In this document: one piece after another, positions 1 through 32,714 of the stretch
Layout of the letters: each line of letters begins with the position of its first letter
How positions within the stretch are numbered: position 1 is the first letter of the stretch
DNA from: a virus
Strand: one strand, 5' to 3'
Length of the DNA stretch: 32,714 nucleotides
Virus record (IMG/VR): IMGVR_UViG_3300042350_003191
Location: 1-32,714 of that record
Notes under the pieces: model-generated
Seen by the model: only the letters and a program-made list of their open reading frames with translations
What the model was told of the DNA's origin: nothing
The model's database searches: none
Program-made: the position numbers and the translations under genes

Positions 1-1
1 C

Positions 2-106
2 CTGACGCACGCGGACGGGCGAACGACCAAGGACCACTACCTCGACCCGAAGATCGTGGGCGAGGCGTCGGCCTTGGATTTCCTGCCGCCGCTCGACATC
101 AACTGA
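2..106 (+). CDS. Tyrosine recombinase/integrase, C-terminal end (partial)
   Basis: An open frame enters from the left edge and ends at TGA 104-106, giving 34 residues. The stretch THADGRTTKDHYLDP matches the last conserved box of tyrosine recombinases, where a Gly/Thr-His is followed by a TT-x-x-HY segment carrying the catalytic Tyr; here the Tyr would be in HYLDP. This is family knowledge applied to a short fragment, and the Arg-His-Arg part of the site lies outside the window. It is one of only two plus-strand genes and points towards the phage genes, so it probably marks the integration module and the left prophage end is likely further left. A host integrase-like gene is the main alternative. 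Confidence 0.6.
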   Translation: MTHADGRTTKDHYLDPKIVGEASALDFLPPLDIN

Positions 107-180
107 ACCGGGCTGACGGGGAGGCGGGAGCGGCTGAGTACTGAACGCTTGTGATCCACCGCAGGCGGGAGATACAATGC

Positions 181-215
181 GAGACGGCGATGGGGTATCA
201 GCCCATCGCCGTCTC
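181..215 (+). terminator. Perfect 14-bp hairpin after the integrase
   Basis: Bases 181-194 (gagacggcgatggg) and 202-215 (cccatcgccgtctc) are exact reverse complements around a 7-base loop. The hairpin lies 75 bases after the integrase stop and 28 bases before the HNH start. It has no T-tract on either side, so it is not a standard intrinsic terminator. It could be a terminator helped by Rho, an mRNA-stabilising stem or a protein-binding site. Confidence 0.45.
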
Positions 216-243
216 TGTCCACGCCCGTTGTAGGAGAACGAAC

Positions 244-774
244 ATGGCCGACAAACAGCGTACCATCGCGTCGCAGTCTGCTAAAGAAAAGCGACGAGCG
301 AAAGATCGACTGAAGTACGCACAGAACCGTGACGCTTGCATTGCGCGAGTCGTGCGCCGACAGAAGGAGAGGTACGCAACCGACCCCGTTTACGCAGCAA
401 TGAAGAGGATGCGAACGAGACTGCGCGATGCGTTTAGGTCACAGCGAGTCCAGAAAAGAAACCAAGCAAAGTTCTTTTTTGGGTGCGATGCCAAGGAACT
501 ACGCTCGCACCTTGAGTCGCAGTTCCTTTCTGGGATGAACTGGGAAAACAGGTCTGAGTGGCATATAGACCACATCATCCCGGTAGCGGCCTTCGACCTG
601 AAAGACAAAGCGCAGTGCTTGGCGTGCTTTCACTACACGAACCTGAGGCCGATCTGGGCCACCGACAATCGGAGAAAGAAAGACAGGGTTCCGCCAGGAC
701 AGAAGTTCTTTGGCTTTGGATACGCAGCGATTATTGAAGCCAGGCAGGCGGGGGCAGCGCGGGGAAAGGAATAA
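244..774 (+). CDS. HNH endonuclease, probably free-standing/homing type
   Basis: This 176-aa protein has a basic N-terminal half rich in Lys/Arg, then an HNH core. HIDHIIP at residues 107-113 supplies the catalytic His and metal ligands, and FHYTNLRPIWATDNRRKKD around 129-147 supplies the two conserved Asn. Similar DHIIP...NLRPL proteins are common free-standing phage HNH endonucleases. The ATG at 244 follows TAGGAG at good spacing and is preferred to an in-frame start at 151, which would translate through the hairpin. The gene has A-rich codons (runs of GAAAAG, AAG, TTCTTT) unlike its neighbours and is the only complete plus-strand gene. Both facts suggest recent transfer. It converges on the tail-distal genes. 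Confidence 0.8.
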   Translation: MADKQRTIASQSAKEKRRAKDRLKYAQNRDACIARVVRRQKERYATDPVYAAMKRMRTRLRDAFRSQRVQKRNQAKFFFGCDAKELRSHLESQFLSGMNWENRSEWHIDHIIPVAAFDLKDKAQCLACFHYTNLRPIWATDNRRKKDRVPPGQKFFGFGYAAIIEARQAGAARGKE

Positions 775-782
775 ACCCGCGC
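757..782. terminator. Candidate convergent terminator hairpin
   Basis: GCGCGGG at 757-763 pairs exactly with CCCGCGC at 776-782. The loop holds the TAA stop of the HNH gene. The hairpin lies between two converging transcription units whose stop codons are 28 bases apart, so a terminator is expected here. No T-tract follows on either strand, so the call is tentative. Confidence 0.3.
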
Positions 783-802
783 CGCCGCACCCGCCGCCCG
801 GC

Positions 803-1000
803 TCATTGTTCCGCTGGCCGTGCGATGTTCTCGCGTGCCGCGATGATCGCCAGCAGCCGCTCGCGTTCTTCGAGCAGGCGGCCGATCATCCTGGCCGCCG
901 TGCCGTTCGTCGCGGTCCACGAATTGCTCGGCCCGTGGCGGCCTACCCACAGCCACGCTTCCTGCGCCTCTTCTTCGCTGTACGGCACGCGGGGATTCAC
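803..1000 (-). CDS. Small phage protein, function unknown
   Basis: This 65-aa protein starts at GTG 1000, which overlaps the stop of the upstream DUF1599 gene as GTGA. That overlap decides the start, since longer in-frame starts run into the neighbour. The sequence has EEEAQEAWLWVGRHG followed by a helical segment, GRLLEERERLLAIIAARE, that is probably a short amphipathic helix or coiled coil. No metal-binding or catalytic motif is seen. It is the last gene of the long leftward transcription unit. I do not recognise a family. It is believed real because of the overlap and its coherent composition. Confidence 0.6.
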   Translation of the reverse strand: MNPRVPYSEEEAQEAWLWVGRHGPSNSWTATNGTAARMIGRLLEERERLLAIIAARENIARPAEQ

Positions 1001-1347
1001 TCGACGCTCTCCCGGTACAGCACCAGGGCAATGATCGAATACGCCGCAAGGTCGAGCAGCGTGTCTTCCACGCCGTCGAATTCCACCTCGCCCCGGCGAA
1101 AGAACGACCGCAGCCGGTGCATCTTGTCGCTCATTCGCAGCACGCACCCAGCGTAGGCGGGCACGTTGATCACGTCGGCCGAGTTTCGAATGTTGCTCAG
1201 GGCATCATCGTCCTGCCCGTAGTCTTTTGTCTTCCGAAGGTGCAGCGTGCGGATCTCGTCGAGGATGTCGAGAAACTCGCGCGAGCCGGGCCGCAGTCCC
1301 TCACGCATCACGCCATCACCCAGTTGTCGGTCAGTGGCCACAATCAT
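997..1347 (-). CDS. DUF1599 / Nmad1-like (MazG-related) phage protein
   Basis: This 116-aa protein contains KTKDYG near residue 40, LRMSDKMHRLRSF near 71-83 and DTLLDLAAYSIIALVLY near the C-terminus. These are the hallmarks of the DUF1599 / nucleotide-modification-associated domain 1 family, small all-alpha proteins related to MazG-type nucleotide pyrophosphohydrolases. Family members are often phage-borne and are proposed to act on unusual nucleotides; the substrate is not known here. The ATG at 1347 overlaps the metallophosphoesterase stop as ATGA, and its own stop overlaps the next start as GTGA, so the three genes are probably translationally coupled. Family assignment is good; the nucleotide role is inference. 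Confidence 0.75.
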   Translation of the reverse strand: MIVATDRQLGDGVMREGLRPGSREFLDILDEIRTLHLRKTKDYGQDDDALSNIRNSADVINVPAYAGCVLRMSDKMHRLRSFFRRGEVEFDGVEDTLLDLAAYSIIALVLYRESVE

Positions 1348-2420
1348 TCCTTTCCCTTTCGCAGATCACGGTCGCAGTAGATGGGCATGGCTTTCGTCAC
1401 CTCGTTTCGCCCGTGGTCGATGACGATGGCCGCCTGGCACGGTGGCTCGTAGGCCGCCTTGATTCGGGTAGCGTATGCCGAGTGTCCAATGACGCTACCG
1501 TTCGCCACATAGCGACCCGCCCGCAACCACTGGAACTGGTGCCAGTGGCCAAAGCAGGTGAGGTCGGCCCGCTCAATCGCATCCCACGCACTGATCGCCT
1601 TGTTCGTCGGGACGGTGATGCCGCCGACGCCGCCGCCGTACTTGATCGCGTGGCCGTGGTGGAAGCGGATGCGGAAGCCGTCAAGGTCCACATAGTTCAG
1701 GTAGCCGGTGCCCACCTGCCAGCGGACGTTTTTCTGCGGCTCGGCGGCGGCCATCGTCAGGTACAGGTTCTGCTCGAACGAGTGCTCCATCTCGGTGCCG
1801 ATACGGAGCTTCTCCGTGCTGCGGCCGTGGTTGCCGCTGTTCGTCGCCACGACCACTTCGCTGGCGTTGCCCGCCACCTCGTCGATGAAGTTCCGCAGGA
1901 TGCCGCCGATGAACCGGCACGCGGCGAGCGGGGCCAGTTGTGCCATCTCGGCTGTGTCGGGGTGAATGTGGCCAGAGAGAAGATCCCCGCCGAGCCAAAC
2001 CACCACGCGGTCGATGCGGGCCAGTTGCCGCTCGTGCTCAAGCAGGACGGCGAACCGCTCGAGCAGTTCGGCCATGCGTTGCTCGCACACGTCGAGGTCA
2101 TAGGCGTTCAGTCCGTTCACGGTCTCGGGATCGACGCGCTCTTCGCAGTGAATGTCGGAGAGCAGCACGACCATCGTGGCCGGGTGCTTCTTGCCCTTGG
2201 CACTTTTGGTCAAAGGCCGCTTCGTGGGCTTGATGCCAGCCAGGCCCGCGATCGCATCGGCCCGCTCCCGCTCGCGGTCGATCTGTCCGAGGGCCGCCTT
2301 GTAGCGTCCCTTGAGCGTGGCCAACTCTGCCCGCAGCCGGGCCAGTTCGGCGTCGGTGGCCAGCTGCGTTGCCTGCTCCACCCCGGCCACGATCTCGTCG
2401 GCTATTTGTCTTCGAGCCAA
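1344..2420 (-). CDS. Phage metallophosphoesterase (calcineurin-like)
   Basis: This 358-aa protein has the full set of metallophosphoesterase motifs: SDIH at 88-91, GGD at 144-146 within LGGDLLSGHIH, NSGNHGR at 194-200, HHGH at 254-257 and GHWH at 291-294. These residues normally hold two metal ions for phosphomonoester or diester cleavage. Residues 25-60 form a Lys/Arg/Glu-rich coiled coil before the catalytic domain. The start shown is TTG at 2420, inside the end of the preceding gene; GTG at 2390 is an alternative and neither has a strong Shine-Dalgarno. Related large phosphoesterases are common in phages, where DNA-repair-nuclease-like or signalling-nucleotide roles are proposed. The substrate cannot be told from sequence. 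Confidence 0.88.
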   Translation of the reverse strand: MARRQIADEIVAGVEQATQLATDAELARLRAELATLKGRYKAALGQIDRERERADAIAGLAGIKPTKRPLTKSAKGKKHPATMVVLLSDIHCEERVDPETVNGLNAYDLDVCEQRMAELLERFAVLLEHERQLARIDRVVVWLGGDLLSGHIHPDTAEMAQLAPLAACRFIGGILRNFIDEVAGNASEVVVATNSGNHGRSTEKLRIGTEMEHSFEQNLYLTMAAAEPQKNVRWQVGTGYLNYVDLDGFRIRFHHGHAIKYGGGVGGITVPTNKAISAWDAIERADLTCFGHWHQFQWLRAGRYVANGSVIGHSAYATRIKAAYEPPCQAAIVIDHGRNEVTKAMPIYCDRDLRKGKE

Positions 2421-2653
2421 TGCAGCACCCCGTGGTAGCCCACGGTGGAAATCCCGTGGTCGGCTAGATACTTGGAGATGGCTTTGCAGACAGGCTTTTT
2501 TCCCGGCCCGAGTTCACCCGCCTTGTAGGCCCGGCGGATTTCGGCAAGCGTGGCCTGGTGCTCGGGGGCCACCCGGTCGCACCACCGCAGGGCTTTGCTG
2601 CTGGGTATGTTCGCCTTGATCTCACTGAGCAGGCTTGTCTTTGCCTTTGCCAC
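2402..2653 (-). CDS. Small phage protein, possible DNA-binding
   Basis: This 83-aa protein starts at GTG 2653 after AAAGGA with 8-base spacing; longer in-frame extension is composition noise. It is basic at the N-terminus (VAKAKTSLLSEIK), with a central WCDRVAPEHQATLAEIRRAYKAG and a C-terminal AISKYLADHGISTVGYHGVLHWLE. The spacing of helices resembles the small phage proteins that follow the pattern 'count helix, turn, recognition helix', but I see no certain helix-turn-helix. It overlaps the phosphoesterase start by 19 bases and the Lys-rich gene upstream by 32 bases. Its position suggests co-expression with the phosphoesterase. Function unknown. Confidence 0.7.
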   Translation of the reverse strand: MAKAKTSLLSEIKANIPSSKALRWCDRVAPEHQATLAEIRRAYKAGELGPGKKPVCKAISKYLADHGISTVGYHGVLHWLEDK

Positions 2654-2807
2654 GGGCTTTTCCTTTCGGCTTGGGCTTCGCAGAACGCCGCAGGACCATG
2701 TTGCCGTCATCGTCCAAGATGCCGAGGCCGGTCGGCTCTTCGTCATCAAAATCAAGCTCGGCCAGTTTGGGCGTCTTGGCCTTCGGCGTTGCTGGCTTGC
2801 GTGGCAC
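2622..2807 (-). CDS. Small Lys-rich protein, function unknown
   Basis: This 61-aa protein starts at GTG 2807, which follows a strong AAGGAGG six bases upstream. It has a Lys/Pro-rich start (VPRKPATPKAKTPK), an acidic middle (LDFDDEEPTGLGILDDDG) and a Lys/Gly-rich tail (KPKPKGKARGKGKDK). Such charge-block proteins are usually disordered and bind nucleic acid or partner proteins. It overlaps both neighbours out of frame. The strong ribosome site and the conserved-looking middle argue that it is translated. No family recognised. Confidence 0.65.
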   Translation of the reverse strand: MPRKPATPKAKTPKLAELDFDDEEPTGLGILDDDGNMVLRRSAKPKPKGKARGKGKDKPAQ

Positions 2808-3255
2808 GGGCCGCCTCCTTCCGGGCGTTGGAAATCGCACGGCGAACCAGCACCCTACCGGCGGCGTCAAGGAACGGCAGGCTGCGAGCCTTGGCTTCCT
2901 CTCGCATCACGGCCACCACCTCGTTGATGCGTTCCGGCTTGCTGCACTCGTCGCAGCCCCAGGCGTTCATCTGTGCAGCCTTCGCCCGGCACTTGCACGT
3001 CGGCGTCGGCTCAATGCCGAACCGCTTCAAGAGCTTGGAGAGTTCCGTGCCGGGGCCAGAACTCGGCACGGGTGGCTGCGGTACGAATTGCGGCGGCACG
3101 AATCCCGGCTTCGGCTTGGCCGGATACGCTGGATGCGTCTCGTCTACGGTGATCGTGGCTTCGTCCTCGCTGACGATGCAGGCGCGCACCTCGTCCAGCG
3201 TGTAGCCCCGCTGGTAGCAGCGAATCATCAAGTGCCTTCGGGGGCAAGTAATCAT
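2752..3255 (-). CDS. Phage protein with CxC/CxxC zinc-knuckle motif
   Basis: This 167-aa protein starts at ATG 3255, overlapping the upstream Cys-rich gene's stop as ATGA. The N-terminus (MITCPRRHLMIRCYQRGYTL) is followed by ACIVSEDEATITVDETHPAYP, a Pro-rich linker (residues about 48-75), then CKCRAKAAQMNAWGCDEC. The last motif could bind one zinc ion through CxC and CxxC. I recall very similar proteins in planctomycete genomes, always next to a tail module, but could not check. It may be a structural or assembly protein of the distal tail. The coupling to the Cys-rich gene suggests the two work together. Confidence 0.7.
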   Translation of the reverse strand: MITCPRRHLMIRCYQRGYTLDEVRACIVSEDEATITVDETHPAYPAKPKPGFVPPQFVPQPPVPSSGPGTELSKLLKRFGIEPTPTCKCRAKAAQMNAWGCDECSKPERINEVVAVMREEAKARSLPFLDAAGRVLVRRAISNARKEAARATQASNAEGQDAQTGRA

Positions 3256-3797
3256 GGGAGCAAAATCTCCTCGCAGCCGTAGCCCCAATTACAAGGAAGA
3301 TAAAAAGCCCCGTCGGCAGTTGTGTCCTGCTGAAACTGGCCGTCAGTCTCGCACTCGCTTAGGTTTCCGTTTTCAAAACGCGGCGCATCCGGCGAACAAC
3401 AGGTTGCGTAGTCTGCTGGCTTAGACGTTATGCAAGTGTAGAAACGCAGCGTCACTTCTGGGTCCCAAGGTGCTGGGCCTTCATTCATGAACGTAGTCCA
3501 GCCGTCTGGGCATTCAGGGCATGGAATCACACCGCCGCCGCCGCCCGCCCCGCTCCACATCCATTCGCCATCGACTTGTTCGCAATAGCCGAAAAGAGTG
3601 CAATCGGCAGTACCGATGCACTCGTAGCCCGGTTCGCAGGCGTCCGTCACGCACTCCCCATCCACGCACACGCAGCCTTCTGGGCACGGGTTCTCCTCGT
3701 CGCACGGGCCGGAGCACTTGTTACAGCAACACGCCTGCGTCGTGCCCAGGGCACCATTCCGCACGACCAGCTTCCCGTCTTGCACCGCCAGGCTCAT
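3252..3797 (-). CDS. Cysteine-rich protein in the tail module
   Basis: This 181-aa protein has 21 cysteines (about 12%). It begins SLAVQDGKLVVRNGALGTT, then ACCCNKCSGPCDEENPCPEG and further CxxC, CC and Cx3-6C pairs to the end, with a GAGGGGG linker near the middle. The pattern resembles knottin/EGF-like, disulfide-held modules rather than zinc fingers, since spacing is irregular. No signal peptide is visible, so if disulfides form they would do so after release of virions. It sits between tail genes with ATGA overlaps on both sides, so a distal tail or receptor-contact role is inferred. The start has no competing choice. Confidence 0.75.
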   Translation of the reverse strand: MSLAVQDGKLVVRNGALGTTQACCCNKCSGPCDEENPCPEGCVCVDGECVTDACEPGYECIGTADCTLFGYCEQVDGEWMWSGAGGGGGVIPCPECPDGWTTFMNEGPAPWDPEVTLRFYTCITSKPADYATCCSPDAPRFENGNLSECETDGQFQQDTTADGAFYLPCNWGYGCEEILLP

Positions 3798-4285
3798 GTT
3801 GCCGCCGTCGAGCAGGTGGAAATCGACACAGAGAACACAGCCGTACTAGAGGTCGCCAGCGCCACCACGGGCAGCGTCTTGAACTCAAGCGAAGCGGTAG
3901 TGAGCGTGGCCGCCGTCGCCGCATTGGCAGCGTAGAGTTGCGGCACCAGCAAGTACCACGCCGTGCCGTCCCGTGCGATTGAGCAGTCGCGCTGCGGGCC
4001 TTCAGGAATCGGCCAGAACAGATTAGTCGCGCTCACCGTGTTCGGCGTTGCCGTCTGGTTGCGGAATGTCACCGTCTTCGCGGAGCCAATCGACCACGCG
4101 CCGCTGAAGGTGCCCATGCGAAAGGTCTTGCTCGCCACGCCAGGTGCCGAGCCGAACGCGATCCCCGGCTGGTCGCGGTCGCCCGCCTCGACCTCGCGCA
4201 CCACCTTGGCGATCCGCTCCGCAGCGGGGCGAGTGAACGTGACCCGCTCGACCTTCGCCGGTTTGCCGTCTGGCTTGCGTGACAT
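3794..4285 (-). CDS. Tail-module structural protein, hypothetical
   Basis: This 163-aa protein has a charged N-terminal region (MSRKPDGKPAKVERVTFTRP, residues 1-45) and a Ser/Thr/Ala-rich C-terminal part with short beta-strand-like stretches (TWKTVTF-type, SLEFKTLPVVALATSSTAVFSV). That composition is typical of beta-sandwich virion proteins. It overlaps the Cys-rich gene as ATGA and follows the 295-aa tail protein by 12 bases. Position after the tape measure gene points to the distal tail or tip. No family is recognised with certainty. Confidence 0.65.
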   Translation of the reverse strand: MSRKPDGKPAKVERVTFTRPAAERIAKVVREVEAGDRDQPGIAFGSAPGVASKTFRMGTFSGAWSIGSAKTVTFRNQTATPNTVSATNLFWPIPEGPQRDCSIARDGTAWYLLVPQLYAANAATAATLTTASLEFKTLPVVALATSSTAVFSVSISTCSTAAT

Positions 4286-4297
4286 CGCGGCCCCCCG

Positions 4298-5185
4298 TCA
4301 GGATGTCGGCGGCGTGCCGAAGTAGCCCGTAAAGGCTACCTCGCGGTTCACGCGGCGCTCAAGAATGGTGGGGGCACCGGAGCCGGTGAAGTCGCTGTTG
4401 AAGTTGATGCTGCCGTCTGAGTTCAGCGCCATGACTGATGCGGACGGAATCTTTTCTCCTTCCTCTGAAAAGACGTAGCACCGCTTCTTCTGGCCGCCGC
4501 TGGTGTAGTTCCATCCGACGTTAGGCAGGTAGAGCTTGTACCCGCTCGGCTTGTAGGAAAGTTCGGCCGTCACCTGCCAATAGGTGACCTGCAGGCCGTT
4601 CACCACCTCGGTGGTCTGCTGGGCACTGATGCCGTTGCATAACCATTGGTGGGCAGACGCACCGGCGTAGCTGTCGGAGTTCACACAGCCCGTCACGGCA
4701 ATCGCCGTGGCCATTGGGAAGGAGGCACGGTTGCCCGAGACCGAGACGCGAAGCTCGCCCTCAATGGCCTGTGCCCCTTCGATGATGTCGCCAGCCGTGT
4801 TGATCAGCGGCTTGATTGTGCCGTTTCCGCTGCCGTCGTAGTAGCGGAACGTCGGCACCGACAGGCCGCTCGTAGAGACCGACCAAACATCAGCACGCGA
4901 GAGCGGGCTTGCGTTGTAGTTGGATGTGCCCGAGGCGGGCGTCTCGTAGCTGTACGTTGCTTCCGCGTGAAAGCGGTCGGTTTCTGTCACCTGCCCGTTG
5001 TGGCAGAGCAGGTACGCATACTCTGGATGGGCGGCTCCGTGAAAGATGCCGACTGCGTTCAAGATGTCCTGCGTGCTCGTCGCGCCGTCGAGCGTAAGGG
5101 CGAACTTCCGTTCCGCATTCGGGCTTTCGCCAAACTTGTGCGAGAACGTGCGCGGCAGGATTTCGCGGTAGGAGAGAACAGCCAT
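4298..5185 (-). CDS. Distal-tail-position protein, hypothetical
   Basis: This 295-aa protein starts one base after the tape measure stop (TAGCATG). The N-terminus (MAVLSYREILPRTFSHKFGE) is followed by alternating polar/aromatic segments predicted to be beta-rich, such as TYSYETPASGTSNYNASPLS and LSYKPSGYKLYLPNVGWNYT. In siphophages the gene directly after the tape measure usually encodes the distal tail protein, so that role is suggested by synteny only; I see no Dit signature. The C-terminal FTGYFGTPPTS and Gly/Ser content fit a surface virion protein. Confidence 0.65.
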   Translation of the reverse strand: MAVLSYREILPRTFSHKFGESPNAERKFALTLDGATSTQDILNAVGIFHGAAHPEYAYLLCHNGQVTETDRFHAEATYSYETPASGTSNYNASPLSRADVWSVSTSGLSVPTFRYYDGSGNGTIKPLINTAGDIIEGAQAIEGELRVSVSGNRASFPMATAIAVTGCVNSDSYAGASAHQWLCNGISAQQTTEVVNGLQVTYWQVTAELSYKPSGYKLYLPNVGWNYTSGGQKKRCYVFSEEGEKIPSASVMALNSDGSINFNSDFTGSGAPTILERRVNREVAFTGYFGTPPTS

Positions 5186-5186
5186 G

Positions 5187-7379
5187 CTACGCCCCCAGGA
5201 TTTCTACGGGGCTCGCCCCGGTGGCGGCGATCGCCTTGCGGATTTCTTCGAGCTTTGACAACTGGGCGCGCCGCTGCTCCAGGGCCGGGTCTTGGCGGCC
5301 GGTGGCCATCGCCAGCATCTGCGATGCCCCCTCCTGCGTGCGGATGTCTGACACCTGTAAGGCGTTCGCAGACGGCCGGGCCAACTCGGCGGCGATCTCC
5401 TTGCGGATGGAAATGCCCTCGGCGGCCAGATTGCGGAGGGCGTTGCGGGCCTCGCCGCCGTCGATCAGTCGCTTGTTGAAAGCCTCGCGCACCGCCTTGA
5501 ACTGGTCGGCAATGGACGTGGCGGGCTTCAGGATATTCGCATCCACGCCGAGGGCTTGCAGCTGCCGCTCGCGATCCTGAGCCCTCGCCTGCTTCGTGGC
5601 CTCGCCCGCGAGCCGTAGCCGTTCATTGGCGGCAGCGATGCTCTTGGCGTCGTTGGCTTGCTTCGCCTGGGCCAACGCATCTTCTGCCGCCCGCAGTTCC
5701 TGTCCAATCGCCAGCAAGTCCCTGTTGAGTTGCAGGCGGCTCGTCTCGGCGTCGGTAAGCCCGGCGTTCGCCAAGTCGGCCACTCGCTGCCGCGCCTCTT
5801 GGGCGGTGCGAGCGGCGGCGTCGGCCGCAGCCCTAGCCGCATCCGCGTCGGCCCGCCTCGCGTCTGCCTGCTGCCGCAGCGTGTCGCTGAAGGTACGGGC
5901 CGCACGGTCCACCTGCTGAATCGCATACTTCTGGTAGGTCGTCTCGGCGTTGGCATCGCGGGCCAACTCGGTCAGCCGATCAAACTGCTGGAGCACCTCG
6001 ACGGGCACCTGGCCCAGGCCGCCGAGTTCCTGCGCCAGTTGCTTGATGGCCGACTCGGCCTGCGAAAGCGAGTTCTGGGCGAACTCGGTCACGTTGAGGT
6101 CGGGCACCTTCAGCGCGTCTTTCGCCCGCTGGCCGAACTCCTGCGTGCTCGCGGTCGCCGCCCGCATCTGCTCTTGGTATTTCTTGATCGCGTCCTGTGG
6201 GTCTTCGACGGCAATCGTCACTTCCGCCCCGGCCTGCTTGCTGGCCAACGCCCACTCAAGCGCGGCCCCAGCCAACAGCCCCAAGCCCACCACGAGCACC
6301 CCGATGCCCGTGCTGGCGAGCGCCGAGCGAATCGACACGCCAAGGGCTGCCGTAGCCGTCGCCGCCGTGCCAGCCGCAGCCGAGTAGCCGAAGGCCGAAG
6401 CGGTCGCCGCCGCGAAGAACCGCCCGAGGTTGGCAATCCCAGCCGTCACGACTTGGCGATTGATAAATGCCAAGTAGCCGCCGATGGCCGGGAGGATGTT
6501 GCCAGCCAGCGGCAGGGCCGCCGTGGCCACAAGTTGGAACGCAGCCGCGAGGTCAGAGATGGCGGCCGACACTGCCGAGGCCACAGCCTTCACGTCGATG
6601 GCGGCGATGAACGAGGCGGCATCCTCGGCCGCCTTGGTGAGAGATGGGGCCAGTTCCGATAGCACACGAGCGGAGAACGCCTGGAGCGTCAGTTGGGCTT
6701 TCTGGAGCGAATCATCCAGCGTGGCGATCCCGGCCGTCTGCTGCGGGCTCAACACGATCCCGAGCCGCCGCGCCTCAGCCGTCATCTGCTGAAGGTAGCC
6801 AGCACCCTCTTGAAAGATGGGCACGAGCTCCACGCCGCTCTTGCCGAACAGGCCGACAGCCGCCGCCGCCTGCTGCGCCGGGTTGGGTAGTTTGCTGATT
6901 GCAGCCACGACCGCATCGAAAGCCTGCTCGGGCCGCAACTGCGACAGGTCGCGCACCGACAGGCCGAGTTCCGCGAAAGACTTGATTGCCGTGGCGTTGC
7001 CGGTCTGTGCCTCGCCCAAGTTCACGGTGAGTTTCTGCACCGCCTTGCCGAACGTCTCCAGCGAAACGCCCGACTGATTCGCCGCCAGCGAATAGCCTTG
7101 TATGATGTCGGCAGAGATGCCGGTGCGCTTCGAGAGATCGTCGATGCTGGCCACCGCACCGGCCGTGCCGCCAATGAACTGCTGAAACGCCCCGGCCGCC
7201 GTCCGCACCGTGGCGATGAACGCTCTCGACAGTTCAATTGTCTTGAGTGTCGAAACGTCCTGCTGCGTCTTCTTGGCGGCGTAGCCCAACTTCTGCAACT
7301 CGACTACACCGGCATTGATGCCCGCCGACATCTGCGTGGCCGATGCCGAGAGTTGAAAGCCAAGGCCGATGGTTGCCAT
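5187..7379 (-). CDS. Tail tape measure protein
   Basis: This 730-aa protein is the longest in the tail module. It has a Gly/Ala-rich N-terminal part, a segment typical of tape measures (DDLSKRTGISADIIQGYSLA, residues about 79-98; LGLSVRDLSQLRPEQAFDAV), a hydrophobic block near 335-380 (ALASTGIGVLVVGLGLLAGA) and a long Ala/Glu/Arg/Gln coiled coil from about 450 to 640. In siphophages this protein sets tail length; about 730 residues suggests a tail near 110 nm at the usual 0.15 nm per residue. Its ATG at 7379 overlaps the stop of the T-like chaperone as TAATG. No lysozyme or peptidase domain is seen. Confidence 0.93.
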   Translation of the reverse strand: MATIGLGFQLSASATQMSAGINAGVVELQKLGYAAKKTQQDVSTLKTIELSRAFIATVRTAAGAFQQFIGGTAGAVASIDDLSKRTGISADIIQGYSLAANQSGVSLETFGKAVQKLTVNLGEAQTGNATAIKSFAELGLSVRDLSQLRPEQAFDAVVAAISKLPNPAQQAAAAVGLFGKSGVELVPIFQEGAGYLQQMTAEARRLGIVLSPQQTAGIATLDDSLQKAQLTLQAFSARVLSELAPSLTKAAEDAASFIAAIDVKAVASAVSAAISDLAAAFQLVATAALPLAGNILPAIGGYLAFINRQVVTAGIANLGRFFAAATASAFGYSAAAGTAATATAALGVSIRSALASTGIGVLVVGLGLLAGAALEWALASKQAGAEVTIAVEDPQDAIKKYQEQMRAATASTQEFGQRAKDALKVPDLNVTEFAQNSLSQAESAIKQLAQELGGLGQVPVEVLQQFDRLTELARDANAETTYQKYAIQQVDRAARTFSDTLRQQADARRADADAARAAADAAARTAQEARQRVADLANAGLTDAETSRLQLNRDLLAIGQELRAAEDALAQAKQANDAKSIAAANERLRLAGEATKQARAQDRERQLQALGVDANILKPATSIADQFKAVREAFNKRLIDGGEARNALRNLAAEGISIRKEIAAELARPSANALQVSDIRTQEGASQMLAMATGRQDPALEQRRAQLSKLEEIRKAIAATGASPVEILGA

Positions 7380-7690
7380 TACTGCTCAAACTTCTTGAGG
7401 TCTTCCGCCATGCGGCGGATGGTGTCGCGGATCTGTGAGGGATGCTTGGGGGCTCTGTCTTCGATTGGGATAAACGCTTCGGGGTCTGGCGTCTGCTTCG
7501 AGTACGGGGCCAGCACCGACGAGACGATCATGCCGGTCTGTTGCCAAGGGTTGTCGAGCGGGCGAAACCATCGCGTGTAGGCGATCCACTGCGAGAACTC
7601 ACGCGAGTCCATCGCGTCGATCTCTTCGATGGTTTTCTTGAGGTGTGAAGCCAGGGCGAACTTGAACTGCAAGGTCGGCCTGGCGTTCAT
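7379..7690 (-). CDS. Tail assembly chaperone, lambda gpT-like
   Basis: This 103-aa protein carries the signature of the minor tail T family: a hydrophobic/basic start (LQFKFALASHLKKT), then DSREFSQWIAYTRWFRPLDNP. It sits directly before the tape measure gene and directly after the G-like gene, as in lambda. Its ATG at 7690 overlaps the G-like stop as ATGA. Its frame is -1 relative to G and stays open back through the whole G-like gene to 8047. So a -1 ribosomal frameshift near the end of G could yield a G-T fusion chaperone, as in lambda. Independent initiation at 7690 is the alternative. Confidence 0.75.
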   Translation of the reverse strand: MNARPTLQFKFALASHLKKTIEEIDAMDSREFSQWIAYTRWFRPLDNPWQQTGMIVSSVLAPYSKQTPDPEAFIPIEDRAPKHPSQIRDTIRRMAEDLKKFEQ

Positions 7691-8040
7691 TCCCCCGCGA
7701 GCTTCTTGATTTCCTCCTCGGTCAGTGCGTTGTGCTTCAGGGCCGCATGCCACAGGCGGTGCATCACGTCGGCGCTGCGGGACTTCAGGGCAGCCACGCC
7801 TTCGTCGCCGGGATAGAGCAGGTTGCCAGCGGCGTCGCAGAGCGTGCGGCTCAAGAGCTCCGAGCGAAAGTCGGGGATCGCCTTGCCGTCGCCCTCGAGC
7901 AGTTTGATTTCGTAGGAGTCGCGGTCGCCCACGCTCATCAGCCGGATGCACACCTTGCCGTCGCCGCCGAGTTCGGGGGCTTCCACGGTGATGATCTTGG
8001 CATCGGTTGCGGCGTCGATCTGTTCTCTCGTCAGCGGCAT
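7687..8040 (-). CDS. Tail assembly chaperone, gpG-like
   Basis: This 117-aa protein lies between the tail tube genes and the T-like gene, the usual place of the gpG-type chaperone that coats the tape measure during tail assembly. The sequence (LTREQIDAATDAKIITVEAP, then IRLMSVGDRDSYEIKLLEGD) resembles phage tail assembly chaperones with a beta-rich N-terminus and an alpha-helical C-terminus (KHNALTEEEIKKLAGE). The ATG at 8040 follows AGGTG. The last codons, GCG GGG GAA TGA (7698-7687), include a G-run that might allow slippage into the T frame, but it is not a perfect heptamer. Confidence 0.7.
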   Translation of the reverse strand: MPLTREQIDAATDAKIITVEAPELGGDGKVCIRLMSVGDRDSYEIKLLEGDGKAIPDFRSELLSRTLCDAAGNLLYPGDEGVAALKSRSADVMHRLWHAALKHNALTEEEIKKLAGE

Positions 8041-8047
8041 GGTTCAC

Positions 8048-8362
8048 CTAGTAGGAAAGTTTGAGCGTCACGCTGTAGCGGGTCACCCCGTTCAATTCGC
8101 TGGCCACGCTCACTGACTCCCATACTGCCTGCGCAGTCAAGGATTGGCCGCCGCCAGAGATCACCACCTCGGCGCGGGTGTTCCACAACGCCGTCGAGGT
8201 GTTCGCCGTCCCGAGGCAAGCGATAGCCACGGAGCCCGGCGCGTCGGTCCACGCAACGCTTCGCCCCTTGCCTTCGCCGCCGTAGGACCAAGACAAGTCG
8301 GTGACCTCTTGGAACGCAGTGCTGTTCCAAGTCACGCTGATGCCTTCGCTGCGACTCGCCAC
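8048..8362 (-). CDS. Tail protein, hypothetical
   Basis: This 104-aa protein starts at GTG 8362 after GGGGAGG. It is beta-rich, with SWSYGGEGKGRSVAWTDAPG and a C-terminal RYSVTLKLSY that ends in a typical tail-tube-like strand. It lies between the putative major tail protein and the G-like chaperone. It could be a second tube subunit or a tail-tube domain protein. Function is inferred only from position and composition. Confidence 0.65.
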   Translation of the reverse strand: MASRSEGISVTWNSTAFQEVTDLSWSYGGEGKGRSVAWTDAPGSVAIACLGTANTSTALWNTRAEVVISGGGQSLTAQAVWESVSVASELNGVTRYSVTLKLSY

Positions 8363-8380
8363 GGGAAGCCTCCCCGGCGG

Positions 8381-8764
8381 TTAGGCGACCTGAAACGATG
8401 CCGAGCCCTTATTGGCGTCGTTCGTGGCAAGCGTGATGGTGGAAGACTTGCAGGTGGCCGCCACGCCGGTCAGCGTGATGCCGCCCGTGATGGTCAGCGT
8501 GCCGGTGGCACCCTGCGCAATCGGCGTAGCGCCAGCGTTGGTCAGGTAGTCGATGGTGACTTCCTTGCCGGTGTCGCCCGCCGAGCCCTTCAGCGGACGC
8601 GAAAGCGTGAGCACCGTTGATCCAGCCGTCTGCCCCAGGTGCGACACGTCGATGTTGTCGGTCGCGTTGTTGTCCGCAATCGTGTAGGTGATGTTCGTCA
8701 CGGTGTAGGTGGCACCGGCGAAGACAAACGTGGAACCTGAACCATCATGCGGAGTGGCGGGCAT
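8381..8764 (-). CDS. Putative major tail (tube) protein
   Basis: This 127-aa protein starts at ATG 8764 after TAGGAG. It is Thr/Gly/Ala-rich and beta-strand-like throughout (TFVFAGATYTVTNITYTIAD), with DNIDVSHLGQTAGSTVLTLS near the middle, a pattern seen in siphophage tail tube proteins ('TN.DVS.LG...'). It is placed just after the tail completion gene and before the chaperones, the standard place for the major tail protein. The other candidate is the following 104-aa protein. Confidence 0.65.
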   Translation of the reverse strand: MPATPHDGSGSTFVFAGATYTVTNITYTIADNNATDNIDVSHLGQTAGSTVLTLSRPLKGSAGDTGKEVTIDYLTNAGATPIAQGATGTLTITGGITLTGVAATCKSSTITLATNDANKGSASFQVA

Positions 8765-8776
8765 GCTTTATGTCTC

Positions 8777-9187
8777 CTAGCTTTCGATCCAGAACGTGTC
8801 GTACTGCTGGGTGATCTGATAGGCAGGCGGGAGTTCCGCACCCGCCAGCGTCACAAAGTCGTCGGACTCCTGTTCGAGCGACGTTTGCTTCACTTCCGTA
8901 TTGTTGGAAGTTCCGCCGTACCCATCCAGAACCGACCGCATCGCATCCGCCACTTCGCGGGCCTGCTCGTAGGTCGCCCCGTAGATGCTGTATTCCACGC
9001 TCGTCACGGGCATACCCATCGGGGCACCAAGCGTCTGCTGCCGCCGGATCGCCACGCGCCGCCACGTCACGAACGGAAGAGCCGCCGAGGCCGGGGCCAC
9101 CACCGGATACACGCGGTTGCTCACAAGCCCAGCCACGGTGGCATTGGCAATGAGCGCCGAACGCAGGACGGCTTCGGGGGATTTCAT
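8777..9187 (-). CDS. Tail completion / neck protein (DUF3168, gp17-like)
   Basis: This 136-aa protein has the DUF3168 pattern: SPEAVLRSALIANATVAGLV and VYPVVAPASAALPFVTWRRV, followed by a strand pair, VEYSIYGATYEQAREVADAM, and a C-terminal YQITQQYDTFWIES. Family members (HK97 gp10-neighbour, SPP1 gp17-like) close the head-tail junction at the tail end. ATG 9187 is chosen because GGAGG lies 6 bases upstream and it overlaps the upstream stop (TGATG). GTG 9190 is possible and would add one residue. Confidence 0.8.
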   Translation of the reverse strand: MKSPEAVLRSALIANATVAGLVSNRVYPVVAPASAALPFVTWRRVAIRRQQTLGAPMGMPVTSVEYSIYGATYEQAREVADAMRSVLDGYGGTSNNTEVKQTSLEQESDDFVTLAGAELPPAYQITQQYDTFWIES

Positions 9188-9957
9188 CACTGGCCTCCTA
9201 AGTCGCCGTATTTCCGCTCGTACTCTTTCACGGCCCGCGTGAGTGCCTTCCGCATCTCCACGTCGAGGATGCTCTGCATCTGTGCCCGCGACTGATTGAA
9301 CGCCTTCCGCAGCGGATGCCTAGCGGGCGAGCCTGCGACGGTGCCGCTGGCGATGAAGTCCACGGGGTAAAGGCCACGCCCCGTGAAGTCGCCACGCGTC
9401 TTCCACGATGACAGCACGCCACGGCCTGCGGCTGGCTTCTTCTCGCGCTCTACGATCGTCTGAATCCTGCCGCCGAGGATGACCTTGCGCCTGCGGCTCA
9501 CCTTGCTCTTGCCAGCCATCCTGGGCCTGGTGCCGAACTCCACCAGATGCGAGTGGTATGCCCGGTTCGGCCCCTTCAGCACAGTGCCGCCAACGAAGGC
9601 CGGGGTGGCACCCTTCTGGCTCTTTGCGTTCGTGGGCCGCCGAAAGCCGATCACGATCACGCCCACGGGTATCTGCTGCTTGTTGTTCGTGTACTTCCGC
9701 TCGGCCTTCGACACGCTCGCCAGCAGGTTGCCCGTCACCTGCCAAAGGGCTGCCGTCTGTTGCCGCAGCGCCTCTTGGCCGGGCTTCGCCGCCTTGCGGA
9801 GTGCCTGGGCCTGGTACTTCAGGCTGATCTCGCGGGGCAGTGCCTTCAGGCTCTTGATCACGTCGTCGAGCGTGGTCAGGCCGTACTGCTGCTTTGCAAA
9901 CTTGCCTTTGCCAACGGCAAGCCGCAGCAGCGACGGCCCTTCGGCAAAGACACTCAC
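9187..9957 (-). CDS. HK97 gp10-like neck/tail protein
   Basis: This 256-aa protein starts at GTG 9957, supported by AGGAG nine bases upstream and a GTGA overlap with the preceding gene. Features typical of the HK97 gp10 family are present: LDDVIKSLKALPREIS with a basic AALRKAAKPG-type helix, the strand VGVIVIGFRR, SHLVEFGTRPRMAG (a conserved 'H..E.GT..' motif near residue 140) and a C-terminal PLRKAFNQSRAQMQSILDVE. At 256 residues it is longer than the usual 130-150, through a Lys/Arg-rich insert of about 80 residues (SKVSRRRKVILGGRIQTIVE). Confidence 0.8.
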   Translation of the reverse strand: MSVFAEGPSLLRLAVGKGKFAKQQYGLTTLDDVIKSLKALPREISLKYQAQALRKAAKPGQEALRQQTAALWQVTGNLLASVSKAERKYTNNKQQIPVGVIVIGFRRPTNAKSQKGATPAFVGGTVLKGPNRAYHSHLVEFGTRPRMAGKSKVSRRRKVILGGRIQTIVEREKKPAAGRGVLSSWKTRGDFTGRGLYPVDFIASGTVAGSPARHPLRKAFNQSRAQMQSILDVEMRKALTRAVKEYERKYGDLGGQ

Positions 9958-10274
9958 GAGACGGTCTCCTGGCAAATGGCTTCGTGCTCGCTACGGTTGC
10001 CGTGCTCGAGCAGGCTGACGATCTCCAGCGTGCGGCCACGCCACGCGAACCGCATGCTTTGCGTCAGGCCCGGCAGGTAACGCAGCCGAACCTTGTGGGT
10101 AATGCTCGTCTCCTGCTGCCCGGCTGTCAGAGCCTCGCGGGCGCTCACGCCTTCCACGCTCGCCCACACGGCCGAGGAATCGCTCCACGCCAGCACCGTC
10201 TCGCCAAGGGCATTGGTGCTGCCGCTGGCGACCTGGACGGTGATGCGTTCGCGGAGCTTGCCGGGGTCGATCAT
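9954..10274 (-). CDS. Head-tail adaptor (head closure) protein
   Basis: This 106-aa protein begins MIDPGKLRERITVQ and continues with strands such as AVWASVEGVSAREALTAGQQ and THKVRLRYLPGLTQSMRFAW. This is the small phage head-tail joining family (SPP1 gp16 / Phage_H_T_join), in which the 'LRERI..Q' start and 'w..v..lsgrE....q' are typical. It closes the connector after packaging. The ATG at 10274 overlaps the upstream stop as ATGA and its stop overlaps the next GTG. Confidence 0.87.
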   Translation of the reverse strand: MIDPGKLRERITVQVASGSTNALGETVLAWSDSSAVWASVEGVSAREALTAGQQETSITHKVRLRYLPGLTQSMRFAWRGRTLEIVSLLEHGNRSEHEAICQETVS

Positions 10275-10876
10275 CGGTAGGAGCCCCATCGCTGCGAGTC
10301 GAGAAGCGACTTCACGCCGAACGGAATTTCGTCGCCGCTCATGGAGTCGGCCGCCATGCGGCGCTCGAACCACATGCCCACGAGCATCAAGATGGCGTGG
10401 CGGATCGCGGCGGGTACAGCCGTGCCGCTGGCCCCGTAGCCCGCCCACCACGTCACAGCATGCGCCCCGGCGTCGATCCGGTGCGGCGGCCAGGTGCCAG
10501 CGTAGATCGGCAGCACCGTGCCCGGCGTCGATTGGCGATCCACTCGGAACTGATCCACGGCGTAGGTGCCGGTCGTGCCGCCGTCTGCCGTGAACGTGAG
10601 CGACACGGCCGTGGCCGTGCCCGCGACGGCCATCGGCGGGCGGGGCAGCTCCATCGCCTCGATGCCCGAGGTGGGGAATCGGTCAAACCGCATCACCCAC
10701 TGCGTGTAGACCAGCGTGCGGTCTAAATACTGCTCGCACCACTCACGGGCCGCCGTGATGAGGCTGGCCACATAAGCGTCGTCGGCGGTGCTGTCGATGC
10801 GGCAGTGGGCCTTCGCCTCGGAGAGCGTCACGGGCTCCACGGCGGGGGGCGTTTGGCGGCTGAGGCTGCGGTACAT
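10271..10876 (-). CDS. Head-tail connector protein, gp6-like
   Basis: This 201-aa protein has the start of the Phage_connect_1 / HK97 gp6-like family: EPVTLSEAKAHCRIDSTADD, then VASLITAAREWCEQYLDRTL. After that come a beta-rich middle and a C-terminal helix (IRHAILMLVGMWFERR). The family forms the ring below the portal. The ATG at 10876 overlaps the upstream stop (TGATG); GTG 10879 is an alternative start one residue earlier. Length is close to the usual 180-200 residues. Confidence 0.88.
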   Translation of the reverse strand: MYRSLSRQTPPAVEPVTLSEAKAHCRIDSTADDAYVASLITAAREWCEQYLDRTLVYTQWVMRFDRFPTSGIEAMELPRPPMAVAGTATAVSLTFTADGGTTGTYAVDQFRVDRQSTPGTVLPIYAGTWPPHRIDAGAHAVTWWAGYGASGTAVPAAIRHAILMLVGMWFERRMAADSMSGDEIPFGVKSLLDSQRWGSYR

Positions 10877-11076
10877 CACTTTCGCTTTCTCCGCTTGGGC
10901 GTGGCGTCGGCCGTCTCCACGTCGTGCTCGACGGCGGCCGTCTCGATCAACTCCTGCTGCCGGTCCTCAACCGCGAACCGTTTGGCGATTAACTCCATCG
11001 CCAGCCCGCCGGGAATCTCCACGACCTGGCCTGGGCGGTAGTTGCGGAACGAACGCAGCATCTTCAGTTTCGTCAT
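10876..11076 (-). CDS. Small head-proximal protein
   Basis: This 66-aa protein starts at ATG 11076, overlapping the glycosyltransferase-like gene's stop as ATGA. It contains MLRSFRNYRPGQVVEIPGGL and AMELIAKRFAVEDRQQELIE, then a Lys/Arg-rich tail (PKRRKRK). Small 'RPGdvv.v...A..Li..G.A' proteins lie in the same place, between capsid and connector genes, in many HK97-type phages. Their role is not established. The charged tail suggests contact with DNA or capsid. Confidence 0.7.
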   Translation of the reverse strand: MTKLKMLRSFRNYRPGQVVEIPGGLAMELIAKRFAVEDRQQELIETAAVEHDVETADATPKRRKRK

Positions 11077-11807
11077 TGAGGCACGCTCCATGCAGTTTCG
11101 GGCTTCTTTCCGTTGGTCGTGAAATCAGTGGTCCACTGAAACACGGGCTTGCCGAGGTTCTGCCCCGGCCAGGTCACGACATACTCGCCGTGGCCGAGGA
11201 CCACGCGCGGCGTGATGAAGACGCGGTTGCCGCTCTCCCGCCAGTTGCGCCAAAACCAGATATCGTCATCCACGCGGCCGTCGTTCCACGACCCATCGGG
11301 GCCTGGCTTCGACCAGAACCACGGCTTCTTGCACCGCTTCAGGGCGGCCGTGCTGATGACCGTGAGGCCGAAGTGGGCTGTGTCCACCTCCTGCACCGGC
11401 TCGGAGAACCACGACATCGGCAGGCTCGTCTTGCCGTCCTCGGGCGGGTTGTCGAGCGTGTCCTTCAGCGTCAGCATCGGGCGGCCGTCTTCCCGCTTCG
11501 TCTGCAATCCGGTCAGCGCGTCGCACTGGAACGTCATCGCCATCGCGAAGAGGTGCTCCACGTCTTCCTTCGTGAAGAACGTGTCGTAGTCGATGGTCAG
11601 TAGATATTCCGCCTTATCAATGAACTGCTCCATCACGCGGGTGTTTACCTGGCTCCAGAACGCACCAGTGCCCATCGTGGGGCGAATCCCCAGCGGCATG
11701 AGTGCTTGAGCCCATGCGAAGTGGTTGGCCGTGAACGACAGCCGTGGCATCGACAGCACGGCCTCAACGCGAACGTCGGCTTCGGTTCCACCCACACGCA
11801 CGATCAT
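11073..11807 (-). CDS. Glycosyltransferase-like protein within the head module
   Basis: This 244-aa protein resembles GT-A-fold (family 2-like) glycosyltransferases. YLLTIDYDTFFTKEDVEHLF near residue 70 has a DxD-type metal/sugar-nucleotide motif (DYD). GRVDDDIWFWRNWRESGNRV near the C-terminal third has the acidic 'DDD.wF' often seen as the catalytic base region. The N-terminal SMPRLSFTANHFAWAQALMP is also typical. The start at ATG 11807 lies just downstream of a terminator, which rules out an in-frame codon at 11867 inside the hairpin. A sugar transferase among capsid and connector genes is unusual and might decorate virion proteins. That role is inference. Confidence 0.72.
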   Translation of the reverse strand: MIVRVGGTEADVRVEAVLSMPRLSFTANHFAWAQALMPLGIRPTMGTGAFWSQVNTRVMEQFIDKAEYLLTIDYDTFFTKEDVEHLFAMAMTFQCDALTGLQTKREDGRPMLTLKDTLDNPPEDGKTSLPMSWFSEPVQEVDTAHFGLTVISTAALKRCKKPWFWSKPGPDGSWNDGRVDDDIWFWRNWRESGNRVFITPRVVLGHGEYVVTWPGQNLGKPVFQWTTDFTTNGKKPETAWSVPQ

Positions 11808-11817
11808 GCAGACCTCG

Positions 11818-11857
11818 CAAAAAGAGAGCGGGCCGCCCCGTAGTGGAGCGGCCCGCC
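11818..11857 (-). terminator. Intrinsic terminator after the major capsid gene
   Basis: On the minus strand, GCGGGCCGCTCC (11856-11845) pairs with GGGGCGGCCCGC (11839-11828) around a 5-base loop, with one G-U pair. CTCTCTTTTT follows (T-run at 11823-11819). This is a classic Rho-independent terminator 30 bases after the capsid stop. It probably limits read-through from highly transcribed head genes into the glycosyltransferase and tail genes. Confidence 0.9.
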
Positions 11858-11887
11858 CAGTTTGCACATCACGTCAAGCCGTCAGTC

Positions 11888-13198
11888 TCACGCACCGACC
11901 AGGCCGATGACCGGACCGGCGACGGTCGAGGTGCCCAGGTTCGGATGCGCGATTGCAACCCTGGCCACCGCGCGAATCACGGTCTGGTCGCTGAGGAAGT
12001 TCACCTGATCGCTGCTGGCGATCTCGATGGACTGCCGCACGCCGTAGTAGGAGCTGTTGGCCATGTTGCCGTACAGCGCCATGACCGCACCCGTCGAGTC
12101 CGCACCGCTCGGGAGCCGGTCGGTGAGGACCACCGGGCTGCCGAGGAACGTCAGGCCCATGCCCTGCGACAGGCCGACCGAGCCGCCCTGGTTCAGGTCG
12201 AGAGCCTGCATGCAGGTCGCGAAGAAGAACGGCGAGCAGAACCACTTGGCACCCTGACGCGAGTGCTGCGGCACGGCCGCCATCATCGCGAGCAAGTTCG
12301 CCTTGGTCACCTCGTCGGGGGTGTCACCGGCAGCGGTCACGAGCGACGCCGCGTAGGTGGCACCAGACGAGGCGAGCAGGCCGCCCGTGTGGCTGGTGAC
12401 AAGACCGGCCACGGCAGGGGCGTTGCTCGGGTTGCCGCTCCACGCAGCCGCCTCGACGGCGTTGGCGAGCGACAGGCCGAGCTCCGTGGCGATGAAGTCG
12501 GCGATCGACACGATGGAGTCCTGGAGCAGCTCGCTCGCGACAACCACCGCGCCCGTCACCTTCTTCGCCGTCAGCGAGACCTGATTCATGGTCGGGTCGC
12601 TGGCCGTGATCGCCGTGTTCTCGTCGATCCAGTACGCGGTCGTTCCGCCGGACCTGCGAGGAAACTGGAGCACGTCGCTCGGCATCGTCACGCTCGTGGC
12701 GTTCTGGGCGAAAGCCGAATAGCGATCGAGAAGCGCAATCACGGTCGATGACAGGACATCAGGGACCGTGGCCGAACCGCTGTTCGCCGAGGTCGAACCC
12801 ATCGCACGGGCCTCGACGCCGTGATCCTGGCACCACCGCTTGGCCTCGGCGTCGCCGCTCTTGGCCTTCAGCCACATGCCCGTCTTGTAGGCATCCTCGA
12901 CGCTGTTGAACGCACGCAGGCGGCCCGAGAAGGGAACGGCCTCGATGCGAACCTTGGGCTCATCGGCACGGACCTCGGGGGCGGGCGAGCAACGCTCGAC
13001 CACCGATCGCAGGCTCTTGGCCGACTCGACGACCTTCTTCTCGAAGTCGATCTTGGCGGTGAGTTCGTCGGCACGCTTGTTGAGGTCGATCAGTTCGACA
13101 TCGCGAGCGGTCGTGTCTTCGGCCTCGATCGCACGAACGGCGTCGATCCGGTTGGCGAGGGCAGCCGCCTCGTCCTGAAGCTTCTTGAGGTTGTCCAC
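11888..13198 (-). CDS. Major capsid protein, HK97 fold
   Basis: This 436-aa protein has the HK97 layout. Residues 1 to about 75 are a charged coiled coil (delta/scaffold domain: DNLKKLQDEAAALANRIDAV, RADELTAKIDFEKKVVESAK). A linker follows and then the mature core, with SVTMPSDVLQFPRRSGGTTA and a C-terminal QVNFLSDQTVIRAVARVAIA typical of the family's P-domain end. Cleavage by the protease two genes upstream would remove the N-terminal arm; the site is not obvious. GTG 13198 is chosen because AGGAG lies nine bases upstream. An in-frame upstream region to 13330 overlaps the zinc-ribbon gene and is excluded. Confidence 0.94.
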   Translation of the reverse strand: MDNLKKLQDEAAALANRIDAVRAIEAEDTTARDVELIDLNKRADELTAKIDFEKKVVESAKSLRSVVERCSPAPEVRADEPKVRIEAVPFSGRLRAFNSVEDAYKTGMWLKAKSGDAEAKRWCQDHGVEARAMGSTSANSGSATVPDVLSSTVIALLDRYSAFAQNATSVTMPSDVLQFPRRSGGTTAYWIDENTAITASDPTMNQVSLTAKKVTGAVVVASELLQDSIVSIADFIATELGLSLANAVEAAAWSGNPSNAPAVAGLVTSHTGGLLASSGATYAASLVTAAGDTPDEVTKANLLAMMAAVPQHSRQGAKWFCSPFFFATCMQALDLNQGGSVGLSQGMGLTFLGSPVVLTDRLPSGADSTGAVMALYGNMANSSYYGVRQSIEIASSDQVNFLSDQTVIRAVARVAIAHPNLGTSTVAGPVIGLVGA

Positions 13199-13245
13199 TG
13201 TGTGAATCTCCTGGCGGCGGTATTGCCGTGGAGTCCACAGTGCCA

Positions 13246-13416
13246 CTATCGGGCGGGTCTCTTGCAGAAGCGCACTTCGGAAACTGTTGTTTTGACAAAC
13301 GCCACCGCCCGAGCCCCGCACCGGGGGCAACGCAGATACCGCTGCCGCTCGTCACCGCACGGACGGCTGGAACGGCAGCGGAGTTTCTCGCCGCAGGTGC
13401 AGCGGGCTTCAGACAT
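13246..13416 (-). CDS. Small zinc-ribbon protein (Com-like)
   Basis: This 56-aa protein begins MSEARCTCGEKLRCRSSRPC and contains RYLRCPRCGARAVAFVKTT. The CxC at 6/8 and CPxCG at 30-33 form a plausible single zinc ribbon, with further Cys at 14, 20 and 51. It starts at ATG 13416 and overlaps the protease stop by 8 bases. It ends at TAG 13248-13246, 47 bases before the capsid GTG. Mu Com and similar phage zinc ribbons act as RNA-binding translational regulators. A regulatory role at the capsid transcript is inference from position and fold. The pattern CTCG...CPRCG makes chance translation unlikely. Confidence 0.75.
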   Translation of the reverse strand: MSEARCTCGEKLRCRSSRPCGDERQRYLRCPRCGARAVAFVKTTVSEVRFCKRPAR

Positions 13417-14047
13417 TGCGGAGCCTCAGAGTCCACGCCGCAGCGGCGTCACGCACCAGCGAACGCTTGGCGACAACGGCGGCCACCGCCTCGGGCTCGG
13501 GCTGCGACTGCGACGCCAGCCAGGCTTCATAGGAACGCAGGGCAACCGAAGCCGAGGTGGCGGGGTACGCGGGCACGAGCACCGGCCCCACGTCATACAG
13601 CCCGCTCACTTCGCGGATCTGCCGCACGGCCTTGCCGTCCTCGCCAGTGCGGAAGGATTCGTTCTTCGCGTCTACCGTGAAGGCGAACGACGAGCCACGC
13701 ACGTCCCTCCGCTGGATCAGTTCAAGCACGTCGGCCCGGCTGACGGGTGGCGTCACGACATACTTCAGACCCTTTTCGTCAGACGAGAGCTCAAGCGTGC
13801 CAGACGATGATCGGCCTAGCACGATGTTACTATCGTGGTTGAACAGGGCCACCACGTCCTTGCCTCGCTTAGACAGGATGCGGTCAAACGCACCAGGAAG
13901 AATCTCTTCCCTGAATCCGCCAAGGTCGAGGCTCAGCCGGTTGTAGACGGCGGCGTATCCGATGATCGCGGCCCGGCCGTCTGAGCGGGTTTCCACAACA
14001 AGCTCGTCGGCGTCTGTCAGCTCGTAATCGCGGCGTTCAATTTCCAT
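13409..14047 (-). CDS. Prohead (HK97) protease, peptidase S78
   Basis: This 212-aa protein has the S78 signature: GYAAVYN at 30-36, EEILPGAF at 47-54, ALFNHD with catalytic His71, LGR at 77-79 and GSSFAF with the nucleophile Ser120. The enzyme cleaves itself and the capsid N-terminal arm during head maturation. Length fits the family (about 190-230). The start at 14047 overlaps the portal end by 11 bases. The C-terminal part (residues 165-212) is Ala/Val-rich and less conserved, as expected for the self-cleaved tail. Confidence 0.93.
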   Translation of the reverse strand: MEIERRDYELTDADELVVETRSDGRAAIIGYAAVYNRLSLDLGGFREEILPGAFDRILSKRGKDVVALFNHDSNIVLGRSSSGTLELSSDEKGLKYVVTPPVSRADVLELIQRRDVRGSSFAFTVDAKNESFRTGEDGKAVRQIREVSGLYDVGPVLVPAYPATSASVALRSYEAWLASQSQPEPEAVAAVVAKRSLVRDAAAAWTLRLRNV

Positions 14048-15542
14048 TTGTGTTTCCTCCGGTCGGTTCAGTCTGTACTGGCATGACGCCTTCGTTCACG
14101 CCCGCGATGATGCTGTCCACGGTTGCTTCGGGCATTGTCGGGAAGGCACCTTGAATCAGTGCCTTTGCTCCTTCGCCAGTGAGCAGGCCAGACGAAAGAC
14201 CAGCGATGATCTCAAGCAGCGAGGAAACCTGTGCTCCGTTCAAGGCTTGCTGCTGCAAGTCCGTGGCCGCCGCCATGTCCACGCCTTCGCTGGTTGAGGT
14301 TGCATAGTCTTCCGCATCATCTTGGGCCGTGCTATCCATGGGCTCGCTAGCATCGGGCGAACTGTCACCGATAGCGTCGAGCGTGGTCATGTTCAACTGC
14401 ACGAAGTGCCGGTCGCCCTCTGGCCCAATCGGGTTAAGGTTCTCCAGTTCGCGGATCTCGTTAATCGACATCCAGCCATTCTGGAGAGCGGAAACGTAGT
14501 AGGCCGACCGGCTCGCGTGGTCGCCACGCAGCAGGCCGCTCACCGAGTGTTCCGCGAAGAACCGATCATCCTCGACGATGAGGTCACGACTTATGGCCGC
14601 CTCCCACCGCTTCAAGTGCGGCAGCAGGCAGTGCTGCACGAACTCGGTTCCCTGCACTTCGATGTTTGAATAGGTCGAGCGGTCCAGCTGCTGAATCAAA
14701 TGCGGCGGCACATGGAAAATGCGGCAGCACTCAACCACAGCAAAAGCCCGGCTCTCAAGGAACTGGGCCGCCTCGTTTGAGCCGCTGAGTTCGTGGGCCT
14801 TCACGCCGTTGGGCAGGACCGCCGTGCGGTAGGCGCGATCCGGCCCACGGTGGAGCCGCTCCCACTGTTCGCGGAGTCGCTCGGCCGCTTCCGCCGGAAT
14901 CGGGTTATCCGACTCAAGTACCACGCCCGGCCTGGCGTTGTTGCCGAAGTATGTGGCCGCGTGAGTCTCTAGCGCTTGGGCCAAGCCGATGACATTGGAA
15001 AAGAGTTTGTAGGTGGGGATCGCCTTGATGCCGTCTTCCGTGGTGAACCGCAGGGCGAAAATCTGCTCTTGGTTGTAGATCGTCTCGCGCCCGTTCGGCT
15101 CCCGATACCGATACCGAAGCGCCCCGTCAGACAGCCGCTCGCACTCCATCCGCGACGAGTGCAACGGCCACAGTTCCGACACGGCACCTCGAGCACCGGG
15201 GCGGATCTCGGCGTAGGACGCACCGTAATGCAAATACATTCCGGTCATCCAATCCCTGAATTCCTGGGCCGTCTGCCAGGGGTTCGGCTGCTGGTGGAGC
15301 AGGCGATACACGGGGTGGGCCGTGGCCTTCGCCTTGCCACCGTTCGCCATCCGCTCGTAAACGTGGAGCGGCAAAGCGGAGACGGCATCCGAGATCACGC
15401 GGATACACGCCGTGTAGGCCGAGCAGGCCATGCTGTTGTCGGCGTTGACGCGGATGCCCGAGGGCGTGCGGCTCGACGAAACCTCGGGCCAGTCGATGCC
15501 ACGCAGGTCGAACATCCTGAAGTCGGCGGCGTTTTCGCTCAT
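14037..15542 (-). CDS. Phage portal protein, HK97 family
   Basis: This 501-aa protein contains typical portal segments: SGIRVNADNSMACSAYTACI, VYRLLHQQPNPWQTAQEFRD, a mid-protein VPPHLIQQLDRSTYSNIEVQ and MSINEIRELENLNPI near residue 360. It forms the dodecameric ring at the packaging vertex and binds TerL. ATG 15542 overlaps the TerL stop as ATGA; longer in-frame extension to 15713 lies inside TerL and is not used. The C-terminal 100 residues are acidic then Gly/Ala-rich (about 400-501), longer than the minimal portal. Confidence 0.94.
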   Translation of the reverse strand: MSENAADFRMFDLRGIDWPEVSSSRTPSGIRVNADNSMACSAYTACIRVISDAVSALPLHVYERMANGGKAKATAHPVYRLLHQQPNPWQTAQEFRDWMTGMYLHYGASYAEIRPGARGAVSELWPLHSSRMECERLSDGALRYRYREPNGRETIYNQEQIFALRFTTEDGIKAIPTYKLFSNVIGLAQALETHAATYFGNNARPGVVLESDNPIPAEAAERLREQWERLHRGPDRAYRTAVLPNGVKAHELSGSNEAAQFLESRAFAVVECCRIFHVPPHLIQQLDRSTYSNIEVQGTEFVQHCLLPHLKRWEAAISRDLIVEDDRFFAEHSVSGLLRGDHASRSAYYVSALQNGWMSINEIRELENLNPIGPEGDRHFVQLNMTTLDAIGDSSPDASEPMDSTAQDDAEDYATSTSEGVDMAAATDLQQQALNGAQVSSLLEIIAGLSSGLLTGEGAKALIQGAFPTMPEATVDSIIAGVNEGVMPVQTEPTGGNTNGN

Positions 15543-17140
15543 ATGCTCATGATGTCCCAGGATTGTTCGGGTGGCGGGGCCGTGGCCGTCGCGTGCAGCC
15601 CAAGGGCCATGACCAGCGACACGATGCCGTCGATGCGTTCCGTGCTCTTCGCCTTGCTCGGTTTGATGTTGCCCTGGTGGTCGGTCTGCACCGCTACGTT
15701 GCCAGCCATCCACGAGAGCACCGGGTGGTTCGCGTGGCGGATCTTCTCCGACATGATGTAGTTTTCGAGGGCGCGGCTCGGGCTGCTCATCGAGCCGTAC
15801 CCTTGCCCAAAGCCTGTCACATTCACCCCCTCGCCTTGCAGTTGCGTTGCCAATTGGGTGGCGTTCCAGCGGTCGATTCCCACCTGCCGGATGTTGAAAC
15901 GCTGCGAGAGCTCCACGATGTCCCGCCGGATCACGTCGTAGTCGGTGACGTTGCCATCGGTCGCCCTGATGTACCCGTCACGAATCCAGCCGATGTAGTC
16001 CACCTTGTCCCGCTGCGTCCGCTCGGCAGCGTTCACCTGCGGCACCCAGAAGAAGGGCATCACGTCAAAAGTGCCGTCGTCGGCCTGGCTCACCATCACG
16101 AAGGCCGACAAGTCGTAGGTGGTCGCAAGATCGAGGCCCGCATACCACTCGCGCTTTTCCAGTTCGTCCCGCAGCGGGCCGCCGCACTTGGCCCATGTAT
16201 CTGGGCTGATCCAGCGAATATCTTGGGTTGTCCAAACATTGAGCCGGTATCGCAGAAACGAATTGAGCTTCGAGGGCGACTGATCGGCCTCGCGGGCGTC
16301 GGCGGCGAACGACTCCACCGTGATTGTCTCGCCTAGCGATGGGTTCGCCTTGTGCCACGTCTTCTGGTCTTTCCAGTCGTCCTCGGGCGTCGCGGCGTAG
16401 ATGCACCCGAAGAAGGCCGGGTCTACCGTTGGGTCGGCTATGCACCGCTCCGCGTAGGCATGCTGCTCCCAGCAGATGCTCTTGCGGTCGTAGCCTGCCG
16501 TCGTGATTGAGAGAATGAGCGGCTGCCGACGCGCGGCACCGCCGTACCGGAGAGCGTCCCACAGCCGCCTGTCCCGCTGCGCGTGGAGCTCATCAAAGAG
16601 CAGGGCGTGGATGTTAAGCCCCTCGGCACGGAACGCATCTGCCGAGAGCACCCGATAGAAAGAGTTGCTGGCCTTATGCACGATCGTCTTGCGGCTGTCG
16701 ATCACCTCAAGGTGGCGGGACAACGCAGGCGAGGCCCGCACCATTGACGCGGCTTCCCGGTAGATGATGCCAGCCTGTTCTCGGTCGCAGGCCGCTCCGT
16801 AGATTTCGGCCCCCGGCTCCGAGTCGAAGGCCGTCATGTAGAGGGCGATCCCGGCAAGCGTGGTGCTCTTGCCTTGCTTCTTCGGGAGTTCGATGTACCC
16901 GACGCGATGCTGCCGCGTGCCGTCTTGGTTCAGCCTGCCGAAGAGCTCCCGCATCACATGATGCTGCCACGGCAGAAGCGTGAACGCCTTGCCCGCGTTC
17001 TGGCCCTTGCTGTGCCGCAGGATCTTCTCGAAGAAGTGAACGACGCGCTGGTACTTCGCCTGGCCCTCGGGCGTGAGATCATGCCCCGTGGACTTTGAAG
17101 AACTCTTCAACTTCGTCGGTTGGCTTTTCTTCCTTGGCAC
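15539..17140 (-). CDS. Terminase large subunit
   Basis: This 533-aa protein has a packaging ATPase domain and an RNase-H-like nuclease domain. The Walker A is KKQGKST at 87-93 (with Gln in place of Ala/Gly, a frequent TerL variant). The Walker B is ALLFDE at 179-184, and SITTAG at 211-216 is the coupling motif. The nuclease domain has Asp337 (YAGLDLATTYD) and a later acidic site in the STERIDGI region near 505. The start GTG 17140 follows TAGGA and overlaps TerS by 62 bases. It is HK97-like, of the cos-cutting type together with the nearby HNH protein. Confidence 0.96.
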   Translation of the reverse strand: MPRKKSQPTKLKSSSKSTGHDLTPEGQAKYQRVVHFFEKILRHSKGQNAGKAFTLLPWQHHVMRELFGRLNQDGTRQHRVGYIELPKKQGKSTTLAGIALYMTAFDSEPGAEIYGAACDREQAGIIYREAASMVRASPALSRHLEVIDSRKTIVHKASNSFYRVLSADAFRAEGLNIHALLFDELHAQRDRRLWDALRYGGAARRQPLILSITTAGYDRKSICWEQHAYAERCIADPTVDPAFFGCIYAATPEDDWKDQKTWHKANPSLGETITVESFAADAREADQSPSKLNSFLRYRLNVWTTQDIRWISPDTWAKCGGPLRDELEKREWYAGLDLATTYDLSAFVMVSQADDGTFDVMPFFWVPQVNAAERTQRDKVDYIGWIRDGYIRATDGNVTDYDVIRRDIVELSQRFNIRQVGIDRWNATQLATQLQGEGVNVTGFGQGYGSMSSPSRALENYIMSEKIRHANHPVLSWMAGNVAVQTDHQGNIKPSKAKSTERIDGIVSLVMALGLHATATAPPPEQSWDIMSI

Positions 17141-17552
17141 CGAGCCGTGTCCTACTGGTCGGGGTCAATCCAAACTCGCCCATTAGCGACGCCTGAAGCG
17201 CAACTAAACTTCGATATAGCGGGCCTGCCGGGTTCGGCTTGACGCCACCCAGGTCCGTCCGCATCACCGGGCCGGTCGCCCGCAACTCCAAAAGGCACGC
17301 CTGCGTTGCAGCATAGACCTCGCATAAAGTCGCCAAGGCTTCGCCATCGGCCTGGGTGAGCGTGCCGAGCTCGAGCAGGATCGGCACGAACTCGTTCCAC
17401 TTCGCCACGGCCTGGGGCTCGACCATCAGGCGCTGCGGCATTGGCGGCGCACCGGACGGGGCCGGGAGGTCGGGACGAATCGCACGCTTGCCGGGGTTTC
17501 CTTCCAGCAGTTTTTGGGCGGCCGTCTTTGGTTTGCGTCCGACGCGGGCCAT
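17079..17552 (-). CDS. Terminase small subunit, P27 family
   Basis: This 157-aa protein begins MARVGRKPKTAAQKLLEGNP, the P27 terminase small-subunit start (Lys-rich, 'GNPGKR'). It continues with DGEALATLCEVYAATQACLL and AGPLYRSLVALQASLMGEFG, ending in an acidic tail (EVEEFFKVHGA). The family binds the packaging site and hands DNA to TerL. The ATG at 17552 is chosen for the conserved N-terminus. It has no good Shine-Dalgarno, and the in-frame region up to 17702 lacks the family pattern. Confidence 0.9.
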   Translation of the reverse strand: MARVGRKPKTAAQKLLEGNPGKRAIRPDLPAPSGAPPMPQRLMVEPQAVAKWNEFVPILLELGTLTQADGEALATLCEVYAATQACLLELRATGPVMRTDLGGVKPNPAGPLYRSLVALQASLMGEFGLTPTSRTRLGAKEEKPTDEVEEFFKVHGA

Positions 17553-17798
17553 AGGTTGAAAAATACTCGGCCTGTTTTTTGGATCAACGCTCGCAGACGC
17601 TACAGGATCGCCTGAGAGGTGCCGTTTTTTGTGGCTTTGGTCTGCGGACGATCTGCCAGCCAATCGGCCGCTAGGGAAAACGCTGCGGAGTTTTGCGGGC
17701 ACGCTCGCGTGCTTAAACCGTGGGGTTTGGTAAACCGCAAGTCGGTATTAGGCGACCCACCCTTGGGTGGGGGGGTGTCGTGCAGCATGCGCTTCGCG
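17553..17798. other. Gene-free packaging region, candidate cos site
   Basis: These 246 bases lie between HNH and TerS, where cos sites of HK97-like phages are usually found. They hold AAACC/GGTTT/AAACC alternating repeats (17715-17719, 17724-17728, 17732-17736) and a CCCACCC-tt-GGGTGGG hairpin (17756-17762 and 17765-17771) followed by a G-run to 17775. No convincing gene is present. The repeats could be TerS-binding sites. The cut position and overhang cannot be read from sequence alone. Confidence 0.45.
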
Positions 17799-18113
17799 TC
17801 AAACTTTCTGCCGTTGCTCCTGCCGTGTCTTCCTGCCGTGGCACCTAACGCACAGCGTTCTCAGGTTCTCCATCACGTCCTGCCCGCCCTGTGCCTTGGG
17901 CGTGATGTGATCGACGTGGGCTTCACGTTTATCCGCACACACGCGCCCACAGTCTTGGCAGGCCCATGCGTCACGCACGAGCACACGCTGACGCAGGGCA
18001 TACCACGCTCGTGAGCAGTAGCCTCGAGCCGCTGCGTTTGGCCTGGCCGAGTCGTCACGCCTTGGCTGTGTTCTCAGCCTGGGCGGCCTGTGGCTTGGTA
18101 TGCGTGCTGGCAT
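17799..18113 (-). CDS. HNH endonuclease of the DNA-packaging module
   Basis: This 104-aa protein has a complete zinc-supported HNH core: CQDC at 52-55, HVDHITPKAQGG with metal/catalytic His69 and Asp68, Asn83 in MENLRTLC, and CVRCH at 88-92. HNH proteins next to terS/terL are a known part of cos-phage packaging, where they help TerL cut (as for HK97 gp74). The position directly upstream of the cos-like region and TerS fits that role. The basic N-terminal 35 residues probably bind DNA. The start at 18113 lacks a clear Shine-Dalgarno, so a later start is possible. Confidence 0.88.
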   Translation of the reverse strand: MPARIPSHRPPRLRTQPRRDDSARPNAAARGYCSRAWYALRQRVLVRDAWACQDCGRVCADKREAHVDHITPKAQGGQDVMENLRTLCVRCHGRKTRQEQRQKV

Positions 18114-18174
18114 GCGTTCAGCCTATGCCTAGCGTCCAGTTGGCTTGCAGCCGTCTCTCGCCGCGATAGCGCAC

Positions 18175-18447
18175 TTAGCCCGGCCGCCGCCTGTGTGGAT
18201 AGGTGCTCTGCGGTCGGTCCTCAAAGATTTGCCCGTGATACGGCACGCGAGCCCAGAAGTGGACGCCCCAGTTCTTGCCGATCTCAAACGGCTCGCCGTC
18301 TTGAGCGTACAAGCAGAAGAACTTGTCGCCGTCCCTGTATCCGAAGTAGAGCAACCCCTCAACGGAATCATCGTCAACGATGAAGAGGCATTCCTCGAAC
18401 TCCATCGGCAGGCGATCTTCAACGCGAATCCACGACGACGAGAACAT
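18175..18447 (-). CDS. DUF551-like protein
   Basis: This 90-aa protein begins MFSSSWIRVEDRLP, which matches the DUF551 start ('W....lP'), and continues with ECLFIVDDDSVEGLLYFGYR and NWGVHFWARVPYHG. DUF551 proteins are short phage proteins of unknown function, often near replication or lysis genes. ATG 18447 has a strong AAAGGAGG with 5-base spacing; an in-frame ATG at 18486 lacks one. The 274 bases upstream of it are non-coding and include an AT hairpin (GTTTTTT/AAAAAAC at 18695-18712). Confidence 0.75.
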   Translation of the reverse strand: MFSSSWIRVEDRLPMEFEECLFIVDDDSVEGLLYFGYRDGDKFFCLYAQDGEPFEIGKNWGVHFWARVPYHGQIFEDRPQSTYPHRRRPG

Positions 18448-18721
18448 AGCGGCCTCCTTTCGGCGGCTGGATTCTACGGACGCCACGCAGCCCGTCTATC
18501 CGTGGTCACGCATGGCATCGAGCGGCACGGGAAGGCGTTGCCGTCCCTTCGCTCAAGAGCGCAGGTTTGCCTTCAGTCCGGTTGGCTGTGTACGCCAAAG
18601 GGCCACCAGCGTTCGCAGCAACAATGCTGGCAGCTTCGATTCGGCCATCTCGTCAATCATCTGTCCCTCTCTGATTTCTGTAGCGCAGTGTCATGTTTTT
18701 TAGCAAAAAAACTGGCCGATC

Positions 18722-18934
18722 TCACTGCAATACATTCAACAATTCGCAAGGTATTGCGCTGCGTATTTCTTCCAGTTCCTTGCGGGCGTCCGTTGGCTCG
18801 CCGTGCTTCAGCCGTCCGCGACAGTGCTGGTCAATCGCCTCCAGCGCGAGCAAAGCCTCGCGACCAGCCAGGGCGTAGCGATGCTCACGCTCGTCGTCGG
18901 GGTCTGACAAATCAAATCGCAGTGTGGCGATCAT
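18722..18934 (-). CDS. Small conserved phage protein
   Basis: This 70-aa protein begins MIATLRFDLSDPDDEREHRY and continues with REALLALEAIDQHCRGRLKH. I recall similar 'MI..L.F.LPee..E.r.a..g' small proteins in many phages, with no known function. It is predicted as a short beta-strand followed by two helices. Its promoter would lie in the repeat-rich stretch upstream (18935-19133). It has no strong Shine-Dalgarno at the ATG. Confidence 0.7.
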   Translation of the reverse strand: MIATLRFDLSDPDDEREHRYALAGREALLALEAIDQHCRGRLKHGEPTDARKELEEIRSAIPCELLNVLQ

Positions 18935-19133
18935 GTATAGCGAGGTTACTACGGTTTATCGGATTTCGATAACTTTCGCCTTTCGCGAATTGCGAACGCC
19001 CAGATTGTATCAGCATTCATACGGAAAACGTGTCGCTTCGGATACGTTTCGGCAACAAATGCTAGGTACTCGTTCGCAACTACCTAGCCTTCGCTCTTCT
19101 GGTGCAGTAGCGCACTCACGCCGCCGCTGCCGG
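18935..19133. promoter_or_regulatory. Inverted-repeat-rich intergenic region, candidate operator/promoter
   Basis: This stretch has no gene and is more A+T-rich than its surroundings. It contains GTTTATCG/CGATAAC at 18954-18961 and 18967-18973 (one base offset), TTCGC-gaatt-GCGAA at 18982-18996, an imperfect CGGAAAACGT/ACGTTTCGG pair at 19022-19052, and an exact 8-bp pair GCTAGGTA/TACCTAGC at 19061-19068 and 19081-19088. Clusters of short palindromes like this usually serve repressors. No clear -35/-10 pair could be fixed. Confidence 0.45.
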
Positions 19134-19385
19134 TCAATAAATCTTCCCGGTTGATTCGGGGTCCAGCGAATCGTTTATGGCCCGCAATGCCTCGTCTCGC
19201 TCGTGAGACGCAAGAATCTTGTTGAGGATGCTGGCTACATGGACGCCAACACACCAGCCAATATCGGCCTGCTGCCCCTCGCGCCAGCCGAGAGCCTCAT
19301 CGCACCTGTCCTCCATCTGTTCGATATGGTTTTCAATGGAGATGCTGATGCGAACGATCTTGTCTACGTCGCCTTCAAATTTCAT
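19134..19385 (-). CDS. Small alpha-helical protein, function unknown
   Basis: This 83-aa protein starts at ATG 19385, preceded by AAAGGAG with 6-base spacing. It is helical throughout (KIVRISISIENHIEQMEDRC; VASILNKILASHERDEALRA), acidic, with no known motif. It lies between the repeat-rich stretch and the DNA methyltransferase, 86 bases from the latter. It could be transcribed with the methyltransferase. I do not recognise a family. Confidence 0.65.
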   Translation of the reverse strand: MKFEGDVDKIVRISISIENHIEQMEDRCDEALGWREGQQADIGWCVGVHVASILNKILASHERDEALRAINDSLDPESTGKIY

Positions 19386-19471
19386 GGCCGACTCCTTTCG
19401 GGGCATGATTCTACCCCGTAGGCAAGCAGGCGCAATGCCTTTTCGCGACCGTCTCTAAGGTGAAGAGCGCA

Positions 19472-20416
19472 CTACGCCACGAACAGCGGCATCTTGGCCT
19501 TCGACTTGGCGATCCGCTGCTCTGCTAGTTCGATGTATTCGGGATTCAGTTCGCAGCCGATGCCGCTGCGGCCCAGCTCTGCGGCGACGGCGAGCGTCGT
19601 GCCGCTGCCTGCGAACGGGTCAAGCACCGTGCCGCCTTCAGGGCAGCCCGCCTTAATGCACGGCTCCACCAGTGCGGCAGGCATCACCGCGAAGTGAGCG
19701 CCGCTGTATGGCTTGGTCGTGACGGTCCAGACGGATCGGCGATTGCGGCGGCCACTTGCGCCCCACACACGCTGCATGGCATCGGTGCCGAAATCATTCC
19801 TCAGATGCCCGCCATCGGCGCTGCACTTGTTGCCTGGAGCGTGCGGCTTGCCTGATAGCGCCTCGCTGACCGCCTCCGCGTCGTAGAAATACCGCTCGCT
19901 CTTGGTCAACAAGAAAACGTATTCGTGTGCCTTCGTGCAGCGATCCCGCACGCTCTCGGGCATCGGGTTCGGCTTCGCCCAGATGATGTCCTGCCGCAGC
20001 CACCAGCCGTCAGCCTGCAAGGCGAACGCGACACGCCACGGGATGCCGACAAGGTCTTTGGGCTTTAGTTCATCCGGCTTTTTGCGTGCAATGCAGTACG
20101 CTTTTGCGCCGCGATCCTTTCCGCCTCCGAGAGTGCTTTTTACTGAAGGATTACTCATGCCTCCAGCTGCATAAGAATCCCCCAAGTTCACCCAGCAAGT
20201 CCCATCATCCCGCAGCACCCGGCGCACCTCGCGGAACACCTCCACCATGCGGGCGACGTAGGCTTCCGGCGTTGACTCCAGGCCGATCTGCCCGTCGTGG
20301 CCGTAGTCACGCAAGCCCCAGTAGGGCGGGCTCGTCACGCAGCAATGAACGCTGGCGTCGGGGAGCGTCCGCAGCCCTTCGATGCAGTCGCCTTGGATGA
20401 TCCGGTGCGAGGTCAT
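19472..20416 (-). CDS. DNA methyltransferase, beta class (N6-adenine/N4-cytosine)
   Basis: This 314-aa protein has TSPPYWGLRDYG at residues 28-39 (catalytic SPPY motif IV) and DPFAGSGTT near 266 (motif I, AdoMet binding), with VLDPFAGSGT followed by CELNPEYIELA. The order IV before I and the long central region (target recognition between about 100 and 230) mark the beta class. It methylates adenine N6 or cytosine N4 in a sequence-specific manner; the site cannot be read. ATG 20416 is chosen since MTSHRIIQGDCIEGL is the normal start. No restriction partner is seen nearby, so it is probably an orphan enzyme that shields phage DNA. Confidence 0.93.
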   Translation of the reverse strand: MTSHRIIQGDCIEGLRTLPDASVHCCVTSPPYWGLRDYGHDGQIGLESTPEAYVARMVEVFREVRRVLRDDGTCWVNLGDSYAAGGMSNPSVKSTLGGGKDRGAKAYCIARKKPDELKPKDLVGIPWRVAFALQADGWWLRQDIIWAKPNPMPESVRDRCTKAHEYVFLLTKSERYFYDAEAVSEALSGKPHAPGNKCSADGGHLRNDFGTDAMQRVWGASGRRNRRSVWTVTTKPYSGAHFAVMPAALVEPCIKAGCPEGGTVLDPFAGSGTTLAVAAELGRSGIGCELNPEYIELAEQRIAKSKAKMPLFVA

Positions 20417-20436
20417 AGCGCGGTTATACGCGCGCT
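20417..20436. promoter_or_regulatory. Small inverted repeat abutting the methyltransferase start
   Basis: AGCGCG (20417-20422) and CGCGCT (20431-20436) form a perfect 6-bp inverted repeat touching the ATG. On the minus strand, TATAAC lies between the arms and resembles a -10 element with a very short leader. An operator for autoregulation is possible but unproven. Confidence 0.25.
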
Positions 20437-20496
20437 GTCCAATTCTGAAATGCCCCGAATCGTGCCGAATTGCGCTCTCTTGTGGGTGTACCGCAC

Positions 20497-20724
20497 TCAG
20501 CCCATCGGCTCGTCGGGCGGCAACGGCACCGCATCGGTCGGCGTCAACTTCTCCAGCCACTCGCAATACCCGTGCCAGTAGCACCCCTCGCCGCAGTCGG
20601 TGAGGAGGTCGGTTCCTACGAGCATCGTGCCGCCGGTGCCAGCCACGGGCTGAATCTGCCGGTCGGCGTGGGCCGTGTTGAGGATCGCCAATTCGTCCAG
20701 GTGTTGCGAGGCGTCAAGCCACAT
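20497..20724 (-). CDS. Small protein with Cys cluster
   Basis: This 75-aa protein starts at ATG 20724, overlapping the adhesin-like gene's stop (TGATG). It has MWLDASQHLDELAILNTAHA and a C-terminal CGEGCYWHGYCEWLEKLTP, with three cysteines and a His that could hold a metal. It is coupled to the adhesin-like gene and so may be a partner, for example a chaperone or cap protein. No known family is recognised. Confidence 0.65.
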   Translation of the reverse strand: MWLDASQHLDELAILNTAHADRQIQPVAGTGGTMLVGTDLLTDCGEGCYWHGYCEWLEKLTPTDAVPLPPDEPMG

Positions 20725-21569
20725 CACGACCTCCCCAGTGCCGTCAGGAGCGTTGTCCAAATGGTGTTGTAGGACGCCACCTGCGCGGCGGTCATGTTCG
20801 CGCCGATGGTGTAGCCAGACAGACGGGCGTTGACATGCGAGTTGAACGTGCCAGCAATTTGACCGACCGCAAAAATGCCGATTGCTGCCGTTACCGTGGT
20901 ATCAAAACCAAATGATGGCGAGCCGACAGAAGCGCCGTCAGAAAAAAGCGTGTTGCCGCCAGAACCGTCCAAATTGTTTCCGAGCATGAGCCTACGAGCG
21001 GTCGCTGTCCCAGCCCTGTCGCCCGTACCCACGCTGTCGCTGTATGTGTATTGCCCGATGATTGTAGTAGGGCTGCCGCTATACAATGCCCACAGCGCGC
21101 CGTTCGCTGGGCTGCCGCCGTTTCGTGAACCCATGTAATAGCGAAAGGCGCTGGCTGCCAACGTGTGCGGCACCATTCCAATGTGCCGACCGTTGCGGAA
21201 GTTTGCCGCCAATCCCGTGCTTAGCGCCTTGTTGCTGCCGTTACCCAACAGCCCGCTGGTGGGCGCGTAGTCGCCGCTGACGAAATTGGTGTTGGTGTCT
21301 GTGGCGTTTCCCTGCACCGCGCCTGACGAACTGGGTGCCCGGTACAGCGGGACCAGCGCAGCCGATAGGTTGTCGCCCGCGAATGGGTTGACACGCCACA
21401 GGAGCGACCGCAGGCCCTCGCCGTCGATGCTGCGGCAGAACCGATCTACGGCCTGCACGGTGGACGCGCTCGCAGTCCCGCCGTTGGCGATGACGCGGGA
21501 GCGCCAGTCGGAGGCTTCCGGGTGAAGGCCGCCGGTGCGGGGACGCAGCAGGCGGGGCGACATAGCCAT
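20724..21569 (-). CDS. Adhesin-like / LamG-like surface protein
   Basis: This 281-aa protein begins PRLLRPRTGGLHPEASDWRS and continues RVIANGGTASASTVQAVDRF, RFCRSIDGEGLRSLLWRVNP and SDNLSAALVPLYR-type text. I recall this as a frequent planctomycete prophage protein. From residue 90 it is Gly/Ser/Thr/Asn-rich (GNATDTNTNFVSGDYAPTSG, YYMGSRNGGSP) with strand patterns like a LamG/concanavalin sandwich. A role in host recognition or as a virion surface protein is inferred. It sits apart from the tail module, after the envelope cassette. No reverse transcriptase is present in the window, so no diversity-generating element is claimed. Confidence 0.75.
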   Translation of the reverse strand: MAMSPRLLRPRTGGLHPEASDWRSRVIANGGTASASTVQAVDRFCRSIDGEGLRSLLWRVNPFAGDNLSAALVPLYRAPSSSGAVQGNATDTNTNFVSGDYAPTSGLLGNGSNKALSTGLAANFRNGRHIGMVPHTLAASAFRYYMGSRNGGSPANGALWALYSGSPTTIIGQYTYSDSVGTGDRAGTATARRLMLGNNLDGSGGNTLFSDGASVGSPSFGFDTTVTAAIGIFAVGQIAGTFNSHVNARLSGYTIGANMTAAQVASYNTIWTTLLTALGRS

Positions 21570-21606
21570 TTGGGTGCGCTCTTGTGGTGAGAGAGTGCGG
21601 CGAGCG

Positions 21607-21963
21607 TTAGCTCTTGAACATCACAAAGCCGGTCGTGCCCGTGCTGTTCGTCGTGGCCGACACGATCTTCAGGAACTCCGTGCCGAAGACCTCATCGGGC
21701 AGGCTATAGGCCCGGCCCTCGGTGCTCGAAGGCGTAAGCGTGAGGTCGGCAACCGAGCCGTCCGCCTTGTATAGTCGGCGGAAGGTTCCGGTGGGCGTTC
21801 CGCCGACCCACATCTGGAGCGTGCTGGCAGCGGTTGAGATGGTGCCGATGGAGAGGATGGCACCGGCAACGTCACGCATGTCGAGCGTGGTGGCCAGGCT
21901 GGTTGCGGTATGCAGCGTGATGTCAAAGTCGCGGTATGAGCGGCTGATCGTGGCGTTGGACAT
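21607..21963 (-). CDS. Beta-rich hypothetical virion-associated protein
   Basis: This 118-aa protein begins MSNATISRSYRDFDITLHTA and continues with Thr/Ser/Ala-rich strand patterns (TTLDMRDVAGAILSIGTIST, FRRLYKADGSVADLTLTPSS), ending in TTGFVMFKS. It looks like a small beta-sandwich protein. It is followed by the adhesin-like gene 37 bases on, with which it may be co-expressed, and could be a fibre or capsid decoration. The start at ATG 21963 is the first Met of the coherent frame. Confidence 0.65.
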   Translation of the reverse strand: MSNATISRSYRDFDITLHTATSLATTLDMRDVAGAILSIGTISTAASTLQMWVGGTPTGTFRRLYKADGSVADLTLTPSSTEGRAYSLPDEVFGTEFLKIVSATTNSTGTTGFVMFKS

Positions 21964-22030
21964 GGGCTTCTCCTGTGCTTCTAGGTTAGGGCTGGCTGGC
22001 TTCCCCTTGCAGACGCCGGTAGCGCTCGCC

Positions 22031-22291
22031 TCAGTTGTGCCGGTCGGTGTCGGGCAGGCTTGTCGCGGCAGACTTTGGTTGCAAGGCGTACAGCAAGCGG
22101 GTCTGCTCTTTGATCGCGCTGCCGATCTCGCGCTGCGTCTCGCCCAGCTGCTGAACGAACTCTTGATGTGCCGCCACGAGCGGGAGCAGCACGTCTTGGC
22201 GCAGCACCCAGCCGAAGGCGATGGCCACCAAGGTGGGAAAGCCCCACCGCTCGATAATTGAAAACAGCGTGTTCTTTGCGTCTTCGGTCAT
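22031..22291 (-). CDS. Small membrane protein, holin-like
   Basis: This 86-aa protein starts at ATG 22291, overlapping the upstream stop as ATGA. One hydrophobic segment (GFPTLVAIAFGWVLRQDVLL, residues about 17-40) is followed by a polar, Gln/Glu-rich helix (FVQQLGETQREIGSAIKEQT). A single TM helix plus cytoplasmic/charged tail is the form of several small holins and spanins, but no family is confirmed. It belongs to the envelope cassette. Confidence 0.65.
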   Translation of the reverse strand: MTEDAKNTLFSIIERWGFPTLVAIAFGWVLRQDVLLPLVAAHQEFVQQLGETQREIGSAIKEQTRLLYALQPKSAATSLPDTDRHN

Positions 22292-22629
22292 CGCCGCATC
22301 TCCGTCTGCCACCCTACCAATGCAATCCGATTGCTGGCAGATTTCATCCACCACGCCAGGATCGCTTTGACGATCTCCTGAATGAGCACACCCAGCACGA
22401 GCGTGAGGATGATGCCCATGCGGACGTTCTGCCGTTCGCTCCGCTCAATGCTCGTGGCCACCTGCTCGAGCATCACGCCGTAGGAGTCGGGCCGGGCCTG
22501 CGAGATCGCCACGGCGGGCCACTTGCGGACCACACGCCGCACCAGGCGGGAGACGAGGGCTTTCCCGGCGAGGTGCTTCCTAGCCGACAGGCTGGCCCAC
22601 ACGGCGGCGTCGAGGTCTTCGAGGCTCAC
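22288..22629 (-). CDS. Membrane-anchored hypothetical protein
   Basis: This 113-aa protein starts at GTG 22629 overlapping the upstream stop as GTGA. Residues 1-68 are soluble and basic (SLEDLDAAVWASLSARKHLA, KALVSRLVRRVVRKW), then a C-terminal hydrophobic helix, MGIILTLVLGVLIQEIVKAI, and a short tail rich in Arg/Thr. It has the look of a C-terminally anchored membrane protein. It may pair with the 86-aa membrane protein downstream in a lysis or envelope role. Function unknown. Confidence 0.65.
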   Translation of the reverse strand: MSLEDLDAAVWASLSARKHLAGKALVSRLVRRVVRKWPAVAISQARPDSYGVMLEQVATSIERSERQNVRMGIILTLVLGVLIQEIVKAILAWWMKSASNRIALVGWQTEMRR

Positions 22630-22886
22630 TTCGCCACCTTCTTTCCGGTGCCTTTGCAGACGGGGCACGTCATCACGATCCGGCCGTCACCGATCTTCCC
22701 GGTGCCGTCGCAGTTGTCGCACTTGTCCGACGCCGGGGCCGGTGCCATCTCTTGGCTGAGCTTGACGCTCATGCGGGCCGTTTCGCAGGCCAGATCCGCC
22801 ACGATGTCGGGGTGGTCGGGGGCCGGGGCTCCGCAGCCTCTGGCAAAGAGCAGGAACGTGCCGGTGACGAGGGCCGCCGTCTTCAT
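22626..22886 (-). CDS. Secreted protein with DnaJ-type CxxCxGxG motifs
   Basis: This 86-aa protein starts at ATG 22886 after GGAGG and overlaps the peptidase stop as ATGA. It has a signal-type N-terminus (MKTAALVTGTFLLFARGC, with a lipobox-like ARGC at 15-18), then a mostly acidic linker and two CxxCxGxG motifs: CDNCDGTG and CPVCKGTG. Two such motifs form the zinc-binding hairpin found in DnaJ. Their presence on an exported protein, next to a papain-fold peptidase, is unusual. A periplasmic zinc or thiol role is inference. Confidence 0.75.
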   Translation of the reverse strand: MKTAALVTGTFLLFARGCGAPAPDHPDIVADLACETARMSVKLSQEMAPAPASDKCDNCDGTGKIGDGRIVMTCPVCKGTGKKVAK

Positions 22887-23794
22887 AGAACGCCTCCGGT
22901 CCAATTGGGGAGCGTGCGGGGCGGGAAGCCTGCGTAGCCAGACAGGGCGAAGGAGTCCTCGCCCGCGACCATGCGCGTGAAGTCTTTGGCCCTCACCCAC
23001 CCGGCCGAACGCTGGAACTGGGGCGGCAGGCTCTCGTCATACGTTCCGCTGTAGCAGTCGCCCCAGCTGTTCACGACCAAGATGGCGGGCTCGGGATTCC
23101 ACTTTACGGCCGCCGCCATCTGGCAATGCATCCAAGTGCCCATGGGCGACATGTATCCATCGCGCAGCGTCATAGAAAAGCCCATTGAGCTACAGACGGC
23201 CGTGGGGAAACCTGACTGCAATGCCTTCGCGCAGTCCTCGAAAGACCGAATGAGTGCTGTGCTCTGCACCTTGTGCTTCGCAGCGAACGGCTCGAACCGA
23301 TCCGGCACGCCGTCACGGCCCCACTCCTTTTCCCGCTGTCCCGAGTTGTCGGTGAAAGCCACGCCGTCGTAGTTCACGCCGTAGTGCAGGGTGCCGTAGT
23401 TCGTCACGGCCTTCGCTGCCGCGCCGCCGTAGGAGCCGTCGCCCCCTAGGTTCCGGCCGCCGCGAACTTGGCAGCGCGAGAACCCATAGATCGAAGCCTC
23501 GAGCACCCGCCCGCCGTAACTCTCCGTCTCATTGCGTAACAGGATGTCGCACGCGGCGAGGATGTCGCAGGACAAGGCCCACCCCCAGCCGACGCAGCTG
23601 CCGATCTTCTGTGCTCCACGCTTCCAATCGGGGGCCACTCGCAGCAGGTACTGCCCGAGGTTCACGTCCTTCCGCTCGTCGAGCACCAGATCGGGGCCAG
23701 CCTGCGCGAGCGTGGGCCGGGCGAGCGACGCTAGGAAATCGTCGGTGCCCTTCCGGTCGGGCTGATAGCCCATCAAGGGAATGAAGTCGGCCAC
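22883..23794 (-). CDS. Papain-fold (C1-like) cysteine peptidase
   Basis: This 303-aa protein has the papain catalytic layout: QKIGSCVGWGWA with Gln62 and Cys67, GGDGSYGG at about 117-124 (the 'GG.....A' segment), His223 in TWMHCQMAAAV, and VVNSWGDCYSG with Asn242. No signal peptide is visible, so export would need a holin or a partner. The start GTG 23794 follows GGAGG at 7 bases and lies 3 bases after the upstream stop. Peptidase activity is well supported. Action on peptidoglycan cross-links or surface proteins, as an endolysin, is inferred from the surrounding membrane/exported genes. Confidence 0.85.
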   Translation of the reverse strand: MADFIPLMGYQPDRKGTDDFLASLARPTLAQAGPDLVLDERKDVNLGQYLLRVAPDWKRGAQKIGSCVGWGWALSCDILAACDILLRNETESYGGRVLEASIYGFSRCQVRGGRNLGGDGSYGGAAAKAVTNYGTLHYGVNYDGVAFTDNSGQREKEWGRDGVPDRFEPFAAKHKVQSTALIRSFEDCAKALQSGFPTAVCSSMGFSMTLRDGYMSPMGTWMHCQMAAAVKWNPEPAILVVNSWGDCYSGTYDESLPPQFQRSAGWVRAKDFTRMVAGEDSFALSGYAGFPPRTLPNWTGGVL

Positions 23795-23797
23795 GGT

Positions 23798-24271
23798 CTA
23801 GCCTCCGCTGCCGATGCCAGCCCACGCAATCGCCCTGCACGCCTCGGCGTAGGCCCGCCGCAGGTCCGGCGTCACGGGCTTCACGTCGAGGCCAACCACG
23901 TCGCCCATCGCCTTCTCGACGCCTTCACGCAGGCCGGGGTACTGGCCCGGCTTCACGCCGCCAAGTCGCCGCCAGGCGATGTCGAGACTCAGGATCGTGA
24001 AGCCACGCAGCGAACGGGTGTCGGTGAATACCACGGGCTCGCCCTCGGGCGACGCCACGACCACGGCGGCCTTCTCCCAGACGCTCGCCCAGATGGCCCG
24101 CTCGGCCGGGCTGGCCGCCTTCAACGCACGGGCAACGTCGGCCACCTTCGTCTTCATGTCATCACTCACGTCGATCACGAACGCAGGCGCGGCCTGCTTG
24201 GGCTGTGGCATCCCAAACGCCGCAACGCAGCCAAGTACAAACGCGATGGCAAGCCGAGTACCGACACTCAT
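23798..24271 (-). CDS. Exported protein with N-terminal signal segment
   Basis: This 157-aa protein starts at ATG 24271 overlapping the upstream stop as ATGA. A hydrophobic N-terminus (TRLAIAFVLGCVAAFGMP) followed by QPKQAAPAF is a signal peptide or anchor. The rest is mostly helical (DDMKTKVADVARALKAASPA, ERAIWASVWEKAAVVV) without a known motif. It sits directly upstream of the peptidase with tight spacing, so it may be a partner that localises or controls it. No family recognised. Confidence 0.7.
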   Translation of the reverse strand: MSVGTRLAIAFVLGCVAAFGMPQPKQAAPAFVIDVSDDMKTKVADVARALKAASPAERAIWASVWEKAAVVVASPEGEPVVFTDTRSLRGFTILSLDIAWRRLGGVKPGQYPGLREGVEKAMGDVVGLDVKPVTPDLRRAYAEACRAIAWAGIGSGG

Positions 24272-24549
24272 TTCTTCGCCTTGGGTGCGTTGCCGAGCAT
24301 CACGTCGAGGAGCTCTTGGCACAGGGCCACGCCTTCAGAGCAGCCTGCCGCCTTCAGCCTCGTGGCCAGGTCAAGCACGACGTGCAGATCCTTGCCCGTC
24401 ACGCTTGGGGCCGCTTCACCTGGGGCCGCCACCGCACGGTCTTGCCACGCGGCTTGGGCTTTCCGAGCCACGGCGGCAATCGCGGGGCCAGCGACGAGAG
24501 CAATTGCCGCCAGAGCGGCGACGGCACGAATAACAACATCGAGGTTCAC
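24268..24549 (-). CDS. Small membrane protein of the envelope cassette
   Basis: This 93-aa protein starts at GTG 24549 overlapping the upstream stop as GTGA. It has one strong TM helix (VIRAVAALAAIALVAGPAIA, residues about 5-27), then a polar region with two Cys (AAGCSEGVALCQELL) and a Lys-rich end. It is a candidate holin or pinholin by size and topology, but membership of a holin family is not shown. The coupling to neighbours suggests co-translation. Confidence 0.65.
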   Translation of the reverse strand: MNLDVVIRAVAALAAIALVAGPAIAAVARKAQAAWQDRAVAAPGEAAPSVTGKDLHVVLDLATRLKAAGCSEGVALCQELLDVMLGNAPKAKK

Positions 24550-24854
24550 TTTGCCCCCTCGGCCTTGAGCAGGCACCAGCGAACCAACGCCTCGCCCTGC
24601 GGAGTCTTGAGAATGTCGGCCAGCAGCCGCACGAGTTGGTCATCGGCCTGCGAGTTCGTCTTCGAGGCCAGCCACTCGGCCGCGTCGCTCACGATCAGGC
24701 CGCGCCGGTACGGGTCGGCCTCTTGGACGAACCGCTGGCCATAGGCGATGAGCGGAGACCATTGGGACAGCAGCCGAAGCTGTTCCCAGATCGAAAGATT
24801 GGCCCCGTACTTGGCGTACTCTTCGGCGGTTCCTTGGTAGTTCGGCAGCGTCAT
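24546..24854 (-). CDS. Helical hypothetical protein
   Basis: This 102-aa protein starts at ATG 24854 after AGGAGG at 8-base spacing; a GTG at 24863 lies too close to that site. It is helical and soluble (LSIWEQLRLLSQWSPLIAYG, ADDQLVRLLADILKTPQGEA) with no TM segment. It is the first gene of the envelope cassette and overlaps the small membrane protein as GTGA. Function unknown. Confidence 0.65.
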   Translation of the reverse strand: MTLPNYQGTAEEYAKYGANLSIWEQLRLLSQWSPLIAYGQRFVQEADPYRRGLIVSDAAEWLASKTNSQADDQLVRLLADILKTPQGEALVRWCLLKAEGAK

Positions 24855-24866
24855 GGCGGGCACCTC

Positions 24867-25118
24867 CTACCCCGAGTCTGCCGCACCATCCCCCTCGTCT
24901 TGCAGTTCGTCCGCCAAGCCGTTGATCGTCTCGTTGCAGTAGTCGTAAAAGAAATCGAACGTGTCCCGCACTTCCTGCCTGGCCTCTTTCACTTCCAGCC
25001 GGAAAGGCCACTTGAAGTGGTCGGCGTCTTTCACCGTGCCGTCCCCTTCGCACAGGTACACGGAGATGTACTTCTGGCTCACGTCCACCACGATCTTGCC
25101 CAGGATGGGATCGCTCAT
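24867..25118 (-). CDS. Small acidic protein, function unknown
   Basis: This 83-aa protein starts at ATG 25118 overlapping the upstream stop as ATGA. It is acidic and contains SDPILGKIVVDVSQKYISVY, then a helix (EVKEARQEVRDTFDFFYDYC). There is a single Cys. The first part could form a beta hairpin. It is not recognised. It is separated from the following cassette by 12 bases. Confidence 0.65.
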   Translation of the reverse strand: MSDPILGKIVVDVSQKYISVYLCEGDGTVKDADHFKWPFRLEVKEARQEVRDTFDFFYDYCNETINGLADELQDEGDGAADSG

Positions 25119-25459
25119 TCGCCCCCCTCGATGTGCCGCAGATCCTCGGGCGTCTCAATCTGCCGCAGCGTGAACTGCGTGGGCTTGGTCACGGCCCGCT
25201 CGTAGCGGGTGTGCTCGTCCCATCGGGCCTGGATCTCCCGGCAGGCTTGCGCGATCTCGCGGGGCGTGGGGTCGCGCTGGCGTTCGGGCTTGAAGCGGAA
25301 CCGGCGGTCGTGCCGGGGCGGCAGATGGGCCACCGCTTTCAAACGAATCAGCTGGTCCTTCGTGATCGTCCAATGGGTACAGATTGCGTACATCGACGAG
25401 TGCGATGCCCACTGAATCCGCAACGTCTGGAAATCAATGGTCGCTGTGACGCCCGCCAT
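25115..25459 (-). CDS. Possible DNA-binding protein, planctomycete-phage type
   Basis: This 114-aa protein starts at ATG 25459, preceded by GGAG and overlapping the glycosyltransferase end by 26 bases. An alternative start is ATG 25393. The segment HWTITKDQLIRLKAVAHLPP is like a start-of-helix in a DNA-binding motif. Then DPTPREIAQACREIQARWDE follows, a motif that recurs almost unchanged in the helix-turn-helix protein at 27685-27927 (DPTPDEIAERARECRE). The shared motif suggests the two proteins are related by function or descent. Function unknown. Confidence 0.6.
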   Translation of the reverse strand: MAGVTATIDFQTLRIQWASHSSMYAICTHWTITKDQLIRLKAVAHLPPRHDRRFRFKPERQRDPTPREIAQACREIQARWDEHTRYERAVTKPTQFTLRQIETPEDLRHIEGGE

Positions 25460-26333
25460 CGGTTTGCTCCAGCCAGTGCATCACCATCCGCATAGCGGGG
25501 TCGATGTAGAACCGCTGCCCCGTCCGCTCCGCGATGCTGCGGTGGAAGGCCACATGCTCGCAGTCGGTTTCCCCGTCGTAGTGCCCACGCAGGAAGGCGA
25601 ACATGTCGTAGATCGCCATGCCGCCGAAGGCCGAGCAGACCGGAAACGGCGGCGAGCCTACCGGCGGCAGGTGACTGTGCTTCCACCCGCCGAGGCCCGC
25701 CGTGTAGTCGTCCCAATACGAATTGAGCCGGTACGCCCAGGCGTCGTAGTTCACGAAATCCGCGACGAGCTTGGGCTGCCGGTCTTCGCCCATCGCCATC
25801 ACCGGATGCTGGATCAACGCCACGCCCGCCATGCCGTAGGCGTCGGGCGTCGCGTGCAGCGCCCCGACCCCGTGCATCACGCCCGCGTGACTCCACCCGC
25901 CCCAAGCGTCCCAATCAATCACCACCACAAGATCGCAGGCGGCACAGTTGTCGGCCACCCACCGCTGGCAGGCCGTGCGGTACTCGGCCAGGGCAATCGT
26001 GCGGCGGCCCGCGAACTCGGCCCCGTACTGCTCACGCCCCAGCCGCTGGCTCGTGAAGGTCGCCTGCCGGTGGGCGGCGGCGAAGTCCGCGAGCACCTGC
26101 ACCGTTCCATCGGATGAGTCGTTCTCTTCGATGTGCAGCCGCCACTCGCCGCAGGTCTCCACGAGCTGCTCGAACCGGCCGAGGTTCGCCTTGAGGTGCG
26201 GTGCACAGTTGCGGGCCAGGCCGACGAACGCCACGCGCGAGTCGCGGAAGTGCGACTCGCCCTCACGCACCACCCGCAGGTGGTCTGCGGCGAACGGCTC
26301 AAGCGGGTAGATGAGGTGCTGCGGAATGTTCAT
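25434..26333 (-). CDS. GT-A-type glycosyltransferase
   Basis: This 299-aa protein starts at ATG 26333 overlapping the methyltransferase stop as ATGA. RVAFVGLARNCAPHLKANLG at about residue 30 and IEENDSSDGTVQVLADFAAA fit the N-terminal part of a nucleotide-sugar transferase. LVVVIDWDAWGGWSHAGVMH near 135-155 holds a DxD-like motif (DWD). The protein is rich in Trp, Tyr and His, as in many phage sugar transferases. A role in altering cell-surface or virion sugars, or modified DNA bases, is inference. Coupling to a SAM methyltransferase suggests a joint modification step. Confidence 0.75.
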   Translation of the reverse strand: MNIPQHLIYPLEPFAADHLRVVREGESHFRDSRVAFVGLARNCAPHLKANLGRFEQLVETCGEWRLHIEENDSSDGTVQVLADFAAAHRQATFTSQRLGREQYGAEFAGRRTIALAEYRTACQRWVADNCAACDLVVVIDWDAWGGWSHAGVMHGVGALHATPDAYGMAGVALIQHPVMAMGEDRQPKLVADFVNYDAWAYRLNSYWDDYTAGLGGWKHSHLPPVGSPPFPVCSAFGGMAIYDMFAFLRGHYDGETDCEHVAFHRSIAERTGQRFYIDPAMRMVMHWLEQTDGGRHSDH

Positions 26334-26788
26334 GCGGCTTCCTTGCGTAGGTGGAACTCGATGTTCCCGTGCTGGTCGTGGGCCACATGCTCGATCACCC
26401 ACCAGCGGGCCTTGGCGGCGAAGTAATACACGCCGTACTTCTGGTGCAGTTCCTTGCGGCGGTCCCAGTAGTCGAACGTGTGCGGCGTGAAAAACCGCCG
26501 ATGCGTCGGGTCAGTAAAGGCGTTCTCGTGCCGGTAGTCCGGCACGCGCAGGCTCAGGCTTCCGCCGGGGGCCAGGATTCGCCACGCCTCGTTCAGCCAA
26601 TCGGGCACGTCCGCACGCAGGTGCTCCACCACGTCGTGCGCCACGATCATGTCGAACTCGCCATCCGCCCACGGCCAGGGCAGCACGTCGAGATCGTGGG
26701 CAACGTCAATGTGCGGGCTGTGCAGTGCGATGTCGTGGTTCACGGCACCGTCCACGCGGGTGAGGCCGCAGCCGAGATGCAGGATCAT
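26330..26788 (-). CDS. Class I SAM-dependent methyltransferase
   Basis: This 152-aa protein begins MILHLGCGLTRVDGAVNHD, where LGCG is the glycine-rich AdoMet loop. It continues with WADGEFDMIVAHDVVEHLRA (post-I and motif II of the type 11 family), then RILAPGGSLSLRVPDY. This is a compact small-molecule type methyltransferase. ATG 26788 overlaps the RusA stop as ATGA. The substrate is unknown; the coupled glycosyltransferase suggests a sugar or lipid acceptor. The C-terminal ~60 residues contain RRFFTPHTFDYWDRRKE, common in such enzymes. Confidence 0.88.
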   Translation of the reverse strand: MILHLGCGLTRVDGAVNHDIALHSPHIDVAHDLDVLPWPWADGEFDMIVAHDVVEHLRADVPDWLNEAWRILAPGGSLSLRVPDYRHENAFTDPTHRRFFTPHTFDYWDRRKELHQKYGVYYFAAKARWWVIEHVAHDQHGNIEFHLRKEAA

Positions 26789-27192
26789 TGAATCCGCACG
26801 GTCGTCCGCGCCTCCGCTCCGTAAGACTTTTCCACCACGAGCTTCGCAACCTGCGAGTCGTCCTCGAACGCCACGCCGTTCAGGGCGTCGAGGCACGCCT
26901 TCGCGGCGTTGTCCACGTCGCAGCGTGGCAGGGCCGGTGCCCCCTTCCGCAGCCCCTTCTTGGTCAGGTGCGAGGCCGGGCGGGCAAATACCAGATCCAG
27001 TATCACGGTCAGCGGCTCCGTGGTTGTCGGCGTTGCCCCGGCTTCGAGGGCCGCCGCTGCGATCGCTTGGCGGTACGCATGCACTGGGTGCTTCCCAGGC
27101 ACATACGCCCGAGCGAACCCGCCCCGCGTTGAGACTCGTGGCCTCGGCTGCGGCACGGGATCGCCCGGCACGGAGAACGTCAGCGGGTTCAC
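26785..27192 (-). CDS. rusA: RusA-type Holliday junction resolvase
   Basis: This 135-aa protein begins VNPLTFSVPGDPVPQPRPRV, the RusA N-terminus, and has PRCDVDNAAKACLDALNGVA with catalytic Asp92/Asp94 and EDDSQV with Asp111/112. RusA dimers resolve Holliday junctions during phage recombination and packaging. The start GTG 27192 overlaps the upstream stop as GTGA. The mass and order of motifs fit the family (120-140 residues). Position among replication genes is standard. Confidence 0.92.
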   Translation of the reverse strand: MNPLTFSVPGDPVPQPRPRVSTRGGFARAYVPGKHPVHAYRQAIAAAALEAGATPTTTEPLTVILDLVFARPASHLTKKGLRKGAPALPRCDVDNAAKACLDALNGVAFEDDSQVAKLVVEKSYGAEARTTVRIQ

Positions 27193-27338
27193 GCGGCCCT
27201 CGCTGCGAGGTAGAGGCCGACGTTGGCGAACGCATACCCGAGGTAGGCCAGACCAAGCCCCGCTTTGCCATGCAGGGCCAGGTCTGCCGCCACGACGAGA
27301 TAGATGCCGCCCGTCAGGGCGATGAGCCAAGGGGCCAC
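27189..27338 (-). CDS. 49-aa two-helix membrane protein
   Basis: This short gene was read from the sequence between RusA and the secreted 97-aa protein. It runs from GTG 27338 to TGA 27191-27189, with AGGTG before the start. The product begins MAPWLIALTGGIYLVVAADL and continues with GLAYLGYAFANVGLYLAA, two hydrophobic helices split by HGKAG. Its stop overlaps RusA's GTG as GTGA, which supports reality. I recall near-identical small proteins in planctomycete phages. A membrane or superinfection role is possible but unknown. Confidence 0.72.
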   Translation of the reverse strand: MAPWLIALTGGIYLVVAADLALHGKAGLGLAYLGYAFANVGLYLAARAA

Positions 27339-27341
27339 GGT

Positions 27342-27635
27342 TCACCTGTAGCGGATGACGGCGTACCAGCGGCGCGTGACCGGCGAGTAGGCCACGCCTT
27401 CCTCGACGATCACCTTCTTCCCGAAGAAGCAGCAGTTGCGCCGGGCCTGCTCTGGCGTCGAGCCCATGCCTATCCCTTCCGTCTGGCTGCACTGGCTATG
27501 CACGAGCGTGCCACGCCGGGCGATGATCGTGGCGTGCTCCTGGGCCGAGATCACGGCCGGGCCACGCACCACGATGGTCTGGCCGTTGGCGAGCGAAGCG
27601 GCGAGGGCGAACAGGACGACGAAGGCAAAACGCAT
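27342..27635 (-). CDS. Secreted hypothetical protein
   Basis: This 97-aa protein starts at ATG 27635 after AGGAG at 7 bases. It has a signal peptide (MRFAFVVLFALAASLANGQT, cleavage likely after NGQ or ANG). The mature part holds AQEHATIIARRGTLVHSQCS, TEGIGMGSTPEQARRNCCFF and a C-terminal VTRRWYAVIRYR. The GIGMGSTPEQARRNC block is memorable and I recall it in planctomycete phages. It may act in the periplasm. Three Cys are present. Function unknown. Confidence 0.72.
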   Translation of the reverse strand: MRFAFVVLFALAASLANGQTIVVRGPAVISAQEHATIIARRGTLVHSQCSQTEGIGMGSTPEQARRNCCFFGKKVIVEEGVAYSPVTRRWYAVIRYR

Positions 27636-27684
27636 GGCGTTGCTCCTGGGGTGAGTGAACCACGCCCGCAGGATGGCAACCGTG

Positions 27685-27927
27685 TCAAGCGTCAGGCTCA
27701 GCCCGCCGCTGGGCGAAGTGCCGCTCTCGGCACTCTCGCGCCCGCTCTGCGATCTCGTCGGGCGTCGGGTCCACGATCCGCTTGCGGAACTTGCATGCCC
27801 GATCCGGTATGCCGTGCTCGCGCCGCAGTTCGTGCAAGCGTTGCCGCCGGATGCCGAGGTGCGCAGCGATTGCATCCGCTGGCACCCCGGCATCCCACAT
27901 GCGGCGAAGCTCTTCGATGTCTGGCAT
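27685..27927 (-). CDS. Helix-turn-helix protein, GcrA-like N-terminus
   Basis: This 80-aa protein starts at ATG 27927, overlapping the DnaN stop (TGATG). EELRRMWDAGVPADAIAAHL and GIRRQRLHELRREHGIP form a classic helix-turn-helix, as in the GcrA/resolvase-type N-terminus. The C-terminal DPTPDEIAERARECRERHFA is shared with the protein at 25115-25459. It is a probable DNA-binding regulator or packaging accessory. Translation is coupled to the clamp. Confidence 0.7.
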   Translation of the reverse strand: MPDIEELRRMWDAGVPADAIAAHLGIRRQRLHELRREHGIPDRACKFRKRIVDPTPDEIAERARECRERHFAQRRAEPDA

Positions 27928-29030
27928 CAGTCCTTCGCCAGAGGCATCACCACGCCGGTGCAGTCCCCGCACCGGAAGACCACCGCACTCTGAGCGTCCA
28001 CCGCCTCAACCTCGACGGGCTCGGCCTCATCCACGCCACGCAGGAACTCGACCACGAAGCCGGGGTCGAGCGCCACGCTCGCCGTCTGCCCCGCTTCGAG
28101 CAGCCCGCACGTCACGCTCGACTGCCCCGCCTCGGCACTCTGCGCCGTCAGGTGGATGCCGTTCTCGACGAACGCGAACGTCACGCCCTTCGATTGCTCA
28201 CTCGTCACGATGGCCGCCTGCCGCGTCGCCGCCAGGAGCTCGGCCCCGTTCACGAGCGTGGCCTTCGCGTCCCGCTCGGGGATCACGTCACGCCACCGGG
28301 GGAAGCGGCCCTCGACCAGCCGGGCCGTGACCACCGTGCCGTCGATGGTCGCCACCACCTCGCGGTCGGTGGCCTCCAACTGCACCGCCCCCTCGCTGTG
28401 CGAGGCGATGCTGCTGATGGTCAGGATCGCCCGCGCCGGGATCAGCGTCGTGGAGTCGTCCACCGCCTGGTCCACCTCAATGCCGTAGGACGAGAGCCGC
28501 CGCCCGTCCGTGCCCACCAGCGTCACCGTGCCATCCTTCACCTCGACGAGCACCGCCCCGAGGGCGAACCGGCTCGAATCGGTGTCCGTGGCGTAGGCCA
28601 CCGCCTTCACCGCCCGCACGAACTGGTCGCACGGGATGCGGCAGATCGGCTTCACGGCCTGCGGCTCCCACCGGGGGAACTCAAGAGCGTCCTCGGTCGG
28701 CAGCGTCCAAGTGCCACCGCCAACGCTCACGGTGCAAGAGTTGCCGCTGGGGGCCAGCGTCACCTCGTCGCCCGACGCGGCCCCGAGGATCGCCTGCAAG
28801 CGGGCGAACGGGAGCAGCAGCGGGGCGTCGGTGTACGGCACCTCGGCCGACACCTGAAGCTCAAGGTCACTCGCCGTGATCCCGCCGTTGGCCAGGAGCA
28901 CGTTGAGCAAGATCGGCTTCGGGCTTCGGTTGGCGACGGCCGCACGGACCGCAGCCAGGGCCTTTCTCAGCGAGTCGATTGGCATGGCTATGCCAGAACT
29001 CTTGCGCTTCCTTGCGATAGTCGCGGTCAT
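27927..29030 (-). CDS. dnaN: DNA polymerase III beta subunit (sliding clamp)
   Basis: This 367-aa protein matches the bacterial beta clamp in length (about 366). It has three clamp domains: residues 16 to about 120 (SLRKALAAVRAAVANRSPKP, ILLNVLLANGGITASDLELQ), 130-245 with FVRAVKAVAYATDTDSSRFA and VTLVGTDGRRLSSYGIEVDQ, and 250-367 with SVALDPGFVVEFLRGVDEAE and VVFRCGDCTGVVMPLAKD. ATG 29030 follows AAAGGA. The clamp tethers a DNA polymerase; no polymerase is in the window, so it may recruit the host enzyme or one outside the window. Its first 55 codons overlap a membrane-protein gene on the same strand. Confidence 0.92.
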   Translation of the reverse strand: MTATIARKRKSSGIAMPIDSLRKALAAVRAAVANRSPKPILLNVLLANGGITASDLELQVSAEVPYTDAPLLLPFARLQAILGAASGDEVTLAPSGNSCTVSVGGGTWTLPTEDALEFPRWEPQAVKPICRIPCDQFVRAVKAVAYATDTDSSRFALGAVLVEVKDGTVTLVGTDGRRLSSYGIEVDQAVDDSTTLIPARAILTISSIASHSEGAVQLEATDREVVATIDGTVVTARLVEGRFPRWRDVIPERDAKATLVNGAELLAATRQAAIVTSEQSKGVTFAFVENGIHLTAQSAEAGQSSVTCGLLEAGQTASVALDPGFVVEFLRGVDEAEPVEVEAVDAQSAVVFRCGDCTGVVMPLAKD

Positions 29031-29139
29031 CGTTCGATTCCTTTCGTAAGAGTGAAACACCAACCACAATGCCCAGAGCGAACGTCAGGGCTTGGATCAA
29101 AATGCCCGCCGAAACGAGCGTGAGCTGCGAGAGCGTCAT
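28867..29139 (-). CDS. Small single-TM protein overlapping dnaN
   Basis: This 90-aa frame starts at ATG 29139 overlapping the upstream stop as ATGA. Residues 1-45 look real: a TM helix (VSAGILIQALTFALGIVVGV) followed by SLLRKESNDDRDYRKEAQEF. From about residue 37 it lies inside dnaN in another frame for 164 bases, where its composition (GCGPCGRRQPKPEADLAQRA) looks like a shadow. So a genuine start may have run on by mutation into dnaN, or the overlap is tolerated. Function unknown; the N-terminal half resembles phage anchor proteins. Confidence 0.5.
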   Translation of the reverse strand: MTLSQLTLVSAGILIQALTFALGIVVGVSLLRKESNDDRDYRKEAQEFWHSHANRLAEKGPGCGPCGRRQPKPEADLAQRAPGQRRDHGE

Positions 29140-29381
29140 GCGGCACCGCCCTTCTGGGCCATCATCGACTTGATGTAGACCGCCATCTGGTGGGCTTCGG
29201 ATTCGGTCTTCTCGAGCGTGGCGGCGTTCTTCACGAGCCGCGCGTGCAGTTCGCGGATCGTGTCGGCCGCCCACTCCAGCCGCAGCCGGGAGTCGTCGTC
29301 GATGGCGTCCAGCCATGCGGCCTGGGCGCACAGGTCCGCCACGATCAGCGGAGCAGGGGCCGGGTACGGGTTCTCACTCAT
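29136..29381 (-). CDS. Helical hypothetical protein
   Basis: This 81-aa protein starts at ATG 29381 after GGAGG at 6-base spacing. A Pro-rich start (MSENPYPAPAPLIVADLCAQ) is followed by helices (LEWAADTIRELHARLVKNAA, TLEKTESEAHQMAVYIKSMM) that look like a coiled coil. It overlaps the LexA-like gene by 8 bases and the membrane gene by ATGA. No family recognised. Confidence 0.65.
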   Translation of the reverse strand: MSENPYPAPAPLIVADLCAQAAWLDAIDDDSRLRLEWAADTIRELHARLVKNAATLEKTESEAHQMAVYIKSMMAQKGGAA

Positions 29382-29610
29382 CGACCACCTCCACGCTGCG
29401 GGCCTTGTTCGGGTTGCGGCGCAGGTAGCCCTTCTTTTCGAGGGCGTTCAGGTGGCACTGCACGCCGTTGGGCGAGGCGATGCCGTGGGCAGCTGCGATC
29501 TCTCGCACGGTCGGGGCCGCGAGACGCGAGTTCTCACGAATCCAGTTGAGAAGCTCGCGCTGGCGGGCGGTCAGGGGCGGTCGGGCTGTTGCGGTTGCTG
29601 TTTCGGTCAT
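29374..29610 (-). CDS. LexA-type DNA-binding domain protein without peptidase
   Basis: This 78-aa protein starts at ATG 29610, overlapping the replication gene's stop as ATGA. LTARQRELLNWIRENSRLAA and PTVREIAAAHGIASPNGVQC, then HLNALEKKGYLRR, match the LexA winged-helix start ('LT.rQ.evl..I'). The usual C-terminal Ser/Lys autoproteolysis domain is absent. The protein would bind a LexA-box-like site without SOS cleavage. It may act as a stable repressor or competitor for host LexA; that is inference. Confidence 0.82.
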   Translation of the reverse strand: MTETATATARPPLTARQRELLNWIRENSRLAAPTVREIAAAHGIASPNGVQCHLNALEKKGYLRRNPNKARSVEVVDE

Positions 29611-30479
29611 AGGTTTTCCTCGTCCTTGATGGTGATGGCTGCCGCAATCGCGGCGGCTTCGGTGCCGCCCCTTCGTTCCCGACGCCATGCGGCGTACTCG
29701 GCGTCGGTCATCTGGCGGCTGGCATCGCCACGCCACCAGCGTTTTTTGGCGGGGTCTTGAGCAGGGGGCTGGGCCTTGTTGCCGGGCTCCCTGTGCGTCC
29801 CACCGTGATCCTGGCACTTCGTCAGCCAGACAGTCGTCAGCCAACGTCGCCAGTTCGACTTCCGTGCCTTCTTTGGGTTCGCCTTGAGCCACTGGGTGGC
29901 CTTTGCGAGCTCGACGGGAAGATCAGCCGCCGGGTAAGCCTGTGACCATTCCGCATGGTCAGCGTCGGTGATTCCCTCCCAGCCCGATTCCGCAGACCAC
30001 CGAAGCGGATCGGGTGGCTTCGAGCCAGACCGCGTAGCGGGCTTGCTCGGAGCAACCAAAGGATTAGAGGTAGAAGGATTAAAGGAAGAAGGATATAAGG
30101 CGCAATTCGCAATTATTTTTCCCGGCTCGCCGTGAATTTTCACGATTTCGCCTGAGTCGGCCGCAGGAATGCCTTCCGGCTGCTCTGACGGGTGGCATCG
30201 CTGATGCTCGGTGAACGTGGGTATCTCGATGTATGTGCGATCGCCGACGCGGTAGGCCACCAAGAATCCTCTGGCCTCAAGTTGCCCCAGCAGGGCCACC
30301 ATGTCGCAGTTGTCGTAGGGGAACAGCTCCGCCTTGATCCGCAGCGGGCGGCATTCGAGACGGCCCTGCGAGTCCGCAAGCGTCCACAGCCCAGCAAAGA
30401 GCAGGCGGGCCATAGGCTCGCACTCGGCCAGGTGCTCGTTCTTGAAAAACGACGGTTTCAGGCTACGGGTTCGTGCCAT
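29607..30479 (-). CDS. Phage replication protein, winged-helix/O-like
   Basis: This 290-aa protein begins MARTRSLKPSFFKNEHLAEC and has RLLFAGLWTLADSQGRLECR, a pattern found in phage replication initiators with a winged-helix fold ('ip...f.n...l..l....r.lf..l...ad..Gr'). The middle is Pro/Ser-rich linker (about 125-160). The C-terminal part, EWSQAYPAADLPVELAKATQ and KSNWRRWLTTVWLTKC, recalls a primosomal/helicase-loading domain. ATG 30479 has AAAGGAGG at 6 bases. A role in origin melting or helicase loading is likely; no origin repeats are visible in the gene. Confidence 0.82.
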   Translation of the reverse strand: MARTRSLKPSFFKNEHLAECEPMARLLFAGLWTLADSQGRLECRPLRIKAELFPYDNCDMVALLGQLEARGFLVAYRVGDRTYIEIPTFTEHQRCHPSEQPEGIPAADSGEIVKIHGEPGKIIANCALYPSSFNPSTSNPLVAPSKPATRSGSKPPDPLRWSAESGWEGITDADHAEWSQAYPAADLPVELAKATQWLKANPKKARKSNWRRWLTTVWLTKCQDHGGTHREPGNKAQPPAQDPAKKRWWRGDASRQMTDAEYAAWRRERRGGTEAAAIAAAITIKDEENL

Positions 30480-30491
30480 CCCTGGCCTCCT

Positions 30492-31220
30492 TTAAGTCCC
30501 AATCCGGTATTCGGGATGGCACCACTCGCTCTCCCATTCGAGCGGTTCGCTGAGCGCGAACATCTGGTACCACTCGCGAAAGTAAGCCAAGGCGATGTGG
30601 TCGCCTTCCACAAGAATCGCGTTTTCGCGGCTCCGTGTTCCGTTTGCGGTCGGATTAAAAGAGCCCGTCCACACAGCCCTGGGTTTTGGCTGCCACCGAT
30701 ACCAAGGGTCTTCGCCGTCCAGCTCCAGTACATCGCAGAAAACGAGGAACTTGTGGTGCATCCGAGGAAACGCAGGGTGCCTGTCAGAGTTGTGATTGCC
30801 GACACAACGCACAGGCAGCATCTGGCCTTCATCCATGCCGGTGCTGAGCTCTGGCATCAGCGCCACCTTGGCGCACTCATGCCTGCCGACCCTGCAAGAA
30901 AGTGACGAATACAGGCTGTGCAGCCGCGACTTCCATCCGCGCGCGGACGACGCATCGGGACGGAGAAAGTCCTCTTTCTGGCAAATAATCTGACAGCCAC
31001 CCCAAACACCAGCCAGCGACTCAATAACGCGCTCGTGTGTTAGCCATGCGCAGCAGCCGACAACAAAGCTGCTCTGCGCAATGTGGCAACAGAGCGGCGA
31101 CGCCAACTCTCCGAAGTAGGCTTTTACGTCAACCTTTTCGTCGGCCCACGGAGTGTTGTCTACGGCCACATCAGGGCCGTCGGCATTGGTTATGGCAACT
31201 TGCGTAAAGTCGAAGTCCAT
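30492..31220 (-). CDS. Phospholipase-D-fold protein
   Basis: This 242-aa protein ends with MHHKFLVFCDVLELDGEDPW then VWTGSFNPTANGTRSRENAI, the standard HxK followed by 'TGSFN....n..EN' of the PLD/nuclease superfamily. The Asp after HxK is one residue further than in the textbook HxK(x)4D, so activity is not certain. The N-terminal 120 residues have many Cys and match no family I know. One copy of the motif means it would dimerise. PLD-fold proteins in phages include nucleases and anti-defence factors. It begins at ATG 31220 after AAGGA. Confidence 0.72.
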   Translation of the reverse strand: MDFDFTQVAITNADGPDVAVDNTPWADEKVDVKAYFGELASPLCCHIAQSSFVVGCCAWLTHERVIESLAGVWGGCQIICQKEDFLRPDASSARGWKSRLHSLYSSLSCRVGRHECAKVALMPELSTGMDEGQMLPVRCVGNHNSDRHPAFPRMHHKFLVFCDVLELDGEDPWYRWQPKPRAVWTGSFNPTANGTRSRENAILVEGDHIALAYFREWYQMFALSEPLEWESEWCHPEYRIGT

Positions 31221-31249
31221 CTTTGTTTCCTTTTCATTCCGCCCAGCGT

Positions 31250-31660
31250 CTAAAACAAAACTGCTTGCACTTCATGCGGAACTCGCGAGCCCGCCAGCAC
31301 GTCCCACCTGCCCGAATACGAGAACAGCTCCGGCATGTAGACGCCGTTGTGGATCTTGCCTTCGGCGTCGGCCAGGGCGGCTGCCGGAAAAACAAACCAC
31401 TCATCGCGCCAAAAAATCGCAAAGGCATCGACATCGGCCGAGTCGTAGACAACCGCCGATGACGAAAGGTTTGTCACGAGCCGGATGTTGTTCGGCTTTG
31501 ACTGATCGACGCATCGCTTTTTGATTTGCAGCCGCCTGCCGTTCACCAGCCGGTCCCACGAGTGCTGATTGCCTGCGGTGGGCCGGATCACTTGGTAGCC
31601 AAGGGCGCGGCAAATGTGCTCGGCCTGAATCTCGTATATGTCGCCGTCCTGCCTGCTCAT
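31250..31660 (-). CDS. PD-(D/E)XK-like nuclease protein
   Basis: This 136-aa protein begins SRQDGDIYEIQAEHICRALG and has YQVIRPTAGNQHSWDRLVNG followed by RRLQIKKRCVDQSKPNNIRL. An early Glu, then the WD and QIKK segments, resemble the PD-(D/E)XK fold ('E..a...L...G..v..p......D.iv......iqvK'), with Gln in place of the usual Glu before xK. It starts at ATG 31660 after AAAGGAGG. It could be a resolvase-like or restriction-related nuclease. It is followed 29 bases on by the PLD-fold gene, an arrangement worth testing as a unit. Confidence 0.65.
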   Translation of the reverse strand: MSRQDGDIYEIQAEHICRALGYQVIRPTAGNQHSWDRLVNGRRLQIKKRCVDQSKPNNIRLVTNLSSSAVVYDSADVDAFAIFWRDEWFVFPAAALADAEGKIHNGVYMPELFSYSGRWDVLAGSRVPHEVQAVLF

Positions 31661-31731
31661 GCTGGCCTCCTTTCCATTCCGCCCCGCCGCGTCGAAGCGG
31701 CTTCGTGCCTATCACGAGGGCGGCGTCGATC

Positions 31732-32142
31732 TCAATCGTGCGGCTTGTATTCGATGAGGAACTCTCCAGCGCTCGGCCCGCCATTCACGCAATGGCCGTG
31801 GTATCCCCTTTGGCCGTTCGGAAACATGTACGGCACGTTGTCGAGTTCCAACGAAGCACGCACTTGCCCGCTGCCCGTCTTGCCGATGGCGCTTATGCAA
31901 AGCCCATCGTCAGCGGAATCTGTTCGAGTCAGCAGCAGCGTTCCGGTATCGCCGTCGCGCTCAAAGTCAATCGTTACTCGATCGCCCGCCCTCCATCGCA
32001 ATACGTCCATCGTGGGGCGGCTAATGCGAATAGAAAGACCGATCTTCCGTCCGTTGTTGACCACCTTGGACATGTACAAGTCACTTTTCGAAGACCGCCC
32101 ATGCCTGTTTCCGCTTGCCTTCTTGCGAATAGAAATCTTCAT
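31732..32142 (-). CDS. Planctomycete-phage hypothetical protein
   Basis: This 136-aa protein starts at ATG 32142 after AAAGGAG. It has MKISIRKKASGNRHGRSSKS, KVVNNGRKIGLSIRISRPTM and LRWRAGDRVTIDFERDGDTG, a beta-rich pattern similar to the AbrB/MazE-type 'GDrv.v....dg...l.r'. A TTG at 32223 overlaps the upstream stop and would add residues including CGRCG; the Shine-Dalgarno favours 32142. It may be a small DNA-binding or modulating protein. I recall relatives in planctomycete phages only. Confidence 0.68.
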   Translation of the reverse strand: MKISIRKKASGNRHGRSSKSDLYMSKVVNNGRKIGLSIRISRPTMDVLRWRAGDRVTIDFERDGDTGTLLLTRTDSADDGLCISAIGKTGSGQVRASLELDNVPYMFPNGQRGYHGHCVNGGPSAGEFLIEYKPHD

Positions 32143-32219
32143 CTTCCGGCTCCTTTGCTTTCGTGTCCTTTCGTCATCCACGGTGACGCTGAACTCAACG
32201 TCACCGCACCGGCCGCACG

Positions 32220-32582
32220 TCAACGAGACGCCGCCTGTATCGTTTCCAACCCCTTATCCGTCACGCGGCAAATCCGCTGCATCTCGCCCGCCTGGCTGCG
32301 GCGCTGCTCGCCCGTGTCTGCGATGTAGCCGTGCTCGAGGAGCTCGCCGCACCGCTTCCAGTAGCAGCAGCCCTTGCGGTCGCTCAGGCCCGAGAGATCG
32401 CCCGCCTGCTCGTTCGTGAGCGGGCCGTGCTCGACGTACTGGCGAAGGAGTTCCCACCGCTGGGAGCCAGCCCGCACGCGCAACTCCTTCGAGACGGCGC
32501 AGCGGATCGGCAGTTCCACCTTGCGATCTGCCGCCGCGAAGAGCGGCATGTCTGCCAGCGTTTCCGAGTAGTAGTCGCTCAC
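32220..32582 (-). CDS. Winged-helix protein
   Basis: This 120-aa protein starts at GTG 32582 after AAAGGA. Residues 40-110 form a winged helix-turn-helix: QRWELLRQYVEHGPLTNEQA, GDLSGLSDRKGCCYWKRCGE and LLEHGYIADTGEQRRSQAGE, with a final RVTDKGLETIQAA typical of the family ('.lT.kG...'). It is probably a transcriptional regulator or replication accessory in the early region. The N-terminal DMPLFAAADRKVELPIRCAV is a separate segment. Confidence 0.75.
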   Translation of the reverse strand: MSDYYSETLADMPLFAAADRKVELPIRCAVSKELRVRAGSQRWELLRQYVEHGPLTNEQAGDLSGLSDRKGCCYWKRCGELLEHGYIADTGEQRRSQAGEMQRICRVTDKGLETIQAASR

Positions 32583-32631
32583 TGGATTCCTTTCCTTGAG
32601 TTGGCCGCGTGACGTGCGGCATCCGGTCGAG

Positions 32632-32712
32632 TCACTGGCCGGGAGTTTTTTTGTTTGGGCCAGCCTCGGCTGCGGTGGATTCAGGCGTCTCCCGCTTCGC
32701 CACCGCTGCCCT
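32632..32712 (-). CDS. C-terminal end of an upstream gene (partial)
   Basis: An open frame enters from the right edge and ends at TGA 32634-32632, giving 26 residues (AAVAKRETPESTAAEAGPNK and on). The composition is Lys/Glu/Ala, as in the disordered tail of a phage protein. It lies 49 bases before the winged-helix start. The fragment is short, and other frames are also open here, so confidence is low. Confidence 0.3.
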   Translation of the reverse strand, partial: RAAVAKRETPESTAAEAGPNKKTPGQ

Positions 32713-32714
32713 CT

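Follow-up and report, generated by a model that had tools for sequence, protein, structure and literature searches.

The stretch of DNA analysed, hereafter called the window, is the whole virus record IMGVR_UViG_3300042350_003191, 32,714 bases long. Two adjacent genes assigned to nuclease superfamilies, coding for a PLD-fold protein and a PD-(D/E)XK-like protein, are located between a winged-helix-like gene and a replication initiator, in a segment indicated below as the slot. The features considered are the following:

29607-30479, minus strand: replication initiator (phrog_16167, E 5e-43), downstream border of the slot
30492-31220, minus strand: predicted PLD-fold (Nuc-type) nuclease gene of the QKED subfamily, 242 aa (ORF, alignment and model)
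30624-30626, minus strand: conserved Glu199 of the SxEN motif (EN in 71 of 71 members)
30654-30665, minus strand: GSFN motif, residues 186-189 (G, S and N invariant; profile alignment to Nuc and mouse PLD6)
30750-30758, minus strand: HxK catalytic motif, H155 and K157 (alignment)
30957-30980, minus strand: QKEDFLRP motif, residues 81-88 (alignment and pattern scans)
31221-31249, minus strand: intergenic gap of 29 bases, with the Shine-Dalgarno-like AAAAGGAAAC preceding the PLD gene (sequence inspection)
31250-31660, minus strand: putative PD-(D/E)XK endonuclease gene, I-Ssp6803I-like, 136 aa (ORF, PDDEXK_5 match below cut-off, structure comparison)
31732-32142, minus strand: gene of 136 aa, AbrB-like by eye only, with a Shine-Dalgarno-like sequence at its ATG (ORF)
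32220-32582, minus strand: small gene, winged-helix-like by eye (phrog_18663, of unknown function), upstream border of the slot

In the order of minus-strand transcription, the winged-helix-like gene is followed by the gene at 31732-32142 and then by the PD-(D/E)XK and PLD genes. Directly downstream of these come the replication initiator, then a LexA-type HTH gene and a gene for a DNA polymerase III beta clamp. The clamp, the phage's own (phrog_947, E 5e-55; window 27927-29069), lies beside the LexA-type gene, which consists of the HTH only. A RusA-like resolvase, recognized by eye, is seemingly encoded at 26785-27240. All the GenBank phage matches of the terminase are below 60% identity. The two nuclease ORFs are arranged as in the preliminary description, head to tail and separated by 29 bases, and Shine-Dalgarno-like sequences are found at both (AAAGGAGGCCAGC-ATG and AAAAGGAAACAAAG-ATG). 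Relatives exist for each of the two genes and dN/dS is low for the PLD gene; sequence comparison indicates that neither is a chance ORF.

The PLD protein of the window matches the Pfam family PLDc_2 below the cut-off (E 0.0012, 19.1 bits, against a gathering score of 27); no family was found for it in PADLOC, NCBIfam or PHROGs, and phmmer, run with this sequence alone, found no match in the PDB. All 28 members of the viral alignment (the window and 27 others) are matched by PLDc_2 at E values up to 0.1, the best being 3e-9, and the family profile, searched against the PDB, retrieves PLD6 (E 2.8e-5) and Nuc (E 5.2e-5), with the GSFN and EN residues aligned. The predicted model (mean pLDDT 83, pTM 0.83) superposes in VIA on Nuc (1byr) with a Z score of 16.2 and an rmsd of 2.3 over 143 residues, while Foldseek reports an E value of 6.4e-7 for the same structure; the other Z scores are 16.0 for NucT, 15.6 for FAM83B and 14.1 for mouse Zucchini. 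A Nuc-type fold is predicted with confidence by the model. In the 28-sequence alignment 24 columns are invariant, including AWxT, QKEDFLRP, HxKF, TGSxN and SxEN; the H, K, G, S, N and E residues of the active site do not vary either there or when the C-terminal halves of 26 sequences are aligned. The C-terminal tail is also conserved, mostly as RIGT. The stretch between HxK and GSxN has a median length of 26 residues and varies from 15 to 114 among 72 proteins. Values of dN/dS between 0.05 and 0.08, found in the four pairs, out of six, that could be computed, with synonymous sites near saturation, indicate at the codon level that the gene is under purifying selection.

Both proteins had been described at the outset as departing from their textbook motif, because of an Asp shifted after HxK in one and a Gln in place of Glu before xK in the other. 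This is literally right but misleading, neither departure being an anomaly: the first is common to the PLD subfamily, the second to all four PD-(D/E)XK relatives. None of the 71 subfamily members has the canonical Asp, expected five residues beyond the K of HxK; its place is taken by Cys in 36 (the window protein among them), Ala in 11, Gly in 9 and Leu in 9. An Asp at the next residue, the "shifted" one of the window, is found in 12 out of 71 members; as the canonical Asp is absent from all of them, its occurrence in the window is attributed to chance. A distant relative devoid of the QKED motif (L182) shows HxKx4D, and the loss of the Asp therefore belongs to the subfamily. An AgaP mutant altered at the position of the Asp is still toxic, and toxicity requires H, K, G, S and N (PMC11442185).

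The motif that gives the subfamily its name, in the form QKEDFLRP, is invariant in the 28-sequence alignment, a set largely collected through QKEDFLRP itself, and QKEDFLR is present in 67 of 72 extracted proteins, a set partly collected by the QKEDFLRP and QKEDFLR patterns: because the motif was among the search patterns, its frequency in the first scans is inflated. A viral scan based on C-terminal patterns only produced 50 loci, 46 with the N-terminal half in frame and 4 without. A QKED-type motif occurs in 38 of the 46 (QKEDFLRP in 31, other forms of QKEDFLR in 2, QKEDLWRP in 4, QKEDWLRP in 1); of the other eight, three share an SGxPKN variant and five are distant or generic. QKEDFLRP is found in 20 of the 24 bacterial members carrying the independent pattern VWTGS(F/Y)NxT, and QKEDFLR in 28 of the 30 viral members carrying an independent HKF pattern. 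From these sequence scans, the QKED-type motif marks a large subfamily, some of whose nearest relatives lack it. The viral loci L173, L176 and L177, where AWL and HxKF are kept and an SGxPKN-type sequence is present with no QKED, may represent a sister subgroup. In two viral contigs, L155 and L156 (match 2001-2264), a 163-aa frame contains the C-terminal half only, with HxK and GSxN, and no AWL/QKED half is found in frame.

The viral scans covered 2.9 million contigs and detected PLD relatives at 31, 41 and 50 loci by successive pattern sets; the last scan, the one using only C-terminal patterns, is the least biased, with a few of its loci being generic PLD. From bacterial genomes the best 80 of 177 candidates were kept: about 40 (L034-L073) count as members, either through the motif or because the whole sequence is similar, while L075-L113, none of which showed the motif, were counted as generic PLD. 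Six plasmids matched; among 50,697 GenBank phages no match was found with two PLD members as queries. Named strains of Pseudomonas, Vibrio and Halomonas carry members in their genomes. In the genera of the Pseudomonas paracarnis and Vibrio plantisponsor genomes, a member was found in one of 199 and one of 148 sampled genomes, respectively, the positive being in each case the seed genome. Near-duplicates (L005, L021, L118) were left out, L120-L123 and L074 were excluded from neighbour and motif counts, and proteins were extracted from 72 of 75 loci (all but L034, L068 and L116). Viral and bacterial members interleave in a tree of 72 members, where 17 changes between virus and bacterium are counted, against 24.1 in shuffles, and at least five are forced by supported branches. 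A clade formed by L004, L006, L011 and L119 was seen in a tree omitting 14 of the 72 rows. Pfam has no family specific for these proteins, and a search of open-licence papers found neither QKEDFLR nor a description of the subfamily, which is not proof that none exists. The subfamily is rare and apparently undescribed.

Genomic context was evaluated in 35 phage records, the window and 34 others. In 17 of them, the window with its initiator included, an immediate neighbour of the PLD gene is a primase, prim-pol, helicase or initiator; in the other 18, no adjacent gene was recognized as one of replication. A prim-pol adjoins the PLD gene in L006, L008, L011, L015, L031 and L119, a DnaB in L010, and initiators related to a DUF1376 protein in L001 and L002; replication-type neighbours are also present in L007, L009, L013, L016, L017, L025 and L026, the primase of L009 being a weak match (E 8e-6), and in L003 the initiator is next but one. 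Not all of these records are independent, since L006, L011 and L119 are close relatives. Over the whole records, Prim-Pol is found in 10 out of 35, adjacent to the PLD gene in 6 (three of them the close relatives) and 4-16 kb away in 4 (L004, L019, L115, L116). DnaB_C is found in 8 out of 34: as the immediate neighbour in three (L008, L010, L013), next but one in L016, and elsewhere in the record in four (L020, L024, L030, L117).

The leading families among 112 near genes, in tallies where one protein can count for several families, are DnaB-like (6), primase/helicase (5), primase (4) and helicases (4, 4 and 3). In a distal control of 105 genes from the same loci (out of 112 rows, seven at record edges being left out), composed of proteins shorter than those of the near set and obtained with a home-made gene caller, no primase or DnaB is present among the 25 families listed (93 matched in all), where two helicase families and one DNA polymerase are represented by one gene each. 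Viral neighbours shorter than 70 aa and bacterial neighbours outside 90-1300 aa were dropped. The bacterial set includes 123 of 124 neighbours, the L046 row being left out because of a stop codon: no family is found in more than two of the 123 proteins and no partner recurs. The absence of a family recurrently shared by bacterial neighbours indicates that the role of the PLD protein may not be tied to phage replication. When the same 123 proteins were analyzed by PADLOC, the JetA and GajB models gave one match each, tallied without a control set and with no enrichment claimed; judging from size and sequence, these matches probably lie in L056 and L061. In two Arthrobacter-type genomes (L056:5779-10358 and L057:8700-10358) a DUF6119-like gene, assigned by tallies and sizes, is located beside the PLD gene; a JetA-like (DUF3375) gene, assigned in the same way, lies near the PLD gene of L056. 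Argonaute is absent from the 25 most frequent Pfam families listed for viral neighbours (112 neighbours, 71 families matched in all) and from the corresponding 25 for bacterial ones (123 neighbours, 131 families matched in all).

The second protein of the window matches PDDEXK_5 below the Pfam cut-off (E 0.00055, 20.4 bits, against a gathering score of 26.1). Scans of the viral contigs with this protein, or with a first three-member alignment, found no relatives, while three were detected with a four-member alignment in which L001 was the first sequence; no match was found among GenBank phages. Relatives are located in three other viral records: beside the PLD gene in L001, about 7 kb from it in L011, and in L125, a PLD-less record. 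The L001 protein is 23% identical to that of the window (E 2e-9, in a single comparison), and the L125 protein is 68% identical to that of L001. Residues E10, D36, Q45 and K47 are conserved in the four relatives, with Q-x-K invariant; I-Ssp6803I has the same set of an acidic helix residue, an Asp and Q-x-K, where Q-x-K replaces E-x-K. In the Foldseek search with the predicted model, built from three sequences (pLDDT 60), the top four rows are the four chains of I-Ssp6803I (2ost), with E values from 6.9e-4 to 1.3e-2, the next value being 0.16; by VIA, I-Ssp6803I has a Z score of 10.2 (rmsd 3.0, 120 residues aligned), followed by SPARDA DREN (7.8) and Hjc (7.5). The structure-based search, proposed as a check when the locus was first described, recovers a nuclease fold confidently for the PLD protein and points to one, from a low-confidence model, for the PD-(D/E)XK protein. 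In the region 25000-32714 no Rfam family, group I introns included, reaches the gathering threshold, so that the PD-(D/E)XK gene looks free-standing.

The contents of the slot were compared in five phages. When the window is aligned by blastn to 10,985 bases of L001, the aligned pieces are 78-93% identical, with breaks at 31221-32249, 29596-30474 (the initiator), 29139-29231 and 26334-26784. The PLD protein is 86% identical between the two and the winged-helix-like one 71%; the latter shows weak similarity to its counterparts in L002, L003 and L125. The winged-helix-like genes are clearly alike only pairwise: that of the window resembles the L001 one, and that of L002 the L003 one and, to a weak degree, the L125 one, with faint cross-links. 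Between the winged-helix-like gene and the initiator, the window contains the 136-aa gene at 31732-32142, the PD-(D/E)XK gene and the PLD gene; L001 a different PD-(D/E)XK gene and PLD; L002 two other ORFs and PLD; L003 the PLD gene, directly after the winged-helix-like gene, and then a 60-aa ORF; L125 another ORF and a PD-(D/E)XK gene, with no PLD gene in its whole 8,067-base record. Because these contents differ in the five phages, the two nuclease genes are regarded as separable contents of a variable slot.

In L001, L002, L003 and L125, the initiator at the downstream border of the slot belongs to the DUF1376 type or is related to it. The initiators of the window (29607-30479) and of L001 (L001:3001-3849) are unrelated, despite the 78-93% identity of the blastn pieces; the C-terminal part of the L001 initiator is common to those of L002, L003 and L125. 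The non-aligning stretch at 26334-26784 covers a gene which, by eye, is SAM-dependent methyltransferase-like. The three genes in the slot have GC contents of 55.7, 58.4 and 57.6%, against 63.6% for the window, which fits a recent arrival. The gene at 31732-32142, whose GC content (55.7%) is the lowest of ten genes measured, sits at a break of blastn identity with L001, where it has no tblastn match; a longer frame containing it has no match in Pfam or PADLOC, and the only PHROG and NCBIfam matches have E values of 0.18-0.19. No sigma-70-like promoter was found in 29000-32714, and the terminator-like sites there number 6, against 3.7 (sd 2.3) in shuffles, so that there is no support for the slot genes as a transcription unit of their own. 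The initial view of the locus as an accessory spot holds in that it is a variable slot of a replication operon, containing genes of lower GC; as to its reading as a typical place for morons, the lower GC is in line with recent arrival, but separate transcription finds no support.

The preliminary description had further suggested that the two proteins might act together as a defence or restriction-like unit, and had indicated co-occurrence in other genomes as a check. A profile search of the 35 viral records with a three-member PD-(D/E)XK alignment detected a relative in 2 of the 34 other PLD-bearing records: adjacent to the PLD gene in L001, about 7 kb off in L011. Counting the window, the two genes are adjacent in 2 out of 35 records; the absences of either gene are soft, since many viral records are fragments. 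For either nuclease of the window, PADLOC gives no match at E values up to 1. The largely independent distribution of the two genes, an outcome named in the preliminary description as refuting the proposed unit, speaks against joint action together with the PADLOC result, and the defence pair was ruled out as the leading reading by the 35-record search and by the slots of the four related phages. As the second gene is unrelated and interchangeable, the two nucleases look like neighbours and not like a defence pair.

The explanation considered best, and judged somewhat probable, is that of two independent nuclease genes in one operon, a PLD nuclease belonging to the replication module and an exchangeable I-Ssp6803I-like endonuclease. 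The PLD protein would be a cytoplasmic enzyme of the Nuc type, presumably a homodimer to which each chain contributes one HxK...GSxN...E half-site, and would act through a phospho-histidine intermediate without metal. As a putative component of the phage replication module, it would most likely trim or cleave single-stranded or branched nucleic acids during DNA replication or recombination. The PD-(D/E)XK gene may come and go in the slot like a free-standing homing-type or accessory nuclease; no relative similar enough to reveal an empty allele was found. The 23% identity of its L001 allele, amid blastn pieces that are 78-93% identical, was counted in favour of an exchangeable gene; ordinary module recombination could also produce such an exchange, as the initiator and the stretch 26334-26784 differ too between the window and L001.

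Other explanations have to be weighed against that of two independent genes. A two-component defence or restriction-like unit, protecting the lysogen or the infected cell from other phages, would fit the head-to-tail order with its 29-base gap, the fact that both nucleases are of kinds used in defence, and the presence, immediately ahead of PLD in L001 too, of a gene from the same PD-(D/E)XK family. Yet a relative of the second gene was detected in only 2 of the 34 other PLD-bearing records and adjacent in 1, the 8,067-base record of L125 has it without PLD, in L003 the PLD gene follows the winged-helix-like gene directly, PADLOC recognizes neither protein, and a partner 23% identical in L001, against 86% for the PLD protein, is hard to reconcile with a co-adapted pair. 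Such a unit is quite unlikely; the adjacency in L001 and the presence of both genes in L011 leave some association between them possible. The PLD protein by itself might instead be an effector against phages or superinfection that is encoded by a single gene and carried around by phages and islands. Its rarity and scattered occurrence in the two sampled genera, the interleaving of viral and bacterial members with its forced changes, the lack of a recurring partner in bacteria, along with the single JetA and GajB matches, and the participation of a PLD protein, AgaP, in defence with Argonaute (PMC11442185) are in line with this role, which is nevertheless rather doubtful, given the link to replication genes in phages, the absence of a control for the JetA and GajB tallies, and the lack of a PADLOC match for the window protein.

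For the PD-(D/E)XK protein, a role as a Hjc-type Holliday-junction resolvase serving phage recombination is suggested by the Z score of Hjc and by two Holliday junction resolvases that are matched weakly in a profile search (E 0.43 and 0.57); I-Ssp6803I, however, scores higher both by VIA and by Foldseek (E 6.9e-4, the first Hjc having 0.18), and the phage seems to have the RusA-like resolvase mentioned above. This role is possible, with more doubt than conviction. For the PLD protein, a role as a scaffold without catalytic activity, comparable to FAM83, is highly improbable: the canonical Asp is missing in every member and the Z score of FAM83B is high, but all other active-site residues are invariant and, in AgaP, the Asp position can be dispensed with for toxicity (PMC11442185). 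A more specific proposal, advanced only tentatively, is that the QKED-type PLD proteins make up a distinct enzyme family common to the replication modules of phages and to islands of bacteria. A specific substrate pocket would be formed in them by the conserved QKED loop together with the C-terminal tail, making them phosphodiesterases dedicated to replication processing or counter-defence, not general nucleases. They might act on a single, defined kind of nucleotide or nucleic-acid structure, for instance a primer or an RNA-DNA end at the fork, or a signal used in defence.

In prokaryotes the PLD superfamily is known largely from restriction and defence nucleases and from lipid enzymes, and the subfamily described here could extend this range of roles to replication or counter-defence. 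Its members are compact proteins, often encoded next to primases or helicases in uncultured phages and apparently partnerless in several bacterial phyla; because the protein is small and members are available in named strains, its substrate is directly testable. More generally, that two nuclease genes stand next to each other in a variable slot of a phage is a weak argument for their acting jointly.

The restriction nucleases BfiI, NgoAVII and SauUSI have a PLD-fold domain in common with the window protein (Z 9.9, 10.2 and 12.8, respectively), which, with its 242 aa, has little room for a DNA-binding or helicase domain; none was found by Pfam. I-Ssp6803I (2ost) is the best structural neighbour of the PD-(D/E)XK protein, as modelled at pLDDT 60, the window gene differing from it in being a free-standing ORF. 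The second-best neighbour, the DREN nuclease of SPARDA, is likened to I-Ssp6803I by its own authors (PMC12205087). SPARDA works with a short Argonaute, and none was noted among those window genes that were scanned. AgaP, the haloarchaeal Argonaute-associated PLD protein, resembles the PLD subfamily, as described in PMC11442185, in having HxK and GSxN likewise far apart and in a residue at the Asp place that toxicity does not need; it may differ in its association, no Argonaute being present among the 25 most frequent Pfam neighbour families listed for the subfamily. Salmonella Nuc (1byr) and Helicobacter NucT (6ehi) share with the window protein the single HxK-GSxN-E domain and the fold. Compared with these two, no signal peptide is evident by eye on the window protein, and the subfamily is set apart by the absence of an Asp after HxK, by the QKED-type loop and by the conserved C-terminal tail; its HxK-GSxN spacing, with the median of 26 residues, also exceeds the 11 of the arrangement HxK(x)4D(x)6GSxN given in PMC11442185.
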